Shown here in pieces: positions 1-64,000 of a stretch of 64,000 bases of DNA (position 1 is the first letter of the stretch; each line of letters opens with the position of its first letter). Under the pieces are notes generated by a model. That model did not search any database and was not told where the DNA came from. It saw only the letters and a list, made by a program, of their open reading frames with translations. The translations under genes and the position numbers were made by a program. Origin of the DNA: Mycolicibacterium arabiense. Lineage in GTDB: Bacteria > Actinomycetota > Actinomycetes > Mycobacteriales > Mycobacteriaceae. The stretch lies in the NCBI RefSeq assembly GCF_010731815.2, contig NZ_AP022593.1, positions 1,922,001-1,986,000 of the forward strand. The letters are read 5' to 3'.

Positions 1-282
1 ATCTTCGTCCGCTACCTGTGGGCGTTCGAACTCACTAGCGCGCTGCTCATCACGGCGGCACTCGGCGCGATGGTGCTCGCGCACCGGGAACGGATCGGCC
101 GCCGGAAGACGCAGCGCGAGATGGCCATCGAACGGTTCTCCGCGGGCAGTCACCCGACGCCCATGCCCAACCCGGGGGTCTACGCCAGGCACAACGCCGT
201 CGACATCTCGGCCCGGCTGCCCGACGGGTCCGACTCCGAACTGTCCGTCAGCGCCATCCTGACGCCCAGGAGCGGGACGTGA
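1..282 (+). CDS. nuoJ: NADH-quinone oxidoreductase subunit J (3' end only)
   Basis: This is the last 93 codons of NuoJ, a membrane subunit of proton-pumping complex I; the 5' part lies outside the window. The fragment opens with the end of a transmembrane helix ([24 protein letters not shown]), then a charged cytoplasmic tail with a proline-rich stretch. The TGA stop overlaps the GTG start of nuoK in a GTGA arrangement, as expected for a translationally coupled nuo operon. The identification rests mainly on position immediately upstream of unambiguous nuoK-L-M-N. Confidence 0.9.
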
Positions 283-578
283 ATCCCACCAACTACCTGT
301 ACCTGTCGGTGCTGTTGTTCACCATCGGGGCGGCCGGAGTGCTGTTGCGCCGCAACGCGATCGTCATGTTCATGTGCGTCGAGCTGATGCTGAACGCCGC
401 GAACCTGGCGTTCGTGACGTTCAGCCGCATGCACGGCCACCTCGACGGCCAGGTGGTCGCGTTCTTCACGATGGTGGTCGCCGCCTGCGAGGTCGTCGTC
501 GGGCTGGCGATCATCATGGCCATCTTCCGCGCCAGACGGTCGGCCGAGGTCGACTCCGCGAACCTGTTGAGGCACTAG
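279..578 (+). CDS. nuoK: NADH-quinone oxidoreductase subunit K
   Basis: NuoK is a small antiporter-like membrane subunit of complex I (MrpC/NuoK family). The 99-aa length is standard. Three hydrophobic helices are visible, and helix 2 carries the conserved acidic residue in the segment [14 protein letters not shown]. The GTG start at 279 overlaps the nuoJ stop by 4 nt. The TAG stop shares its last base with the GTG start of nuoL, so J, K and L are probably translated by coupling. Confidence 0.97.
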
Positions 579-2461
579 TGACACTTCCGGTGTGGCTGCT
601 GATCGCGCTACCGCTGGCCGGTGCGGTGGTGTTGTTGCTCGGCGGGCGGGCGACCAACGCCTGGGGGCATCTGCTGGGCACGGCCACCGCCGTCGCGTCG
701 TTCGCGGTGGGGGTGGTGCTGTTCGTCGACCTGCTGGGCCGCGGCGCCGAGGACCGCGCGATGCACCAGACCCTGTTCTCCTGGCTCCCGGTCGGCGAAC
801 TCCGGGTGGACTTCGGGCTGCAACTGGATCAGCTGTCGATCTGCTTCGTGTTGCTGATCACCGGCGTCGGCTCGCTCATCCACGTGTACTCCATCGGCTA
901 CATGGCCCACGACCCGGAGCGCAGGCGCTTCTTCGCCTACCTGAACCTGTTCGTGGCGGCCATGTTGCTGCTCGTGCTCGCCGACAACTACCTCGGCCTC
1001 TACGTCGGGTGGGAGGGCGTCGGCCTGGCGTCGTACCTGCTGATCGGGTTCTGGTCGCACAAGCCATCGGCGGCGACTGCCGCCAAGAAGGCGTTCGTGG
1101 TCAACCGCGTCGGCGACATCGGCCTCGCGCTGGCGCTCATGGTGATGTTCGCCCAACTCGGAACCGTTTCCTACGCAGGCGTGTTCGACGCCGCCGGGCA
1201 GTTGTCCCCGGGCGCACTCAATGCCATCGGACTGCTCCTGCTGCTCGCGGCATGCGGCAAGTCCGCGCAGGTGCCGCTGCAGTCGTGGCTGGGCGACGCG
1301 ATGGAGGGCCCGACACCCGTCTCCGCGCTGATCCACGCCGCCACCATGGTCACGGCGGGCGTGTACCTGATCGTGCGGTCCGGGCCGGTGTACGACCTGG
1401 CGCCCGCGGCCCGCACCGGCGTCGTGGTGGTCGGCGCGGTCACACTGCTGTTCGGTGCGATCATCGGGTGCGCGAAGGACGACATCAAGAAGGCGCTCGC
1501 CGCGTCGACGATGTCGCAGATCGGGTACATGGTGCTCGCCGCGGGCCTCGGCCCGGCCGGCTATGCGATCGCGATCATGCACCTGCTCACCCACGGCTTC
1601 TTCAAGGCCGGGCTGTTCCTCGGCGCGGGCTCGGTCATGCACGGCATGAACGACGAGACCGACATGCGCCGCTATGGCGGGCTCCGCAAGTACATGCCAA
1701 TCACGTTCGTGACGTTCGGACTCGGCTACCTCGCGATCATCGGAGTGCCACCGCTGTCGGGCTTCTTCTCCAAGGACCCCATCATCGAGACCGCCTTCGG
1801 TGGAGGCGGTCTCAAGGGCATCCTGCTCGGCGGTGCCGCGCTACTCGGCGCGGGCATCACGGCGTTCTACATGACGCGGGTCATGCTGATGACGTTCTTC
1901 GGCGAAAGGCGTTGGCAACCCAACAGTCACCCCCACGAGTCGCCGGCCACGATGACGTTGCCGATGATCGTGCTCGCGGTGGGCTCGGTCGGCGCCGGCG
2001 CGCTGCTGGCGATCGGCGGCACGCTCGAGCACTGGCTCGAGCCGGTCGTCGGCGCGCACGAGGCGCACCACGTCGTCCCCGCATGGGTGATGACGGTGAT
2101 CACCATGTCGGTCATCGCCGTCGGGGTCCTCGTCGCCTACCGGATGTACGGCAGGCGACCGGTGCTCGAGACAGCCCCCGACGACGTCTCCGCCCTGACC
2201 GTGGCCGCCCGTCGGGATCTGTACGGCGACGCCGCCAACGAGGAATTCCTGATGCGGCCCGGCCAGATGCTCACCGCCGGTCTCGTCGAGATCGACGACG
2301 AGGGCATCGACGGGGTGTCCCGCGGCGTGGGCGCCGTCGTCGGCGGTTCCTCGCTGGGCCTCGGGCGACTGCAGACGGGCTTCGCCCGCAGTTACGCGCT
2401 GTCCATGCTGGGCGGGGCTGCCGTCGTGGTCGCGGCCGTCCTGGCGGCGAGGGTCTGGTGA
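578..2461 (+). CDS. nuoL: NADH-quinone oxidoreductase subunit L
   Basis: NuoL is the distal antiporter-like proton-pumping subunit of complex I. The product is 627 aa, close to the usual size, with many hydrophobic helices. The family core is visible: [32 protein letters not shown] and the helix with conserved lysines [18 protein letters not shown]. The GTG at 578 (V-T-L-P-V-W) was chosen because it abuts the nuoK stop and gives the normal N-terminus; the frame stays open upstream but that part is antisense-like noise within nuoK. Its TGA overlaps the nuoM GTG. Confidence 0.96.
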
Positions 2462-4014
2462 CGACTATGCCGTGGTTGACGATCCTGTGGGCGGTGCCGA
2501 TGGTCGGTGCCGCCCTGGTGATGCTGCTGCCGTCGGGCGCACGCCATCTCGCGAAGTACGCTGCGCTGGCGGTGTCACTGGTGGTGCTGGCCGTGACCGT
2601 GCTGCTGGCCATGAGTTTCCAGCCCGGCGGCCCGCGGTACCAGTTCGTCGAGGACCACGACTGGATCCCGTCGTTCGGCACGGGGTACATCCTTGGCATC
2701 GACGGCATCGCGCTGGCCCTGGTGGTGCTGACCGCGGTCCTGGTCCCGGTGCTGATCGTCGCCGGCTGGAATGACGCGACCGACCACGCCCGTTCGGTAC
2801 ACGCCTACATGGCCTTGACGCTGGCGGTCGAGGGCATGGTGCTGATCTCGCTGACGGCGCTGGACGTGCTGCTGTTCTACGTCTTCTTCGAGGCGATGCT
2901 GATTCCGATGTACTTCCTCATCGGCGGCTTCGGCGGGCAGGAGAAGAGCAAGGCCGCGGTGAAGTTCCTGCTGTACAACCTCTTCGGCGGTCTGATCATG
3001 CTGGCCGCCGTCATCGGGCTGTACGTGGCCACCGCGGGCAGCGACGCGTTCGCCTCTGGCACGTTCGACTTCCGCGCCATCGTCGACGCGATGTCCAGCG
3101 GTGCGCTCGACGTCGATCCGGCGGTGCTCAACGCCCTGTTCCTCGGGTTCATGTTCGCGTTCGCGATCAAGGCGCCGCTGTGGCCGTTCCACCGGTGGCT
3201 GCCCGACGCGGCGGTGGAGTCGACACCCGCGACCGCGGTGCTCATGATGGCGGTGGTCGACAAGGTCGGGACATTCGGCATGCTGCGGTACTGCCTGCAG
3301 TTGTTCCCCGACGCGTCGATGACGTTCCGTCCATTGGTGATCACGCTCGCGGTGATCGGCATCGTCTACGGCGCGATCGTGGCGATCGGGCAGACCGACG
3401 TCATGCGGCTGATCGCGTACACGTCGATATCCCACTTCGGGTTCATCATCCTGGGCATCTTCGTGATGACCAGCCAGGGGCAGTCGGGCTCGACGCTCTA
3501 CATGGTCAACCACGGCATCTCGACCGCGGCGCTGTTCCTCATCGCCGGTTTCCTGGTGTCACGCAGGGGCACTCGCGCCATCGCGGCGTACGGCGGCGTC
3601 CAGAAAGTGGCGCCGGTGCTGGCCGGCACGTTCCTCGTCGCCGGTCTCGCAACGCTGTCGCTACCGGGTCTCGCCCCGTTCGTCAGCGAATTCCTGGTGC
3701 TGATCGGGACGTTCACGGTCTACCCGGTATTCGCGGTGTTCGCCGCACTGGCCCTGGTGCTCTCCGCGATCTACGTGCTGTGGGCCTATCAGCGGATGAT
3801 GACGGGGCCGGTCACCGTCGGCAACGAGGCCATACCCGACCTGGTGCCGCGGGAACTGCTGGTGATCACGCCCTTGATCGCGATCCTGTTGGTGCTGGGG
3901 GTCTATCCGAAGCCCGCGCTGGACGTGATCGACCCGGCCGTGGGCCATACGCTGACCACCATCGGCCAGCAGGATCCGGCACCGCGCGTGGCGCAGGAAG
4001 GACCCGCTCGATGA
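2458..4014 (+). CDS. nuoM: NADH-quinone oxidoreductase subunit M
   Basis: NuoM is an antiporter-like membrane subunit of complex I. The 518-aa product has the conserved segment [18 protein letters not shown], with Glu at residue 145 (the essential glutamate of the family), then [27 protein letters not shown] and [13 protein letters not shown]. The GTG at 2458 overlaps the nuoL stop by 4 nt; an in-frame ATG at 2467 is the alternative start. The stop overlaps the nuoN ATG in ATGA. Confidence 0.97.
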
Positions 4015-5588
4015 ACCTCGTGCCGCCGACGGTCGAATACGAACTGCTCTCGCCGCTACTGATCGTGCTGGGCGCGGCGATCGTCGGCGTGTTGATCGAA
4101 GCCTTCGTACCGCGCCGGGGCCGCTACCCGGCGCAGCTGACGGTCGCGGTGGCCGCCCAGGCGGCGGCACTGGCCGCCGTGGTCAAGGTGTGGCTGGACC
4201 TCGGCGACTCGGTCGGCAGGACCGCGGTGATGGGCTCGGTCGCGATCGACAGGCCCGCACTGTTCCTGCAGGGCACCCTCCTGGTGATCGGAATCCTCGG
4301 CACGCTGCTGATCGCCGAGCGCCGCATCGCCTCCGAGGTCGACGCGGACGACGGCGCGGCCGGGCTCGACGCGTTCACCCCGCAGGCATCGGCGGTGCCG
4401 GGCAGCGTCGCCGAGATTCAGGCCACCAAAGCCGGTGTCGCACAGACCGAGATCTTCCCGCTGACCATGTTCGCCCTCGGCGGCATGCTGCTCTTCGGCG
4501 CCTCAGAAGACCTCCTCACCATGTTCGTCGCGCTCGAGGTGCTGTCGCTGCCGCTCTACCTGATGTGCGGTCTGGCCCGGCACCGCAGGCTGCTGTCGCA
4601 GGAGGCCGCCCTCAAGTACTTCCTGCTCGGCGCATTCTCGTCGGCGTTCTTCCTGTACGGCATCGCCATGCTCTACGGCTACTCCGGCGAGCTGAGCCTC
4701 GCCGGGATCGGCGACGCGGTCGAGGCAGGTACGGGCGACACCACGATGGCCCTCGTCGGCGTCGCGCTGCTTGCGGTCGGCGTCCTGTTCAAAGTCGGTG
4801 CGGTGCCCTTCCATTCGTGGATCCCCGACGTCTACCAGGGAGCGCCGACGCCGGTCACCGCCTTCATGGCCGCGGCCACCAAGATCGCCGCGTTCGGCGC
4901 GACGCTGCGCATCTTCTACGTGGCGCTGCCCGGGCTGGCCGACGACTGGCGCCCCCTGATGTGGGCGGTCGCGATCCTGACGATGGTGGTGGGCACCATC
5001 ACCGCGGTGTCGCAGAGCAACGTCAAGCGCATGCTGGCGTACTCGTCGGTCGCGCACGCCGGCTTCATCCTCACCGGCGTCGTCGCGCTCAACGAGAGCG
5101 GGCTGTCGGCGACGCTGTTCTACCTCGCCGCATACGGTTTCAGCACGCTGGGGGCATTCGCCGTGGTGAGCGTGGTGCGCAACGCGGCCGGTGAGGAGGA
5201 GACCGACATGTCCCGGTGGGCGGGTCTGGGGCGCAGGCATCCGCTGGTGGGCGTGGTCTTCGCACTGTTCCTGCTCGCGTTCGCGGGCATCCCGTTGACC
5301 AGTGGCTTCGTCAGCAAGTTCGCGGTGTTCAAGGCGGCGGCCGAGGGCGGCGCGTCGGCACTCGTGATCGTCGGCGTGTGCGCCAGCGCGGTCGCCGCGT
5401 ACTTCTACGTCCGCGTGATCGTGCTGATGTTCTTCACCGACCCGCCCGACGACGCGCCGACGGTGGTGGTGCCGAGTTCGCTGAGCATGGCCGCGGTCGT
5501 CGTATCAGCGGCGATCACCCTGGCCCTCGGCGCGCTCCCCCAGCCGCTGCTCGACCTGGCCAACGACGCGAGTCAGTTCGTGCGCTAG
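4011..5588 (+). CDS. nuoN: NADH-quinone oxidoreductase subunit N
   Basis: NuoN is the third large antiporter-like subunit, placed last in the nuo operon as in other mycobacteria. The 525-aa product shows the family core VALEVLSLPLYLMCGLARH, FKVGAVPFHSWIPDVYQGAP and SNVKRMLAYSSVAHAGF. The ATG at 4011 overlaps the nuoM stop (ATGA) and is the only sensible start. Only 10 nt separate its stop from the next start codon, so the operon continues into a fatty-acid gene. Confidence 0.97.
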   Translation: MNLVPPTVEYELLSPLLIVLGAAIVGVLIEAFVPRRGRYPAQLTVAVAAQAAALAAVVKVWLDLGDSVGRTAVMGSVAIDRPALFLQGTLLVIGILGTLLIAERRIASEVDADDGAAGLDAFTPQASAVPGSVAEIQATKAGVAQTEIFPLTMFALGGMLLFGASEDLLTMFVALEVLSLPLYLMCGLARHRRLLSQEAALKYFLLGAFSSAFFLYGIAMLYGYSGELSLAGIGDAVEAGTGDTTMALVGVALLAVGVLFKVGAVPFHSWIPDVYQGAPTPVTAFMAAATKIAAFGATLRIFYVALPGLADDWRPLMWAVAILTMVVGTITAVSQSNVKRMLAYSSVAHAGFILTGVVALNESGLSATLFYLAAYGFSTLGAFAVVSVVRNAAGEEETDMSRWAGLGRRHPLVGVVFALFLLAFAGIPLTSGFVSKFAVFKAAAEGGASALVIVGVCASAVAAYFYVRVIVLMFFTDPPDDAPTVVVPSSLSMAAVVVSAAITLALGALPQPLLDLANDASQFVR

Positions 5589-5598
5589 CGTGCCCGCC

Positions 5599-6381
5599 AT
5601 GAGCGAACTGGTGCTCGTCGCCGACCACGAGCACGTCCGGGTACTGACGCTCAACCGGCCCGAGTCGCGAAACGCGCTGAACCGCGCTCTGATTCGCGCG
5701 CTGTACGCCGCACTTCGGACCGCCGACGCCGACGACGCCGTGCGGGCCGTCGTGCTCACCGGCACCGATCCGGCATTCTGCGCGGGCATCGACTTGAAGG
5801 AGGCCGCGCGCGACGGCCTCGAGTACTTCGAGGAGTTCAAGACCCAGAGTTGCATCGCGGCCGTGGCCCAGATGACGACGCCCATCGTCGGTGCGGTCAA
5901 CGGCGCGACCTTCACCGGTGGCCTGGAGCTGGCGCTGGGCTGCGACTTCCTGATCGCCTCCGACCGCGCAGTGTTCGCCGACACCCACGCGCGGGTGGGC
6001 ATCCTGCCCGGTGGCGGCATGACGGCCCGGCTCCCGCAGGTGGTCGGCGCGGCGATGGCACGCCGGCTGTCCATGACCGGCGAGGTGGTCGACGCCGCAC
6101 GCGCCGAGCACATCGGGCTCGTCACCGAGGTGGTTCCGCACGATCGATTGCTCGCTCGAGCGATCGAACTCGCGAACCGGATCGCCGAGGTGCCACGTCC
6201 GACCATGCTGGGGCTCAAGGAGATCTACGTCCGCGGCGCCGCCACCGTCACGCAACCCGCACTGGCCGCCGAAGACGACATCGCCGGTGCACACGACTAC
6301 GACCTCGCGGGACTGGATCAACGCCGCCGCGACGTCGTCGCCAACAACAAGGCCCAGATCGACCCGAAGGCGGCACCGTGA
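5599..6381 (+). CDS. Enoyl-CoA hydratase/isomerase family protein
   Basis: A crotonase-fold enzyme of 260 aa that would hydrate or isomerise 2-enoyl-CoA thioesters in beta-oxidation or related acyl-CoA metabolism. The N-terminus has LNRPESRNALN. The oxyanion-hole segment GTDPAFCAGIDLKE and the second loop GAVNGATFTGGLELALGCDF are intact, followed by the helix ARVGILPGGGMTARLPQVVG. ATG 5599 was preferred to GTG 5590 because it gives the usual N-terminus. It follows nuoN by 10 nt and overlaps the next gene by GTGA, suggesting co-transcription with complex I. The exact substrate cannot be read from the sequence. Confidence 0.9.
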   Translation: MSELVLVADHEHVRVLTLNRPESRNALNRALIRALYAALRTADADDAVRAVVLTGTDPAFCAGIDLKEAARDGLEYFEEFKTQSCIAAVAQMTTPIVGAVNGATFTGGLELALGCDFLIASDRAVFADTHARVGILPGGGMTARLPQVVGAAMARRLSMTGEVVDAARAEHIGLVTEVVPHDRLLARAIELANRIAEVPRPTMLGLKEIYVRGAATVTQPALAAEDDIAGAHDYDLAGLDQRRRDVVANNKAQIDPKAAP

Positions 6382-7736
6382 CCATCGACGCAGACCTCGT
6401 CGTCATCGGATTCGGCAAGGGCGGCAAGACGCTCGCGGCCACGCTCGGCAAGCAGGGCAAGCGCGTCGTGATGATCGAACGCTCCGCCGCGATGTACGGC
6501 GGCACGTGCATCAACATCGGCTGCGTTCCCACCAAGTCGATGGTCTTCCAGGCCGAGGAAGTGTCGGTGCACCCACCGGAACCCTCGGTGTACACCAACG
6601 CGATCCGCGCCACCGCCGACCTGACCTCCGGGATGCGCGGCGAGAACTTCGCGATGCTGGACACCATTCCCAGCGTCGACGTGCTCACGGGCACCGCATC
6701 GTTCGTCGATCCGCACACCGTGACCGTCGACACCGCCGACGGCATCGTGACCGTAATCGGTCGCACCATCGTGATCGGGACGGGATCGGAGCCGACCTGG
6801 CCCGACGTCCCCGGCCTGCGCGACAACCCGCGTGCCGTGACGAGCACCGACCTGCTGTCGACCGAGGACCTGCCCGCACGCCTGGTGGTGCTCGGCGGCG
6901 GCTACGTGGGTCTGGAGTTCGCGGCGATGTACGCGGCATACGGCGCCGAGGTGACCGTGCTGGAACGTCACGACGCGGTCCTGACTCGCGAGGACGACGA
7001 CATCGCCTCGTGCGCAACCGAACTACTCGCCGAGGCCGGTGTCCACGTCGTGACGTCGGCGCAGGTGACGGCGGTCGATGGCGGGACCGTGCACTACGAG
7101 GTGGGCGGTGCGCCGACGAGCGTCGACGCCGACCTGATCCTGGTGGCGCTGGGTCGGCATCCCGTCACCGCGGATCTCGGTCTGGCCAACGCCGGCGTGG
7201 CCACCCGTCCCGACGGCTCGATCGAGGTCGACGAGCACCTGCGCACCAACGTGGCGCACGTGTTCGCGGTCGGTGACGTCAACGGTGGCCCGCAGTTCAC
7301 CTACGTCTCGCTCGACGACTACCGCATCGTCGCCGATCAACTCACCGGCGCCGGGTCGCGCAGCACCACCGATCGCAGGGCGGTGCCGTTCTCGCTGTTC
7401 ATGACGCCGCCGCTGTCCCGGGTGGGTCTGACCGAGCGCGAAGCGAAGGCCGCGGGTCACCGCGTCAAGGTCGCGGCGCTGCCGGTGGCGAAGATGGCGA
7501 CCGTGCCTCGGGCGCGCATCGTGCACCAGGCCAAGGGAATGATGAAGGCCGTCGTGGACGCCGACACCGACGAGATCCTCGGCGCCGCGCTGCTGAGCTA
7601 CGACTCACACGAGGTGATCAACACCGTCGCCCTGGCCATGCGCCACGGCATCACGGCCTCGACGCTGCGCGACGAGATCTACACCCACCCCTCGATGACC
7701 GAGGCGTTCAACCAGCTGCTGGGCGCCCTGGCCTAG
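6378..7736 (+). CDS. rclA: RclA-like flavoprotein disulfide reductase (hypothiocyanous acid reductase family)
   Basis: A 452-aa class I pyridine-nucleotide disulfide oxidoreductase. The FAD dinucleotide fold opens with VVIGFGKGGKTLAATL, and the redox-active pair is C44/C49 in YGGTCINIGCVPTKS. The NAD(P)H site is VVLGGGYVGLEFAAMYA and the dimerisation domain ends with YTHPSMTEAFNQLL. Segments such as QFTYVSLDDYRIV and SLFMTPPLSRVGLTE match E. coli RclA, which reduces hypothiocyanous acid and protects against reactive chlorine species, rather than mercuric reductase or mycothione reductase. The GTG start overlaps the upstream stop (GTGA). The TAG stop lies in the target site of the IS481-type element. 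The substrate assignment is by family similarity only. Confidence 0.85.
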   Translation: MTIDADLVVIGFGKGGKTLAATLGKQGKRVVMIERSAAMYGGTCINIGCVPTKSMVFQAEEVSVHPPEPSVYTNAIRATADLTSGMRGENFAMLDTIPSVDVLTGTASFVDPHTVTVDTADGIVTVIGRTIVIGTGSEPTWPDVPGLRDNPRAVTSTDLLSTEDLPARLVVLGGGYVGLEFAAMYAAYGAEVTVLERHDAVLTREDDDIASCATELLAEAGVHVVTSAQVTAVDGGTVHYEVGGAPTSVDADLILVALGRHPVTADLGLANAGVATRPDGSIEVDEHLRTNVAHVFAVGDVNGGPQFTYVSLDDYRIVADQLTGAGSRSTTDRRAVPFSLFMTPPLSRVGLTEREAKAAGHRVKVAALPVAKMATVPRARIVHQAKGMMKAVVDADTDEILGAALLSYDSHEVINTVALAMRHGITASTLRDEIYTHPSMTEAFNQLLGALA

Positions 7737-7737
7737 T
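7732..7737. repeat. IS target-site duplication, left copy (CCTAGT)
   Basis: This copy supplies the TAG stop of the rclA-like gene (7734-7736). The other copy is at 8828-8833. See the mobile element entry. Confidence 0.93.
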
Positions 7738-8827
7738 TGTACTGACCACGGACGTTGGTGACGGCGTGGTGAGGTGACAAGACGAAGACCTCCGAGTGGA
7801 GTGCGAGCTGTCTAGGAACGCTCACCGATCTCGGAGGTCTTCGTGGTTCACCGTAATGCCCCTTTGTCCGAAACCGGCCGTCTGCGGTTGGCTCGTTGCG
7901 TCGTTGATGACGGGTGGCCGCTGCGACGTGCGGCCGAACGTTTCCAGGTGTCGGCGACGACCGCCGCACGCTGGAGGGACCGCTACTGCGAGCAGGGTGA
8001 GGCCGGAATGTCCGACCGCAGCTCGCGGCCGCATCACAGCCCGAATCGCACGCCGACGCGCACCGAGCGGCGCATCATCGGAGTGCGTGTCACCCGCCGT
8101 TGGGGACCGGCCAGGATCGCCTACCTGCTGGGGCTCAACGTCTCCACGGTGCACAACGTGCTGCGCCGTTACGGCATCGCGAGGTTGCGGTGGCTCGACC
8201 GCGCTACCGGCCGAGTCGTGCGCCGCATGGAATCCGCATCGTGTGGAGATCTCGTGCACGTCGACGTCAAGAAGCTGGGCAAGATCCCCGCCGGCGGAGG
8301 CTGGCGGATGCTTGGTCTGGCCGCCGGGAAACGCAACAAGCAGGCCGACAAGAGTTCGGGGGTGCAGACCAAGTATCACAATCCGGTGCGCGGTTATCAC
8401 TTCATCCACACCGCCATCGATGCGCACTCACGGCTGGCGTACTCCGAACTGCTGACCGATGAACGCAAGGACACTGCAGCCGACTTCTGGGTGCGCGCCA
8501 ACGCCTGGTTCGTCACGCACGGCATAGATGTGCGGAAGGTATTGACTGACAACGGATCTTGTTATCGATCGCACGCGTTCCGCGACGCATTGGGCGATAT
8601 CGAGCACCGGCGAACCCGTCCGTACCGGCCGCAGACCAACGGCAAGGTCGAGCGCTTCCACCGCACCCTGGCCGACGAATGGGCCTACGCGCGGCTCTAC
8701 ACCAGTGACGCGGAGCGCTGCGAGGAGTACCCGCGCTGGCTGCATACCTACAATCATCACCGCGGCCACACCGCACTCGGCGGTCAACCACCAGCCAACC
8801 GTGTACCTAACCTCTCAGGTCAGTACA
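7738..8827 (+). mobile_element. IS481-family insertion sequence with intact ends
   Basis: A 1090-bp element. Both termini begin TGTACTGACC when read inwards (7738-7747, and the complement of 8818-8827), followed by a partly matching stretch. It is flanked by the 6-bp direct repeat CCTAGT at 7732-7737 and 8828-8833. That fits NCTAGN, the known target consensus of IS481. It carries one DDE transposase gene. Intact ends, an intact target duplication and an intact gene argue for a recent insertion. Confidence 0.93.
7782..7844 (+). promoter_or_regulatory. Inverted repeat sequestering the transposase ribosome-binding site
   Basis: A perfect 15-bp inverted repeat, ACGAAGACCTCCGAG at 7782-7796 and its complement at 7830-7844. 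The right arm contains the Shine-Dalgarno GGAGG (7833-7837) and the first two bases of the GTG start (7843). Transcripts entering from the rclA side would fold and hide the start. A transcript starting between the arms would not. This resembles protection from external transcription known for IS10/IS50; here it is inferred from the sequence. Confidence 0.65.
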
Positions 8828-8832
8828 CCTAG
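7843..8832 (+). CDS. IS481-family DDE transposase
   Basis: A 329-aa transposase. The N-terminal helix-turn-helix region reads RLARCVVDDGWPLRRAAERFQVSATTAARW, with a second HTH around RYGIARLRWL. The integrase core shows the first Asp in LVHVDVKKLGK, the second in VLTDNGSCYRS and the Glu in RPQTNGKVERFHRTL. The GTG start at 7843 follows GGAGG by 5 nt. The stop codon comes from the duplicated target site, not from the element. Full length and intact catalytic triad suggest it may be active. Confidence 0.93.
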   Translation: MVHRNAPLSETGRLRLARCVVDDGWPLRRAAERFQVSATTAARWRDRYCEQGEAGMSDRSSRPHHSPNRTPTRTERRIIGVRVTRRWGPARIAYLLGLNVSTVHNVLRRYGIARLRWLDRATGRVVRRMESASCGDLVHVDVKKLGKIPAGGGWRMLGLAAGKRNKQADKSSGVQTKYHNPVRGYHFIHTAIDAHSRLAYSELLTDERKDTAADFWVRANAWFVTHGIDVRKVLTDNGSCYRSHAFRDALGDIEHRRTRPYRPQTNGKVERFHRTLADEWAYARLYTSDAERCEEYPRWLHTYNHHRGHTALGGQPPANRVPNLSGQYT

Positions 8833-8833
8833 T
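8828..8833. repeat. IS target-site duplication, right copy (CCTAGT)
   Basis: This copy supplies two stop codons: TAG 8830-8832 for the transposase on the plus strand, and the complement of CTA 8829-8831 for the convergent hypothetical gene. The element itself does not encode a transposase stop. Confidence 0.93.
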
Positions 8834-9164
8834 CGGGCGTCTCGTCCTCGGAGCCCGCCATCAGGACGTTCCAGGCCTCCCGCCGCTTGCGGTCCTGGAC
8901 CTCCTTGCGCCACTGGGTGCCGCGTCTGGAGAACTGGCCCTCGGCGGCCAGCTCGGCGATCTCGGTGATCCTGCGACCCAGGACGAGGGCTTCGCCGATG
9001 GTCATGGTCAACAACACCCCGGCGCGGTCACCGTCGGGCCTGCCGACGGGGTCGACGACCACCCTGGCGGTCTCGGCGCGACCATCCGCATCGTCTGTCC
9101 AGGGCGGAGTGGAGTACACCTCGGGCACCCCGTCCTCGTCGTTCACGGTCAGCTGCACGTACAT
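8829..9164 (-). CDS. Hypothetical protein, 111 aa
   Basis: A soluble, acidic protein without a recognised domain. The N-terminal half looks beta-rich (MYVQLTVNDEDGVPEVY) and the C-terminal half is helical and charged (EALVLGRRITEIAELAAEGQFSRRGTQWRKEVQDR). It is convergent with the rclA-like gene, and before the IS insertion the two stop codons shared one CTAG. The stop remains intact because the insertion duplicated it. Start ATG at 9164; 17 nt separate it from the end of the upstream tetR gene, so the two may be co-transcribed. Function unknown. Confidence 0.7.
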   Translation of the reverse strand: MYVQLTVNDEDGVPEVYSTPPWTDDADGRAETARVVVDPVGRPDGDRAGVLLTMTIGEALVLGRRITEIAELAAEGQFSRRGTQWRKEVQDRKRREAWNVLMAGSEDETPD

Positions 9165-9181
9165 GCCGTAAACGGTACTGG

Positions 9182-9805
9182 TCAGACCTTGACGCCGTGG
9201 CTGACGATGGCAGCGGTCTGCTCGACCCAGGTGTCGTCGAGTCCGCCACCGGGGTCGAGCAGGAGGCGAAGAAGGGTTGCGCCGCCGACGATCTCGATGA
9301 GACGCGCCGGGACGACCTCGGGGTGCACCGCACCCTGGGAGATTGCGTGTTCGAGCCGTTCGCGGACCAGATCGAACAGTCCGACGAAACGGTTCAGGAC
9401 GCGGGCGTTCAACTCGGGGTCGCCGGCCATGTCGGCGATCAGGCCGGGTAGCGCCGACCGCACCACCGGGGTCACGAAGACGTCGCGCGTCGCGGCGATC
9501 ATCGCCCGCACGTCGCCTGCGATGTCTCCCTCGGGCGCGCTCAACGCCGTCGGCGCAGCAGGGAACGCGGCTTCGTGGACGAGTTCGGCCTTGCTGGACC
9601 AGCGGCGGTAGAGCGCGGTCTTGGTGGTGCCCGCCTTCTCGGCGACCGCGGCCATCGTCAGGTTGGCATAACCGATTTCGACGAGAAGGTCCGCGGTGGC
9701 CTCGAGTATGGCAGCGTCGATCCGCGGATCGCGTGGCCGACCGGCGCCCGAATTCCGCCCCTGATCATCGCGGGTATCGACATCGGCATCCGAGTCTGCT
9801 TTCAT
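9182..9805 (-). CDS. TetR family transcriptional regulator
   Basis: A regulator of about 207 aa. The N-terminal DNA-binding domain is typical (AILEATADLLVEIGYANLTMAAVAEKAGTTKTALYRRW), followed by a helical ligand-binding domain. The ATG at 9805 is preferred to the GTG at 9817, because the perfect palindrome 9804-9828 would otherwise lie inside the coding region. A GGTGAG upstream could serve as ribosome-binding site. It is divergent from the phosphotransferase gene, which starts 41 nt away, so it most likely represses both itself and that two-gene operon. Confidence 0.88.
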   Translation of the reverse strand: MKADSDADVDTRDDQGRNSGAGRPRDPRIDAAILEATADLLVEIGYANLTMAAVAEKAGTTKTALYRRWSSKAELVHEAAFPAAPTALSAPEGDIAGDVRAMIAATRDVFVTPVVRSALPGLIADMAGDPELNARVLNRFVGLFDLVRERLEHAISQGAVHPEVVPARLIEIVGGATLLRLLLDPGGGLDDTWVEQTAAIVSHGVKV

Positions 9806-9828
9806 AACGCTACTCACCGTAGCGTTAT
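9804..9828. promoter_or_regulatory. TetR operator (perfect 10-bp inverted repeat)
   Basis: ATAACGCTAC and GTAGCGTTAT flank a 5-bp spacer TCACC in the gap between the divergent tetR and phosphotransferase genes. The position and symmetry are those of a TetR operator; binding itself is inferred. Confidence 0.8.
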
Positions 9829-9843
9829 TCTCCGGAAAGGTGA

Positions 9844-10982
<1,139 letters not shown>

Positions 10983-10983
<1 letters not shown>

Positions 10984-12098
10984 TGCTCGGCCCCATGGAC
11001 GAGTTCCCCGTTCACCAACTCCCGCAGCCGATTGCGTCACCCGGGTCGTCGGACCGGAACTTCTACGACCGGTCGTACTTCAACGCCCACGACCGCACCG
11101 GCGACGTCTTCCTCATAAGCGGGATCGGCTACTACCCGAACCTGGGCGTCAAGGACGCGTTCGTGCTCTTGAGACGCGGCGACGAACAGACGGCGGTGCA
11201 CCTGTCGGATGCGATCGACGGTGACCGGCTCAACCAGAACGTGGTGAACTACCGCGTCGAGGTCGACGAGCCCCTGCACCGACTGCGCATCGTGCTCGAG
11301 GAGACCGAGGGCGTCGCTGCCGACCTCACCTGGACCGGCTTGTTCCCGGTCGTGCAGGAGCAACGTCACGTCCTGCGCGCGGGCAACCGCGTCACGCTCG
11401 ACGCCCAGCGGTTCGCTCAACTGGGTTCGTGGAGCGGTCATTTCGCGATCGACGGTCAGGAGGTCGCCGTCGACCCGCAGACGTGGATCGGGTCGCGGGA
11501 CCGATCCTGGGGCATCCGCCCGATCGGCGAGCCGGAGCCTGCGGGCCGACCGGCCGATCCACCGTTCGAGGGCATGTGGTGGTTGTACGTGCCGATGGCG
11601 TTCGACGACTTCTCGATCGTGCTGATCATCCAGGAGGAGCCGACGGGGTTCCGGTCGCTCAACGACTGCACGCGCATCTGGAAGGACGGCCGCATCGAGC
11701 AGTTGGGCTGGCCGCGGATCAGGATCCACTACCGCTCGGGGACCCGGATCCCCACCGGGGCGACCATCGACGCGACCGCAAACGACGGCTCCCCGGTCCG
11801 GTTCGAGGTGGAGAGCAAGCTTCCGGTGCCGATCCACGTCGGCGGCGGGTACGGCGGCGACTCCGATTGGGTGCACGGGCTGTGGAAGGGCGAGAAGTTC
11901 ACCGAACGACTCACCTACGACATGACCGATCCGGCGATCGTCGGGCGGGCCGGATTCGGCGTCATCGACCACGTCGGGCGTGGTCTCTGCACCGAGGGCG
12001 ACGCGCCACCGGTCGAGGGGTGGGGTCTGTTCGAACACGGCGCGCTCGGTCGCCACGACCCCTCCGGCTTCGCCGACTGGCTCACCGTCGCCGACTAG
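10983..12098 (+). CDS. Conserved protein, CrtC/lipocalin-like beta-rich fold
   Basis: A 371-aa soluble protein rich in Trp, Gly and beta-strand patterns: NAHDRTGDVFLISGIGYYPN, WIGSRDRSWGIRPIGE, MWWLYVPMAFDDFSIVLIIQEEP. The layout resembles the two-domain lipocalin fold of hydroxyneurosporene synthase/AttH-like proteins, but I cannot name a confident family. Its ATG overlaps the phosphotransferase stop (TGATG), so the two are a coupled pair, perhaps acting on the same hydrophobic substrate. A strong terminator follows directly. Confidence 0.6.
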
Positions 12099-12107
12099 GG
12101 CCGAACG

Positions 12108-12145
12108 CGAAGAGGGGCACCCGATCACTCGGGTGCCCCTCTTCG
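12108..12145. terminator. Bidirectional intrinsic terminator
   Basis: A perfect stem of 17 bp (arms 12108-12124 and 12129-12145, GAAGAGGGGCACCCGA and complement) with a 4-nt loop TCAC. It lies between the stops of the convergent genes ending at 12098 and 12154, so it can serve both strands. Confidence 0.85.
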
Positions 12146-12153
12146 TCGGACTA

Positions 12154-12321
12154 CTAGCGGCCGTTGCCGATGGTCGAGGAGACGACGCCGACGGTGGCCT
12201 GCTGCTGGATGTCCTGAATCCATCCGTGGTGGGTGCTGTCGGCGGCGGCAGGCCCTGCCAAGCCCAGCAACGCAGCGGCGAAACCGGTCGCGATGACGCT
12301 GGCGAATCCAAACTTCTTCAT
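12154..12321 (-). CDS. Small secreted protein, 55 aa
   Basis: A short gene translated from the complement: a signal peptide MKKFGFASVIATGFAAALLGLAGPAAA, with cleavage expected after AAA, then a mature peptide of about 28 aa that is His/Gln-rich and ends SSTIGNGR. Small exported proteins starting MKKF with this layout are common in mycobacteria; function unknown. The ATG at 12321 is preceded by AGAGGGA at good spacing, and the gene ends at the shared terminator. Longer minus-strand frames over this stretch are not convincing. Confidence 0.75.
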   Translation of the reverse strand: MKKFGFASVIATGFAAALLGLAGPAAADSTHHGWIQDIQQQATVGVVSSTIGNGR

Positions 12322-12457
12322 GAAGATCCCTCTTCTGCTCTGGTCCTCAGTGGCCGTTGGGAACTTCTCCGGCCGGGCTGATACGTAGAACCTGCAGCTC
12401 AGGGGTTTAATTCCGGTGGCAGCAATTGATCGCCGAGTGGCAGGAATCCACTACCCC

Positions 12458-12463
12458 TAGGCT
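12458..12463 (+). promoter_or_regulatory. Probable -10 element of a leaderless transcript (TAGGCT)
   Basis: TAGGCT fits the mycobacterial TANNNT -10 pattern. It ends 6 nt before the GTG at 12470, so transcription would begin at the start codon. Confidence 0.45.
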
Positions 12464-12469
12464 GGGTTG

Positions 12470-14113
12470 GTGAGCCTCTTACTCGGTCCCGTCCTGCGCC
12501 ACGTCGGCGCGACCACAGCCCAGGTGTGGGTGCAGACGGAGCATTCGGCGATCGTCGAGATACTCGGATGCTCCGCTCCGACGTTCGAGGTGCAGGGCTT
12601 CCACTACGCCGTCGTCCCGGTGCAGGGCCTCACCCCGGACTCGACCACCGAGTACGAGGTCCGGATCGACGGCGTCAAGGTGTGGCCGGAACCCGACTCC
12701 GCCTTCCCGCCCAGCGTCATCCGCACCCGCGGGCCGGAGTCCGCCTACCGGCTGCGCGCAGTGTTCGGTTCCTGCCGGTATCCCAAGACCGGCGACGAGA
12801 AGCTCGACGACAAGCTGGGCCACGACGCACTGGACTGCTACGCCCAGCGGTTGACCGAACTGCCCGTCGACCAGTGGCCGGACGCGCTCATCCTGCTCGG
12901 CGATCAGGTCTACGCCGACGAGCTGACGCCCGACGCGCGCCGCAACCTCGCCGGCCGCCGGTCCGGCCGCCGCACGTCGGGTCAGCGTCCGCCCGACGAG
13001 GTCGTCAGCTTCGGCGAGTACGAGTCGCTCTACCGGCACACCTGGGGCGACCCGGAGATCCGGTGGATTCTCTCGACGCTGCCGACCGCGATGATCTTCG
13101 ACGACCACGACATTCGCGACGACTGGAACACCTCCGCGGTGTGGCGCAAGGAGATGAACGCCAAACCCTGGTGGCGCGACCGCATCCGGGCCGGCCTGGC
13201 GTCCTACTGGGTGTATCAGCACCTGGGCAACCTGAGCCCGGCCGAACTGTCGGCCGACGACGACTACCGCAAGGTGCTGACCGCGGAGTCCGACACGTGG
13301 CCGCATCTGTCCGACCTCGCCGATCGTGCGGACAGCGAAGTCGACGGCGACAAGGGCCTGCGGTTCAGCTATCGGTGGGATCTGGGCCGCAGCCGACTCA
13401 TCATGGTGGACTCCCGCAACGCCCGGATCCTCGACAGCGGGGACCGGAAGATGCTGGGCGACCGCGAGTTCACGTGGCTGGAGGATCAGGTCGACGAGGG
13501 GCTCGACGACCTCGACCACCTGATGCTGGGCTCGTCGCTGCCATGGCTGTTGCCGCCGGCGCTCGGAGATATTCAGACCATCAACGAGATTGGCGCCAAC
13601 CGCAAGGGCATTCGCGGGCGACTCGCCGAGAAGATCCGCCAGACAGCGGACTTGGAGCATTGGGCGGCGTTCCTGCAGTCGTTCCTGCGTCTCACCAACC
13701 TGATCGTCGCGGCCGCGTCGCGGGCGTCGGCCGACGAGGGCGGGCCCGCCACCGTGTCGGTGCTCTCCGGCGACGTCCACCACAGCTACGCCGCACGCGC
13801 AGTGGTGCCCGGGTCGACCTCGGCGCGGGTGCACCAGTTGGTGTGTTCACCGGTGCACAACTACGTGCCGCTGGCGGTGAAACCGGTGTTCAAGCTCAGT
13901 TGGTCACCGAGGGCGGCTCGAATCACCCGGCGGCTGGCGCGTCACAGTGGCTCGCCGGACCTGCCGATCGAGTGGCGCAACCTCAGCGGGCCGTTGTTCG
14001 GCAACACGATCGCGGCGCTCAACACCGCGGGCAGGAAGGCCGAGGTCGTGTTCGAACAACCCTCCAAGGCGGGCGATCTGGTCGAGGTGGCCAGGATCCC
14101 ACTCACCGAGTGA
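12470..14113 (+). CDS. PhoD-like metallophosphatase / alkaline phosphatase D family protein
   Basis: A 547-aa protein. An N-terminal beta-sandwich (GPVLRHVGATTAQVWVQTE) is followed by a calcineurin-like metallophosphatase core with metal-binding signatures ALILLGDQVYADE, MIFDDHDIRDDW and SVLSGDVHHSY. PhoD enzymes are phosphodiesterase/phosphatases, often exported; here no signal peptide is seen, so it may be cytoplasmic. GTG 12470 was preferred to TTG 12467 because a -10-like TAGGCT just upstream suggests a leaderless mRNA. It converges on the monooxygenase gene with 4 nt between the stops. Confidence 0.82.
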   Translation: MSLLLGPVLRHVGATTAQVWVQTEHSAIVEILGCSAPTFEVQGFHYAVVPVQGLTPDSTTEYEVRIDGVKVWPEPDSAFPPSVIRTRGPESAYRLRAVFGSCRYPKTGDEKLDDKLGHDALDCYAQRLTELPVDQWPDALILLGDQVYADELTPDARRNLAGRRSGRRTSGQRPPDEVVSFGEYESLYRHTWGDPEIRWILSTLPTAMIFDDHDIRDDWNTSAVWRKEMNAKPWWRDRIRAGLASYWVYQHLGNLSPAELSADDDYRKVLTAESDTWPHLSDLADRADSEVDGDKGLRFSYRWDLGRSRLIMVDSRNARILDSGDRKMLGDREFTWLEDQVDEGLDDLDHLMLGSSLPWLLPPALGDIQTINEIGANRKGIRGRLAEKIRQTADLEHWAAFLQSFLRLTNLIVAAASRASADEGGPATVSVLSGDVHHSYAARAVVPGSTSARVHQLVCSPVHNYVPLAVKPVFKLSWSPRAARITRRLARHSGSPDLPIEWRNLSGPLFGNTIAALNTAGRKAEVVFEQPSKAGDLVEVARIPLTE

Positions 14114-14117
14114 GCGG

Positions 14118-15668
14118 CTAGGCCGTCTGCGCCGCCCGGTTGGCTGGGGTCGGCGCGGCGGCTCGACCGTGCGTCCGGCCGAAGACCATCGACTCCTCGA
14201 TGCGGTCGAAGCGGTGGTCGATGACGTCGAGCAGGTAGTTGTGCCGGACGTGCCACGGCCGCTTCGTGCCGGATCGGGGCAGTGCGTGAGGTGAGCGCTT
14301 GATGTAGTTGGCCTGCAGGTCGAAGGTCGGCTTCTCGTCGATGGGGGCGTCGCCGAGATGCGGGTAGGCGTGCGTGTAGCCGTGTGAGTCCATGTAGGCG
14401 AGCAACTTCGCGAAGGCGCGGGCGGTCATGTCGGCGCGCAGCGTCCACGACGCGTTGGTGTAGCCGATGCACCACGCCATGTTCGGGACGTCCTCCAGCA
14501 GGTACTCCTTGTAGACGAACCGGTCGGCGGGGTTTACCTCTTGACCGTCGATGAGGATTCGGATGCCGCCGAGCGCCTGCAGTTGCAGCCCCGTCGCGGT
14601 GACGACGACGTCGGCGTCGAGGTGCTTGCCGGACTTCAGCACGATGCCGGTGGCGTCGAAGTGGTCGACGTGGTCGGTGACCACCGCCGCCCGCCCCGCA
14701 CCGATCTCGTTGAACAGGTCCCGGTCGAGGATCAGGCACATGCGCTGATCCCACGGGTCGTAGCGCGGCTTGAAGTGGGTGTCCACGTCGTAGCCCTTGG
14801 GAAGCGCGGCCATGGTCCGATTGCGGATGAGCCACCGCCCGAACCGCGGCGCCTTGCGGAACATGAAGTAGGACAGCACGTGGAACAGTGCGTTGCGCAG
14901 CCGGACGACCGCATGCGATGGCTTGGGCGGCAGCACCTTTCGGATGGCCTCGACCATCGGGTCGATGCGCGCCATCGACATCATGTAGGTGGGTGAGCGT
15001 TGCAGCATCGTCACGTGCGCCGCGGTGCGCGCCAGCGCGGGGATGAGGCTGATGGCGGTGGCGCCACTGCCGATGACCACGACGCGCTTGCCGGAGTGGT
15101 CGAGATCCTCGGGCCAGAACTGCGGGTGCACGACGTCGCCGCCGAACTGGTCGATGCCCGGGAAGTCGGGGCGGTGCGGCTCGTCGTAGCTGTAGTAGCC
15201 GGTGCCGAAGAACACGAACCGGCCCCGGTAGGTCGTGGCCCGCGGGCCGTCGGGACCGTCCTGCTCGGCGCGAACCGTCCAGGTGTCGGTGGCCGGGTCC
15301 CACTCGGCGGAGGTGACGTGGGTGTCGAACCGGATGTGCTGGTCGATGCCGTGCTTGCGAGCCGTGGTGTCGAGGTAGTCGCGGATGTCGCCGCCGTCGG
15401 CCACGTTCTCCCGCCGCGTCCACGGCTCGAAGGGGAAGCTCAGCGTGAAGATGTCGCTGTCACTGCGGATGCCGGGGTAGCGGAACAGGTCCCAGGTGCC
15501 GCCGATGCGGGACCGTCGCTCAAGGATGGTGTAGCGCAGCTGCGGGTTGCGTTCGGCGATCCGGTAGGCCGCCCCGATGCCGGAGATCCCCGCGCCGATG
15601 ATCAGGACGTCGACGGTCTCGGTGATCTCGGTGTCTTCTCCGGTGGCGTCGTGCTCGGTGACACTCAT
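14118..15668 (-). CDS. EthA-like FAD-containing Baeyer-Villiger monooxygenase
   Basis: A 516-aa flavoprotein that would insert oxygen into ketones using NADPH and O2. The FAD Rossmann motif is VLIIGAGISGIGAAYRIAE. The Baeyer-Villiger fingerprint FxGxxxHxxxWP is exact in FGGDVVHPQFWP, and the NADPH motif is VVVIGSGATAISLIPAL. Segments such as GGTWDLFRYPGIRSDSD and YTNASWTLRAD closely resemble mycobacterial EthA, the activator of ethionamide; which paralogue this is cannot be decided. ATG 15668 was chosen over 15698 because GGAGG lies 6 nt before it. It is divergent from the amine oxidase gene. Confidence 0.9.
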   Translation of the reverse strand: MSVTEHDATGEDTEITETVDVLIIGAGISGIGAAYRIAERNPQLRYTILERRSRIGGTWDLFRYPGIRSDSDIFTLSFPFEPWTRRENVADGGDIRDYLDTTARKHGIDQHIRFDTHVTSAEWDPATDTWTVRAEQDGPDGPRATTYRGRFVFFGTGYYSYDEPHRPDFPGIDQFGGDVVHPQFWPEDLDHSGKRVVVIGSGATAISLIPALARTAAHVTMLQRSPTYMMSMARIDPMVEAIRKVLPPKPSHAVVRLRNALFHVLSYFMFRKAPRFGRWLIRNRTMAALPKGYDVDTHFKPRYDPWDQRMCLILDRDLFNEIGAGRAAVVTDHVDHFDATGIVLKSGKHLDADVVVTATGLQLQALGGIRILIDGQEVNPADRFVYKEYLLEDVPNMAWCIGYTNASWTLRADMTARAFAKLLAYMDSHGYTHAYPHLGDAPIDEKPTFDLQANYIKRSPHALPRSGTKRPWHVRHNYLLDVIDHRFDRIEESMVFGRTHGRAAAPTPANRAAQTA

Positions 15669-15813
15669 GGCGAACCTCCATTGGCTGTCAATGACCATGC
15701 GTCGAGCTTCATGGTCCTGTCGCGTACCAACACCCTAGGGGCCCGGGCGCGACTCGTGCACGAAAAGGTGCGGTAGACGCTCCTGCGCGTGCACGAATCG
15801 CCACACTGAGTGC

Positions 15814-17163
15814 ATGACGGACGTGGTGGTGGTGGGGGCGGGCTTCTCGGGCTTGACGACGGCGCGGCTGCTGACCCAGCGCGGCCTCGACGTGGTGGTG
15901 CTCGAGGGCCGCGACCGGGTGGGCGGGCGGTCCCTGACCGACACGATCGCCGGGGTGCCGGTCGACCTGGGCGGCACGTTCGTCGGCCCGACCCAGACCG
16001 AGGTCAACGCGCTGGCCGCCGAGCTGGGTTGCCCGACCGTGCCGACGTACAGCCAGGGCAAGAACCTGATCCAGTGGCGCGGACGGGTGCGGTCCTACCG
16101 CAGCACGATCCCGAAGCTGTCACTGCTGGAACTGGTCGACGTGTCGCGGATCCAGTGGCGGTTCGAGAGGCTCGCCAAGCAGGTCCCGCTGGCCGAGCCG
16201 TGGACCGCGCCGGGCGCGTACCAACTCGACGCACAGTCGCTCGACGGATGGCTGCGCTCGGTGCATGCGGGTGCGTCGACCCGGAATCTCATGGCGATCA
16301 TGTCGCGGGTGACGTGGGGTTGTGAACCCGACGAGGTGTCGATGCTGCATGCCGTGCGGTACGTCAAGGCCGCGGGTGGGATCGGCCCGATGCTCGACGT
16401 CGAGGGCGGTGCCCAGCAGGACCGCTTCCCCGGCGGCACCCAGCAGATCGCCGAGCGGATGGCCGCCGATCTGGGCGACAGAGTGCGCCTGGGCACGGTG
16501 GTCACCCGCATCGAACGCTCCGCGGACGGCGTCGTGGTCCACGCCGGCGACGCGTCCATGCAGGCCCGTGCGGCCGTGGTCGCGATCCCCCCGCAGCACC
16601 GGGACGCGATCGAGTTCGAGCCCGCGTTGCCGCCCGGTTGCGCCGCGCTGACCAAGCGCTGGCCCCAGGGCAGGTTGAGCAAGGCCTACGCCGCCTACGA
16701 GACGCCGTTCTGGCGGGCGGACGGCTATTCGGGTGAGGCGCTGTCCGACGAGGGACCGGTGTTCATCACCTTCGACACGAGCCCTTCGGAGTCGGGGTCC
16801 GCGCAGGGCCCCGGCGTGCTCCTCGGCTTCACCGACGCGCGCACCTTCGACCCGCTGCCCGCCGCGGAGCGCCGCGAACGGGTCCTGGCCTGCTTCGCCG
16901 AACTGTTCGGCGCCAAGGCGCTGCATCCGATCGATTACCTCGACTACCGCTGGGGCAGCGAGGAATTCGCGCCGGGCGGACCGACGGCCGCGGTGCCACC
17001 GGGATCGTGGACCGAGTTCGGGCAGTGGCTGCGCAGACCCGTCGACGGCGTATTTTGGGCGGGCACCGAGACAGCCGACACCTGGACCGGCTTCCTCGAC
17101 GGCGCGGTGCGCTCGGGGCGCCGCGCGGCGAGCGAGGTCGGCGACTTCCTGGCGGCCGGCTAG
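15814..17163 (+). CDS. Flavin-containing amine oxidase
   Basis: A 449-aa FAD-dependent amine oxidase (MAO/putrescine-oxidase-like). It begins with [17 protein letters not shown], then [12 protein letters not shown] and [11 protein letters not shown], and ends with the C-terminal FAD/substrate signature [22 protein letters not shown]. Such enzymes oxidise primary amines to aldehydes with H2O2 release. The substrate is not predictable. The downstream stop lies in a 16-bp tandem duplication at the junction with the convergent hydrolase. Confidence 0.87.
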
Positions 17164-17187
17164 GAACTCAACCGGCTAGGAACTCAA
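17156..17187. repeat. 16-bp perfect tandem duplication at a stop-codon junction
   Basis: CCGGCTAGGAACTCAA occurs twice back to back (17156-17171, 17172-17187). The first copy holds the amine oxidase TAG (17161-17163), the second the hydrolase stop (complement of 17176-17178). Removing one copy would leave the two stops overlapping in one CTAG. Confidence 0.9.
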
Positions 17188-18144
17188 GCGCGTCTCACGC
17201 GCCGTTTCGATGAGGTTGCGCAGGTGGGCGTTCACCTCGTCCGGGCGCTCGAGGATCGCACAGTGGCCGCCGTCGAGTTCGACGAAGGACGCCAGGTTCG
17301 GGACGTCGGCGGCGATCCGGCGCGACGCGCGAATCGGCAACAGCCTGTCCTGGCGGCTACCGATGACCAGTGTCGGCACGGTCAGGTTGGTCAGCCGCAG
17401 GTGTCGCGAACTCATCGAGTCGACCAGCACACGGGCCCATGCACCGCGGCCTGCGGGAGGCGTCTTGGCGAACAGGTCGAAGACGAAGTCGGCGATGGCC
17501 GGATCGGCGTTCGGTCCGACCGCCAGCGTCGAGACGAGCCGTCGGCTCTGCTGGACCGAACCAGGGAGCAGCGGCGCGGATCCCAGCCGCTTGAGCAGCT
17601 GACCGCCCGCCTTGACGCGGCCGGCGGCGAGTGCGCGGGGGACGGGCAGGAAGTTGACGTGGTGCAGGATCTCGCCGGATGTCGTGTTGATCAGTGCGAC
17701 CGCATCGGCACAGCGGCGCACCCGGGCCGGATAGCGCTGCGACCACGCCTGGATGGCGATGCCGCCCATGGAATGGCCGGCGATGGTCGCGCGCTCCCCC
17801 GGCGCCAGCGTCGCGTCGAGCACGGCGTCGAGGTCGGCGGCGAGGAAGTCGAGGCTGTACCGCCCGCGCTTCGGGACGGCGCTGCGGCCGTGGCCGCGGT
17901 GGTCGTAGGCGATCACGCGGTAGTCGGTCGACAGGTCCGCGATCTGGTTGGCCCACACGCGCATTGCGCAGGTGATGCCGTGGGCGAGCACGATCGGGTA
18001 GCCGTCGGCGGGACCGAACACCTCGGTGTGCAGCCGGGTGCCGTCCGAGGAGCGGACCAGCACGGGCATGCCCTTGGGCAGCGTCTCGACCGGCGCGTAG
18101 GGCAGCAGACGCCTGGGCACGGCAACTCCGATCCGCCACGGCAC
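17176..18144 (-). CDS. Alpha/beta hydrolase
   Basis: A 322-aa alpha/beta hydrolase. The oxyanion HG motif is in IVLAHGITCAMRVW, the nucleophile elbow is IAGHSMGGIAIQ (Ser in GHSMG), an acidic residue follows in VIGSRQDRLLP and the catalytic His is in ELDGGHCAILERP. The intact triad implies an esterase, lipase or epoxide-hydrolase-like activity; the substrate is unknown. The start is GTG 18144. It lies 25 nt after the stop of the upstream dehydrogenase, so the two form a minus-strand operon. Confidence 0.85.
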   Translation of the reverse strand: MPWRIGVAVPRRLLPYAPVETLPKGMPVLVRSSDGTRLHTEVFGPADGYPIVLAHGITCAMRVWANQIADLSTDYRVIAYDHRGHGRSAVPKRGRYSLDFLAADLDAVLDATLAPGERATIAGHSMGGIAIQAWSQRYPARVRRCADAVALINTTSGEILHHVNFLPVPRALAAGRVKAGGQLLKRLGSAPLLPGSVQQSRRLVSTLAVGPNADPAIADFVFDLFAKTPPAGRGAWARVLVDSMSSRHLRLTNLTVPTLVIGSRQDRLLPIRASRRIAADVPNLASFVELDGGHCAILERPDEVNAHLRNLIETARETRLSS

Positions 18145-18169
18145 CCTTGCCGCAGCGGGAGAAATCTAA

Positions 18170-19282
18170 CTAGGTGGGGTTGACGCCTGTCAACATCGTC
18201 ACGACGGGTTTGATCGCCGTGCCGGACGTCGCAGCCGTCCACGCCACGTCGAAGGCCTCGAAGTCGAAGCGGGTGACGAGTTTCTCGAGCGCTAGGTCGC
18301 CCCGCCGGTACAGCTCGGCCAGGCGTGGAATGAACACGTGCGGGTCGCTGTCGCCCTCGACCACTCCCACCACGCGAAGGCCGCGGCCCATGATCAGACC
18401 GACGGGCAGGTCGGCGGTCATCGCGCCCAGCCCGACCAGGGCGAGCGTACCCCGCGCGCGCAGCGACGCGAGCGCCGTAGCGATGACCTCGGCGACCGCG
18501 GTGGTGTCGATGCCGATCGTCGCTCCCCCGGCCGTGGCCTCGACGACGGCCGCCGCGACGTCGCCGTCGGCAGGGTCGATCACGGCGGTGGCACCCAGTT
18601 CCGTTGCCAGCGCACGACGTTCGGGCACCGGGTCGACGGCGACGATGGCTCGGCAGCCGGCCACCCGACCGCCCATCACCGCCGAGCAGCCGACGCCGCC
18701 CACGCCGAACACCACGAGTGCATCGCCGGGCCCGGCGGCCAGCGCGTTGAGCACCGTGCCCACCCCGGTCTGCACGCTGCACCCGAGTGGCGCGGCCAGC
18801 GCCGGGTCGATCGGCTCACGCAGCACTACGGCGTTCGCCGAGCCGGCGAGCGCATGGGTGGCGAAACTGGACTGGCCGAAGAATCCGCCGACCACCGGTC
18901 GGCCGTCGAGGCGCAGCGCGCTGGCGTCGTCACCGCGGTCACCGCGCAGGTTGAGCGCCGTCGAGCGGACGCAGTACGCCGGAGCGCCCGCCGCGCACTC
19001 GGCGCACCGTTCGCAGCTGTCGAACGTCAGCACCACCTGTTCGCCCTCTCGGGCGCGGGCGGCGGGCCCGGCGGCGACGACCGTCCCGACGCCCTCGTGC
19101 CCGAACGTCATCGGCAGCCGAGCGGCGCGCCAGCGCCGCGAGACGCTCACGTCGGTGTGGCAGATGCCGACCGCCTCGATGCGGACCAGCACCTCGTCGT
19201 CGACCGGCGGCCGAATCTGGACGTCGACCACTCGGGGGGCGGAGCCCTCGTCGAGCAGCACCGCGGCACGGGCATCGATCAC
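18170..19282 (-). CDS. Zinc-dependent alcohol dehydrogenase (MDR superfamily)
   Basis: A 370-aa medium-chain dehydrogenase/reductase. Catalytic zinc ligands are in GICHTDVSV and FGHEGVGTVV, and the structural-zinc cysteines are in DSCERCAECAAGAPAYC. The NAD(P)-binding motif is VVFGVGGVGCSAVMGG. Closest in style to NAD-dependent, mycothiol- or aryl-alcohol-type class III enzymes of mycobacteria, but the substrate cannot be assigned. ATG 19282. It is divergent from the quinone oxidoreductase gene with only 13 nt between starts, and probably operonic with the downstream hydrolase. Confidence 0.88.
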   Translation of the reverse strand: MIDARAAVLLDEGSAPRVVDVQIRPPVDDEVLVRIEAVGICHTDVSVSRRWRAARLPMTFGHEGVGTVVAAGPAARAREGEQVVLTFDSCERCAECAAGAPAYCVRSTALNLRGDRGDDASALRLDGRPVVGGFFGQSSFATHALAGSANAVVLREPIDPALAAPLGCSVQTGVGTVLNALAAGPGDALVVFGVGGVGCSAVMGGRVAGCRAIVAVDPVPERRALATELGATAVIDPADGDVAAAVVEATAGGATIGIDTTAVAEVIATALASLRARGTLALVGLGAMTADLPVGLIMGRGLRVVGVVEGDSDPHVFIPRLAELYRRGDLALEKLVTRFDFEAFDVAWTAATSGTAIKPVVTMLTGVNPT

Positions 19283-19295
19283 GCGGGGATGTTAA

Positions 19296-20273
19296 ATGGT
19301 TCGGATGCGCGCCATTCACGTAGCCCGGCTCGACGGTCCGCAGTCCGCGGAGTTGGTGGAGATCGACGAGCCCACCGACGGCGGCGTCGTGATCGACGTC
19401 CACGCCGCGGGCGTGGCGTTCCCCGACGCCCTGCAGACCCGCGGGCTGTACCAGCACAAGCCGGAGTTGCCCTACGTGCCCGGTGCCGAGGTGGCAGGCG
19501 TGGTGCGCAGCGCGCCCGCCGGCGCCCACGTGAAGACGGGCGACCGGGTTGCCGCTCTGACCATGCTGTCCGGCGCGATGGCCGAAGTCGTTGCGCTGCC
19601 CGCTGATCGGGTGTTCACCCTGCCCGACTCCGTGTCGTTCGAGGCCGGGGCGGGACTGCTGTTCAACGACCTGACGGTGCACTGCGCGCTGCGGACCCGC
19701 GGCAGGCTCGCCCCCGGCGAGACGTTGCTCGTCCACGGCGCCGCAGGCGGTATTGGCACCTCGACCCTGCGCCTGGCCGCCGCCTGGGGAGCATCGCGCG
19801 CGATCGCCGTCGTGAGCACCGAGGACAAGGCCGCCGTCGCGCGCGCCGCCGGGGCCACCGACGTGGTGCTCGCCGCGGGCTTCAAGGACGCGGTGAAGGA
19901 ACTGACCGGCGGCCGGGGCGTCGACGTCGTCGTCGACCCCGTCGGCGGTGACCGCTTCACCGACTCGCTACGCTCGCTGGCACCCGGGGGGCGCCTGCTC
20001 GTCATCGGGTTCACCGGAGGCGACATCCCGACCGTGAAGGTGAACCGCCTGCTGCTCAACAACGTCGACGCCGTGGGCGTCGGCTGGGGCGCCTGGGCGG
20101 CCACCCATCCCGGCTACCTGCAGGAGCAGTGGGCCGAACTGGAACCGCTGCTCGCGTCAGGCCTGGTGGTCCCGCCCGAGCCGGTGGTCTACCCGCTGGA
20201 GCGGGCCGGGGACGCGATCGCCTCGCTGGAGGACCGCTCCGCGCGCGGCAAGGTCGTCGTCAAGATCCGCTGA
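19296..20273 (+). CDS. NADPH:quinone oxidoreductase-like protein (zinc-free MDR)
   Basis: A 325-aa medium-chain reductase lacking the cysteine zinc ligands. It has the quinone reductase features YVPGAEVAGVV and the cofactor motif LLVHGAAGGIGTSTLRLAAAWGA, and VDVVVDPVGGDRF in the Rossmann domain. It is expected to reduce quinones or enoyl compounds with NADPH. ATG 19296 follows GGGGA; ATG 19305 is possible. Its 3' end overlaps the convergent MFS gene by 85 nt, so the two messages are complementary there. Confidence 0.86.
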   Translation: MVRMRAIHVARLDGPQSAELVEIDEPTDGGVVIDVHAAGVAFPDALQTRGLYQHKPELPYVPGAEVAGVVRSAPAGAHVKTGDRVAALTMLSGAMAEVVALPADRVFTLPDSVSFEAGAGLLFNDLTVHCALRTRGRLAPGETLLVHGAAGGIGTSTLRLAAAWGASRAIAVVSTEDKAAVARAAGATDVVLAAGFKDAVKELTGGRGVDVVVDPVGGDRFTDSLRSLAPGGRLLVIGFTGGDIPTVKVNRLLLNNVDAVGVGWGAWAATHPGYLQEQWAELEPLLASGLVVPPEPVVYPLERAGDAIASLEDRSARGKVVVKIR

Positions 20274-21508
20274 CCCCGAGCCGATCGGCGGTCGTTGCGC
20301 AGGAACAGCGCCGCGAGCACCGCGGCTACCGCGGTCAGCGACAGGATCGTCACCGCGACGGCCGTCCACCCGTGGGCGTCGAACGCGACGCCGCCGAACC
20401 ATCCGACGGCGCTGGATCCCCCGTAGTAGAAGAGGTTGTACAGCGAGGACGCCTGGGCCTTGCCCGCCGGCGCGGACTGCCCGGTCCACCCCGACGCGAC
20501 GGAGTGCGCACCGAAGAAGCCTGCTGTCGCAATCACCAGTCCGGCGAGCACCGCGATGACGTTGTCGCTCAACGTGATCGCGACGCCGACCGCCATCACG
20601 ACGATCGCGGCCAGCAGCACCGGCTTGCGGCCGAAGCGGGTGGTCTCCGCGCCCGCACGCGATGACGCCCACGTCCCGGCGAGGTAGGCGAGGAACACCA
20701 GGCTGACCACCGAGGGCGCCAGGTCGAACGGCGCACCCGTGAGCCGGAAGCCCAGGAAGTTGTAGAGCGCGACGAAGCCACCCATGAGCAGGAATGCCTG
20801 GGCGAACAGGGTCAGCTGACGGGGTGACCGCAGGTTGGCCGCCAGTCGGTGGGCCACGCTGCCCTCGGGGTTGGCACCGCGGTGGCGTGACGGCGTGAAG
20901 CCCCGGGGCCGAGGCGCCAGTTTGACGAAGGCCAGCGCAGCCATACCGCACACTGCTGCGACGGTGAAGACGCCGATCCGCCATCCGACGGCCTCGGCGA
21001 CGGGGCTGGCGACCAACCTGCCGAGCAGACCGCCGATTGTCGTGCCCGCAACGAACGTCCCCGCTGCGCGTGCAGCGTGGGTGGGCTCGACCTCCTCGGT
21101 CAGGTAGGCGACGGCGATCGCGGGCACTCCGCCCACCATCAGCCCTTCGACGAAACGCCCGAGCAGCAGGACGTCGTAGGTGGGTGCGAACGGGACGAGC
21201 AGTCCGACGGAGGTGGCGATGGTGACCGACAGCGAGATGGCCTGCACACGGCCGATTCGGTCGGCGAGCATCGACCACGGGATGACGCCGATGGCCAGGC
21301 CGACCGTGGACGCGGAGATCGTAAGCGCCGCACTCGCCGCGCCGACGCCGAGGTCGGCCGAGATCAGCGGCAGCACCGCCTGCGGTGAGTAGAGCTGGGC
21401 GAACGTGGCGACGCCGGCGCAGAACAGGGCCGCGAGCAGCCTGCGATAGGCCGCCGTCCCGCGCGCGTGGCCCGTCCAGGGGGCGGCATGGGACTGGTCG
21501 ATCGACAC
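20189..21508 (-). CDS. MFS transporter (12-TM, putative drug efflux)
   Basis: A 439-aa major facilitator protein with about twelve hydrophobic segments. The loop 2-3 motif is SMLADRIGRVQAISL and a related half-repeat motif is RFGRKPVLLAAIVV. GRFVEGLMVGGVPAIAVAYLTEE matches the YnfM/AraJ-like exporter group. The C-terminal tail is hydrophilic and extends 85 nt antisense into the oxidoreductase gene. It lies 64 nt downstream of a LysR regulator on the same strand, its likely controller. Confidence 0.88.
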   Translation of the reverse strand: MSIDQSHAAPWTGHARGTAAYRRLLAALFCAGVATFAQLYSPQAVLPLISADLGVGAASAALTISASTVGLAIGVIPWSMLADRIGRVQAISLSVTIATSVGLLVPFAPTYDVLLLGRFVEGLMVGGVPAIAVAYLTEEVEPTHAARAAGTFVAGTTIGGLLGRLVASPVAEAVGWRIGVFTVAAVCGMAALAFVKLAPRPRGFTPSRHRGANPEGSVAHRLAANLRSPRQLTLFAQAFLLMGGFVALYNFLGFRLTGAPFDLAPSVVSLVFLAYLAGTWASSRAGAETTRFGRKPVLLAAIVVMAVGVAITLSDNVIAVLAGLVIATAGFFGAHSVASGWTGQSAPAGKAQASSLYNLFYYGGSSAVGWFGGVAFDAHGWTAVAVTILSLTAVAAVLAALFLRNDRRSARGQRILTTTLPRAERSSSEAIASPARSSG

Positions 21509-21572
21509 CCCGACGACGCTAGGAGCGTCAGTTCAATGTGTCCAATGCATGAAGTTCTGCTGCGTCATTCGT

Positions 21573-22457
21573 CTAGCGCATGAGATTGCCGCCATCGGCG
21601 AGGAAGTCGGCGAACCGCTGCGCCGGCGGTGGCAGCGGCCGGTGACGGTCCCAGATCAGACCGACCTCGCGCTTGGCCCGGCCGTTCGTCAGCGGGACGT
21701 GCACCACCTTCGCGTCGGTGCCCTCGCGCGGAACCGGAACCACCGCGACGCCGAAACCCGCGGCGACGAGGCCCTCCATCGTGGGGATCTCGGTGGCCTC
21801 GAAGACGATGTCGGGGTCGATGTCGTCCTCGGCCCACAGGTCGTTGGTCAGTTGCCGCAGCCCGAACGGGTCCTCGAGCGCCACGAACGGCTCCTCGGCC
21901 GCTGCGGACAGGCGGATGCGCGCCCGCGTGGCAAGGCGGTGCCCGCGCGGCACCGCCAGGCACAGTCGCTCGACGTACAGCCGGTGCCAGGAGAAGTCCG
22001 CCGGGTCGGGGCGCGGCGAGGTGACGCCGATGTCGAAGCCGCCCGTGCGCACCCGCTCGGCGATCTCGTGCGCCGGGCCCTGGAAGAGGTCGAAGCCGAT
22101 GGCGGGAGCGGCTTGGCGGAAGCGTCGGAGTTGTTCTGGCACATACCAGTTCGCGAGCGAGTGCAGGAACGCCAGACGAACCCGGCCTGAGTCGGGGTCG
22201 CGCAACGACCCGATGCGCTCCGTCGCGAGATCCATCTCGGCGATGCTGCGCCGCGCGTGCTCGAGCATGATCCGGCCGTAGGCGTTGAGCCGCAACCGGC
22301 GGTTGACGCGGTCGAACAGTTCCGTGCCTGCCTCGTCCTCGAACCGGGCGAGCGCCCGCGACAGCGTCGGCTGACTGACGCCCAGCACGGCAGCGGCGTC
22401 GGTGACGTGCTCGGTCTCGGCGAGCACGACGAACCACTGCAGTTCCTCGAGGTGCAC
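21573..22457 (-). CDS. LysR family transcriptional regulator
   Basis: A 294-aa LysR protein. The N-terminal winged helix reads LQWFVVLAETEHVTDAAAVLGVSQPTLSRALARFE, followed by a periplasmic-binding-like effector domain (GRVRLAFLHSLANWYVPEQL). It lies upstream of the MFS gene on the same strand and divergent from an SDR gene with 56 nt between starts, so either could be its target. Confidence 0.9.
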   Translation of the reverse strand: MHLEELQWFVVLAETEHVTDAAAVLGVSQPTLSRALARFEDEAGTELFDRVNRRLRLNAYGRIMLEHARRSIAEMDLATERIGSLRDPDSGRVRLAFLHSLANWYVPEQLRRFRQAAPAIGFDLFQGPAHEIAERVRTGGFDIGVTSPRPDPADFSWHRLYVERLCLAVPRGHRLATRARIRLSAAAEEPFVALEDPFGLRQLTNDLWAEDDIDPDIVFEATEIPTMEGLVAAGFGVAVVPVPREGTDAKVVHVPLTNGRAKREVGLIWDRHRPLPPPAQRFADFLADGGNLMR

Positions 22458-22513
22458 GGATCGACGATAGCCAGTGTTAGATTCCGCGAAATCGCGGCTG
22501 AGAGAAGCAGAAC

Positions 22514-23314
22514 ATGAATGGGTTGAGGGACAAGGGCGTCCTGGTCACCGGAGCGGCCTCGGGCATCGGCGCCGCCACCGTCCAGCGGCTACTGACCGAG
22601 GGAGCGAAGGTCGTCGGGGTGGACCTCGCCGACGACCCACCCGCCGGACTCGGCGGCGCGGGATTCGGCTACCGGCGTGCCGACGTGCTCGATGCCGCGG
22701 CCATCGCCGCCGCGGTGGCCGACGTCGTCGCCGCAGCAGGCCGACTCGACGGCGTGGTGCACTCCGCGGGCGTCGCCGGCGGCGGACCCGTACACCTGCT
22801 GCCCGACGAGGAGTGGGACCGGGTGGTCGACGTCAACCTCAAGGGCACGTTCGTCGTGACCCGCGCCGCGCTGCTCCAGATGCTCGAGCAGGATCGCGTC
22901 GACGGCGAACGTGGCGCCATCGTGAACCTCTCGAGCATCGAAGGGCTCGAGGGCACGGCGGGTGGCAGCTCGTACAACGCGTCCAAGGGCGGTGTCGTGC
23001 TGCTCACCAAGAACACCGCCATCGACTACGGGCCCAGCGGCATCCGCGCCAACGCCATCTGTCCCGGGTTCATCGAGACCCCGCTGTTCGACTCGGTGGT
23101 CGGGCTGCCGGGGATGGAGCAGGCCCGAGAGGGTCTGCGTCACGAACACAAGCTGCGCCGGTTCGGCCGCGCCGAGGAGGTCGCCGCCGTCGCGGCCTTC
23201 CTCGTCTCGGGGGACGCCTCGTTCGTCAGCGGTCAGGCCATCGCGGTCGACGGCGGCTACCTCGCAGGCCGCGACCACCACGTCACCGAGATGATGGGCC
23301 TCGGCGAGCGGTAG
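22514..23314 (+). CDS. Short-chain dehydrogenase/reductase (SDR)
   Basis: A 266-aa classical SDR. The cofactor motif is VLVTGAASGIGAATV, followed by the catalytic Ser in AIVNLSSIEG and the Tyr/Lys pair in SYNASKGG; the C-terminal segment is SGQAIAVDGGYLAG. It would oxidise a hydroxyl or reduce a carbonyl with NAD(P)(H). The start is ATG 22514. It is divergent from the LysR gene. Confidence 0.9.
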   Translation: MNGLRDKGVLVTGAASGIGAATVQRLLTEGAKVVGVDLADDPPAGLGGAGFGYRRADVLDAAAIAAAVADVVAAAGRLDGVVHSAGVAGGGPVHLLPDEEWDRVVDVNLKGTFVVTRAALLQMLEQDRVDGERGAIVNLSSIEGLEGTAGGSSYNASKGGVVLLTKNTAIDYGPSGIRANAICPGFIETPLFDSVVGLPGMEQAREGLRHEHKLRRFGRAEEVAAVAAFLVSGDASFVSGQAIAVDGGYLAGRDHHVTEMMGLGER

Positions 23315-23367
23315 CGCGCCACCACGACCCTTGGGGCAATCCGAACCTCCGCCCACCGCTGCGGTCA

Positions 23368-23373
23368 TACACT
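23368..23373 (+). promoter_or_regulatory. Possible -10 element for isocitrate lyase (TACACT)
   Basis: TACACT fits TANNNT and lies about 50 nt before the start, in the 108-nt gap after the SDR gene. No convincing -35 is seen. Confidence 0.35.
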
Positions 23374-23422
23374 CGAACCACTTGGCACATCAGCGACGAC
23401 CATGCTCAGCGAGGAGCGCACC

Positions 23423-25723
23423 ATGTCGATCACCGAAGCGGACGCCCCGGTTCACGGCCCCATCGAGCAGGACGTGAACGACACCCAGCAGTACTTCGAC
23501 GGACCACGTTTCGACGGCATCATCCGGCTGTACTCCGCACGCCAGGTCGCCGAGCAGCGCGGCACCATCCCGGTCGACTACACCGTGGCACGCGAAGCGG
23601 CCGCGGCGTTCTATGACCGCCTCCGGGAGCTGTTCGCCGCGAAGAAGAGCATCACGACGTTCGGGCCGTACTCGCCGGGCCAGGCGGTCACGATCAAGCG
23701 CATGGGCATCGAGGGGATCTACCTCGGCGGCTGGGCGACGTCGGCGAAGGGATCGCTCGACGAGGACCCCGGCCCCGACCTGGCCAGCTACCCACTCAGC
23801 CAGGTGCCCGACGAGGCCGCAGGTCTGGTGCGCGCCCTGCTCACCGCCGACCGCAATCAGCAGTACCTGCGCCTGAAGATGACCGAAGCCGAACGGGCCG
23901 TCACCCCGGCAGTCGACTACCGGCCGTTCATCATCGCCGACGCCGATACCGGCCATGGTGGAGATCCGCACGTGCGCAACCTCATTCGACGATTCGTCGA
24001 GGCCGGCGTGCCGGGTTATCACATCGAGGACCAGCGTCCGGGCACCAAGAAGTGCGGCCATCAGGGCGGCAAGGTCCTGGTGCCGTCCGACGAACAGATC
24101 AAGCGGCTCAACACCGCCCGGTTCCAGCTCGACATCATGCGCGTGCCCGGCATCATCGTGGCGCGCACCGATGCCGAGGCCGCCAGCCTGATCGACAGCC
24201 GGGCCGACGAGCGGGATCAGCCCTTCCTGCTGGGCGTCACCAATCTGAAGATCCCGCCCTACAAGTCGTGCTTCCTGGCCATGGTGCGCACCTTCTACGA
24301 CGCGGGTCTCACCGAGCTGAACGGGCACCTGCTCTACGCGCTGCCCGACGGCGAGTACGCCGCGGCGGACGCGTGGCTGCAGCGGCACGGTGTCGCGCAG
24401 ACGGTGTCCGACGCGGTGGCGTCGTGGCGCAACGACCCAACGGCGCGGTCGGTCGACGAATTGTTCGACGACGTGGAGTCGCAATTCGTCGACGTGTGGC
24501 AGGTCGACGCCGGGCTGCAGACCTACGGCGAGGCGGTCGGCGAACTCCTCGAGTTCCGTGAGCGCGAGGGCGAACCACACGACATGACCGCGAAGGAGTG
24601 GCGCCGGTTCGCCGAGCGGGCCTCGCTGTACGCAGCCCGGGAGAAGGCAAGGGAGCTCGGCGTCGACGCCCCGTGGGACTGCGAACGGGCGAAGACGCCG
24701 GAGGGCTACTACCAGGTCCGCGGCGGCATCCCCTACGCCATCGCGAAATCGCTTGCGGCTGCGCCCTTCGCCGACATCCTGTGGATGGAGACCAAGACCG
24801 CAGACCTCGAGGACGCACGTCAGTTCGCCGATGCCATCCACAGCGTCTACCCCGACAAGATGCTGGCCTACAACCTGTCCCCCTCGTTCAACTGGGACAC
24901 CACCGGCATGACCGACGATCAGATGCGCGCCTTCCCCGAGGAGATCGGGAAGATGGGGTTCGTCTTCAACTTCATGACCTACGGCGGGCACCAAATCGAC
25001 GGCGTCGCCGCCGAGGAGTTCGCCGGCGCACTGCGCCAGGACGGCATGCTCGCCCTGGCCCGGCTGCAGCGCAAGATGCGGCTGGTCGAATCGCCTTACC
25101 GGACGCCGCAGACCCTCGTCGGCGGCCCACGCAGCGATGCGGCGCTGGCTGCGTCGTCGGGACGGACGGCGACCACGAAGTCGATGGGCAAGGGGTCGAC
25201 GCAGCATCAGCACCTGGTGCAGACCGAGGTGCCCAAGAAGCTGCTGCAGGATTGGCTGGCGATGTGGGGCGAATACTACGAGTTGGGCGAGAAGTTCCGC
25301 ATCCAGTTCCGGCCGCTGCGGCCGGGCGGCGAGGTGCTCGAACTCGGCATCTACGGCAAGCGGGGCGATGACGAGGAGAAGCTCGCCAACGTGCTCGTCG
25401 ACCCGATCAAGGATCGCAACGGCCGCAGCATCCTCACGGTGCGCGACCAGAACACCTTCGACGAGCGGCTGCGCCAGAAGCGCCTCATGACGTTGATCCA
25501 CCTGTGGTTGATCCACCGGTTCAAGGCCGACGCCGTGTACTACGTGACGCCGACCGAGGACAACGTCTACCAAACGCAGAAGATGAAGTCCCACGGCATC
25601 TTCCGCGACGTCCACCAGGACGTGGGCGAGATCGTCGTGGCCGACGTGAACCACGAGCGGATCGACGAGCTGCTGGCCTCCGATGGCAGGGCGCTGCAGC
25701 GGTTGATCCGCAAGGAGGGCTGA
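23423..25723 (+). CDS. aceA: Isocitrate lyase 2 (long form)
   Basis: A 766-aa isocitrate lyase, the long ICL2 type that splits isocitrate to glyoxylate and succinate and also acts as methylisocitrate lyase in mycobacteria. The catalytic loop KKCGH is at residues 209-213 (Cys211). Metal/substrate segments are [12 protein letters not shown] and [20 protein letters not shown], and a large insert separates them from [15 protein letters not shown] and YNLSPSFNW. The C-terminal part, from about residue 600, matches the Gcn5-like domain through which acetyl-CoA and propionyl-CoA activate ICL2. ATG 23423 follows GAGGAG by 6 nt, and gives exactly the length of full M. tuberculosis AceA; H37Rv has it split in two. 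A strong terminator follows. Confidence 0.95.
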
Positions 25724-25731
25724 CAGACGAC

Positions 25732-25766
25732 CGAACGGCTCCCGGAGACACTCCGGGAGCCGTTCG
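25732..25766 (+). terminator. Intrinsic terminator after isocitrate lyase
   Basis: A perfect 15-bp stem (CGAACGGCTCCCGGA and complement) with a 5-nt loop GACAC, 9 nt after the aceA stop. It sits just before the convergent membrane protein gene, so it may act in both directions. Confidence 0.85.
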
Positions 25767-25776
25767 TCGCATGGGG

Positions 25777-26043
25777 TCAGGTCTGCTTGGCGTACCGCGT
25801 GAGGAAGGCGAACGCCGCGACCGCCGACACCACGCCGATGGCGCCCCACAGGACGATCGGAACCACCAGGGATACCGGCGACCACCCGCCGATGCCCGAG
25901 AACGTCGCGGAGACGTACAGCGCCCAGAACACCCGGTACAGGCTCCAGAACGCGATCGTGGCTCCCGAGATGCCGAACGCCAGGCTGCGGTTGCGGTCGG
26001 TGCGGTTGACGAATTCCTCGACGGGGGTCGGCAGGATCTTCAT
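25777..26043 (-). CDS. Small membrane protein, 88 aa
   Basis: A short hypothetical protein with two hydrophobic helices (about residues 20-45 and 53-80) after a polar N-terminus MKILPTPVEEFVNRTDRN. No domain recognised. ATG 26043 is preferred, with an AGAGGA some 11 nt upstream; an upstream start at 26130 would add an unlikely polar extension that overlaps the divergent promoter region. Confidence 0.65.
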   Translation of the reverse strand: MKILPTPVEEFVNRTDRNRSLAFGISGATIAFWSLYRVFWALYVSATFSGIGGWSPVSLVVPIVLWGAIGVVSAVAAFAFLTRYAKQT

Positions 26044-26165
26044 GCGTGGTCTTCCTCTCGTGATGCGCTGCCCCTGCGGCACCGGCATGCGTTCATGAAA
26101 GTGCGTGGCGGCGGCTACCGATCCCAACAACGAGACACGTGCCTTGCTGGCCGAGTATGCCAGTG

Positions 26166-26196
26166 TTGGACAGAATGTTCAGTTGGTTCGTATACT
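26166..26196 (+). promoter_or_regulatory. Promoter of a leaderless ANTAR gene
   Basis: -35 TTGGAC at 26166-26171 and -10 TATACT at 26191-26196, spacer 19 nt. The ATG at 26205 begins 8 nt after the -10, where transcription itself would start. Confidence 0.6.
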
Positions 26197-26204
26197 TCTG
26201 GGTC

Positions 26205-26540
26205 ATGCTGCAAGCGCGCGATGACATTCGGGGTGAGGACCGCGCCGCCGATCGCGACTTTCAAGATCAGTTATCCGAAGCAGTGCAAGCGGTTTCGAAC
26301 CACCGGGCCGTGATCGAACAGGCCAAGGGCATGTTGATGCTGCTGCACGACCTCGATGCCGACGCCGCGTTCGAGTTGCTGCGCTGGCGGTCGCAGGATC
26401 GCAACGTCAAACTGCGCGTGCTCGCCGAGCAGGTCGTGGCGGAGTTCCGGCGGCTGAGCGCCGCGGCACCCCTGCCCCGTGAGGTCTACGACCGGTGCTT
26501 CATGAACGCCCACGAACGCTCGGGCGACGCGTCCGCCTGA
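26205..26540 (+). CDS. ANTAR domain RNA-binding regulator
   Basis: A 111-aa protein. After a short N-terminal helix, the ANTAR signature AVSNHRAVIEQAKGMLMLLHDLDADAAFELLRWRSQDRNVKLRVLAEQV begins at about residue 26; written in part, its core is AVIEQAKGMLML. ANTAR domains bind paired hairpins in mRNA and prevent transcription termination. There is no sensory domain, so it is a minimal type. ATG 26205 is preferred over the ATGs at 26139 and 26175 because the promoter places the transcription start there. It converges on the acyl-CoA dehydrogenase gene with 9 nt between stops. Confidence 0.82.
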   Translation: MLQARDDIRGEDRAADRDFQDQLSEAVQAVSNHRAVIEQAKGMLMLLHDLDADAAFELLRWRSQDRNVKLRVLAEQVVAEFRRLSAAAPLPREVYDRCFMNAHERSGDASA

Positions 26541-26549
26541 GCGCCTCGG

Positions 26550-27695
26550 TCAGAGGCCGAGATCGCGGCCGATCAGTTCCTTCATGATCTCGTTGGAGCC
26601 GGCCCAGATCTTGGTGACGCGGGCATCCTTCCACGCCCGGGCCACCCGGTACTCGTTCATGAACCCGTAGCCGCCGTAGAGCTGCACGCAGTGGTCCAGG
26701 ATCTCGTTCTGCACCTGCGAACTCCACCACTTGGCCTTGGCGGCATCGATCGCGGACAGCTCACCGTGGGTGTGCGCCACCACGCAGTTGTCGATGAAGG
26801 CCTGTGCCACATCGAGTTTCGTGACCAGCTCGGCGAGTAGGAACTTGTTGTACTGCAGCGACCCGATCTGCTGGCCGAATGCCTTGCGCTCCTGGACGTA
26901 CTGCAGGGTGTCTTCGAGATTGCGGCGGGCGTGGGCGATGTTCTGCACCGCACCGCTGATCCGTTCCTGCGGCAGCAGCTGCATCATGTGGATGAACCCA
27001 CCATCGAGTTCACCGATCATCCGCGACGACGGCACCCGCAGGTCCTCGAAGAACAGCTCGGCCGTGTCGGCCTCGGGCTGCCCCACCTTGTCGAGCTTGC
27101 GTCCGCGCGAGAATCCCTCGTCGGTGGCCTCCACGGCGAACAGCGTGATGCCCCTGGCCTTCTTCTCCGGCGACGTCCGGGTGGCGACGACGATCAGGTC
27201 GGCCTGCGTTCCGTTGGTGATGAAGGTCTTCGAGCCGTTGATGACGTAGTCGTCGCCGTCCTTGACCGCAGTGGTCTTCAGCGCTGCCAGATCGGAACCA
27301 CCGGACGGCTCGGTCATCGCGATTGCCGTGATCAGTTCGCCCGCACAGAATTTCGGCAACCACCGTTGCCGCTGCTCCTCGGTGGTCAGCTTCACCAGGT
27401 AGGGGGCGACGATGTCGAACTGGATGCTGAACGCCGAGGCGATCGCGGCGCTGGAGCGGGACAGCTCCTCGTTGAAGATTGCGTTGAACCGATAGTCCCC
27501 GGCTTCGCTGCCGCCGTACTCCTCGGGAACCTCGAGACCGAGGAAGCCGTTGCGGCCTGCCTCGAGCCAGCTGTCCCGGTCGACGAACCGCTGCTCGATC
27601 ATCTTCTCTTCGGCCGGTTCGATCGTGCGGGTGACGAACTCGCGGACCGACTCGCGAAATGCCTCGTGGTCGGCTTCGTACAGGGTGCGCTTCAT
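26550..27695 (-). CDS. Acyl-CoA dehydrogenase (long-chain type FadE)
   Basis: A 381-aa flavoenzyme that oxidises acyl-CoA to 2-enoyl-CoA. FAD-binding segments are ITAIAMTEPSGGSDLAALKT and FITNGTQADLIVV. The catalytic Glu is expected in LLPQERISGAV, as in the LCAD/isovaleryl group, because the medium-chain position reads IWAGSNEI. The C-terminus IMKELIGRDLGL is typical of long-chain enzymes. ATG 27695 follows GGAGGAA by 6 nt; an in-frame GTG further upstream is less likely. It is divergent from an enoyl-CoA hydratase gene with a palindrome between them. Confidence 0.9.
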   Translation of the reverse strand: MKRTLYEADHEAFRESVREFVTRTIEPAEEKMIEQRFVDRDSWLEAGRNGFLGLEVPEEYGGSEAGDYRFNAIFNEELSRSSAAIASAFSIQFDIVAPYLVKLTTEEQRQRWLPKFCAGELITAIAMTEPSGGSDLAALKTTAVKDGDDYVINGSKTFITNGTQADLIVVATRTSPEKKARGITLFAVEATDEGFSRGRKLDKVGQPEADTAELFFEDLRVPSSRMIGELDGGFIHMMQLLPQERISGAVQNIAHARRNLEDTLQYVQERKAFGQQIGSLQYNKFLLAELVTKLDVAQAFIDNCVVAHTHGELSAIDAAKAKWWSSQVQNEILDHCVQLYGGYGFMNEYRVARAWKDARVTKIWAGSNEIMKELIGRDLGL

Positions 27696-27735
27696 CGTCT
27701 TCCTCCATGCCGGCGTGCTCACCGCCCAGCATATA

Positions 27736-27747
27736 TACCGGCCGGTA
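27736..27747. promoter_or_regulatory. 12-bp palindrome TACCGGCCGGTA, candidate operator
   Basis: A perfect palindrome midway between the divergent fadE and enoyl-CoA hydratase genes. It is likely the site of a TetR-type lipid regulator encoded elsewhere; no regulator gene adjoins it. Confidence 0.6.
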
Positions 27748-27793
27748 ACAACGGCCGGCGCGGCCGGTCGAGGGCTATGGCACCCTGAGATTC

Positions 27794-28585
27794 GTGCCAG
27801 CCGAACCGACCACCGTCGAGCATTCCACCACCGAAGCCGGAGCCGACGTCGCCGTCCTCACCTTTCACAACGGGCCCCTGAACCTCTTCGACCAGGCGAT
27901 GTTCGACTCCCTGATCGACGACGTCGCCAACTTGGCCGCCAATCCGCCGCGCGCGCTGCTGCTGCGGGCCGAGGGCAAGGTGGTCTCCGCCGGCGTCGAC
28001 GTCCACGTCTTCCAGGGACTCACCGCCGCCCAGGGCGCCGACCTCTGGCGCAGGCTGTTCACCGAGATCATCGACCCGCTCGAGGCGCTACCGTGCCCGG
28101 TGGTGTTCGCGGCACACGGGCTGACGCTCACCGCGGCGTTCGAGATCTCGCTGGCGTGCGACGTCATCCTCGCCGCGCCGAAGGCGAAGTTCGGCCTGGT
28201 GGAGACCGTCGTCGGACTCACCCCGTCCATGGGCGGGCCGCAGCGACTCGCCGAGCGTGCCGGCTCGGGCCGCGCACGCGAACTGGTGATGACCGGTGAC
28301 CTGTACGACGCCGCGACACTGCACCAGTGGGGCGTCGTCAACGCCGTGCACGACGACCTCGACGACGCCGCCCGAGCGTTGACCCACCGTCTCGCGGACG
28401 GGCCGACGAAGGCTCACGCCGCCACCAAGGCGATCATCGGCGCGTGGCGCTCCGGTGGCGTTCAGCACGCCGACTCGGTGACGCCAGAGGTGTCCGGCGC
28501 CCTGTTCGACACCGATGACCTGCAGCGCGCCGTGGTCAGCTTCCTCGAGGCCGGCCCGGGAAACGCCACCTACACCGGACGCTGA
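27794..28585 (+). CDS. Enoyl-CoA hydratase/isomerase family protein
   Basis: A 263-aa crotonase-fold protein. The oxyanion-hole loop is GKVVSAGVDVHVFQG, and the second loop AAHGLTLTAAFEISLACDVILA lacks the usual GG pair. VETVVGLTPSMGG follows. The two glutamates of classical hydratases are not both evident (the expected position reads AAFEIS), so it could be an isomerase or another crotonase activity. GTG 27794 starts it. It probably shares control with the divergent fadE through the palindrome. Confidence 0.8.
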   Translation: MPAEPTTVEHSTTEAGADVAVLTFHNGPLNLFDQAMFDSLIDDVANLAANPPRALLLRAEGKVVSAGVDVHVFQGLTAAQGADLWRRLFTEIIDPLEALPCPVVFAAHGLTLTAAFEISLACDVILAAPKAKFGLVETVVGLTPSMGGPQRLAERAGSGRARELVMTGDLYDAATLHQWGVVNAVHDDLDDAARALTHRLADGPTKAHAATKAIIGAWRSGGVQHADSVTPEVSGALFDTDDLQRAVVSFLEAGPGNATYTGR

Positions 28586-28850
28586 TCGGCTCTGCCCCGA
28601 CGAGTCTCGCCCACGACGTCGACACGAATCACCCTCTGCTTCGCAGCACGGCCGAGGCGGTCCACCGCGTCCGTGCGTTGACGAGCGTCCGTGCGTTCTA
28701 GGGATCCGTGTAACGCTTTCTCCGCCGCGCGGCACCATTGACCGTGCCTACTTCGAACGAGCCATCGCAGCGAATCGTCCAGTCGTTCACTGCCGCCGTG
28801 GACGTGCCCCCTGGCTCGACCTCCCCCCGGGCCCGGCGCGGCGGCAGCGC

Positions 28851-30143
28851 GTGACCGGCCGTTCGAGCAGCACCGGGCCGGCAAGGCGGTGGCGGGGCCG
28901 CGACTGGCCCAAGTTGCCGTTTCGAAGTCCGCTTCGCGGTCCATGGTTGACCTCGATCCTGGGTGCGGTGTTGCTGGCCTCCCTGCCGATCGTCACGATC
29001 ACCGGACTGCTGTCCTGGGTTGCCTACGGGCCGAACTTCGGACAGGCGATCCCGGCCGACGTCGGGTGGCTTCACCTACCAGCCTTCGACTGGCCTGCCC
29101 GACCGTCATGGCTGTATCGGCTCAATCAAGGCCTCCACGTCGGGCTGGGGCTGATCCTGATCCCGTGGGTGCTGGCGAAGCTCTGGTCGGTGATCCCCAA
29201 GTTCTTCCAGTTGCCCCCGGTGACGTCGATTGCCCAGGCGCTGGAGCGCATCTCGCTGTTTGCCCTCGTCGGCGGCATCCTCTTCGAGATCATCACTGGC
29301 GTCCTGAACATCCAGTACGACTACGTCTTCGGGTTCAGTTTCTACACCGCGCATTACTGGGGTGCATGGGTCTTCATCGCCGGGTTCGTCGTCCACGTCG
29401 CGGTGAAGTCGCCGACCATGTGGCGATCGCTGCGATCACGATCGATGCGTTCGGTGTTGACGACGAGCCGCGCACGCACGGTTCCCGAGCCGCTCGACGA
29501 CACCGGGCTCGTCGCGCCCGACCCGGCTCCGGCCACCCTCAGCCGACGCGGTGCGCTGGCACTGGTGGGCGCGGGTTCCGCCTTCGTCGCCGTGTTGACC
29601 GTGGGACAGACGACGGGTGGCTTCCTCCGCCACGCTGCGCTGCTGCTGCCGCGTGGACGCTCATATGGCAACGGCCCGAACGACTTCCAGATCAACCGGA
29701 CGGCACGGGCAGCCGCCATCGACCCACATCAATACGGCGACGCTTGGCGCTTGACGCTCACCGGGACGGCCGGCGGCGTCACCCTGAGCCGTGCGGAGCT
29801 CCTGGCCATGCCGCAACACACGGTCGACCTCCCCATCGCCTGTGTCGAGGGCTGGTCCACCGTGCAGACGTGGACGGGCGTCCGGCTGAGAGATCTCGCA
29901 GACTCGGCCGGCGTTCGGCGCCTGACCTCGGCTCGGGTCGACTCGTTCGAACGCTTCGGCGCCTTCCGGTCGGCCCAGTTCACCGCCGATCAGACGCTGC
30001 ACCCGGATTCACTGCTGGCGCTGCAGGTCAATGGAGCCGACCTGAGCCCCGACCACGGCTACCCGGCACGGATCATCATGCCAGCGATCCCTGGGGTCCA
30101 CGCCACCAAATGGGTGTCCACGATCGACTTCCGGGAGGCATGA
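28851..30143 (+). CDS. Cytochrome b561-like membrane domain fused to molybdopterin oxidoreductase
   Basis: A 430-aa fusion. The N-terminal half has about four transmembrane helices with histidines suited to haem b (LNQGLHVGLGLILIPWVLAK; TAHYWGAWVFIAGFVVHV). The C-terminal half, after another hydrophobic segment, is a sulfite-oxidase-fold molybdopterin domain with the Mo-ligand Cys in LPIACVEGWSTVQTWTGVRL. It would couple quinol or haem electron transfer to reduction or oxidation outside the membrane, like MsrPQ/YedYZ combined in one chain. GTG 28851 is the only in-frame start before the hydrophobic part. A GTGA overlap with a 36-codon reading frame at 28744-28854 may couple translation. It is followed 1 nt later by a membrane protein gene. 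Confidence 0.75.
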   Translation: MTGRSSSTGPARRWRGRDWPKLPFRSPLRGPWLTSILGAVLLASLPIVTITGLLSWVAYGPNFGQAIPADVGWLHLPAFDWPARPSWLYRLNQGLHVGLGLILIPWVLAKLWSVIPKFFQLPPVTSIAQALERISLFALVGGILFEIITGVLNIQYDYVFGFSFYTAHYWGAWVFIAGFVVHVAVKSPTMWRSLRSRSMRSVLTTSRARTVPEPLDDTGLVAPDPAPATLSRRGALALVGAGSAFVAVLTVGQTTGGFLRHAALLLPRGRSYGNGPNDFQINRTARAAAIDPHQYGDAWRLTLTGTAGGVTLSRAELLAMPQHTVDLPIACVEGWSTVQTWTGVRLRDLADSAGVRRLTSARVDSFERFGAFRSAQFTADQTLHPDSLLALQVNGADLSPDHGYPARIIMPAIPGVHATKWVSTIDFREA

Positions 30144-30144
30144 C

Positions 30145-30696
30145 GTGCAACGGTTCAGACGGATCTACGGGGCTCACCCGCTGCACCTGTTGGCCATGGC
30201 GGCCTGCTTCGCCCTGTGGGGAAGCGTGGTCCTCGTCGCCGGCCCGATGACGTTCGTGAACACCGCGGTCTGGTGGCAGTCGATCGTCGTCTGGTTCGTC
30301 GGCGGCGCAATCTTGCACGATCTGGTGCTCTTCCCGCTCTACGCGATCGCCGACTGGTCACTGCGCACCGGGCTCGCTGCCAGCGCGGGCTCGAGTCACT
30401 TCCACGTCTCGGACGTTCCGGTGATCAACTACGTCCGTCTGCCCGTGCTCGGCACCGGATTGACGTTCCTTATCTTCTTCCCCGGCATCATCGAGCAGGG
30501 CGCCGAGTTCTACGTCAACGCCACCGGGCTGACGCAGGAACCGTTCCTCGGCCGATGGCTGCTCCTCGTCGGCGCGATGTTCGCCGCGAGCGCCACGGCC
30601 TACGCGCTACGGGTCGCGTGGCATACGCGAAGCCGTCGTACGTCAGCGGCCGTCGTGGCTGCGGTCCCTAACGGGACCGACTCGCCGGGTGATTGA
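30145..30696 (+). CDS. Membrane protein, partner of the molybdopterin oxidoreductase
   Basis: A 183-aa protein with four predicted transmembrane helices (around residues 15-37, 42-65, 96-115 and 135-155) and no recognised domain. It starts at GTG 30145, one base after the stop of the fusion gene, so it is co-translated. It contains His residues near helix ends (ILHDLVLFPLYA; SSHFHVSD) that could bind haem or a metal. Its role as an electron-transfer or assembly partner is inferred from position only. Confidence 0.65.
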   Translation: MQRFRRIYGAHPLHLLAMAACFALWGSVVLVAGPMTFVNTAVWWQSIVVWFVGGAILHDLVLFPLYAIADWSLRTGLAASAGSSHFHVSDVPVINYVRLPVLGTGLTFLIFFPGIIEQGAEFYVNATGLTQEPFLGRWLLLVGAMFAASATAYALRVAWHTRSRRTSAAVVAAVPNGTDSPGD

Positions 30697-30743
30697 GCAC
30701 CGACCGACTCCCGTACACCCGACGCGGCGGGGTCGCGACATCC

Positions 30744-31703
30744 TCAGTCGGTGAAGGTGGCGATAGCCTGCCGACGGCGGTCGACGACCAGCCTCGTGAC
30801 GTCGGGGCGACCGTAGTGACCAGCCGGGTCGAAGTTCTGACGCTCACGACGAACCTCACCGTGATCGATCGTCGCGACCGTGAGGCCTTCCTCCGAGTCG
30901 ATCGGTTCGACGACCCACGTTCCGTCGGGTGCGGCGATACACGTTCCGCCGGTGCTGATCTGCTCGTCACTGGCCCTCTTCATGATCTCCGACCCCGGCA
31001 TGGAGTCCGGGATGTCGTCGCGGCGGAGCAGTCCCGACACCGAGATCACGTAGGAACGCGACTCGAGTGCGATGAAGCGGGTTATGTCCGCGGTGTCGTA
31101 GACGTCTCCGGGCCAGAGCGCCACGTGCAGATCTTCGCCTTGGGCGTACAACGCGGTGCGCGACAGCGGCATCCAGTTCTCCCAGCAGTTCAGTGTGCCG
31201 TAGGTGAACGGTCCCAGCTCGTGTGTGACCAGCCCATGCCCGTCACCGTTGGCCCAACTCAGCCGCTCCTCGTAGGTTGGTGTCAGCTTCCGATGGACGG
31301 AGGCGATCTCGCCGGACGCGTCGATGGTCACGGCAGAGCAGTAAATGCTGTGTCCCCCACGGTCCCCCGGGCGCTCGGCGACACCGAGCACGACCGAGAC
31401 CTCGTTCCGTCGCGCGGCGTCACGCACCCCGTCCAGGTGACCGGCCTCGATGTCGACGGCTTCCCTCAGGTAGAGCGCATGGATGTCCCTCTGCAGGTCG
31501 GAGTTGAACGTCGCCCCGTCCGTGCGGCCCAGCCAGAACGGATAGCCGGGTACCACCGTCTCACCGAAGGCGACGAGGTCGCACTCCTTCGCCCCCGCCT
31601 CGTCGACGTACCCCTCGACCTTGGCCAGCGTCGCCTCTCGGTCGAGGTACACGGGAGCCATCTGCACCGCGCCAACGACTTTCGTTTGTATCGAATCGAT
31701 CAT
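30744..31703 (-). CDS. Nitrilase family carbon-nitrogen hydrolase
   Basis: A 319-aa enzyme of the nitrilase superfamily. The catalytic triad is complete: Glu48 (LVAFGETVVPGYPFW), Lys139 (SVHRKLTPTYEERLSW) and Cys173 (GTLNCWENWMPL). The CWENWMP motif points to true nitrilases (nitrile to acid plus ammonia) rather than amidases. It lies 44 nt after a histidinol-dehydrogenase-like gene on the same strand and is probably in one operon with it. The natural substrate is unknown. Confidence 0.88.
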   Translation of the reverse strand: MIDSIQTKVVGAVQMAPVYLDREATLAKVEGYVDEAGAKECDLVAFGETVVPGYPFWLGRTDGATFNSDLQRDIHALYLREAVDIEAGHLDGVRDAARRNEVSVVLGVAERPGDRGGHSIYCSAVTIDASGEIASVHRKLTPTYEERLSWANGDGHGLVTHELGPFTYGTLNCWENWMPLSRTALYAQGEDLHVALWPGDVYDTADITRFIALESRSYVISVSGLLRRDDIPDSMPGSEIMKRASDEQISTGGTCIAAPDGTWVVEPIDSEEGLTVATIDHGEVRRERQNFDPAGHYGRPDVTRLVVDRRRQAIATFTD

Positions 31704-31747
31704 GGTGTCATCTTCCGATCAGTCGTCCGCAGCCCATGGTTGAGGCG

Positions 31748-33085
31748 TCATTCGGCGGCCGCGGTTCCGGTGCCGTACAGGGCGAGTCGGCGCGTGGCAG
31801 TGGCGCTGTGTGCCGCCATGCCCTCGGAATCCGAGATGACCTGAACGGCATGCGCCAAGTCGGGTGTGGCTTCTCGACCGATGCGCTGGTAGGTGAGCGG
31901 CTTCAGGTACCGCGACACCGACAGACCGGCGCTGTGCTTCGCACCCCCGGCAGTGGGGAGCACGTGATTGGTGCCCGCCATGCCCTTGTCGGAGTAGGCG
32001 ACGGTGCTCCACGGACCGAGGAATACCGAGCCGTAGTTCTGCAATCGATCGTGATACCAATCGTCGTCGGCGGTGATGATCTCCAGGTGCTCCGGAGCGA
32101 GATCGTCCATCAGCAGGGCGGCGGTCTCCCTGTCGTCGGCGACCGTCACGACGCCGTAGTCACGCCACGCGGGGCCGGCGATCGGCTCGGTCGCCAGACT
32201 CTTCAGCTGACGCTCCACCGCAGCCAAGACGGCGCGCCCATGTTCCTCGGAGGTGGTGACGAGCGCCGCTGGCGAGTTCGTGCCGTGCTCGGCTTGGCCG
32301 AGCAGGTCCGCGGCGACGATCTCGGGGTCGGCGGTCTCGTCGGAGAGCACGGCCACTTCCGAGGGGCCGGCGAGCAGGTCGATGGCCACTGTGCCGAACA
32401 GTTGGCGTTTCGCCTCGGCGACGTAGGCATTCCCCGCTCCGACGAGCATGTCGACGGGAAGTTCCCCCAGGAGTCCGAATGCCATGGCGGCGAGGGCCTG
32501 AACGCCCCCGAGCACGAAGACGCGGTCGACACCCGACAGGTGAGCTGCATACAGGACGGCGTCGTTCGCGCCTCCGCTTGGCTGGGGCGGCGTGCAGGCC
32601 ACGACCGTCGACACACCGGCAGCCTTCGCTACGCCCACTGTCATGAACGCCGATGCCGTCAGCGGGAAGCGCCCAGCGGGTAGGTACGCCCCCACTCGGG
32701 CCACCGGAACGTAGCGAATGCCCGTGACGAGACCTGGGCACAGCTCGGTCTCGAATCCGGTTATGTGGGAACGTTGTTCGCGCGCGAAGGCTCGAGTGCG
32801 CTCGGAACCCAGTTCGATCGCCTCACGGAGATCCCGCGGGAGACGCTCACCACTCGTCGCGACGTCCTGCGAGGAGAGTTCGAAGTCGAGACGGTCGTCG
32901 TCGTCGAGTGTGCGGCTGTAATCGCGTACCGCGTCGAGTCCCCTGGTCTCGATCTCGCGCAGCATCCTGCTCACGGTATCGATGACGGCAGGATCTCGCT
33001 GGGCCGCGGGGGCGTCCACGAGGGGTCGCTTGAGGTGATGGACTCGGCCCTGCACCCGGTCGAGGAGAGAAGTGGAGTAGCGCAT
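31748..33085 (-). CDS. Histidinol dehydrogenase-like enzyme (catabolic paralogue)
   Basis: A 445-aa HisD-family NAD-dependent dehydrogenase. Zinc and catalytic residues are conserved: Gln264 and His267 in LLGQAEHGTNS, Glu332/His333 in LAPEHLEI, Asp366 in YSDKGMAGTNHVLPT, and SEGMAAHSATATRR near the end. It is not in a his operon; its neighbours are a nitrilase, an amino-acid permease and a LysR regulator. It is therefore probably a catabolic alcohol dehydrogenase, like the HpsN group, rather than the biosynthetic enzyme. ATG 33085 was chosen; ATG 33145 would add 20 residues without a clear ribosome-binding site. Confidence 0.8.
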   Translation of the reverse strand: MRYSTSLLDRVQGRVHHLKRPLVDAPAAQRDPAVIDTVSRMLREIETRGLDAVRDYSRTLDDDDRLDFELSSQDVATSGERLPRDLREAIELGSERTRAFAREQRSHITGFETELCPGLVTGIRYVPVARVGAYLPAGRFPLTASAFMTVGVAKAAGVSTVVACTPPQPSGGANDAVLYAAHLSGVDRVFVLGGVQALAAMAFGLLGELPVDMLVGAGNAYVAEAKRQLFGTVAIDLLAGPSEVAVLSDETADPEIVAADLLGQAEHGTNSPAALVTTSEEHGRAVLAAVERQLKSLATEPIAGPAWRDYGVVTVADDRETAALLMDDLAPEHLEIITADDDWYHDRLQNYGSVFLGPWSTVAYSDKGMAGTNHVLPTAGGAKHSAGLSVSRYLKPLTYQRIGREATPDLAHAVQVISDSEGMAAHSATATRRLALYGTGTAAAE

Positions 33086-33241
33086 GACCACACCGTAGGC
33101 AGAGCCGTCGTGAAGCACTAGGGAGTGATTCCCGTCGGAGTCCATAGGTTTTCACGATGATGCCAGGGCCCGACGGCGCTGCGGGAACGGCCTTGCGATG
33201 GCCAAGCCTCCCGCGACACGCTTCGGGGCGAAACGGCGTTA

Positions 33242-33275
33242 CCCCGATGACCCGGGGCATCGCGGGTCATCGGGG
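33242..33275 (-). terminator. Intrinsic terminator after the permease gene
   Basis: A perfect 12-bp stem (33242-33253 and 33264-33275, CCCCGATGACCC and complement) with a 10-nt loop, 14 nt beyond the permease stop on the minus strand. It separates the permease from the HisD-like gene, so the latter probably has its own promoter or relies on read-through. Confidence 0.75.
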
Positions 33276-33289
33276 CGAGTCGGCGAGTT

Positions 33290-34810
33290 CTACTCCCCGT
33301 TCGACGCAGCAGCGGCGGTCGTCGACGGGTCGGGCGCGGCAGCGTGCTTCGTCCCGTTCGCGAGCGCGAAGCTCGGTCCGGCCTCCGAACGCGCGATGCG
33401 TCCCCTCAGGACGAGCAACCACCACACGCCTGCCACCGCCATCGTCAGAACGAAGACGATGGCATTGGCGCGGAAGTCGGGTAGCAGGAGCAGCGCTGAC
33501 ATCACCGATCCGAAGACGATCAGGCCCACGGCGTACACCGGCGCGCGAAACCGTCCGAGGTCGAATATCCCCGGCGATCCGACGGGTATTCGCCTGCGCG
33601 CGTTGGCAACCAGAAGCCCGGCGGTGGTCAAGAGGTATACGCAGAAGAACCCGAGAGCCGACATGCCGACGATGTACGAGAAGGTCTGCTCGTTGGCCAG
33701 CGCCGAGAGCAGGAGGACCAATGAGACCAGACCCGTCGTCAAGACTGCAGGGGTCGGCACCATGTGCTTCTCCGAGACCCGGCGAAGGAGGCGCGACCCG
33801 GGAAGCATGTTGTCCCTTCCCATGGCGTAGACCAACCTGGTGGCCACGAGCATGATCGCCAGCACGCACACCAGGATGTTCGTCAAGGCCATCGCGATGA
33901 CCAATTTGGAGAACCACGGCGATACCTGTTGCGCGAACAGATCGGCGATCGGCGAGGCGCTTTCGACTAGCGAGTCCGGGTCCTTGATGACCAAGAGGAA
34001 GACGACGTACATGAAGAACTCGATGGCCGACGCCACGCCCAGTGCCAGGAACATCGTGCGAGGGATGGTGCGCCGGGCATCCTTGGTCTCTTCGGCGATG
34101 TCCGCTGCTGCCTCGACGCCCAGCAGTCCGAAGATGCAGCCGAGGCTCGCGGTCAACCACACGACGACGTACGGCGACGACGACGTGCCCGCGGCGCCCG
34201 TGGAGAAGAGGAAGTCGATGCCCTGGTGTTCGTCGGAGACAAAGAATGCCACGACGGCGATGAACGCAGTCGCTCCGACCGTGACCACCAACTCCAAGGC
34301 CACACCGATGTTGTTGAGCATGGTCGCGAGCCGTACGCCGTAGACGTTGATGAGCACGCACAGCAGGACGATGGCGATGGCAACGGCGATTTGGACCGGG
34401 GTGGTCATGTCGATGCCCAGTAGGCCGCCGACGTATCCAGCCATCACGAAGGCGACACCGGTGAAACCGCTGATGAACCCGACGGCACCCGCAAAACCGG
34501 TGAACCACCCCAGGCTCGGATGGACGAGCCTGCTCGTCCATTGATACGCGTAACCGGCCAGGGGGAGCTTTCCGACCAGGTCAGCCGCGATCAGTGCCCA
34601 GACGAAGAAGATCCCGACTGCGACCGGGAACGTCCATACGAACGCAGGGCCAGCCGTCCCCAACCCGAAACCGAAACCGGAGAACACCGCCGTGGTGGCG
34701 CTGATGACCGAGAAGCCAAGGAAGAACGACGAGACACCCCCCACCGATCGGCTTAGCTTCTGGGTGTACCCCAGCTCGCCGAGTTGGCGGTCCTCTTCAG
34801 TGCTGTCCAT
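33290..34810 (-). CDS. APC family amino-acid permease
   Basis: A 506-aa transporter with about twelve transmembrane helices. It begins LGYTQKLSRSVGGVSSFFLGFSVIS, typical of the GABA/choline-type APC permeases, with FLGVEAAADIAEETKDARRTIPRTM-like conserved loop residues (GVEAAADIAEETKDARR). ATG 34810 was chosen because AGGAGGA lies 6-7 nt upstream; the overlapping ATG 34816 is too close to it. It is divergent from the LysR gene 109 nt away. The substrate is probably an amino acid or amine used by the neighbouring enzymes. Confidence 0.87.
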   Translation of the reverse strand: MDSTEEDRQLGELGYTQKLSRSVGGVSSFFLGFSVISATTAVFSGFGFGLGTAGPAFVWTFPVAVGIFFVWALIAADLVGKLPLAGYAYQWTSRLVHPSLGWFTGFAGAVGFISGFTGVAFVMAGYVGGLLGIDMTTPVQIAVAIAIVLLCVLINVYGVRLATMLNNIGVALELVVTVGATAFIAVVAFFVSDEHQGIDFLFSTGAAGTSSSPYVVVWLTASLGCIFGLLGVEAAADIAEETKDARRTIPRTMFLALGVASAIEFFMYVVFLLVIKDPDSLVESASPIADLFAQQVSPWFSKLVIAMALTNILVCVLAIMLVATRLVYAMGRDNMLPGSRLLRRVSEKHMVPTPAVLTTGLVSLVLLLSALANEQTFSYIVGMSALGFFCVYLLTTAGLLVANARRRIPVGSPGIFDLGRFRAPVYAVGLIVFGSVMSALLLLPDFRANAIVFVLTMAVAGVWWLLVLRGRIARSEAGPSFALANGTKHAAAPDPSTTAAAASNGE

Positions 34811-34918
34811 TGCCATTCCTCCTGTGCCGCAGGTCAGTACCTGGCGTGGAGCGAGCCTATGGAGGGGAGGCCAAGAGGACAACCTTGTGAATCCCAGGGG
34901 GTGCTATCGTCTTTCGCT

Positions 34919-35845
34919 ATGGCTCTTTCGCTGATTCAGCTACGGGTCTTCGTCACCGCGGCTCAGTGCGGCTCGTTCACTGCTGCGGCCAAGGAGCTTC
35001 ACATGTCGCAGCCGACCGTCTCGGAGACCATCCGACGGATCGAGGAGCAGTACGGCACCCCACTGTTCGTGCGGGGCCCGAGAAAGCTGACGCTGACAGC
35101 CCCCGGCGAGGAGCTGATGCCCTTGGCCGAGCAGACTCTGGCGTCTGCGCACGCCGCCGACCGAGCGCTGACCGCAGTGACCGGACTGCAGTCGGGCGTC
35201 GCATCATTCGGCCTGCTGCGCAACGCCAAGCACTACGCGATGGCGGACCTCCTGACGTCGTTCCACGCCCGCCATCCGAACGTTCGCCTGCGCGTCGTAG
35301 GCGTGAACTCCGCGGACGTCGCGGATCTCGTGCGCGACGGCGCTCTCGAAGCAGGACTGGTGGTGTTGCCCGTGGACACGCGCGAACTCTCCGTCACGCC
35401 CCTCCTCAGAGACGAGGTGGTCTACGCCACGACCTTCCCCTCGCGGACGGGGCCAATGACCATCGAGGACATGGCCGCAGCCAAGTTGATCCTGTACGAC
35501 GCGCACGCGGGCTGGCGTGACCCCACACGCAGGCAGTTGGCCGAACGCGCATTGCTGAAGGGCCTCACCCTGACTCCGTTGATCGAAGTCGAACAGGTGG
35601 ACACCGCACTCGAGCTGGTCGCAGCCGGAGCGGGCGAGACCTTCGTGTCACGTGCGGTTGCGACGTCTCCGGTCGCGCCCGTCGGCCTTCGGTACCTACC
35701 CTTCGAGGAACCGCTCTACGACACCGTCGCGCTCATCAAGAAGGAGTCCACGATGCTGTCCCCCGCGACGAAGGAACTCGCCCGGCTGGCCAGGGATACC
35801 TTGGCGAACACCCGAACCGCCGGTTCGGGGCGGCGCACGACGTGA
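34919..35845 (+). CDS. LysR family transcriptional regulator
   Basis: A 308-aa LysR protein. The HTH reads LRVFVTAAQCGSFTAAAKELHMSQPTVSETIRRIE and is followed by the effector-binding domain. ATG 34919 is preferred; a TATCGT -10-like element at 34905-34910 ends 8 nt before it, so the mRNA may be leaderless. It faces the permease gene across a 108-nt gap, the classic arrangement for a LysR activator of the divergent catabolic genes. Confidence 0.9.
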   Translation: MALSLIQLRVFVTAAQCGSFTAAAKELHMSQPTVSETIRRIEEQYGTPLFVRGPRKLTLTAPGEELMPLAEQTLASAHAADRALTAVTGLQSGVASFGLLRNAKHYAMADLLTSFHARHPNVRLRVVGVNSADVADLVRDGALEAGLVVLPVDTRELSVTPLLRDEVVYATTFPSRTGPMTIEDMAAAKLILYDAHAGWRDPTRRQLAERALLKGLTLTPLIEVEQVDTALELVAAGAGETFVSRAVATSPVAPVGLRYLPFEEPLYDTVALIKKESTMLSPATKELARLARDTLANTRTAGSGRRTT

Positions 35846-35858
35846 TGCGCACGGGGCG

Positions 35859-36752
35859 CTAGCGCGCAGGCTCGATGGCCTCGAGCACGAAGGTGCGCAC
35901 CTGCCCCTCGGCGGTCGCGCTGCACTGGGACAGCAGCGGAGCCGACATCTGCTCCCCCACCTTGACCTCGACGCTGCCCGCGTCGGTGCCCAGCGTCACC
36001 CGCGTGGTGGCGTCATCGCGCTCCACGCGAAGCGGTGGCAGCGCGTCGATGCGGTCGTCACCAAATGCTTCGCGCGCGAAGTGCTGCGCGGCCTGCACGA
36101 CGTGCGGGAGCGACGTGCGCCCGCGCAGGTGCGAGTCGACGAGACGGCCGTCGAGGTAGCGCCGCACCAGGTCGGCCGCATCCGTCGTGTCGACCCGTCC
36201 GTAGCACAGGCCCTCGGGGAGGACCAGCATCGTGGCGGCGAAGCGGTCGCCGCCGAGATGCGAACACTCCCATACCAATTCGGGGTAGTGGGCGGCGATG
36301 GCCGCGACCGCACCGCGGCCACGCACCGCGCAGCACTGATCGTGCTTGCCGTGCGCACACACGGTGACGAGCGGGCCGGTGACCGCGACGCCGTCGGAGC
36401 CGTCCAGCGCGAGGTCGAGATAGCCCGTCGGGCCGTCCACCTCGCCACCGTAGAGCGCCTCCTCGCCGGGCCGCGCCTGCGCGACGAACCAGCGCCATCT
36501 CGGCGCCTCGGACCTGCGTCCGTGCCTACGAATGGCCGCGATCCGCATGCCGGCCATCTCGGCGCGACGGACGATCGCGCGTCCCAGGACGGGGTCGATG
36601 ACCGTCGGCGACTGCAGGAACGCCGAATGGCCCCAGGGGCCGGACAATTCGAGCATCAGCCAGGAGAAGCCCGCCGAGGCGGTGCCGTACATCGGGTCGT
36701 TGCGGGCGAGACTCTGGTTGCTGCACGGGACCCGCTTGGCCGCTGCGGTCAT
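35859..36752 (-). CDS. Thioredoxin-like [2Fe-2S] ferredoxin (Suc/Fer-like, Apd1/Aim32 family)
   Basis: A 297-aa protein of the sucrase/ferredoxin-like family. The cluster-binding part has VCAHGKHDQCCAV and CSHLGGDRFAATM. Family members use two Cys and two His, the last two in H-x3-H; here the second His position is Asp (HLGGD). The N-terminus has a Cys in RVPCSNQSLARND. It likely passes electrons. ATG 36752 overlaps the stop of the upstream JmjC gene (ATGA), so it is coupled to that oxygenase and may be its electron donor. Confidence 0.75.
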   Translation of the reverse strand: MTAAAKRVPCSNQSLARNDPMYGTASAGFSWLMLELSGPWGHSAFLQSPTVIDPVLGRAIVRRAEMAGMRIAAIRRHGRRSEAPRWRWFVAQARPGEEALYGGEVDGPTGYLDLALDGSDGVAVTGPLVTVCAHGKHDQCCAVRGRGAVAAIAAHYPELVWECSHLGGDRFAATMLVLPEGLCYGRVDTTDAADLVRRYLDGRLVDSHLRGRTSLPHVVQAAQHFAREAFGDDRIDALPPLRVERDDATTRVTLGTDAGSVEVKVGEQMSAPLLSQCSATAEGQVRTFVLEAIEPAR

Positions 36753-37981
36753 TCGCCCGCCGTCGCGACGCGCTCGTCGACCACCGGTACGACGACGGCC
36801 TCGCGCAGCAGCCGGCGGAGCACCACCTCGCCGTCGGCGGCATCCAGGCCGGGCAGGTCGGCGGCACCGAGCGTCGCTCCCCGATGCAGCGCAGCCAGGG
36901 CGTCGGCGCACGACTCCGGGAAGGTGATCGCGCGGTCGGTGAGACGCAGCCGCACCTTCCCGGCGTCGCGTTCCACTGACGCGATCAACCCGTGCCGCCA
37001 CCGCACGCTGACCGCGTCGACACCAGCGGCGGCGTCCAGCGACGCCAGCGGCCGCACGGCGACGGGCCGTGTGCGCTGCGCGTACTGCCGGGTGAGACGG
37101 GCGGCGACGCCCTCGTCGAGCCCGGGTGGGCCGTCGCGCAGCGTCGCGGCGAGCTGGGCGATGACCTTGGTGGCGGTAGCCGTCATCTCGTCGCGGTCGG
37201 TTGCGTTCATCCCCATGGGGAGTGATCTTCTCAGGTCGGCCGCATCGGCCAGCTGGTCGACCAGCGCCCGCACGACGTCGATCCCCGTCATCGCGGCGAC
37301 ACCGATGGTCAGGTGGATCGACACCCCGCCCATCGCCTGCGCGGAGTGAATCCAGCCGCGCGGCAGATAGAGCGCGTCGCCCGGGCCGAGCACGGTGTCG
37401 ATCACCGGGTCGTCCTTGGCGCGTTCGGCCACTGCGGCGCGGTGATCGGTCCACGGTTGATCGGCCAGCGGGTCGAGGTGCACGGGCTCGTGCACGGTCC
37501 AGTGCTTGTGGCCGGTGGTCTGCAACACGAAGACGTCGTGCACGTCGTAGTGCGGGTCGAAGCCGCGGTTCTGCGGCGGCGTGACGTAGGCGTTGGCCTG
37601 CACGGGATGGCCGAGGTCGTCGACCATGCCGCGGACGAAGTCGATGACCGGCGGCCACAGCCGGTGTAGGCCCTGCAGGACGATGGTCGCGCCGGCGGCG
37701 AACTGTGCGAGCACCTTCGCCGAGTCGACCTGGTCGGGCATCTCGGCACCGAAGCCGGCCGGCGCGAGATAGCCGTCCTTGGCCACCACGCCACCCTCCT
37801 TGGCGACGCGGATGAACGGTGCGCGCACCCCGCGTTCGGCGAGCAACTCGTCGACGGCAGCGGCCGAGAGCAGATCGTCGAAGCCGCGGGGCAGCGCGTC
37901 CGATCGGCTGAGCAACGGCGAACCCCCCCAGTGAGTTCGGGCGAACTCCTGGGGGTCGATCGAGATGCAGCGGCTCAGCAT
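36749..37981 (-). CDS. JmjC/cupin-type Fe(II)/2-oxoglutarate oxygenase
   Basis: A 410-aa oxygenase related to ribosomal oxygenases (YcfD/MINA type). The iron facial triad is His144 and Asp146 in RGFDPHYDVHDVFVLQ plus His212 in LPRGWIHSAQ; Lys159 in GHKHWTVH is in place to bind 2-oxoglutarate. A C-terminal winged-helix-like part follows. Such enzymes hydroxylate side chains of proteins, often His, Arg, Asn or Asp. It starts 6 nt after the stop of a repeat peptide gene rich in exactly such residues, and overlaps the ferredoxin-like gene. A ribosomal substrate cannot be excluded. Confidence 0.85.
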   Translation of the reverse strand: MLSRCISIDPQEFARTHWGGSPLLSRSDALPRGFDDLLSAAAVDELLAERGVRAPFIRVAKEGGVVAKDGYLAPAGFGAEMPDQVDSAKVLAQFAAGATIVLQGLHRLWPPVIDFVRGMVDDLGHPVQANAYVTPPQNRGFDPHYDVHDVFVLQTTGHKHWTVHEPVHLDPLADQPWTDHRAAVAERAKDDPVIDTVLGPGDALYLPRGWIHSAQAMGGVSIHLTIGVAAMTGIDVVRALVDQLADAADLRRSLPMGMNATDRDEMTATATKVIAQLAATLRDGPPGLDEGVAARLTRQYAQRTRPVAVRPLASLDAAAGVDAVSVRWRHGLIASVERDAGKVRLRLTDRAITFPESCADALAALHRGATLGAADLPGLDAADGEVVLRRLLREAVVVPVVDERVATAGE

Positions 37982-37987
37982 CGAGCG

Positions 37988-38236
37988 TTAGGCGGAACCG
38001 TCGGCACCGCCGTCATGGCCCTCGGGATTGGAGCCACCATCCGCGGTGCCCTCGCCACCGGCAGAGCCGTCGGCGCCGCCGTCATGACCCTCGGGGTTCG
38101 AGCCACCGTCAGCCGTGCCCTCGCCACCGGCGGACCCGTCAGCACCGCCGTCATGACCCTCGGGATTCGAGCCGCCGTCAGCAGTGCCCTCGCCGCCGCC
38201 GGCCGAGGTGGTGATGTCGTCGTCGTTGATCGCCAT
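37988..38236 (-). CDS. 82-aa peptide with three identical 23-aa repeats, candidate modified-peptide precursor
   Basis: The first 13 residues (MAINDDDITTSAG) look like a short leader. Residues 14-36, 37-59 and 60-82 are three perfect copies of a 23-residue unit rich in Gly, Asp and Ala, containing TADGGSNPEGHDGGADGSA. The DNA copies differ only at third codon positions (8-9 differences per pair), so the peptide sequence is under selection. ATG 38236 is preceded by AAGGAGA at good spacing. The TAA stop is 6 nt from the JmjC oxygenase start. It has no Cys, Lys or aromatic residue. It is not a known family to me; substrate status is inferred. Confidence 0.8.
   Translation of the reverse strand: MAINDDDITTSAGGGEGTADGGSNPEGHDGGADGSAGGEGTADGGSNPEGHDGGADGSAGGEGTADGGSNPEGHDGGADGSA
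37991..38197. repeat. Three tandem 69-bp coding repeats
   Basis: Units at 37991-38059, 38060-38128 and 38129-38197 (C- to N-terminal on the minus strand). Pairwise differences are 9, 8 and 9, all at third codon positions. Confidence 0.95.
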
Positions 38237-38418
38237 GAAAATCTCCTTCGTCGGACCGCACCGGGCTAGTTGAGCAGGAGTGACCTGCTGGGGCACGGTG
38301 CCGCGTGAATTGCCACCGAACGCGATCGGTAAACGGAAGGCACGCCTTGCCTTCCTGGCGGGCCCTACCCGGGGCCGCCCGTCTGATCCGGCATGCCGCA
38401 TCGGAGCAGAATGCTGGT

Positions 38419-38781
38419 ATGTCCCGGCGTGCGATCTTCGTACTCCACGACCATCGCAAGCCTAGCCCGCACTTCGACCTGAGACTCGAGGAAGACGGAG
38501 TGCTGCGGTCCTGGGCGGTGCCGAAGGGTCTGCCGACCGACACCCGCCATCCTCGCCTCGCCGTGGCCGTCGCCGATCACGACCTAGAACACGCGACGTA
38601 CACCGACGAGCACAAGTCGATCGCCGACCACGGCTGGTGGCAACTGGTCGACCGCACCGACCGTCGTTTCGTCTTCGAGTTGCATGGTGAGCGGGGCGTC
38701 GTCCGCTACGCCCTCATCGACACCGGCAAGGGTTGGCTGGTGCACCTCACCAAGGACCAGCCCGACGACGACACCCGCTGA
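38419..38781 (+). CDS. Stand-alone LigD-type 3'-phosphoesterase domain protein
   Basis: A 120-aa protein matching the phosphoesterase (PE) module of DNA ligase D, without the ligase or polymerase modules. It reads RAIFVLHDHRKPSPHFDLRLEEDGVLRSWAVPKG, with the conserved His and His-x-Asp of the PE active site, then AVADHDLEHATYTDE with another His, and ends with a WLVHL strand. PE domains trim 3' ribonucleotides or phosphates before end joining. The start is ATG 38419. It is divergent from the repeat peptide gene with 182 nt between starts. Confidence 0.82.
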   Translation: MSRRAIFVLHDHRKPSPHFDLRLEEDGVLRSWAVPKGLPTDTRHPRLAVAVADHDLEHATYTDEHKSIADHGWWQLVDRTDRRFVFELHGERGVVRYALIDTGKGWLVHLTKDQPDDDTR

Positions 38782-38794
38782 GTGCGTTTTCGTA

Positions 38795-39280
38795 CTAGCC
38801 CAGGTACTGGTCGTCGGTGACGTGCTCCATCCACTCGACGACTTCGCCGTCGGCGACCTGCTGGATCGCGATGTGCGTCATGGCCGTGGTGTCGACTGCA
38901 CCGTGCCAGTGCTTGACCCCGGGTGGCGTCCAGATGACGTCGCCAGGATTGATCTGCTGCTTGCTGCCGCCCCACTCCTGCACCCATCCGGTGCCCTCGG
39001 TGACGATCAACGTCTGGCCGCCGGGGTGGCTGTGCCATGCAGAGCGTGCGCCCGGGCTGAAACCGACCTCGGCCGCCCCGGAGTGCCGGGCGTCGTTCGG
39101 GTCGAACAGCGGTGTGACGCTGACGGCGCCGGTGAAGGTCTCCGCCGGGCCCGGTCCTGCCGGCCGGGCGTCGCTGCGCGAGATCTCCATGGTCGGTTCG
39201 GCACCGGCGGGCGTGGCCTTCCACAACCCGAGCGGTACGACGGCCGCCAGCACGGCAGTAAGCGACAGGATCTTCTTCAT
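38795..39280 (-). CDS. Exported cupin domain protein
   Basis: A 161-aa protein. A signal peptide ([27 protein letters not shown]) precedes a single cupin domain with metal-binding motifs [19 protein letters not shown] and a second GVKHWHGA. The family often occurs beside hydrolases and carboxymuconolactone decarboxylases. ATG 39280 is preferred to 39310, because it directly begins the signal peptide and has AAAGGAA upstream. It is the last gene of a minus-strand operon with the alpha/beta hydrolase 26 nt upstream. Confidence 0.8.
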
Positions 39281-39306
39281 CGTGGTGGTTCCTTTCGGGG
39301 TGGGGA

Positions 39307-40443
39307 TCATTCCTGGCTGTTCAGGCTGTTCCGGAAGAACGTGGTGAGGGTGTCGAACGGAATGAGGTCGACGCGGTCGTACAGGTCGACGTGGCCGGCG
39401 CCGGGCACCATCACGAGCTGCTTGGGCTCTGCGGCGAGCTGGTAGGCCTGCTCGCTGAACTCGCGCGAGTGGGCCTGGTCGCCGGTGATGAAGAGCATGG
39501 GGCGCGGCGAGATCGTCTCGATGCCCTCGAACGGGTAGAAGTTCATGAACCGCACATTGCTACTGAGGGTGGGGTGCGTGGTGGTCGCCGGGCTGTGTCC
39601 CCGCACGGTGCGGTAGAAGTCGTAGAACTCCCGGTCGATCGCGGTCGACCGGTCGGTGAGTTCCTCTGGCGTCCCACCGGTGTATTCGACGTCCCCGCCT
39701 GCGAACTCGACGTCGCGCTGCGCGGCGGCCGCGGCGAGGATCTCCTGCCGCTGCTCCGGGGTGAGCGAGTTGCGCAGTCCGTTGCGGTTGACGCCGCCCA
39801 TGTCGTACATGCTCACCGTGGCAACGGCTTTGATGCGGGGGTCTATCTTGGCGGCACTGATGACGAAGCTGCCGCTGCCGCAGACGCCGAGCGCTCCGAT
39901 CCGTTCGTCGTCGACGAACGACTGGGTGCGCAGGTAGTCCACCGCGGCGCTGAAGTCTTCGGTGTAGACGTCGGGGGCGACCAGGTTGCGCGGTTGACCG
40001 TCGCTCTCACCCCAGTACGACAGGTCCAGCGACATGGTGACGAACCCCTGCTCGGCCATCTTGGTCGCGTACAGATTGGCGCTCTGCTCCTTGACCGCAC
40101 CCATCGGGTGCCCGACGACCATCGCCGCGTTCTCGACGTTGCGGTCCAGATCGTTGGGGACGAACAGGTTTCCGGTCACGTTCATCTGGTACTGGTTCTT
40201 GAACGTCACCTTCTGCACGGTCACACGATCGCTGGTGTAGAAGTTGTCGGCCCCGTTCGACGTGTCCCCCGCCGCCAGCTTCGACGACGGCGCGGCCGAC
40301 GACGGCGAGGACGGGGCGGCCTCGGGTGCGGACGGAGCGCATCCCGCCGTGGCCAGGACGCCCAGAGCGGCTGCACCGCCGGCCAGTTTCATCAGGCGGC
40401 TCCTGCGCTGGCCGCGTCCGGTGGCGTGGGAAGTGGTGGTCAT
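39307..40443 (-). CDS. Exported alpha/beta hydrolase (dienelactone-hydrolase-like)
   Basis: A 378-aa protein. The N-terminus has a Tat-like [11 protein letters not shown], then a hydrophobic stretch ending [10 protein letters not shown], where the Cys could be lipidated although the lipobox is not strict. The catalytic domain includes [15 protein letters not shown], the nucleophile elbow [16 protein letters not shown] (Cys or Ser as nucleophile is unclear), Asp in FITGDQAHS and His in [15 protein letters not shown] 40443 follows AAGGAG and overlaps the MFS stop by 4 nt. Probably a detoxification or degradation hydrolase acting with the operon dehydrogenase. Confidence 0.8.
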
Positions 40444-41690
40444 GACGAGTACTCCTTCGTGTGCAGTGGTGAAATCGTTGTACTGGTTGAGCTTTCGGTG
40501 GACCGGCGACCCTTTCGGTGGGCGTGCGCCAGCGCGGCCAGCGGCACGAGGGTCAGGGCGGCGATCACGGTTCCGATGATGGGCGGCCCCAGTTCCTGCG
40601 CTGGGGACTCGAGGGCGCGCCCGGCCATCCATGACCCGACAGCGGTGCCGAGGTTGAACGCGGAGGTGCTCAGCGCCGACGCCAGCGTGGGCGCCTGCTG
40701 TGCGAAGCGGACCGCCAGGGCGATGAGGATGGGGTTGACCGTCATCGACGTCAGCCCCAGCAGCGCGACGAGGACCACGGTCGGCATCGTGTGGCGTGCG
40801 GCCAGGCAGATGGCCAGCAGGATGGCCGCCGTGGCGCCCGCCGCCGTGAGCGTGGCGGCATACGGGCGGGTGTCGCCGAGGCGACCGCCGAGGAAGGACC
40901 CGGCGAGGGCGCTTACGCCGAACCCCACCAGCGCCAGCGGCACCAGATCCGCAGGCAGTCCGGCGCGGTCGGTCAGAAGCGGCGCGATGTAGCTGTAGGT
41001 GGCGAGAGTGCCGCCCATGATCATCGTGGCCGACGCCAGCACGAGTCACAGCCGAGCGGATCGCAAACTGGCGAACTCGGAGCGCACGGAAGCCCGGGGT
41101 TGCGTCGGATCGTCGGGCGGTACGTACCGCAGGACCAGGACGAAGGCGATGGCCGCGAGCACCGCCAGCACCCAGAAGGGCCCGCGCCACCCGATGAGCT
41201 GACCCGCGAAGGCGCCCAGTGGGACGCCGATGACGTTGGCGAGCATCCCGCCGCCGAGCACGATGCCCAGCGCCCGCGAACTCGCCGCAGGCCCTGCGGC
41301 GCGGCTCGCGACGACGGCGGCCACCGCCCAGAACGCCCCGGTGGCCAGAGCGGTGACGAAGCGGGCGACCAGCAGCAGCGTGAACCCCGAACCGAATGCG
41401 ACCACCAGGTGCCCGACGGCGAACACGCACAGCGCGAGCGCCAGTGTCGTCCGGCGGGGCAGGCGCAAGGTCAGGATCGCCATGCCCGGTGTTCCGACGA
41501 TCATGCCGACGGCGAAGACCGTGATGAGCAACCCCGCGCGCGCCGGCGTGACGTCGAGGTCGTTGGCGATGCCGGGTAGCAGGCCGGCGATGATGAACTC
41601 GGTGGTTCCCATCAGGAACGTGCCGATCGCCAGGACGTAGGTGACGAACGGGAGTCTCCGGGTGTCCGCGTCCGCTGCGGTGCTGGTCAT
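40440..41690 (-). pseudogene. MFS transporter interrupted by an in-frame TGA
   Basis: A 12-TM major facilitator of the AraJ/Cmx type in a single reading frame broken once. The first part, from ATG 41690 (GAGGAGG upstream), covers six helices and the motif with FAGQLIGWRGPFWVL, and ends FASLRSARL then TGA (complement of 41046-41048). The same frame resumes at once with LVLASATMIMGGTLATYSYIAPLL and runs to the normal end. Related proteins have Trp at this spot, so TGG to TGA is the likely change. No frame is lost, so it is a recent nonsense mutation, a sequencing error or read-through. Reinitiation at GTG 41042 is possible. Confidence 0.85.
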
Positions 41691-41728
41691 GGAGGCCTCC
41701 TCTCGGGGTAGATGGTGGATGGGGGTCC

Positions 41729-42754
41729 TCACGGACGCAGGAGGACCTTGATGGCCGTGCGCTCGTCCATGGCCCGGTAGCCCTCGGCGGCTCGGTCGAT
41801 GGGCAGTTCTAAGTCGAACACCCTGCCGGGGTTGATCTTTCGAGTCCAGATTAGGTCGATCAGCTCGGGTAGGAACCGACGTACGGGTGCAGGTCCGCCG
41901 TGGAGGTGGACGTGGGTCATGAAGACGTCGTCACCGCGCAGCTCGACGCCGTGCAGTACGCCGACGTAGCCGACGTGTCCACCGGGGCGCGTCGACGCGA
42001 TGGCCTGCATGGTCGATTCCTGGGTGCCGACCGCCTCGACGACGGAGTGCGCGCCGAGGCCACCGGTCAGTTCCTTGATGCGCGCGACACCGGCGGCCCC
42101 GCGCTCTTCCACGACGTCGGTGGCACCGAACTCACGGGCGAGTCGCTGACGCGACCCGTGCCGGCTCATGGCGATGATGCGTTCGGCGCCAGGCTCTTTG
42201 GCTGCCAGAATCGCCATCAGTCCGACGGCGCCGTCACCGACGACGGCGACGGTCTTGCCGGGCCCCGCCTCGGCGGCCACCGCGCCGAACCAGCCGGTGC
42301 CCAACACGTCCGAGGCGGCAAGGAGACTCGGCACCAGATCGTCGGACGGAATGCCCGGGGTGGCGACGAGGGTGCCGTCTGCCAGGGGCACCCGCATGCG
42401 TTGCGCCTGGGCGCGGCCGGTGGTGCCCAGCACCTCACGATTGACGCAGGATGTCTGATAGCCGGCCCGGCAGATCTCACATGTGTTGTCGGAGGCGAAG
42501 AACGAGCCCACGACGAACTGTCCCGGCTCGATCGTGCGTACTGCGTCGCCGATCTCTTCGACGATGCCGACGTACTCGTGGCCCATGTGGAAGGGTTCGT
42601 CGACGTCGTCGGCGCCACGATAGGGCCACAGGTCGGAGCCGCAGATGCAGGTCGCCGAGAGGGCGATGATCGCATCGGTCGGCGCCAGGATCGTCGGTTC
42701 CTCGACGTCCTCGACGCGCACGTCGCCTGGGGCGTACATCACCACACCACGCAT
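41729..42754 (-). CDS. Zinc-dependent alcohol dehydrogenase
   Basis: A 341-aa MDR dehydrogenase. Zinc ligands are in TCICGSDLWPY, MGHEYVGIVEEIG and the cysteine cluster DNTCEICRAGYQTSC. The cofactor motif is VAVVGDGAVGLMAILAAKEPGA. It opens a minus-strand operon with the MFS, hydrolase and cupin genes, divergent from an XRE/MmyB regulator, a layout often seen for aldehyde or alcohol detoxification in actinobacteria. ATG 42754 follows GGAGACC. Confidence 0.9.
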   Translation of the reverse strand: MRGVVMYAPGDVRVEDVEEPTILAPTDAIIALSATCICGSDLWPYRGADDVDEPFHMGHEYVGIVEEIGDAVRTIEPGQFVVGSFFASDNTCEICRAGYQTSCVNREVLGTTGRAQAQRMRVPLADGTLVATPGIPSDDLVPSLLAASDVLGTGWFGAVAAEAGPGKTVAVVGDGAVGLMAILAAKEPGAERIIAMSRHGSRQRLAREFGATDVVEERGAAGVARIKELTGGLGAHSVVEAVGTQESTMQAIASTRPGGHVGYVGVLHGVELRGDDVFMTHVHLHGGPAPVRRFLPELIDLIWTRKINPGRVFDLELPIDRAAEGYRAMDERTAIKVLLRP

Positions 42755-42916
42755 GGGGTCTCCTCGTAAACAATTGGTGGTGGCTCAGGTCCATCGCGAT
42801 CGGCCACCGCTTGCTCATTCGAGGAAACACCGGCGCCAAGCGGCCTGGGAGTCCCTGACGAAGGGTGTATCGGTAGTACGTCCCATCTCGGGTCGAGCCC
42901 TCGTACCGTGGTCGAC

Positions 42917-43804
42917 ATGGACAACCGGGCCGAAGTTCGCGAATTCTTGATGTCGCGTCGAGCCAAGATCACACCTCAGCAGGCGGGCATCCCGGAGTAC
43001 GGCAACCGCCGCGTCCCCGGGCTGCGACGCGGTGAGGTGGCATCGCTGGCGGGGGTCAGCATCGAGTACTACAGCAAGCTCGAGCGCGGCGGTCTGGCCG
43101 GCGTCTCGGCGTCGATTCTCGATGCGATCGCCAGGGCCCTGCAGCTCGACGACGCCGAACGCGCCCACCTCTTCCACCTTGCGCACGCCGCGGACGGCAC
43201 CAGCGCGGGCATGCGGCCGCGACGACGGCCCGCCAAGCGCTGGGTCCCGCGCCCGAGCCTGCAGTGGGCTCTCGATCACTTCACCGCTCCGGCGATCGTC
43301 CGCAACGGTCGGATGGATCTCCTTGCCGTCAACCATCTCGGCAGGGGAATGCACGCGGCGCTGTACGACAGCGATCCCGGCAGACCGCCCAACTTCGCCC
43401 GCTTCACGTTCCTGCACGAGGATTCGCACACGTTCTATCCGCACTGGGACGAGGCAGCGGACATCTGCGTCGCAATCCTCCGCACGGAGGCGGGCCGGGA
43501 TCCGCACGACACCCTGCTGCAGGATCTGGTCGGCGAATTGTCAACTCTCAGTGCGGACTTCAGGTGGCGGTGGGGGGCCCATGACGTCCGGACCCACGGT
43601 GCCGGGGCCAAGACGTTCCACCACGACGTCGTCGGTGATCTCGAACTGTTCTACGAGAGCGTCGACATGATCTCCGATCCGGGGCTCACCCTGACGCTCT
43701 ACGTCGCCGAACCGGCCTCCCCCACTGCGCATGCGCTCGACCTGCTGGCGTCGTGGACCGCGAACCAGCCGATCGAGGTCGAGTCCGGGCAGCAGTCGAC
43801 GTGA
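42917..43804 (+). CDS. XRE/MmyB-type transcriptional regulator
   Basis: A 295-aa regulator. The HTH includes NRRVPGLRRGEVASLAGVSIEYYSKLERGG and is followed by the MmyB-like ligand-binding domain (MDLLAVNHLGRGMHAALYDSD; FTFLHEDSHTFYPHWDEAAD). ATG 42917 is preferred over GTG 42908: a TACCGT -10-like element at 42904-42909 ends 7 nt before it, so the message may be leaderless. It faces the dehydrogenase operon and probably controls it. Confidence 0.88.
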   Translation: MDNRAEVREFLMSRRAKITPQQAGIPEYGNRRVPGLRRGEVASLAGVSIEYYSKLERGGLAGVSASILDAIARALQLDDAERAHLFHLAHAADGTSAGMRPRRRPAKRWVPRPSLQWALDHFTAPAIVRNGRMDLLAVNHLGRGMHAALYDSDPGRPPNFARFTFLHEDSHTFYPHWDEAADICVAILRTEAGRDPHDTLLQDLVGELSTLSADFRWRWGAHDVRTHGAGAKTFHHDVVGDLELFYESVDMISDPGLTLTLYVAEPASPTAHALDLLASWTANQPIEVESGQQST

Positions 43805-44283
43805 GGACCCTCAGCGCGTTGGCTGCCGCGCTGGCCGGGATGTTGGTGACGGGCTGCAGTTCCGCACCGTCGCCGGCCGCCCCGTCCAGCGACCCGACAC
43901 CGGTGACCTCCAACGCATCACCGGTCGACTCCAGCCGGATACGCATCGTCATCGGCGACGTGGAGTTGACGGGCCGACTGTTCGACAACTCGACCGCCCG
44001 GGACTTGAAGGCACTGCTTCCCCTTACGCTGACCTTCGCCGACCTCAACGGCGTGGAGAAGTCGGCACCGCTGCCCCGGAAGTTGGCGGTCGACGGCATG
44101 CCCGACGGGGACGACCCCCGCGTCCGCGACATCGGGTACTGGTCGCCCGAAGGGGATCTGGTGCTCTACTACGGCGACGTCGGCTACTGGACGGGCATCT
44201 CGCGAATCGGTGAGGTCGACGGCGACATCCCAGCCGCGCTTCGCGAGACCGGTGAGTTCACCGCCACCGTGGAGTCGGCGTAA
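43801..44283 (+). CDS. Lipoprotein with cyclophilin-like domain
   Basis: A 160-aa protein. The N-terminal signal has a lipobox LVTGCSS, followed by a Pro/Ser-rich linker. The core (RIVIGDVELTGRLFDNSTARDLKALLPLTLTF; GYWSPEGDLVLYYGDV) matches the cyclophilin-like fold family found in oxidoreductase clusters. GTG 43801 overlaps the regulator stop by 4 nt (GTGA), so the two are co-translated. The function is unknown; it may bind the ligand sensed by the regulator. Confidence 0.75.
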   Translation: MRTLSALAAALAGMLVTGCSSAPSPAAPSSDPTPVTSNASPVDSSRIRIVIGDVELTGRLFDNSTARDLKALLPLTLTFADLNGVEKSAPLPRKLAVDGMPDGDDPRVRDIGYWSPEGDLVLYYGDVGYWTGISRIGEVDGDIPAALRETGEFTATVESA

Positions 44284-44287
44284 CCGC

Positions 44288-44560
44288 TCAGCTCAGATGA
44301 ATCGCGAAGGACGCGAGGATGCGGCGCCATGCGTCCTCGGATTCCGGCTCCGAGTAGTGGAAGCCCGTCACCCGTTCGACGACGCGCAGGGGTGCCGGCG
44401 TGCCCCAGTCGTTCATGAAGGAGTGGCCGACGTCCGGGTACTCCTCGTCGTGCGGGACGTTGCCGTCGGTCAGGGTCGCCTCGAGTCGTGCGGCGGCACC
44501 GGGCAGCATCCGGTCCTTGGCGCCGTAACTGCCGACCAGTGGGCAGGATTGGGTCAACGC
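44288..44560 (-). pseudogene. Dienelactone hydrolase remnant (C-terminal part)
   Basis: The frame encodes only the last third of a dienelactone hydrolase: LVGSYGAKDRMLPGAA with the acid residue, then YPDVGHSFMNDW with the catalytic His. The frame continues upstream to about 44605 (ISAPAGEDLSAL, residues normal for the family) until a TGA. The nucleophile region is absent. No good start codon exists. This looks like an internally deleted, decayed gene. It is not expected to be functional. Confidence 0.75.
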
Positions 44561-44671
44561 AGACAGGTCCTCGCCGGCTGGGGCGGAGATGCGGATGTCG
44601 GGCGTGGCGCTCTCTCATGGCGTGACGATGACCATGGTGCCCGATGCGCCACTGCGCCGCGGGACATCAGG

Positions 44672-45040
44672 TCATCCGTTGGGCGGGATCAAGACCGTCC
44701 ACAGGTCGGTGATCAGACCATCCGCGATGAGTGCGACGTCGAAGCCCGACATCGACAGCTGACCGCTGGCGGGGTCGACGAGCTGCCAGGCGAGGTATCC
44801 GAAACCTTGCAGGCGTTGGACCGGGCCATCCGCGACGAACTGCATGTCGCCCAGGTTCTGCTGCAGCCCAACGCACTTCGCATCGAGCGCCGCATGGCCG
44901 GTGGTGACGCCCTCGTCATCGGTCCAGCGCACGTCCTTCGCATACGTCCGCTCGATCGCCGCCGCGCGCGTGTCGGCGTCGCGCTCGTTGAACACCTCGA
45001 TCAGGTTGGCATGCATCAACTGCTCGATCGCGTCTGCCAT
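44672..45040 (-). CDS. SnoaL-like / NTF2-fold protein
   Basis: A 122-aa single-domain protein of the NTF2-like fold. The N-terminal helices (IEQLMHANLIEVFNERDADTRAAAIERTYAKDVRW) are typical, followed by a beta sheet. The family includes small-molecule isomerases and hydrolases and many proteins of unknown function. ATG 45040 has GAGGGAAG upstream; an upstream ORF start at 45091 is not needed. Substrate unknown. Confidence 0.8.
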   Translation of the reverse strand: MADAIEQLMHANLIEVFNERDADTRAAAIERTYAKDVRWTDDEGVTTGHAALDAKCVGLQQNLGDMQFVADGPVQRLQGFGYLAWQLVDPASGQLSMSGFDVALIADGLITDLWTVLIPPNG

Positions 45041-45144
45041 GGCACTTCCCTCTTGGGCTCGGACGGCGTTGCACGGCGGGCCAGGCAGCACGCCACGACC
45101 GAGACCCTAGCAGTTTTGTAACGCAGCGTTCAGAACTCCACTCG

Positions 45145-46275
45145 TCACGCGCGGCCATCGACGGCCGGCAGGTAGATCGTCGCGTTGCCCCCTTGGCGCT
45201 TTGCATCGAACATCGCAAGGTCGGCCCGCTCGATGATCCGGTCGAGCCAGGTCGCCGGCTCGCTGCCCGCGAGGGAGGATCCGCCGAGTGCAACGCTGGA
45301 AACCCCCACGCTGGCCGTGATCGGGGGTTTGGCGGGAGCGGCGATCGCGTACCGGACGCGGTCGACGTCACGGTGGGCGCGCCCGGGGTCGCCGGGATCG
45401 ACGACGACGAACTCCTCGCCGCCCACCCTCGCCACCAGCGCACTACCGCGAACTGCGGACTTGATCCGACGTGCGGCGCGGATCAACACCTCGTCCCCGA
45501 TCGTGTGACCGAAGGTGTCGTTGACGTCCTTGAACCGGTCCAGGTCGACGACCATCACGGTGACGGCATCGGCGACGTGGGAGCCGTCACGCAGAAGATC
45601 GCCCACGTGCAGATGCAGACCCCGCCGATTCAGCAAGCCGGTGAGCGGATCGGTGACGGACGCGTTGGCGTCGTTGCGCAGTGCCCAGATCGCGGCCTGA
45701 ATCCCCAGCGGCGTGCCGACCACGAGCGCCACCGACATCAGGGTCTTCGCGGTGAACTCGACGACGTCGAACTGCCCTACGATGCCGATGTGCACGGCGA
45801 ACGCCGCCGTCGTCAGCAGTATCCACAGCACATGTCCCGCAAGGGCTCTCGGGCCGTCGAAGAACACGAGATAGACCGACAGCATGGTGAAGAAGCTGAA
45901 CCCGAACGACCCGAGCACCCAACTCGAATCGAGCAGCACCATCACGGTGATCGCGATGTCGGCCGACACCACGAATGCGAGTGACATCCTGCGCGAGGGC
46001 CATGGCCGGGCACACCACACCCACGCCCACGCCAGCTGCAGCGCGCCGAACGCGGCCACGGCGACCTGAGACGCACGCGAGTTGGCCGACGGCAGGAGGA
46101 GGACCAGGGAGAGCACGCCGTCGAATCCGGTGCCGAGCCCGATCATGTACTGGACGGCCCCGGACATCGAGCGCTTGGCGAAGTACTGCACCTGCGCGGC
46201 GTAGTCGACCGGCTCACCCCACCACTGGCGGACGAGACGGCCGAATACGGCGAAGCTCCCCGCATCCGCCCGCAT
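45145..46275 (-). CDS. Membrane diguanylate cyclase (GGDEF)
   Basis: A 376-aa protein with about five to six N-terminal transmembrane helices, then a GGDEF domain. The signature is ARVGGEEFVVV and the substrate region DLDRFKDVNDTFGHTIGDEVL is intact, so it should make c-di-GMP from GTP; no EAL domain follows. ATG 46275 is preferred to GTG 46293 because GGGGAG lies 6 nt upstream. No inhibitory RxxD site is obvious. Confidence 0.9.
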   Translation of the reverse strand: MRADAGSFAVFGRLVRQWWGEPVDYAAQVQYFAKRSMSGAVQYMIGLGTGFDGVLSLVLLLPSANSRASQVAVAAFGALQLAWAWVWCARPWPSRRMSLAFVVSADIAITVMVLLDSSWVLGSFGFSFFTMLSVYLVFFDGPRALAGHVLWILLTTAAFAVHIGIVGQFDVVEFTAKTLMSVALVVGTPLGIQAAIWALRNDANASVTDPLTGLLNRRGLHLHVGDLLRDGSHVADAVTVMVVDLDRFKDVNDTFGHTIGDEVLIRAARRIKSAVRGSALVARVGGEEFVVVDPGDPGRAHRDVDRVRYAIAAPAKPPITASVGVSSVALGGSSLAGSEPATWLDRIIERADLAMFDAKRQGGNATIYLPAVDGRA

Positions 46276-46417
46276 CCCGCACTCCCCGTTCACGGCCCCT
46301 GCGTCGCACCGCCGGGCTACCTAGTCCTGACCTGCCGTGATTGACGGCGGTGTCAGGACGTTGTGACCATAGCCGGTGGACGGCCGGGCTTGGGGCCGAC
46401 GGCCTCCCATGCAAAGA

Positions 46418-46450
46418 GAACGGCCCCCGGAGAATTTCCGGGGGCCGTTC
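46418..46450 (-). terminator. Terminator of the tRNA gene
   Basis: A perfect 14-bp stem (GAACGGCCCCCGGA and complement), 5-nt loop, followed on the minus strand by TCTTTGC. It lies just downstream of the tRNA. Confidence 0.8.
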
Positions 46451-46457
46451 TACCTAG

Positions 46458-46531
46458 TAGCGGGGACAGGATTCGAACCTGCGACCTCTGGGTTATGAGC
46501 CCAGCGAGCTACCGAGCTGCTCCACCCCGCG
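46458..46531 (-). tRNA. Initiator tRNA-fMet (CAT)
   Basis: Cloverleaf on the minus strand with anticodon CAT in GGGCTCATAACCC, whose three G:C pairs mark an initiator. The acceptor has C1 unpaired with U72 and A73 as discriminator. The T arm contains GGTTCGAATCC. CCA is not encoded. An unpaired 1-72 position is the hallmark of formylatable initiators, so this is the start tRNA and not the elongator. Confidence 0.95.
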
Positions 46532-46583
46532 TCGGGTGAACGCAACGTTACCGAAGGCGTTGACCTAAAACCAAATCGGCTGC

Positions 46584-47960
46584 TCAGGCCAGTATCCCGG
46601 CCGGATCGTGGCGTGCCGCGATCGCCTTCAGCCGGTGCAGGGTGTCACCGTCGTAGCACCTGCTGGGCCGCGCCGGATCGTGCGACGCCGCGAAGTTCGG
46701 CATCTGCCCACCCGTCGACCACGGCGCGAGCCCGGCGACCAGCGCGGCGGCGTGTTGCGGCACCGCGTCGGCCACCGGCGGTGCCAGCACGCCGATCACG
46801 GCCAGCGAGTAGGCCGCGTTGCGGTGACAGAACGCGCTGTCGTGACGCGGCTCCCGGGCCATGGCCCCACCAAGCAGGCGCAGCTCGACGATGACCTGCG
46901 GGGAACCCGCCTCGGGGCCTGCGGCGGCAAGGACCGCGTCCACCGCCTCGGGCGTGAGTTCGCACAGGAGCGTGTGGTCCTCGTTGATCGGCATCGGGTC
47001 CACGGGGTCGGCGTGGACCGCGCCGATCGCCGCGTAGGGCAGCAGCGCGACGGTGTCGAGAACCGGGGCGGCCACGGCACTCATGGGCGCGAGCAACCGC
47101 TCCCCCTCCTCGGCGTCGCCGAGCGCGACGTACCGCACCGCGACGGTCATCCGTCCGGCCAGGGGCTCGGGCACGCCCGGCAGCGGCGGCAACTGTTGAA
47201 TCGCGATCGACGTGTTCACGGTCTCGGGTAGTCCCTGGCTCCACGACCGCCACGCGTGCAGCACCGTCACCGCATCCGCTGCGTCGAAGTAGATTGCGCC
47301 GCCGTAGAACTCGTCGATCGGCAGCAGCTCGAACTCGATGGTCGTGACGACGCCGAGCATGGCCTTGCCGCCGCGCACGCCCCAGAACAGCTCGGCGTGC
47401 TCCTCCGGGGTCACCCAGAGGACCTCACCCGAGCCGGTGACGAGTTCGAACGCCCGCACGTAGTCCGACGACAGGCCCACCGTGCGCACCAACGGACCGA
47501 TCCCGCCCCCGGTCAGATACCCGACCACGCCGACCCCCGGCGCCGATCCGCACAGCGGCGCGAGGCCCTGGGGCACCGCGGCGTCGATCACCTGCTGCCA
47601 CGTGACGCCCGCCCCCACCCGCGCGGTCCGCTCGTCGATGTCGATCACGCACCCTCGCAGCCCGCCGGTCAGCACCAGGATCGTGTCGTCACCCACCCCG
47701 ATTGCGCCGTGCCCGGTGGCCTGCACCGCAACGCGAAACCCCCGCTCGCCCGCGAACCGCATCACGGCGGCCACGTCGGCGGCCGACGTGGCGAACACCG
47801 CCGCTGCCGGGGCGACCAGCGCCGCCACGTTCCACGGCATCGCACGCTCGTACACCCGTTCGCCAGGGAGCGCGACCGGTGCCGCGACGACGTCGCGAAG
47901 GCCATCCAGGCGGCTCCGCACGTCGTGCGAGGTGCGTCCGGCGTCGTCGGTCAGGGTCAT
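46584..47960 (-). CDS. FAD-binding oxidoreductase (berberine-bridge/BBE type)
   Basis: A 458-aa VAO-fold flavoprotein. The N-terminal PP-loop includes VAVQATGHGAIG with the His that binds FAD covalently in this family, and a GGGIGPLVRTVGLSSDYVR segment follows. The C-terminus has a BBE-type helix around PARPSRCYDGDTLHRLKAIAARHDP, where Cys might be a second flavin link but lies outside the usual position. It oxidises alcohols or amines to carbonyls, with H2O2. ATG 47960 follows AAAGGA. Confidence 0.85.
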   Translation of the reverse strand: MTLTDDAGRTSHDVRSRLDGLRDVVAAPVALPGERVYERAMPWNVAALVAPAAAVFATSAADVAAVMRFAGERGFRVAVQATGHGAIGVGDDTILVLTGGLRGCVIDIDERTARVGAGVTWQQVIDAAVPQGLAPLCGSAPGVGVVGYLTGGGIGPLVRTVGLSSDYVRAFELVTGSGEVLWVTPEEHAELFWGVRGGKAMLGVVTTIEFELLPIDEFYGGAIYFDAADAVTVLHAWRSWSQGLPETVNTSIAIQQLPPLPGVPEPLAGRMTVAVRYVALGDAEEGERLLAPMSAVAAPVLDTVALLPYAAIGAVHADPVDPMPINEDHTLLCELTPEAVDAVLAAAGPEAGSPQVIVELRLLGGAMAREPRHDSAFCHRNAAYSLAVIGVLAPPVADAVPQHAAALVAGLAPWSTGGQMPNFAASHDPARPSRCYDGDTLHRLKAIAARHDPAGILA

Positions 47961-48012
47961 TCTTGGGTCCTTTCACCAGTGTCGGTTCTGGTGAAGAGGC
48001 TGACTCAGCGCG

Positions 48013-48053
48013 CTTGGCAGGCACTTGGAACGGCGTCCCAAGGACCTGCCAAG
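48013..48053 (-). terminator. Probable terminator after the UPF0182 gene
   Basis: An imperfect stem of about 17 paired bases with outer CTTGGCAGG/CCTGCCAAG and inner TTGG/CCAA, 16 nt beyond the stop of the minus-strand gene. No strong U-run is visible, as is usual in mycobacteria. Confidence 0.65.
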
Positions 48054-48068
48054 CGACGATCTACTGGC

Positions 48069-51000
48069 CTACTGCGCCTCGCGATACCTGTTCATCGCAT
48101 CGTCGAGCCGCTGCAGCGCCTCACCGAACTCGGCGAAGTCACCGCTCTGCTGAGCCTGCTGCATCCCGTCGAGCGCGGTGTTCACCTCCTGCAGCGCGGC
48201 GGCCTTGGCCTGCGACAACTGCACCGGCCCGCCCGGCGGCACCGCCACCGGCGGCGTCGGCACCTCGGCTGCGCGGTTCTGACCCGGAGGCGGCGTCGCC
48301 GCGGGCGGCGTGCTACCCGGCTGCGGCTGTGCCGCAGGCGGATTGCCGTTGCCGTTCGCAGCCGGCTGGCCCGCGGTGGGCGCCGGCCCCGTGGCCGTTG
48401 CACCCGCACCCGCGCCGAACAGTTCGTCGAGCGCGTCGCGCACCGTCGGCCCGTAGCCCACCCTGTCGTTGTAGAGCATCGCCACGCGGATCAGGCGCGG
48501 GTAGGACGACGCGGCGTCACTGGCACCCGGCGACGCGTACACCGGAGCGACGTAGAGCAGACCGCCATCGCTCACCGGCAGCGTGAGCAGGTTGCCCCAC
48601 CTGATCCGGTTCTGGTTGTCGCGGCCGATGACGCCGAGGTCCTGGCTGACCGCGGTGTCGGTACTGATCGCGTTGAACGCCAGCTTCGGACCGTTGACCT
48701 GACCCGGAATGGTCAGCACCGTGATCTTGCCGTAGGAGTCCGGATCCGAACTCGCGCTGATGTACGCGGCGAGGAAGTCACGCCGGAACCGGTTCATCGC
48801 GGTGGTCAGCTGGAACGAGGCCGAATTGTCATTGGCGGCAAGGTTCTTCGCGACGATGTAGTACGGCGGCTGGTAGCTGCTGGCCGTCGGGTTCGGGTCC
48901 AGCGGGACGTCCCAGAAGTCCGACGTCGAGAAGAACGTCACCGGGTCGTCGACGTGGTACTTGGCGAGCAGCGCACGCTGCACCTTGAACAGATCCTCGG
49001 GGTACCGCAGGTGCTCCTGCAGCTCGGCCGAGATGTCCGACTTCGGCTTGACGGTGTCGGGGAACACCGCCATCCACGCCTTGAGCACGGGGTCGGCCTC
49101 GTCCTGGGCGTACAGCGTTACCGTGCCGTCGTAGGCGTCCACGGTGGCCTTCACCGAGTTGCGGATGTAGGACACCTGCTTGTCGGGCGCGAGCCGGTTG
49201 AGCGCCACCTCGTTGGAGTCGGCCGTCGCGTCCGACAGCGAGGTCAGCTCGGAGTACGGGTAGTTGTCCAGCGTGGTGTAGCCGTCGACGATCCACACGA
49301 TGCGCTTGTTGACGATCGCCGGGTAGGCACCGTTGTCGGTGGTCAACCATGGCGCCACGGCCTGCACGCGCTTGGCGGGATCCCGGTTGAACAGGATCCT
49401 GCTGTTGCTGCCGATCACGTTGGAGAACAGGAAGTTCCGCTCGGCGTACTTCGCGGCGAACACGCTGCGTGCCAGCCAGTTGCCCACCGGAACGCCACCC
49501 GAGCCGGTGTACGTGTAGTTCTTGGTCTCGGTGTTGGTCTCGACGTCGTACTCGCGGTCGTTGCCGTTGCGGCCGACGATCGCGTAGTCCTCCGTGGTGT
49601 TCGCGATCACGGGGCCGTAGTAGATGCGCGGCTGATCCAGCGGCGCCGGTCCCGGCGACACGATCTCGCCGTTGGCGCCCACGACGCTGGCGAGGAACTC
49701 GGGGTAGCCGCCGTTCTGGTTCGGGTCGTTGGCCACGCCGCGCACCGTGTTGGCCGGCGAGGCGATGAAGCCGTTGCCGTGGGTGTACACGGTGTGGCGG
49801 TTGATCCAGTCGCGCTGGTTGTCGATCAGGCGATCGGGGTTCAGCTCGCGCGCGGCGACGACGTAGTCGCGCAGGCGGCCATCCGGCCCGTCGTAGCGGT
49901 CGATCGACAGCTGCTCGGGGAAGAAGTAGAAGTTCTTGCCCTGCTGGAACTGCGTGAACGCAGGACCCACGATCGTCGGATCGAGCAGGCGGATGTTGGA
50001 CGTGGTCGCGCGGTCGGCCGCGACCTGCTGCGCGGTGGCTTGGGAGTTGCCGCTGTAGTCGCGGTAGGTCACCGTCTCGTCGGTGAGCCCGTAGGCCTGC
50101 CTGGTCGCGGTGATGCTGCGGCCGATGTACTCCGACTCCTTGGCCGCGGCGTTCGGCTTGACGCTGAACTGCTCGACGATCATCGGCCAGCCCGCGCCGA
50201 TGATGAGCGACGACAGCAGCAGTAGCACTACGCCGATGGCGGGGATGCGTAGGTCGCGCAGGAAGATCGCGGAGAAGACGGCGACCGCGCAGATGACGGC
50301 GATGGCCAGCAGGATGAGCTTGGCAGGCAGCACCGCGTTGATGTCGGTGTAGCCGGCGCCGGTGAACGGCTTGCCGCCGCGGGTGTGGCTCAACAGTTCG
50401 TAGCGGTCGAGCCAGTAGGCGAACGCCTTCAGCAGGATCAGCGTGCCGCCCAGCGAGATCAGCTGGATGCGTGCCGCGCGACTCAGCGCCCCCGTGCGAC
50501 CGGCCAACCGGATGCCGCCGAACAGGTAGTGCCCCAGCAGGTTCGCCACGAACGCCAGGAACGTCGCCACGAACAGGTAGCTCAGGATCAGGCGGTAGAA
50601 CGGCAGGTCGAAGGCGTAGAACCCGAGGTCCAGACCGAACTGCGGATCGGTCACGCCGAACTCACCGCCGTGCAGGAACATCTGCACCCGCACCCAGTAC
50701 GTCTGAGCCACGATGCCTGCGAGCACGCCGATGAACGCGGGCACGCCGATGGTGAACAGCTTCATCCGCGACATCACGGCGGTGCGGTAGCGCGCCACCG
50801 GATCGTTGGGTCCCACCGAGGGGACGAACACCGGCCGCGTGCGATAGGCCAGCGTCAGAGCGCCGAAGACGACCGCACCCACCACCAGGGCCGCGACGAG
50901 GAATACGACCAGCCGGGTGGTCAGCACGGTGGTGAACACCGACCGGTAGCCGAGTTCGCCGAACCAGAGCCAGTCGACGTACGCGTCGATGAACCGGGGC

Positions 51001-51098
51001 CCAATCAGCAACAGCAGCACGAAGGCCAGCGCGATGCCGACCAGGATTCGGCTACGTCGAGTCAGCTTCGGCATCCGTGCCGCAGGCCGCATTGCCAC
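48069..51098 (-). CDS. UPF0182 family membrane protein (Rv3193c-like)
   Basis: A 1009-aa protein, close to the family size. It has about seven N-terminal transmembrane helices (for example [19 protein letters not shown] and [15 protein letters not shown] segments) and a large, mainly beta-rich domain after about residue 320, with a Pro/Gly/Ala-rich C-terminal stretch. Function unknown. It is likely located in the membrane with an extracellular domain. GTG 51098 or ATG 51092 may be the start. The next gene upstream is the PDZ protease gene, as in M. tuberculosis Rv3193c-Rv3194c. Confidence 0.92.
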
Positions 51099-51186
51099 TC
51101 GTCAACTCCAGTCTGAGTGCTCGTTCTTCGGTGACGTCGACGAGTCGACGTGCCCCAACTCTACGCACCAGGCCCCAAGAGATCTC

Positions 51187-52209
51187 TCAGCAACCGGGAG
51201 CTTCGCCACCGGCGGAATAGGTCTTCAGCGACTCCACCGCCGTGGCGAGCGTGTCCACCTTGAGCAGGGTCAGGCCGTCGGTGTCCCCGGTGTTCGCCTC
51301 CACGCAGTTCTCCGCGGGCACCAGGAACACCGTCGCACCCGCCTCGCGCGCCGCGACCATCTTGTGGGTGATGCCGCCGATCGGTCCGACCTTGCCCGCG
51401 TCGTCGATCGTGCCGGTGCCCGCGACGAACTTCCCGCCGTTGATGTCACCGGTGGTCAGCTTGTCCACGACGGCGAGGCTGAACATCAGCCCGGCCGACG
51501 GTCCACCGACGTTGGCCAGGTTGAAGTCGATGGTGAAGTCGGCCCACGGTGCCTCCAGCACGCCGACGCCGAGGAATCCGTAGTCGCGGTCGGGGTTGTC
51601 GCCGAGCGTGATCGTCGTGGTCCCCAGGTCGCCGCCCTTGCGGCGGTAGTCGACGACGAGCTGATCACCCGGCTTCGTGGTCTTGAGCATCGCGGTGAAC
51701 TCCTCGAGGGTGGCCACCGGCTTGTCGTTCACCATGTCGATGGCGTCGCCGTCCTCGAGCTTGCCCGCCGACGGGCCGGGTTCGGTCACCGACTCGACCG
51801 TCACCGACTTCGGGTACTTCAGGTACGACAGCGCGGCGTACTCGGCACTGTCCTCGGACCGCTTGAAGTCCTTGGTGTTGGACTCGTCGACCTCGTCCTT
51901 GGACTTGTCGGGCGGATAGACCAGGGCCCTCGGGACGAGCTGGTCGCGCCCGGAGATCCATAGCGCCAGCGCCTGACCGAGCGTGATGCCGTCACTCTGC
52001 GCGACGGTGGTCATGTTGAGGTGACCCGTCGTCGGATGCACCTCGGCGCCCTCGATGTCGACGACCTCCTTGCCCTCCACCTCGCCGAGGGTGTCGAACG
52101 TCGGTCCCGGACCAAGCCCCACGAACGGTACCGTGACCGCCGAGAGCAGTAGGCCGAACGCCACGATGGGTACCAACGCCACCAGCAGGGTCAGAATCCG
52201 CCTGTTCAC
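51187..52209 (-). CDS. Membrane-anchored PDZ/Lon-like protease (Rv3194c-like)
   Basis: A 340-aa protein. An N-terminal membrane anchor (RRILTLLVALVPIVAFGLLLSAV) is followed by a PDZ domain (KLEDGDAIDMVNDKPVATLEEF) and an S16 Lon-type domain with the catalytic Ser in NVGGPSAGLMFSLAVVD and the Lys in GGITHKMVAAREAGA. It likely degrades or processes exported proteins. GTG 52209 gives the family length; the longer ORF upstream is not supported. Confidence 0.9.
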   Translation of the reverse strand: MNRRILTLLVALVPIVAFGLLLSAVTVPFVGLGPGPTFDTLGEVEGKEVVDIEGAEVHPTTGHLNMTTVAQSDGITLGQALALWISGRDQLVPRALVYPPDKSKDEVDESNTKDFKRSEDSAEYAALSYLKYPKSVTVESVTEPGPSAGKLEDGDAIDMVNDKPVATLEEFTAMLKTTKPGDQLVVDYRRKGGDLGTTTITLGDNPDRDYGFLGVGVLEAPWADFTIDFNLANVGGPSAGLMFSLAVVDKLTTGDINGGKFVAGTGTIDDAGKVGPIGGITHKMVAAREAGATVFLVPAENCVEANTGDTDGLTLLKVDTLATAVESLKTYSAGGEAPGC

Positions 52210-52297
52210 GCCGCCCACAGTAGGGCTCCAGGCCGAATTAGCTCTCAGCGTGACCCGCCGACCCACGGCGAACGGCTGCAGTGAGTACCGTTGAAGC

Positions 52298-53665
52298 ATG
52301 TCCGACCTGCCCTTCGGCTTCTCCCCCGGAGACGACCCCGACCGCGACAAGCCCAAGAAGGACCCCAATTCCGGTGCGCCCGGATCCGACCCGTTCGGCT
52401 TCGGCGGCGGCGGGTTCGACATGGGCGACCTCGGCCAGATCTTCTCCAAACTCGGCGAGATGTTCAGCGGCGCAGGGAACCTGGGCAGCGGCAAGCAGAC
52501 CGGGCCGGTGAACTACGACCTGGCCCGCCAGCTGGCGTCCAGCTCGATCGGCTTCGTCAAGCCCATACCCGAACAGACCACGTCGGCCATCGCCGACGCC
52601 GTGCGGCTCGCCGAGACGTGGCTCGACGGCGTGACGCCGCTACCCGCAGGCACGACCAGGACGGCGGCGTGGACGCCGAGCGACTGGATCGACAACACCC
52701 TCGACACCTGGAAGCGGTTGTGCGACCCGGTGGCCGAGCAGATGTCGTCGGTGTGGACCTCGGCACTCCCCGAGGAAGCCCGCGCGATGGCAGGCCCACT
52801 GATGGCGATGATGCAGCAGATGGGCGGCATGGCCTTCGGCTCGCAACTGGGCCAGGCGCTGGGCACGCTGTCCAAGGAGGTGCTGACCTCCACCGACATC
52901 GGCCTGCCCCTGGGACCCAAGGGCGTCGCCGCGCTGATGCCCGACGCCATCGAAACCCTCGCCGAGGGGCTCGAGCAGCCACGCAGCGAGATCATGACGT
53001 TCCTCGCCGCGCGCGAGGCCGCCCACCATCGCCTCTTCTCGCACGTGCCGTGGCTGTCGAGCCAGCTCATGAGCGCCGTCGAGGCGTTCGCCAGGGGCAT
53101 GAAGGTCGACTCCAGCGGCATCGAGGAACTCGCCCGCGGCATTGACCCGTCGGCGCTGACCGACCCCTCGAAGATGGAACAGTTGCTCAGCCAGGGCATG
53201 TTCGAACCGAAGGCCACCCCTGAGCAGACCGCCGCACTGGAGCGGCTCGAGACGCTGCTGGCCCTGATCGAGGGCTGGGTGCAGACCGTCGTCACCGCCG
53301 CGCTCGGCGACCGCATCCCCGGAACGTCGGCGCTGAGCGAGACGCTGCGGCGGCGCCGCGCCACCGGCGGGCCTGCCGAGCAGACCTTCGCCACGCTGGT
53401 CGGCTTGGAACTGCGCCCGCGCAAGCTGCGCGAGGCGGCCGCCCTCTGGGAGAAGCTCACCGACGCGATCGGCGCCGACGCCCGTGACGGCGTCTGGCAG
53501 CACCCCGACCTGCTGCCCTCGGCCGGCGACCTCGACGAGCCCGCCGGATTCATCGACCGGATGATCGGCGGCGACACCGACGGCATGGACCAGGCGATCG
53601 CCGACCTCGAGAGGGACGCCAACGGCGGCGACGAGGACCCCGGCCGTCCCCCTGTGGATAACTAG
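52298..53665 (+). CDS. Zinc-dependent metalloprotease-like DUF2342 protein (Rv3195-like)
   Basis: A 455-aa protein. After a Gly/Pro-rich N-terminus (SDPFGFGGGGFDMGDL) comes a helical domain, with TFLAAREAAHHRLFSHVPWL in the position where the family has its HExxH-like metal site; here the first His is Arg, so catalysis is doubtful. A hydrophilic acidic C-terminal tail ends it. The function is unknown; it has been described as F420-biosynthesis-associated. It is divergent from the protease gene. ATG 52298. Confidence 0.85.
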   Translation: MSDLPFGFSPGDDPDRDKPKKDPNSGAPGSDPFGFGGGGFDMGDLGQIFSKLGEMFSGAGNLGSGKQTGPVNYDLARQLASSSIGFVKPIPEQTTSAIADAVRLAETWLDGVTPLPAGTTRTAAWTPSDWIDNTLDTWKRLCDPVAEQMSSVWTSALPEEARAMAGPLMAMMQQMGGMAFGSQLGQALGTLSKEVLTSTDIGLPLGPKGVAALMPDAIETLAEGLEQPRSEIMTFLAAREAAHHRLFSHVPWLSSQLMSAVEAFARGMKVDSSGIEELARGIDPSALTDPSKMEQLLSQGMFEPKATPEQTAALERLETLLALIEGWVQTVVTAALGDRIPGTSALSETLRRRRATGGPAEQTFATLVGLELRPRKLREAAALWEKLTDAIGADARDGVWQHPDLLPSAGDLDEPAGFIDRMIGGDTDGMDQAIADLERDANGGDEDPGRPPVDN

Positions 53666-53700
53666 AGCGCCACATCCGCCGACCGTGATTGAGTCGGCGC

Positions 53701-54543
53701 GTGACCCGCTACACGCTCGACCCGGCGATGCCGGTGCTGATGCGGCCCGACGACACCGTGCAGGTGGGCTGGGACCCGCGCCGCGCCGTCCTCGTCAGCC
53801 CGCCCGCCGGGCTGACGACCGACGCGCTCGCCGACCTGCTGCGGGCGCTGCAATCGGGACTGACCCTGCCCGTGTTCACCGCGCTGATGCTCAACCGCGG
53901 CGCCCACGACGCCGGGTCGGCCGCCGAACTCGTCGACTCCCTCACCCGGTCGAAGGTGCTGACCGTCGACGTTCCCCGCACCCGGTCGGCGTCGGTGCGG
54001 GTGCACGGCCGCGGTCCGCTGTCTGACCTGCTGACCGGGGCGCTGCGGTGCTCGGGCAATCGGATCGCGATCAGCAGGCTCAGCCATGCGGGCGTCAACC
54101 CGCGCAACACCGACCTGGTGGTGCTCTCGGACTACCTCGTCACCGATCCACAGGTGGTGCACGATTTGCACGACGCGGGTGTGCCGCACCTGCAGGTCCG
54201 GGTGCGCGACGGCACCGGACTGATCGGCCCGCTGGTGGTGCCGGGCCAGACCAGCTGCCTGCGGTGTGCCGACCTGCACCGCAGCGACCGCGACGCCGCG
54301 TGGCCCGCGGTCGCCGCGCAGTTGCGCCGCACCGTCGGCAATGCCGACCGCGCCACGGTGCTCGCCACCGCAGCGCTCGCGCTCGATCAGGTCGAGCGCG
54401 TCGTCAAGGCCGTTCGGGGCTGCGGCGGTCCCGGACTACGCGACGCTCCGCCGCCCACCCTGGACACCACGCTGGAGTTCGACGTGCACACCGGATCGAC
54501 GATCAGCCGACGCTGGTCGCGCCATCCACGGTGCGGTTGCTGA
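53701..54543 (+). CDS. E1-like/TOMM cyclodehydratase-like protein (Rv3196-like)
   Basis: A 280-aa protein of the ThiF/cyclodehydratase-like group. The Rossmann-type core includes TDLVVLSDYLVTDPQVVHDLHDAGVPHLQVRVRDG and GPLVVPGQTSCLRCADLHRSDRD, with a metal-type C-x2-C; the C-terminus has HPRCGC, which may complete a zinc site. No YcaO partner lies nearby. GTG 53701 was chosen over TTG 53689. The role is unknown; it is conserved in this position in mycobacteria next to the ABC1 kinase. Confidence 0.75.
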   Translation: MTRYTLDPAMPVLMRPDDTVQVGWDPRRAVLVSPPAGLTTDALADLLRALQSGLTLPVFTALMLNRGAHDAGSAAELVDSLTRSKVLTVDVPRTRSASVRVHGRGPLSDLLTGALRCSGNRIAISRLSHAGVNPRNTDLVVLSDYLVTDPQVVHDLHDAGVPHLQVRVRDGTGLIGPLVVPGQTSCLRCADLHRSDRDAAWPAVAAQLRRTVGNADRATVLATAALALDQVERVVKAVRGCGGPGLRDAPPPTLDTTLEFDVHTGSTISRRWSRHPRCGC

Positions 54544-54616
54544 CGGTTGCTGCCACTTCCCGTGGTGTTCGGGACGTCACAGGAACCGGTGTGGCGCAGT
54601 CGTGGATGATGGAGTG

Positions 54617-55927
54617 GTGGCAGACATCAAGCGTGGTCGGGCAGCGCGCAACGCGAAGTTGGCTTCGCTTCCCGTCGGGTTCGCCGGACGTGCTGCGCTC
54701 GGCTTCGGCAAGCGACTCACCGGCTCCTCCCGGGACGAGGTCAACGCCGAGCTGATGGAGAAGGCCGCCAATCAGCTGTTCACCGTCCTCGGCGAACTCA
54801 AGGGCGGCGCAATGAAGGTCGGGCAGGCGCTGTCGGTGATGGAGGCCGCCGTCCCCGAGCAGTTCGGCGAGCCGTATCGCGAAGCGCTGACGAAGCTGCA
54901 GAAGGACGCACCGCCCCTGCCCGCCGAGAAGGTGCACCGCGTGCTCAACGCGCAGCTGGGTACCAAGTGGCGTCAACGCTTCCAGTCGTTCGACGACGCA
55001 CCGATCGCCTCGGCCAGCATCGGCCAGGTGCACAAGGCCGTGTGGGCCGACGGCCGCGTCGTCGCCGTGAAGATCCAGTACCCCGGCGCCGACGAAGCGC
55101 TGCGCGCCGACCTCAAGACCATGAAGCGCATGGTCTCGGTGTTCAAGCAGCTGTCCCCCGGTGCCGACGTGCAAGGCGTGGTCGACGAGCTGATCGAGCG
55201 CACCGAGATGGAGCTCGACTACCGGCTCGAAGCCGACAATCAGCGGGCGTTCGCCAAGGCCTACCGCGACCACCCGCACTTCGTGGTGCCCGCCATCGTC
55301 GCGAGCGCCCCCAAGGTGGTCGTCGCCGAGTGGATGGAAGGCATCCCGATGGCGAAGATCATCCGCGAGGGCACCGTCGAACAGCGCGACCTGATGGGCA
55401 CGCGGCTGTTCGAACTCACCTACGACGCGCCGCGGCGGCTCGAGATGATGCACGGCGACGCGCATCCCGGGAACTTCATGCTGCTGCCCGAGGGCAAGAT
55501 GGGCGTCCTGGACTTCGGTGCCGTGGCGCCGCTGCCGGGCGGCATCCCGGTCGAACTCGGTCGCGTGGTGCGCTACTCGCTCGAAAAGGACTACGACAAC
55601 CTGCTTCCCACGATGGAGCGGCTGGGTTTCATCCAGCAGGGCGAGCAGGTGTCGACCCGCGAACTCGACGACATGCTGCGCCAGTACGTCGAACCGCTCG
55701 AGGTGGAGGTCTTCCACTACAGCCGCAAGTGGCTGCAGAAGATGGCCGCCAGGAACATGGACCTCTCGGTCGACCAGATCAAGACCGCCCGTCAGATGGA
55801 CATTCCGGCCAAGCTTGCGATCCCGATGCGGGTCATCGCCTCCAACGTCGCGATCTCGTGTCAGCTCGACGCGCACATCCCCACCAAAGCGCTTGCACTG
55901 GAACTGATCCCGGGCTTCGCCGACTGA
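54617..55927 (+). CDS. ABC1/UbiB-family atypical kinase (Rv3197-like)
   Basis: A 436-aa atypical kinase. The family-specific KxGQ segment GGAMKVGQALSVMEA precedes the ATP-site motif ASIGQVHKA and VVAVKIQYPG; the catalytic loop is MHGDAHPGNFMLL and the metal site is VLDFGAVAPL. Such proteins act in lipid/quinone or macrolide tolerance physiology in mycobacteria. GTG 54617 gives the N-terminus VADIKRGRAARN of the family. It is followed by a terminator and the convergent whiB7 gene. Confidence 0.9.
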   Translation: MADIKRGRAARNAKLASLPVGFAGRAALGFGKRLTGSSRDEVNAELMEKAANQLFTVLGELKGGAMKVGQALSVMEAAVPEQFGEPYREALTKLQKDAPPLPAEKVHRVLNAQLGTKWRQRFQSFDDAPIASASIGQVHKAVWADGRVVAVKIQYPGADEALRADLKTMKRMVSVFKQLSPGADVQGVVDELIERTEMELDYRLEADNQRAFAKAYRDHPHFVVPAIVASAPKVVVAEWMEGIPMAKIIREGTVEQRDLMGTRLFELTYDAPRRLEMMHGDAHPGNFMLLPEGKMGVLDFGAVAPLPGGIPVELGRVVRYSLEKDYDNLLPTMERLGFIQQGEQVSTRELDDMLRQYVEPLEVEVFHYSRKWLQKMAARNMDLSVDQIKTARQMDIPAKLAIPMRVIASNVAISCQLDAHIPTKALALELIPGFAD

Positions 55928-55952
55928 CCCGGCACTCGGCCCTCAGCACGAC

Positions 55953-55985
55953 GAGGCCGCCCAGCGGATCACGCCGGGCGGCCTC
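55953..55985. terminator. Terminator between the ABC1 kinase gene and whiB7
   Basis: A 10-bp stem, GAGGCCGCCC at 55953-55962 and its complement at 55976-55985, with a 13-nt loop, then GTTTC on the plus strand. It sits between the two convergent stops and can serve both. Confidence 0.75.
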
Positions 55986-55988
55986 GTT

Positions 55989-56264
55989 TCATGCTGCCGC
56001 AGGGCTCGGCTGCGGGTTCTTGCGGGGGCGACCACGTGGCCGCTTGCGCGCCACGATGGTTCCGCGGTCGAGGATCTCTCCACCCCAGACCCCCCACGGC
56101 TCTTGACGTTCCAGCGCTGAGTCCAGGCACTCGCGGCGGATCGGGCAATCCGCGCACAGCTCCTTCGCGCGCTCCAGCTCCGTGGGGCTCTCGGCGAACC
56201 ACAGATCCGGCGATTCCTCGTGACAGGGCACCGTCAGCCTCTCGCGGCATGTCCGGTCCGACAT
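55989..56264 (-). CDS. whiB7: WhiB7 antibiotic-resistance regulator
   Basis: A 91-aa WhiB-family protein. Four cysteines bind the [4Fe-4S] cluster: one near the N-terminus (VPCHEE), then ELCADCPIRRECLD. The sigma-factor-binding turn EPWGVWGGE and the C-terminal AT-hook RGRPRKN identify WhiB7, which with SigA activates macrolide, tetracycline and aminoglycoside tolerance genes. ATG 56264 follows a GGAGAGAC. Its long leader contains a leader reading frame and an attenuator hairpin. Confidence 0.97.
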   Translation of the reverse strand: MSDRTCRERLTVPCHEESPDLWFAESPTELERAKELCADCPIRRECLDSALERQEPWGVWGGEILDRGTIVARKRPRGRPRKNPQPSPAAA

Positions 56265-56344
56265 GTCTCTCCTGCTTCCTGGTCGTGTTACTCGGTCATC
56301 TGTCTTAGATGGATCCTTCGACCAGGTTCTCGGGCTCCCCCGAT

Positions 56345-56382
56345 GAAAATGGCCACGGATCCGATGTCGGGTCCGTGGCCAT
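56345..56382 (-). promoter_or_regulatory. Attenuator hairpin in the whiB7 leader
   Basis: On the minus strand ATGGCCACGGACCC pairs with GGATCCGTGGCCAT across a 6-nt loop (13 of 14 pairs plus one G-U), then TTTTC. It is an intrinsic terminator about 85 nt upstream of the whiB7 start. Transcription must read through it for whiB7 expression. Confidence 0.8.
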
Positions 56383-56402
56383 GAGGCGTGTCGTGGGCTG
56401 TC

Positions 56403-56600
56403 CTAGCAGGTGCCCCGATTCACGGACGCGAGGGTCGCAGCGGCGGTGCGGCGCTTGCGCATGATTGCGGGCGCGGCAGCGGCATAGACCGCGACGGCGG
56501 CATTCGGAATGGCATGGTGGGCCGGGTGGATACGGTCGGCCCATGCGACGCCGAGGAGGCCGCCGGAAGCGACTACGCCGGTAAACGGAATGCTGATCAT
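56403..56600 (-). CDS. 65-codon leader reading frame upstream of whiB7
   Basis: ATG 56600 lies 49 nt after the predicted transcription start and is preceded by GGAGAGGAGG at a slightly long spacing. The frame encodes a hydrophobic and Ala-rich peptide (MISIPFTGVVASGGLLGVAWADRIHPAHH; VAVYAAAAPAIMRKRRTAAATLASV) and stops about 20 nt before the attenuator hairpin. That places a stalled ribosome where it could affect hairpin folding. It may be the regulatory uORF of whiB7 or an ordinary small gene; no domain is recognised. Confidence 0.5.
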   Translation of the reverse strand: MISIPFTGVVASGGLLGVAWADRIHPAHHAIPNAAVAVYAAAAPAIMRKRRTAAATLASVNRGTC

Positions 56601-56655
56601 GTCGCCGGACCTCCTCTCCATGCCTGTCATTGGGGCGCCCGTGAAGGCGTCTATG

Positions 56656-56685
56656 AGGCTAGACGCTAACACGAAAAAGCCACAA
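56656..56685 (-). promoter_or_regulatory. whiB7 promoter
   Basis: -35 TTGTGG (complement of 56680-56685), 18-nt spacer, -10 TAGCCT (complement of 56656-56661). An AT-rich AAAAT run lies just upstream of the -35, as needed for WhiB7 autoregulation by its AT-hook. Predicted transcription start near 56649, giving a leader of about 385 nt. Confidence 0.65.
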
Positions 56686-56736
56686 GCGATTTTCTGACCA
56701 GCGCTTTTGGCGTGATCTTTGCGATGCGTGGCAGTT

Positions 56737-58890
56737 TCACGAACGGCTGCGGACCAACTCCAGGACGTCGGGTCCGAACTGTTCGAGCTTGCGTGCCCCG
56801 ATGCCCGGAATCGCGACGAGCGCAGCGTCGTCGGTCGGCAGGGTCTCGGCGATCGCGATCAGCGTGTTGTCGGTGAACACCACGTAGGCGGGCACGCTCA
56901 TCTCCTTGGCGGTGCGCGAACGCCAGTCCTTCAGCTCGGCCAGCAGGTCCTCGTTGATGTCCGACGGGCAGTTCTCGCACCGTCGCAGCATGATCGACGC
57001 CGGCGTCGACAGCGCTGCGTTGCACACCCGGCACCGCGGGGCGGGGCCGCGCTGCCGACGCGGCTTGGCGCCGCCGGTGTCGGCAGCGGTGTGCGGCGCG
57101 ACGCCGTTGAGGAACCTCGACGGCTTGCGCCCCTGCCGCCCGCCCGGCGCACGGGCCAGCGCCCAGCTCAGCGCGAGATGCACACGCGCCCTTGTGATTC
57201 CGACGTAGAACAGCCGGCGTTCCTCTTCCACGGCCTCGCTGTCGGCACCGTGGGACAGCGCATGCGAGATGGGTAGTGTCCCGTCTGCCAGGCCCACCAG
57301 GAACACCGCGTCCCACTCCAGGCCCTTCGCGGCGTGCAGCGACGCCAGCGTCACGCCCTGGACCACCGGTGGATGCCGGGAGTCGGCGCGCTGGCGCAGT
57401 TCGGTCACCAGGGCGGGCAGGGTGAGTTCGGGACGCTGGGCGACGTCCTCGTCGACGAGTTCGGCGAGCGCGGTCAGTGCCTCCCAGCGCTCGCGGGCCC
57501 GGGTGCCCGCAGGCGCCTCGGTCGTCAGCCCCAGCGGTTCGAGCAGTTCGCGCACCCCCGCGGCCAATTCGGGGCCGGCCACCTCGACGCCCCGCTCGGC
57601 CGCACGCTGCAGCGCGAGCAGGGACTGCCGGATCTCCTGCCTGCTGAAGAAGCCCTCGCCGCCGCGCACCTGGAACGCCACCCCCGCCGCGGTCAGCGCT
57701 TCCTCGTACACCTCGGACTGGGCGTTGATCCGGTAGAGCACCGCGATCTCCGCGGGCGGCGTGCCCGCCTCGATCAGCTTCTTGATGTTCTTCGCCACCG
57801 CGGTGGCCTCGGCGACCTCGTCGGGGTTCTCGCTGAACGACGGCTCCGGGCCCGGCGGACGCTGACCCACCAGGTGCAGCCGACTGCCCGCCATCCGGCC
57901 GCGCGCCGCTCCGATGACCCGGTTGGCCAGCGACACCACCTGTGGGGTGGACCGGTAGTCACGTTCGAGGCGGACGACCGTGGCCTCGGGGAACCGGCGC
58001 GAGAAGTCGAGCAGGTAGTTCGGAGTGGCGCCCGTGAACGAGTAGATGGTCTGGTTGGCGTCGCCGACGACGGTCAGGTCGTCGCGCTCGCCGAGCCAGG
58101 CGTCGAGCACGCGCTGCTGCAGCGGCGTCACGTCCTGGTACTCGTCGACGACGAAGCAGCGGTAGCGGTCGCGGAACTCCTGCGCCACCGCCGCGTCGTT
58201 CTCGATCGCGGCCGCAGTGTGCAGCAGCAGGTCGTCGAAGTCCAGCAGCGTCGTGCCCTCGCGGCGCGCCTTGGCGGCCTCGTAGCCGGCGTAGACCGCC
58301 GCCACCTTGGCGGCGTCGAACGGGATGTCCCGGCCCGCCTTGGCGACCTCGGCGGGATAGGTCTCGGGACTGATCAACGACGCCTTGGCCCACTCGATCT
58401 CGCCCGCGAGGTCGCGGACGTCATCGGTGCCGGTCTTCATGCCTGCCCGATTGGCGGCCTGCGCGACGACGGAGAACTTGCTGTCGAGCAGCTCCCAACC
58501 CGTGTCGCCGACCAGACGCGGCCAGAAGTACTGCAACTGACGGCGGGCGGCAGCGTGGAAGGTCATGGCCTGGACCGAACCGGTGCCGACGCCACCGGCC
58601 TGCTGATCGAGCGACCGCAACCGCAGGCGCATCTCGCCCGCGGCACGGGAGGTGAAGGTGACGGCCAGGACCTGGCTGGGCGCGACGTGGCCCGAGGCGA
58701 CGAGGTGCGCGATGCGACGCGTGATGGTCCTGGTCTTGCCGGTGCCCGCGCCGGCGAGCACGCACACCGGACCACGCGGCGCCTGGACGGCCTCGCGCTG
58801 CTCCTCGTCGAGATCGTCGAGGAGCCCTTCGGTCGGCGCCGCAGAACCTGGACTGGGCATGCCGACCATCTTGGCAGGGCGATCGGACAT
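56737..58890 (-). CDS. uvrD2: ATP-dependent DNA helicase UvrD2
   Basis: A 717-aa superfamily 1A helicase. Motif I is [17 protein letters not shown], motif II is [13 protein letters not shown], motif III is [14 protein letters not shown] and motif VI is [10 protein letters not shown]. The C-terminal part has a tetracysteine zinc site, CRVCNAAL and RRCENCP, then an HRDC domain ending the protein, the arrangement of mycobacterial UvrD2. ATG 58890 is preferred, with GGAGAAG upstream. The start is 37 nt from the divergent mycoredoxin start. Confidence 0.95.
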
Positions 58891-58927
58891 CGGGCATCTT
58901 CTCCAGGTCCGATACGTTGTGAAACCC

Positions 58928-59182
58928 ATGAGCACTTCAACTTCTTCTGGCCTGACCATGTACACGACGTCGTGGTGCGGCTTCTGCTCCCGCCTCAAGA
59001 CCGCGCTGAAGTCCGAGGGCATCTCCTGGACCGAGGTCGACATCGAGGCCGACCCCGAGGCCGCCGAGTTCGTCGGATCGGTCAACAACGGCAACCACGT
59101 CGTGCCGACCGTGAAGTTTCCCGACGGGTCGACGCTGACGAACCCGAGCGCCAAGCAGGTCAAGGCCAAGCTCGGCGGCTAG
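58928..59182 (+). CDS. mrx1: Mycoredoxin 1
   Basis: An 84-aa glutaredoxin-like protein with active site C17-G-F-C20 ([16 protein letters not shown]) and the cis-Pro region [11 protein letters not shown]. Mycoredoxins use mycothiol to reduce S-mycothiolated proteins after oxidative stress. ATG 58928 begins 9 nt after a TACGTT -10-like element, so the mRNA may be leaderless. It is divergent from uvrD2 and convergent with nudC. Confidence 0.95.
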
Positions 59183-59191
59183 CGGTGACCG

Positions 59192-60118
59192 CTAGTCCAG
59201 CGCAGCCCAGGACTCGATGATCTCCCTTGCGATCGAGATCGACCCGGGCAGCAGCAGTCGCGACGCCGAGTCGCTGCTCCAGTCGCCGTTCTCGAGCGCG
59301 TCGCGGACCTCGGCCCTGGTGAACCAGCCTGCCTCGGCGATCTCGCCGTCGTTGAACGAGAACTCCTGCTCCGGGTCGCCGATGGCGTGGAAGCCGACCA
59401 TCAGCGAGCGCGGGAACGGCCACGGCTGGCTGCCGAGGTAGCGGACGTCGGTGACCGACAGCCCGACCTCCTCGTTGATCTCACGCACCACGCAGGCCTC
59501 GAACGACTCCCCCGCCTCGACGAAGCCGGCGAGCAGTGAGAACAGCCGCTCGGGCCACACCGTCTGGCGGGCCAGTACCGCGCGGTCGTGACCGTCGTGC
59601 ACCAGGCAGATGATCGCCGGGTCGATCCGCGGGAACTCCTCCTGGCCGTTGCTGGGGTTGATCCGGCCCCAGCCGCTCTTGATCGCCTTCGTCGGCGACC
59701 CGTCGACGGGGCTGAAGCGGGCGTGGTCGTGCCAGTTGAGCAGCGCGGTCGCCGTAGAGACCAGCTGAGCGCTGACGTCGTCGAACACGGTGCCTGCGCG
59801 GCGCAGGTCGAGCAGCTCGGTCTCGGCGGTCGGATCCTCGGGCGCCTCCAGCGCGGCGCGCACGCCCCAGACGTGCCTGCCGTCGGGCATCCGACCGAGG
59901 AACACCGCGTGTTCGTCGGGGTGGTCGGCGTACTTGACGGCGGAGGTCAGCACCACCCGGCCGTTGGAGATCAGCACCTGGTTGCGCCGATCGACCCGCA
60001 GCAGCAGCGCATCCGGCCAGCCAGCGATCGCGGCGTCGACGTCGGTGCGCAGGACGTCTGCGCGGTCAGCGCCGATGCGTGAGAGCAGCGGGACGTTGCG
60101 CAGGGTGAAGTCGGTCAT
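59192..60118 (-). CDS. nudC: NADH pyrophosphatase (Nudix, NudC)
   Basis: A 308-aa NudC-type enzyme that cleaves NADH/NAD+ to NMN(H) and AMP and can remove NAD caps from RNA. The Nudix box is GFVEAGESFEACVVREINEEVG and the family-specific SQPWPFPRSLM is intact. The zinc-ribbon cysteines of E. coli NudC are absent (that region reads FSPVDGSPTKAIKSGWGRINPSNGQ), as is also seen in mycobacterial homologues. ATG 60118; 7 nt from the K+ channel gene, so probably co-transcribed. Confidence 0.94.
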   Translation of the reverse strand: MTDFTLRNVPLLSRIGADRADVLRTDVDAAIAGWPDALLLRVDRRNQVLISNGRVVLTSAVKYADHPDEHAVFLGRMPDGRHVWGVRAALEAPEDPTAETELLDLRRAGTVFDDVSAQLVSTATALLNWHDHARFSPVDGSPTKAIKSGWGRINPSNGQEEFPRIDPAIICLVHDGHDRAVLARQTVWPERLFSLLAGFVEAGESFEACVVREINEEVGLSVTDVRYLGSQPWPFPRSLMVGFHAIGDPEQEFSFNDGEIAEAGWFTRAEVRDALENGDWSSDSASRLLLPGSISIAREIIESWAALD

Positions 60119-60125
60119 GCGGCGG

Positions 60126-61223
60126 TCAGTCCTCCGAATTGGCGGTCTTGATGACCAGCAGCTTGTCGCCGAGTTCGACCGCGTCGGCCTCCGGCAGGTC
60201 GACCCGCAGCAGCTGGCCGTTGCGGACCACGCCCAGCACGATCTCCTTCATGTGTCGCGGCGACGCCCCGACCTCCTTGGCGGTGACCGGACGCTCGGCG
60301 ATCGCGAAGCCCGCGTCGGGGGTCAGCAGGTCCTCCATGACCTCAACCACGCTGGGGGTCTGCTTGGCGATGCCCAACAGCCGGCCCGCCGTCTCCGAGG
60401 TCACGACGGTGGTGTCGGCGCCGGACTGCTTGAGCAGGTGCTGGTTCTCGGCCTCGCGGACCGCGGCGATGATCTTGGCCTTGGGCGCGAGTTCACGGGC
60501 GGTGAGCGTGACGAGGACGGAATCGGAGTCGCTGTTGGCGGCCACGATGATCGTCTCCGCGTGCTGGACGCTGGCAAGTCTCAGCGCCTCGGCCTTGGTG
60601 CCGTCGCCTCGCACGGTGACCAGACCGGCGGCCTTCGCCCGTTCGAGCGCGAAGTCGTTCTGCTCGACCACCACGATGTTGCCCGGTGCGACGCCGTCGC
60701 TGACCATCGCGGTGACCGCAGTCCTGCCCTTGGTGCCGTAGCCGACGACGACGGTGTGATTGCGCACGGACTTCCTCCAACGCTGAATCTTGAGAGCTTG
60801 TCGCGACTGCGTGGTCAACGTCTCGACCGTGGTGCCGATGAGCACGATCAGGAACGCCACCCGCAGCGGGGTGATCACCAAGACGTTGATCAGCCGTGCC
60901 GAGTCCGTGACCGGCGTGATGTCGCCATAGCCCGTCGTCGACAGCGACACGGTGGCGTAGTACAGGCAGTCCAGTAGCGACAGCGGGTTGTTCGCGTCCG
61001 GGGCCGACTCGATGTCGCGGTAGCCGTGCCGATCCAGGTAGACGATGGCCACCGCCGCGAACAGCGCTCCGAGCGCGTAGACCACGCGCATCGCGATCCT
61101 GCGTGCGGGACTGACGAAGTCCTCGGGGATCGTCAGGACCTCGACCAGCGCCGCGTCGTGGCGTGCGCTCAGGTTCTCCTGGTCGAGCCGCTGCAGGCGG
61201 CGACGCAACTTACCCCTCGCCAC
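60126..61223 (-). CDS. K+ channel with TrkA/RCK domains (Rv3200c-like)
   Basis: A 365-aa membrane protein with two transmembrane helices around a pore helix and the selectivity filter LSTTGYGDITP, followed by RCK_N (VVVGYGTKGRTAV, GDGTKAEALR) and RCK_C domains. It would conduct K+ under nucleotide or redox control. The N-terminal 40 residues are cytoplasmic. Start GTG or ATG at 61223. It lies upstream of nudC in one operon. Confidence 0.92.
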   Translation of the reverse strand: MARGKLRRRLQRLDQENLSARHDAALVEVLTIPEDFVSPARRIAMRVVYALGALFAAVAIVYLDRHGYRDIESAPDANNPLSLLDCLYYATVSLSTTGYGDITPVTDSARLINVLVITPLRVAFLIVLIGTTVETLTTQSRQALKIQRWRKSVRNHTVVVGYGTKGRTAVTAMVSDGVAPGNIVVVEQNDFALERAKAAGLVTVRGDGTKAEALRLASVQHAETIIVAANSDSDSVLVTLTARELAPKAKIIAAVREAENQHLLKQSGADTTVVTSETAGRLLGIAKQTPSVVEVMEDLLTPDAGFAIAERPVTAKEVGASPRHMKEIVLGVVRNGQLLRVDLPEADAVELGDKLLVIKTANSED

Positions 61224-61268
61224 GAGGCCCCATCACTAGCCGAAGGCGCTGCACAGCACAATGTAACC

Positions 61269-61670
61269 ATGACCTCCCTCACGCCATCGCGCGTCGACAC
61301 CCGTAGCCAGGCCACAGCGCAGCGAATGGGAGCGATGCTGGTCGGCATGGGCGCCCTGCACTTCGTGGCTCCCAAGCCGTTCGACACCATCGTTCCCGCC
61401 GAACTGCCCGGCAGCGCACGGGTCTACACGCACGCCTCGGGCGTCGCGGAGGTCGCGACCGGCGCACTGCTGCTGGTGCCCAGGACGCGCCGCCTCGGCG
61501 CGCTGGCGGCGATCGCGCTGTACCTCGCGGTCTTCCCCGCCAACGTCAACATGGTCCGCCTGTGGTGGAGCAAGGGCTGGCCGGCCCGCGTCGGCGCCAT
61601 CGCCCGGCTGCCGCTGCAGGTGCCGATGGTGATGCAGGCGCTGAAGGTCTACCGCAACACCCCGCGCTAG
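61269..61670 (+). CDS. DoxX-like membrane protein
   Basis: A 133-aa protein with about three to four short helices. The N-terminal part (RMGAMLVGMGALHFVAPKPFDTIVPAELPG) and ASGVAEVATGALLLVPRTRRLG match the DoxX-like family, implicated in redox stress at the membrane. ATG 61269. It converges with adnB, overlapping its stop by 4 nt. Confidence 0.82.
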   Translation: MTSLTPSRVDTRSQATAQRMGAMLVGMGALHFVAPKPFDTIVPAELPGSARVYTHASGVAEVATGALLLVPRTRRLGALAAIALYLAVFPANVNMVRLWWSKGWPARVGAIARLPLQVPMVMQALKVYRNTPR

Positions 61671-64000
61671 GCGACCTCGAGCAGCGTCGCGAGTTCCGCG
61701 GCGTCGGGCAGTTCGTCGGGCGTCACGGTGACACCGCTGCGCACGTAGTGGAACGCCGCCCGGACCATCGCGGGCTCGATGCCGTGGGTCGCGGCCCACG
61801 CCAACCGGTACACCGCTAGCTGAACGGCGTTGTGGCGCAGGTCCTCGTCGTCGGCCGGGGGATCGCCGGTCTTCCAGTCGACGACGGTGAACCCGCCGTC
61901 GTCGTCGGCGAACACCGCGTCGATGCGACCCCGCACGACCGTGGCGCCGACGACCATGTCGAACGGCACCTCGACGTCGGTGGGCGTGCGGGACGCCCAC
62001 GCGGACGTTGCGAACGCGGCCTGCAGTTCGGCCAGCCGGTCGGATTCGACGCGGCCGAGTTCTCCGTCGACCGCGCCGGGCAGGTCCTCGAGGTCGAACA
62101 ACCGCTCGGCGTGGAAGAAGCGCTGCACCCAGTCGTGGAACGCCGTGCCCAGCAGGGCATGTGGATCGGGCCGGGCGGGAAGCCTGCGCTGCAGCCGCCG
62201 CAGCGCGCCGTCGGGGTCGCGCCCCACGTCGACGAGCGCGCTGACCGACAGGTGGGCGGGCAGCACGGGCGGCGGCCGGTGCGCGGCCTTCTGCCGTTCG
62301 GCGAGTAGCGCGTCGACGTCGGCCTCCCACGCCTGGGCGTCGTCGACGCCCGCGCCCTCCCCCGTGGGCTCGGCGGGGACCGGCTGCGCCAGATCGCCGG
62401 CGAGTGCGCGTGCGACGAGCGCGGCGCCCGCTTCGACGTCGTCGGCGCCGGACCGGCCGCCGGGCCACTGCCGCTCGATCACCTCGTCGCGCAGCGGGTT
62501 GGGTTCCCCGTCGGCGGGTTCCGGTGCCCAGTGCTCGACGACCCCGCACGGCTGACCGGCGGCGGCTGCCTGGTCGATGACGTCCTTGATCTCCAGCAGG
62601 AACTCCGACGGCCCGCGAGGCTTGGACTCCGTGGCGCCCCAGTGGTGACCGGACAGCAGCAGGGTGTCCTCGGCGCGGGTCAGCGCCACGTACAGCAGCC
62701 GTCGCTCCTCGTCGCCCCGGCGCTGATCGAGGGTGCGCTTGTGCGCGGTGATCTTGTCCGACAGCGCCTTGCGGTCGTTCACGTCGGACGTGTCGAGCAC
62801 CGGCACGCCGTGTTCGGACAGCGTGGCCCGGTCACCGCGCAGCAGGGGCGGGAGGTCGCCCGCGTCGCTGAGCCAGGTGCGCGCCATCGCCGTCGACGGG
62901 AACACCCGGACACTGAGGTGCGGGACGGCGACGATCTGCCACTCCAGGCCCTTGGCGGCGTGCACGGTGAGGATCTGCACGCGATCGCGCGAGACCGAGA
63001 CGTCGGCCGGAGCCAGACCGTTCTCCACCTCGGCCGCGGCGTCGAGGTACGCGAGCAGCCCCCCGACGGTCGCCGAGGGGCGCGCGGCGTAGTCGGCCAC
63101 CACGTCGGCGAACGCGTCGAGGTGCTCGGACCCCGTCCAGCCAGCCGAAACCGGTTGCGCCGCCCGGACTTCGGTGTCCACGCCCATCGTCCGGCGCACC
63201 TCCGCGACGAGTTCCGGTAGCGGGTGGTGCAACTGGCCGCGCAACATCGTCAGCTCGCGGCTCAGCGCCACGATCCGCCGGTAGCCCTCGGTGGAGTAGC
63301 GGTCGGCGGGGCCGGGATCGCAGATGGCGTCCGCGAGGCACGCGGCGTCGGCGTCCGGGGCGGCCGACGCGACGATGTCCCCGATCGAGCTGCGATCCCG
63401 GGCGGTGTCGAGCCGGTCCAGTTCGACCGCACGCCGCCACAGCGCTGCCAGGTCCGCGGCGCCGAGACGCCACCGCGGCCCGGTCAGCACGCGGACCGCG
63501 GCCGTGCCCGCCATCGGCTCGGCGGCGAGCCGCAGCGTCGCGACCACGTCGGCCACCTCCGGTATGGCGAGCAGCCCCGCGAGACCGACGACCTCGACCG
63601 GCACGCCGCGCTCGGTGAGCGCGTCGGCCATGGGTACCGCGTCGGCGTTGCGGCGTACCAGCACCGCGGCGGTCGGCGCGGCCTCGCCCGCCTCGAGCGC
63701 GGCGTGGTAGGCACGCGCCAATTGATCTGCCACCCAACCGCGTTCGACCGATACGTCGGAGTGCAACGTGCAGCGGATCGTGCCGGGCTGTGCGCCGGGC
63801 CTTGGCAGCAGTTCGCGTACCTCGACCGATCGGCGACGCGCCTCCGCGGACACGGCGTTGGCCAGGTGCAGGGCGCTGGGCGGGTTGCGCCAGCTTGTCC
63901 GCAGTTCGAGCGTGGGGGCCGGGGTCCCGTCGGACAGCGGGAAGTCGGTGGTGAATCGGGGCAAGTTCGTGGCCGAGGCGCCACGCCACCCGTAGATCGA
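61667..64000 (-). CDS. adnB: AdnB helicase-nuclease subunit (3' part)
   Basis: The last 777 codons of AdnB, continuing beyond the window. It starts in the helicase segment SIYGWRGASATNLP (motif III), then [14 protein letters not shown] (motif V) and LLYVALTRAEDTLLLSG (motif VI). The C-terminal RecB-like nuclease has HALLGTAFHDWVQRFF and VVDWKTG. AdnAB resects double-strand breaks in mycobacteria; AdnB is the lead helicase. The gene would extend to the right with its partner adnA expected beyond the edge. Confidence 0.92.
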   Translation of the reverse strand, partial: SIYGWRGASATNLPRFTTDFPLSDGTPAPTLELRTSWRNPPSALHLANAVSAEARRRSVEVRELLPRPGAQPGTIRCTLHSDVSVERGWVADQLARAYHAALEAGEAAPTAAVLVRRNADAVPMADALTERGVPVEVVGLAGLLAIPEVADVVATLRLAAEPMAGTAAVRVLTGPRWRLGAADLAALWRRAVELDRLDTARDRSSIGDIVASAAPDADAACLADAICDPGPADRYSTEGYRRIVALSRELTMLRGQLHHPLPELVAEVRRTMGVDTEVRAAQPVSAGWTGSEHLDAFADVVADYAARPSATVGGLLAYLDAAAEVENGLAPADVSVSRDRVQILTVHAAKGLEWQIVAVPHLSVRVFPSTAMARTWLSDAGDLPPLLRGDRATLSEHGVPVLDTSDVNDRKALSDKITAHKRTLDQRRGDEERRLLYVALTRAEDTLLLSGHHWGATESKPRGPSEFLLEIKDVIDQAAAAGQPCGVVEHWAPEPADGEPNPLRDEVIERQWPGGRSGADDVEAGAALVARALAGDLAQPVPAEPTGEGAGVDDAQAWEADVDALLAERQKAAHRPPPVLPAHLSVSALVDVGRDPDGALRRLQRRLPARPDPHALLGTAFHDWVQRFFHAERLFDLEDLPGAVDGELGRVESDRLAELQAAFATSAWASRTPTDVEVPFDMVVGATVVRGRIDAVFADDDGGFTVVDWKTGDPPADDEDLRHNAVQLAVYRLAWAATHGIEPAMVRAAFHYVRSGVTVTPDELPDAAELATLLEVA

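Follow-up and report, generated by a model that had tools for sequence, protein, structure and literature searches.

What does a JmjC oxygenase do beside a gene for a short, acidic, repetitive peptide? This question is raised by a 64,000-nt stretch of the Mycolicibacterium arabiense genome (NZ_AP022593.1; here called the window), in which genes for a repeat peptide, a JmjC oxygenase, and a Suc/Fer-like protein follow one another in that order, all on the minus strand (Table 1). We consider it fairly probable that the peptide and the oxygenase form a RiPP-like pair, in which the enzyme would bind an acidic leader and hydroxylate the repeated Asp residues; both the chemistry and the purpose are inferred.

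Table 1. Positions of the cassette features in the window
Feature	Position	Strand	Basis
Repeat peptide, 82 aa	37988..38236	-	homologues found
Putative leader, aa 1-13 (MAINDDDITT...)	38198..38236	-	leader role proposed
Repeat unit 1, 23 aa	38129..38197	-	
Repeat unit 2, 23 aa	38060..38128	-	
Repeat unit 3, 23 aa	37991..38059	-	
Likely ribosome-binding site of the peptide gene (AAGGAGA)	38242..38248	-	sequence
Inverted repeat, 8-bp arms, GGAAGGCA-N5-TGCCTTCC	38335..38355	none	seen by eye, ~100 nt upstream of peptide start
JmjC Fe(II)/2OG oxygenase, 410 aa	36749..37981	-	PF08007, E 9.4e-28
H144-x-D146 of the predicted Fe(II) triad	37544..37552	-	alignment to NO66
H212, third residue of the predicted Fe(II) triad	37346..37348	-	alignment to NO66
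Predicted C-terminal winged-helix domain, ~aa 321-400	36782..37021	-	AlphaFold2 model
Suc/Fer-like protein, 297 aa, start overlapping the JmjC stop (ATGA)	35859..36752	-	PF06999, E 9.5e-18
Thioredoxin-like [2Fe-2S] ferredoxin domain, aa 126-212 of the Suc/Fer protein	36117..36377	-	

Organization of the cassette and its repeat peptide

The peptide and JmjC genes are separated by 6 nt, and the JmjC and Suc/Fer genes overlap by 4 nt (ATGA). These distances, the length of the peptide, and its three identical repeats had been described in an initial annotation of this DNA, and every observed detail was confirmed. The unmodified peptide has a net charge of -18 and contains 12 Asp, 6 Glu, 3 His, and 4 Asn residues; its gene is the single match within its own genome. 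The three units are identical in protein sequence and differ at 12 nucleotide columns, all of them third codon positions. The pairwise differences, recomputed here as 8 + 9 + 9, sum to the 26 silent changes reported originally. With 26.6% of random single changes being synonymous and the columns treated as independent, 12 of 12 silent columns would arise by chance with a probability of about 1e-7.

None of the three cassette proteins matched NCBIfam at E 1. A Leifsonia relative of the peptide (P0023) is labelled "BatC protein" in one database record, and a literature search on that name returned nothing. Divergent from the cassette lies a stand-alone LigD 3'-phosphoesterase-like ORF (PF13298, 38419-38781, plus strand), which is not a conserved neighbour. 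No promoter-like sites were found, and the one terminator-like site lies inside the JmjC gene (0.4 expected).

Pairing of peptide and oxygenase

Scanning one genome per species yielded 68 loci encoding close relatives of the JmjC protein, spanning Mycobacterium/Mycolicibacterium, Gordonia, Williamsia, Rhodococcus/Rhodococcoides, Antrihabitans, and Aldersonia. The three-gene order, proposed earlier as the pattern to seek in relatives, was recovered there, with the peptide preceding the oxygenase at all 68 loci and a Suc/Fer gene downstream at 64. The peptide could be read directly upstream at 65 loci and was interrupted at three, by an assembly gap (L010) or by interrupted reading frames (L045 and L054). 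When 200 genomes from the order to which the window belongs were searched, 120 matched the JmjC profile at E ≤ 1e-20 and only 66 matched the peptide profile. Inspection of the sequence upstream of the enzyme showed that the peptide profile misses divergent repeats. At 63 of the 67 distinct peptide places in these genomes, a JmjC gene lies directly downstream on the same strand, and the remaining four are one contig end and three weak matches (E 1e-4 to 7e-4). No convincing peptide gene without the oxygenase was found among the 67 places in the 200 genomes. Wide occurrence of the peptide alone, named beforehand as the observation that would speak against a linked system, was thus not seen.

At greater distances, the JmjC profile matched 65 of 393 genomes at the class level (E ≤ 1e-50) and 28 of 296 at the phylum level (E ≤ 1e-45). 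We fetched 111 order, 44 class, and 17 phylum loci, plus three more weak order rows, and applied a detector that looks for ORFs rich in Asp and small residues and ending close to the start of the JmjC gene. Such an ORF preceded 211 of 223 JmjC genes (66/68 close, 103/111 order, and 42/44 class); some places occur in two sets, so these counts are not independent. Of the other long ORFs from the fetched loci, which served as the chance control, the same detector accepted 6 of 309. The pairing of peptide and oxygenase is well above chance.

The detector misses were L010 and L045 in the close set, five contig ends (≤226 nt upstream) and three distant paralogues (L180 to L182) in the order set, and two distant paralogues (L223 and L226) in the class set. 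An Asp-rich peptide was present at 15 of the 17 phylum loci, the exceptions being L257 at a contig end and L264, at which the upstream sequence spans just 139 nt and a short acidic ORF is present. Asp-rich repeat peptides also stand in front of divergent oxygenases from across the phylum. Among the three added order rows, L265 falls at a contig end; no such peptide accompanies L266 and L267, which are paralogues, L267 being the same place as L180. The neighbours of the distant paralogues L180/L267, L181, and L223 are a SagB-family dehydrogenase, a thiomuracin-family precursor, and an uncharacterised small Cys-containing ORF.

Several sources label the enzyme NO66-like or an L16 Arg81 hydroxylase, and spurious ORFs arise in G+C-rich genomes; both would suit an ordinary ribosomal-protein oxygenase preceded by low-complexity G+C-rich sequence or a translational leader. 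We regard this as highly improbable, since the Asp-rich ORF occurs in 211/223 cases against 6/309 controls, the units differ only at third positions with the protein conserved, and the peptide gene has a likely ribosome-binding site. The genome context points to the peptide, rather than a ribosomal protein, as the substrate.

Conserved features of the repeats

Repeat types differ by lineage and include NPxGHDGGADG (the window's type), xPGxHDGGADGG, and plain DGGADGGA, with DADGTDGDATD or GDADQGDS types on the deepest branches. Where enough sequence was available, almost every locus other than the paralogues passed the Asp-rich detector. A looser version, which required Asp and let the paralogue L180 through as well, extracted 233 cores from the 243 locus records. 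Asp is found in 233/233 cores, partly by construction, since the detector required it. His is present in 182 cores and absent from 51; Asn is absent from 109, and both are absent from 34. The residue before DGGAD is Ala (476 times), His (384), Gln (66), Gly (50), Ser (42), or Arg (15). The number and spacing of the repeats vary widely, and the pattern of Asp with small residues is kept. Because His and Asn come and go between cores, Asp flanked by Gly, Ala, Ser, or Thr, the element that the cores have in common, is the best candidate target. Of the His, Asn, and Asp residues first suggested as hydroxylation sites, Asp is thus retained, and His and Asn are dropped as common features.

The enzyme might instead hydroxylate the His in the HDGG part of each repeat, with Asp serving for recognition. 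NO66 and MINA53, the closest solved structures by sequence and by fold, both hydroxylate His, and each unit in the window has one His; these facts and the presence of His in 182 cores count against the Asp reading. However, we consider a His target unlikely, given the 51 cores without His, the Gln, Ser, and Arg residues that also precede DGGAD, and the phylum-search cores, which are mostly of a DADGTD type without His.

An acidic DDIT-type motif near the N terminus was matched in 195 of 233 peptides. The 38 peptides without it count against the RiPP-like reading, as do L217 and L218, two detector positives of the class set in which the enzyme stands beside an acidic ORF without repeats and Suc/Fer was not found. 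The cassette at these two loci may be altered or in decay.

On a FastTree tree of 126 JmjC proteins, the repeat types, in classes that we assigned, require 25 changes, compared to a mean of 70.9 after shuffling (as low in 0 of 200 shuffles). Repeat type therefore clusters on the enzyme tree, indicating that substrate and enzyme change together, although common species history alone could also produce this pattern.

The JmjC oxygenase

The oxygenase has the JmjC_2 domain and, as predicted, the HxD...H iron triad and the fold of the JmjC_2 ribosomal oxygenases (ROX). Within the JmjC subfamily, H144 is conserved in 145/145 proteins, D146 in 144/145, and H212 in 145/145. The AlphaFold2 model (mean pLDDT 90.9) predicts a NO66/MINA53-type enzyme with a C-terminal winged helix, whose modelled strands (325-328, 334-339, 342-347, and 351-355) are followed by helices (356-366 and 381-393) in an RRE-like order. 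This domain may act as a leader-binding module.

Searches of plasmids (E 1e-30) and phages (E 1e-10) returned no JmjC match, and a mobile or phage origin of the cassette was rejected on these results. PHROG matches of the JmjC protein were all of unknown function. None of the three proteins matched a PADLOC model, and a role in anti-phage defence was likewise rejected.

At locus L002 (G000:C1, JmjC matches at 76206-76520 and 77099-77440), the same genome encodes two further JmjC_2 proteins in tandem (L002:203-1108 and 1111-2043), immediately preceded by an acidic ORF of 60 aa (21-203). The ORF after this tandem pair has a PF02522 (Antibiotic_NAT) match that falls under the NCBIfam AAC(3) cut-offs. 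The tandem proteins and the acidic ORF are possibly another peptide-modifying pair.

The Suc/Fer protein

The third protein matches PF06999 and has the thioredoxin-like [2Fe-2S] fold of the Suc/Fer-like class. Its central domain matches the A. aeolicus ferredoxin, with extra N- and C-terminal parts, and no solved structure matched the protein by sequence up to E 1. The HxGGH motif provides bis-His [2Fe-2S] ligation in Apd1/Aim32-type ferredoxins. An alignment of 137 Suc/Fer proteins has an invariant Cys/His set, and the second His of HxGGH is replaced in all 137, by Asp (124), Cys (10), or Glu (3). An identity as an Apd1/Aim32-type bis-His ferredoxin was rejected on this basis; the last position of HxGG[D/C/E] is probably a [2Fe-2S] ligand site that switches between Asp, Cys, and Glu.

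A profile search placed Suc/Fer downstream in 192 of the 243 locus records (64/68 close, 76/111 order, 36/44 class, and 16 of the 20 loci added last), including 15 of the 17 phylum-search loci. Within the stretch covered, it was not found in the other 51 records, which comprise some contig ends and distant paralogues but also every one of the 23 main loci belonging to family group f15 (a contig end cuts one of these). From this distribution, Suc/Fer was probably present ancestrally and dropped in some lineages, an argument against an obligatory electron carrier. The electrons used by 2-oxoglutarate oxygenases come from 2-oxoglutarate itself. The linked function first read from the tight packing of the genes is strongly supported for the peptide and the oxygenase, but a role of Suc/Fer as the electron carrier is conjectural. 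Suc/Fer looks like an accessory protein.

Hydroxylation could also be a first step only, with Suc/Fer helping to convert hydroxy-Asp, for example, to a keto product or an aminomalonate-type residue. This would suit the frequent downstream position of the gene, often with a 4-nt overlap (51 of 64 loci, start codons having been chosen nearest to that offset), as well as the invariant Cys/His set. A two-step cascade from Asp to aminomalonate exists in print: Kim et al. reportedly describe, going by the title of their 2025 JACS paper, such a conversion by two enzyme steps, which may or may not concern the present JmjC family. However, all 23 f15 main loci keep the peptide and JmjC genes without Suc/Fer in the stretch examined, and we know of no decarboxylase or oxidase activity of a lone ferredoxin domain. 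In our estimate, further conversion of this kind is improbable.

Genomic neighbours and regulation

When ORFs of at least 70 aa were clustered over the 68 close, 111 order, and 44 class loci, JmjC and Suc/Fer were the only common genes, and the next cluster occurred in 9 loci. The flanks covered 5 kb for most close relatives and ~1.2-2.5 kb for most others. A wider conserved operon was rejected, as no further gene recurred in more than 9 loci in these flanks. No conserved transporter, protease, regulator, or immunity gene was found among the flanking ORFs of at least 70 aa; such genes could be encoded elsewhere. This differs from many RiPP clusters and counts against a RiPP-like reading.

The same lack of conserved processing or export genes would fit a peptide that is an acidic partner of the enzyme rather than its substrate, such as an iron or cofactor carrier, a chaperone, or a regulator, as would its charge of -18 and its nearly constant position next to the enzyme gene. 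However, the number and spacing of the repeats vary as the Asp-small-residue pattern stays, as expected of an iterative substrate, and distant sister enzymes adjoin RiPP genes. We judge a partner role to be quite improbable and retain the peptide as the likely substrate.

Boxes of the IdeR/DtxR, Zur, and CsoR-like types were not enriched upstream of 188 peptide genes. The closely related L006, L007, L008, and L056 match 13-14 of 19 IdeR positions, and shuffles reach 13. The window contains no IdeR box at up to 3 mismatches. An iron-controlled metallophore, which we had considered, is unsupported by these searches.

Proposed pathway

We propose that the small gene encodes an acidic precursor, in which a short DDDIT-type leader is followed by a core of Asp-rich repeats. 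The JmjC enzyme would hold the leader through its C-terminal winged-helix domain and hydroxylate the repeated Asp residues one after another, probably at the beta carbon, with Fe(II), O2, and 2-oxoglutarate. Suc/Fer, a predicted thioredoxin-like [2Fe-2S] ferredoxin with extra domains, may contribute an accessory redox step that is missing in some lineages. A small precursor gene beside its modifying enzyme is one mark of a RiPP, and the adjacency seen here agrees with it; the cassette is thus a candidate RiPP-like pathway, with modification of the peptide predicted.

A cell-internal role fits better than an antibiotic because of the small, exporter-free layout and the lack of plasmid or phage matches at the thresholds used. 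More tentatively, and with more doubt than confidence on our part, the cassette may represent a phylum-wide, undescribed RiPP-like class, in which a leader-binding JmjC enzyme makes poly-(beta-hydroxyaspartyl) peptides. These peptides, possibly further oxidised with the mixed-ligand [2Fe-2S] protein, would stay inside the cell, acting there as a multivalent polyanion that binds metal or is protective, and would not be exported as an antibiotic. Metal binding by a hydroxy-Asp peptide is a guess, which the metal-box searches above did not back.

The pairing extends far beyond the window for which it was first noted, as many actinobacteria carry the gene set, and a substrate-enzyme pair so simple and widespread could lead straight to a new protein modification. 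If the enzyme is an iterative Asp hydroxylase, a repetitive substrate with many equivalent sites would ease assay and engineering. The proposed pathway, if true, would give a likely biological substrate to bacterial JmjC proteins labelled NO66-like or ribosomal-protein hydroxylases, and the NO66/MINA/YcfD fold would join the enzymes of peptide maturation.

Comparison with known systems

We found no description of the cassette in the searchable literature, which left out most subscription journals. The Introduction of PMC12636437 places the aspartate-to-aminomalonate paper among work on 2OG enzymes in RiPPs and also cites a second JACS 2025 paper, on a Cys-Tyr crosslink made by a 2OG enzyme. 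The Suc/Fer protein resembles the thioredoxin-like [2Fe-2S] ferredoxins and Aim32-type Suc/Fer proteins, as far as described in the parts of PMC8482512 available, in its PF06999 match and its match to the A. aeolicus ferredoxin in the central domain, but differs in the Asp, Cys, or Glu at the second His of HxGGH and in its extra terminal parts.

The oxygenase shares with NO66, MINA53, and YcfD (JmjC_2, PF08007) the predicted whole-chain fold, including the C-terminal winged helix, and the HxD...H triad. However, their substrates are ribosomal proteins, according to structure-entry titles, whereas the gene described here is tied to a dedicated repeat peptide. Bufferins and other MNIO-modified repeat peptides also combine a non-haem-iron enzyme with a precursor that is repetitive in one type, and bufferins bind metal, but the enzyme superfamily is different and the repeats are Cys based (EGKCG), according to the available part of PMC12452194.

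BipG is a JmjC ornithine hydroxylase of biphenomycin biosynthesis and, like the enzyme here, as predicted, acts on a RiPP precursor; its cluster, as given in the accessible part of PMC12707348, also contains a transporter, an MNIO, a radical SAM enzyme, and a protease, in contrast to the two or three genes and Asp-rich repeats of the present cassette. RRE-like domains fused to PF08007 occur in fish and algae, with bacterial homologues in "RiPP-like genomic contexts" (PMC12710340). Compared to the portion of that source available, the Asp-repeat precursor and the Suc/Fer partner are named only here.
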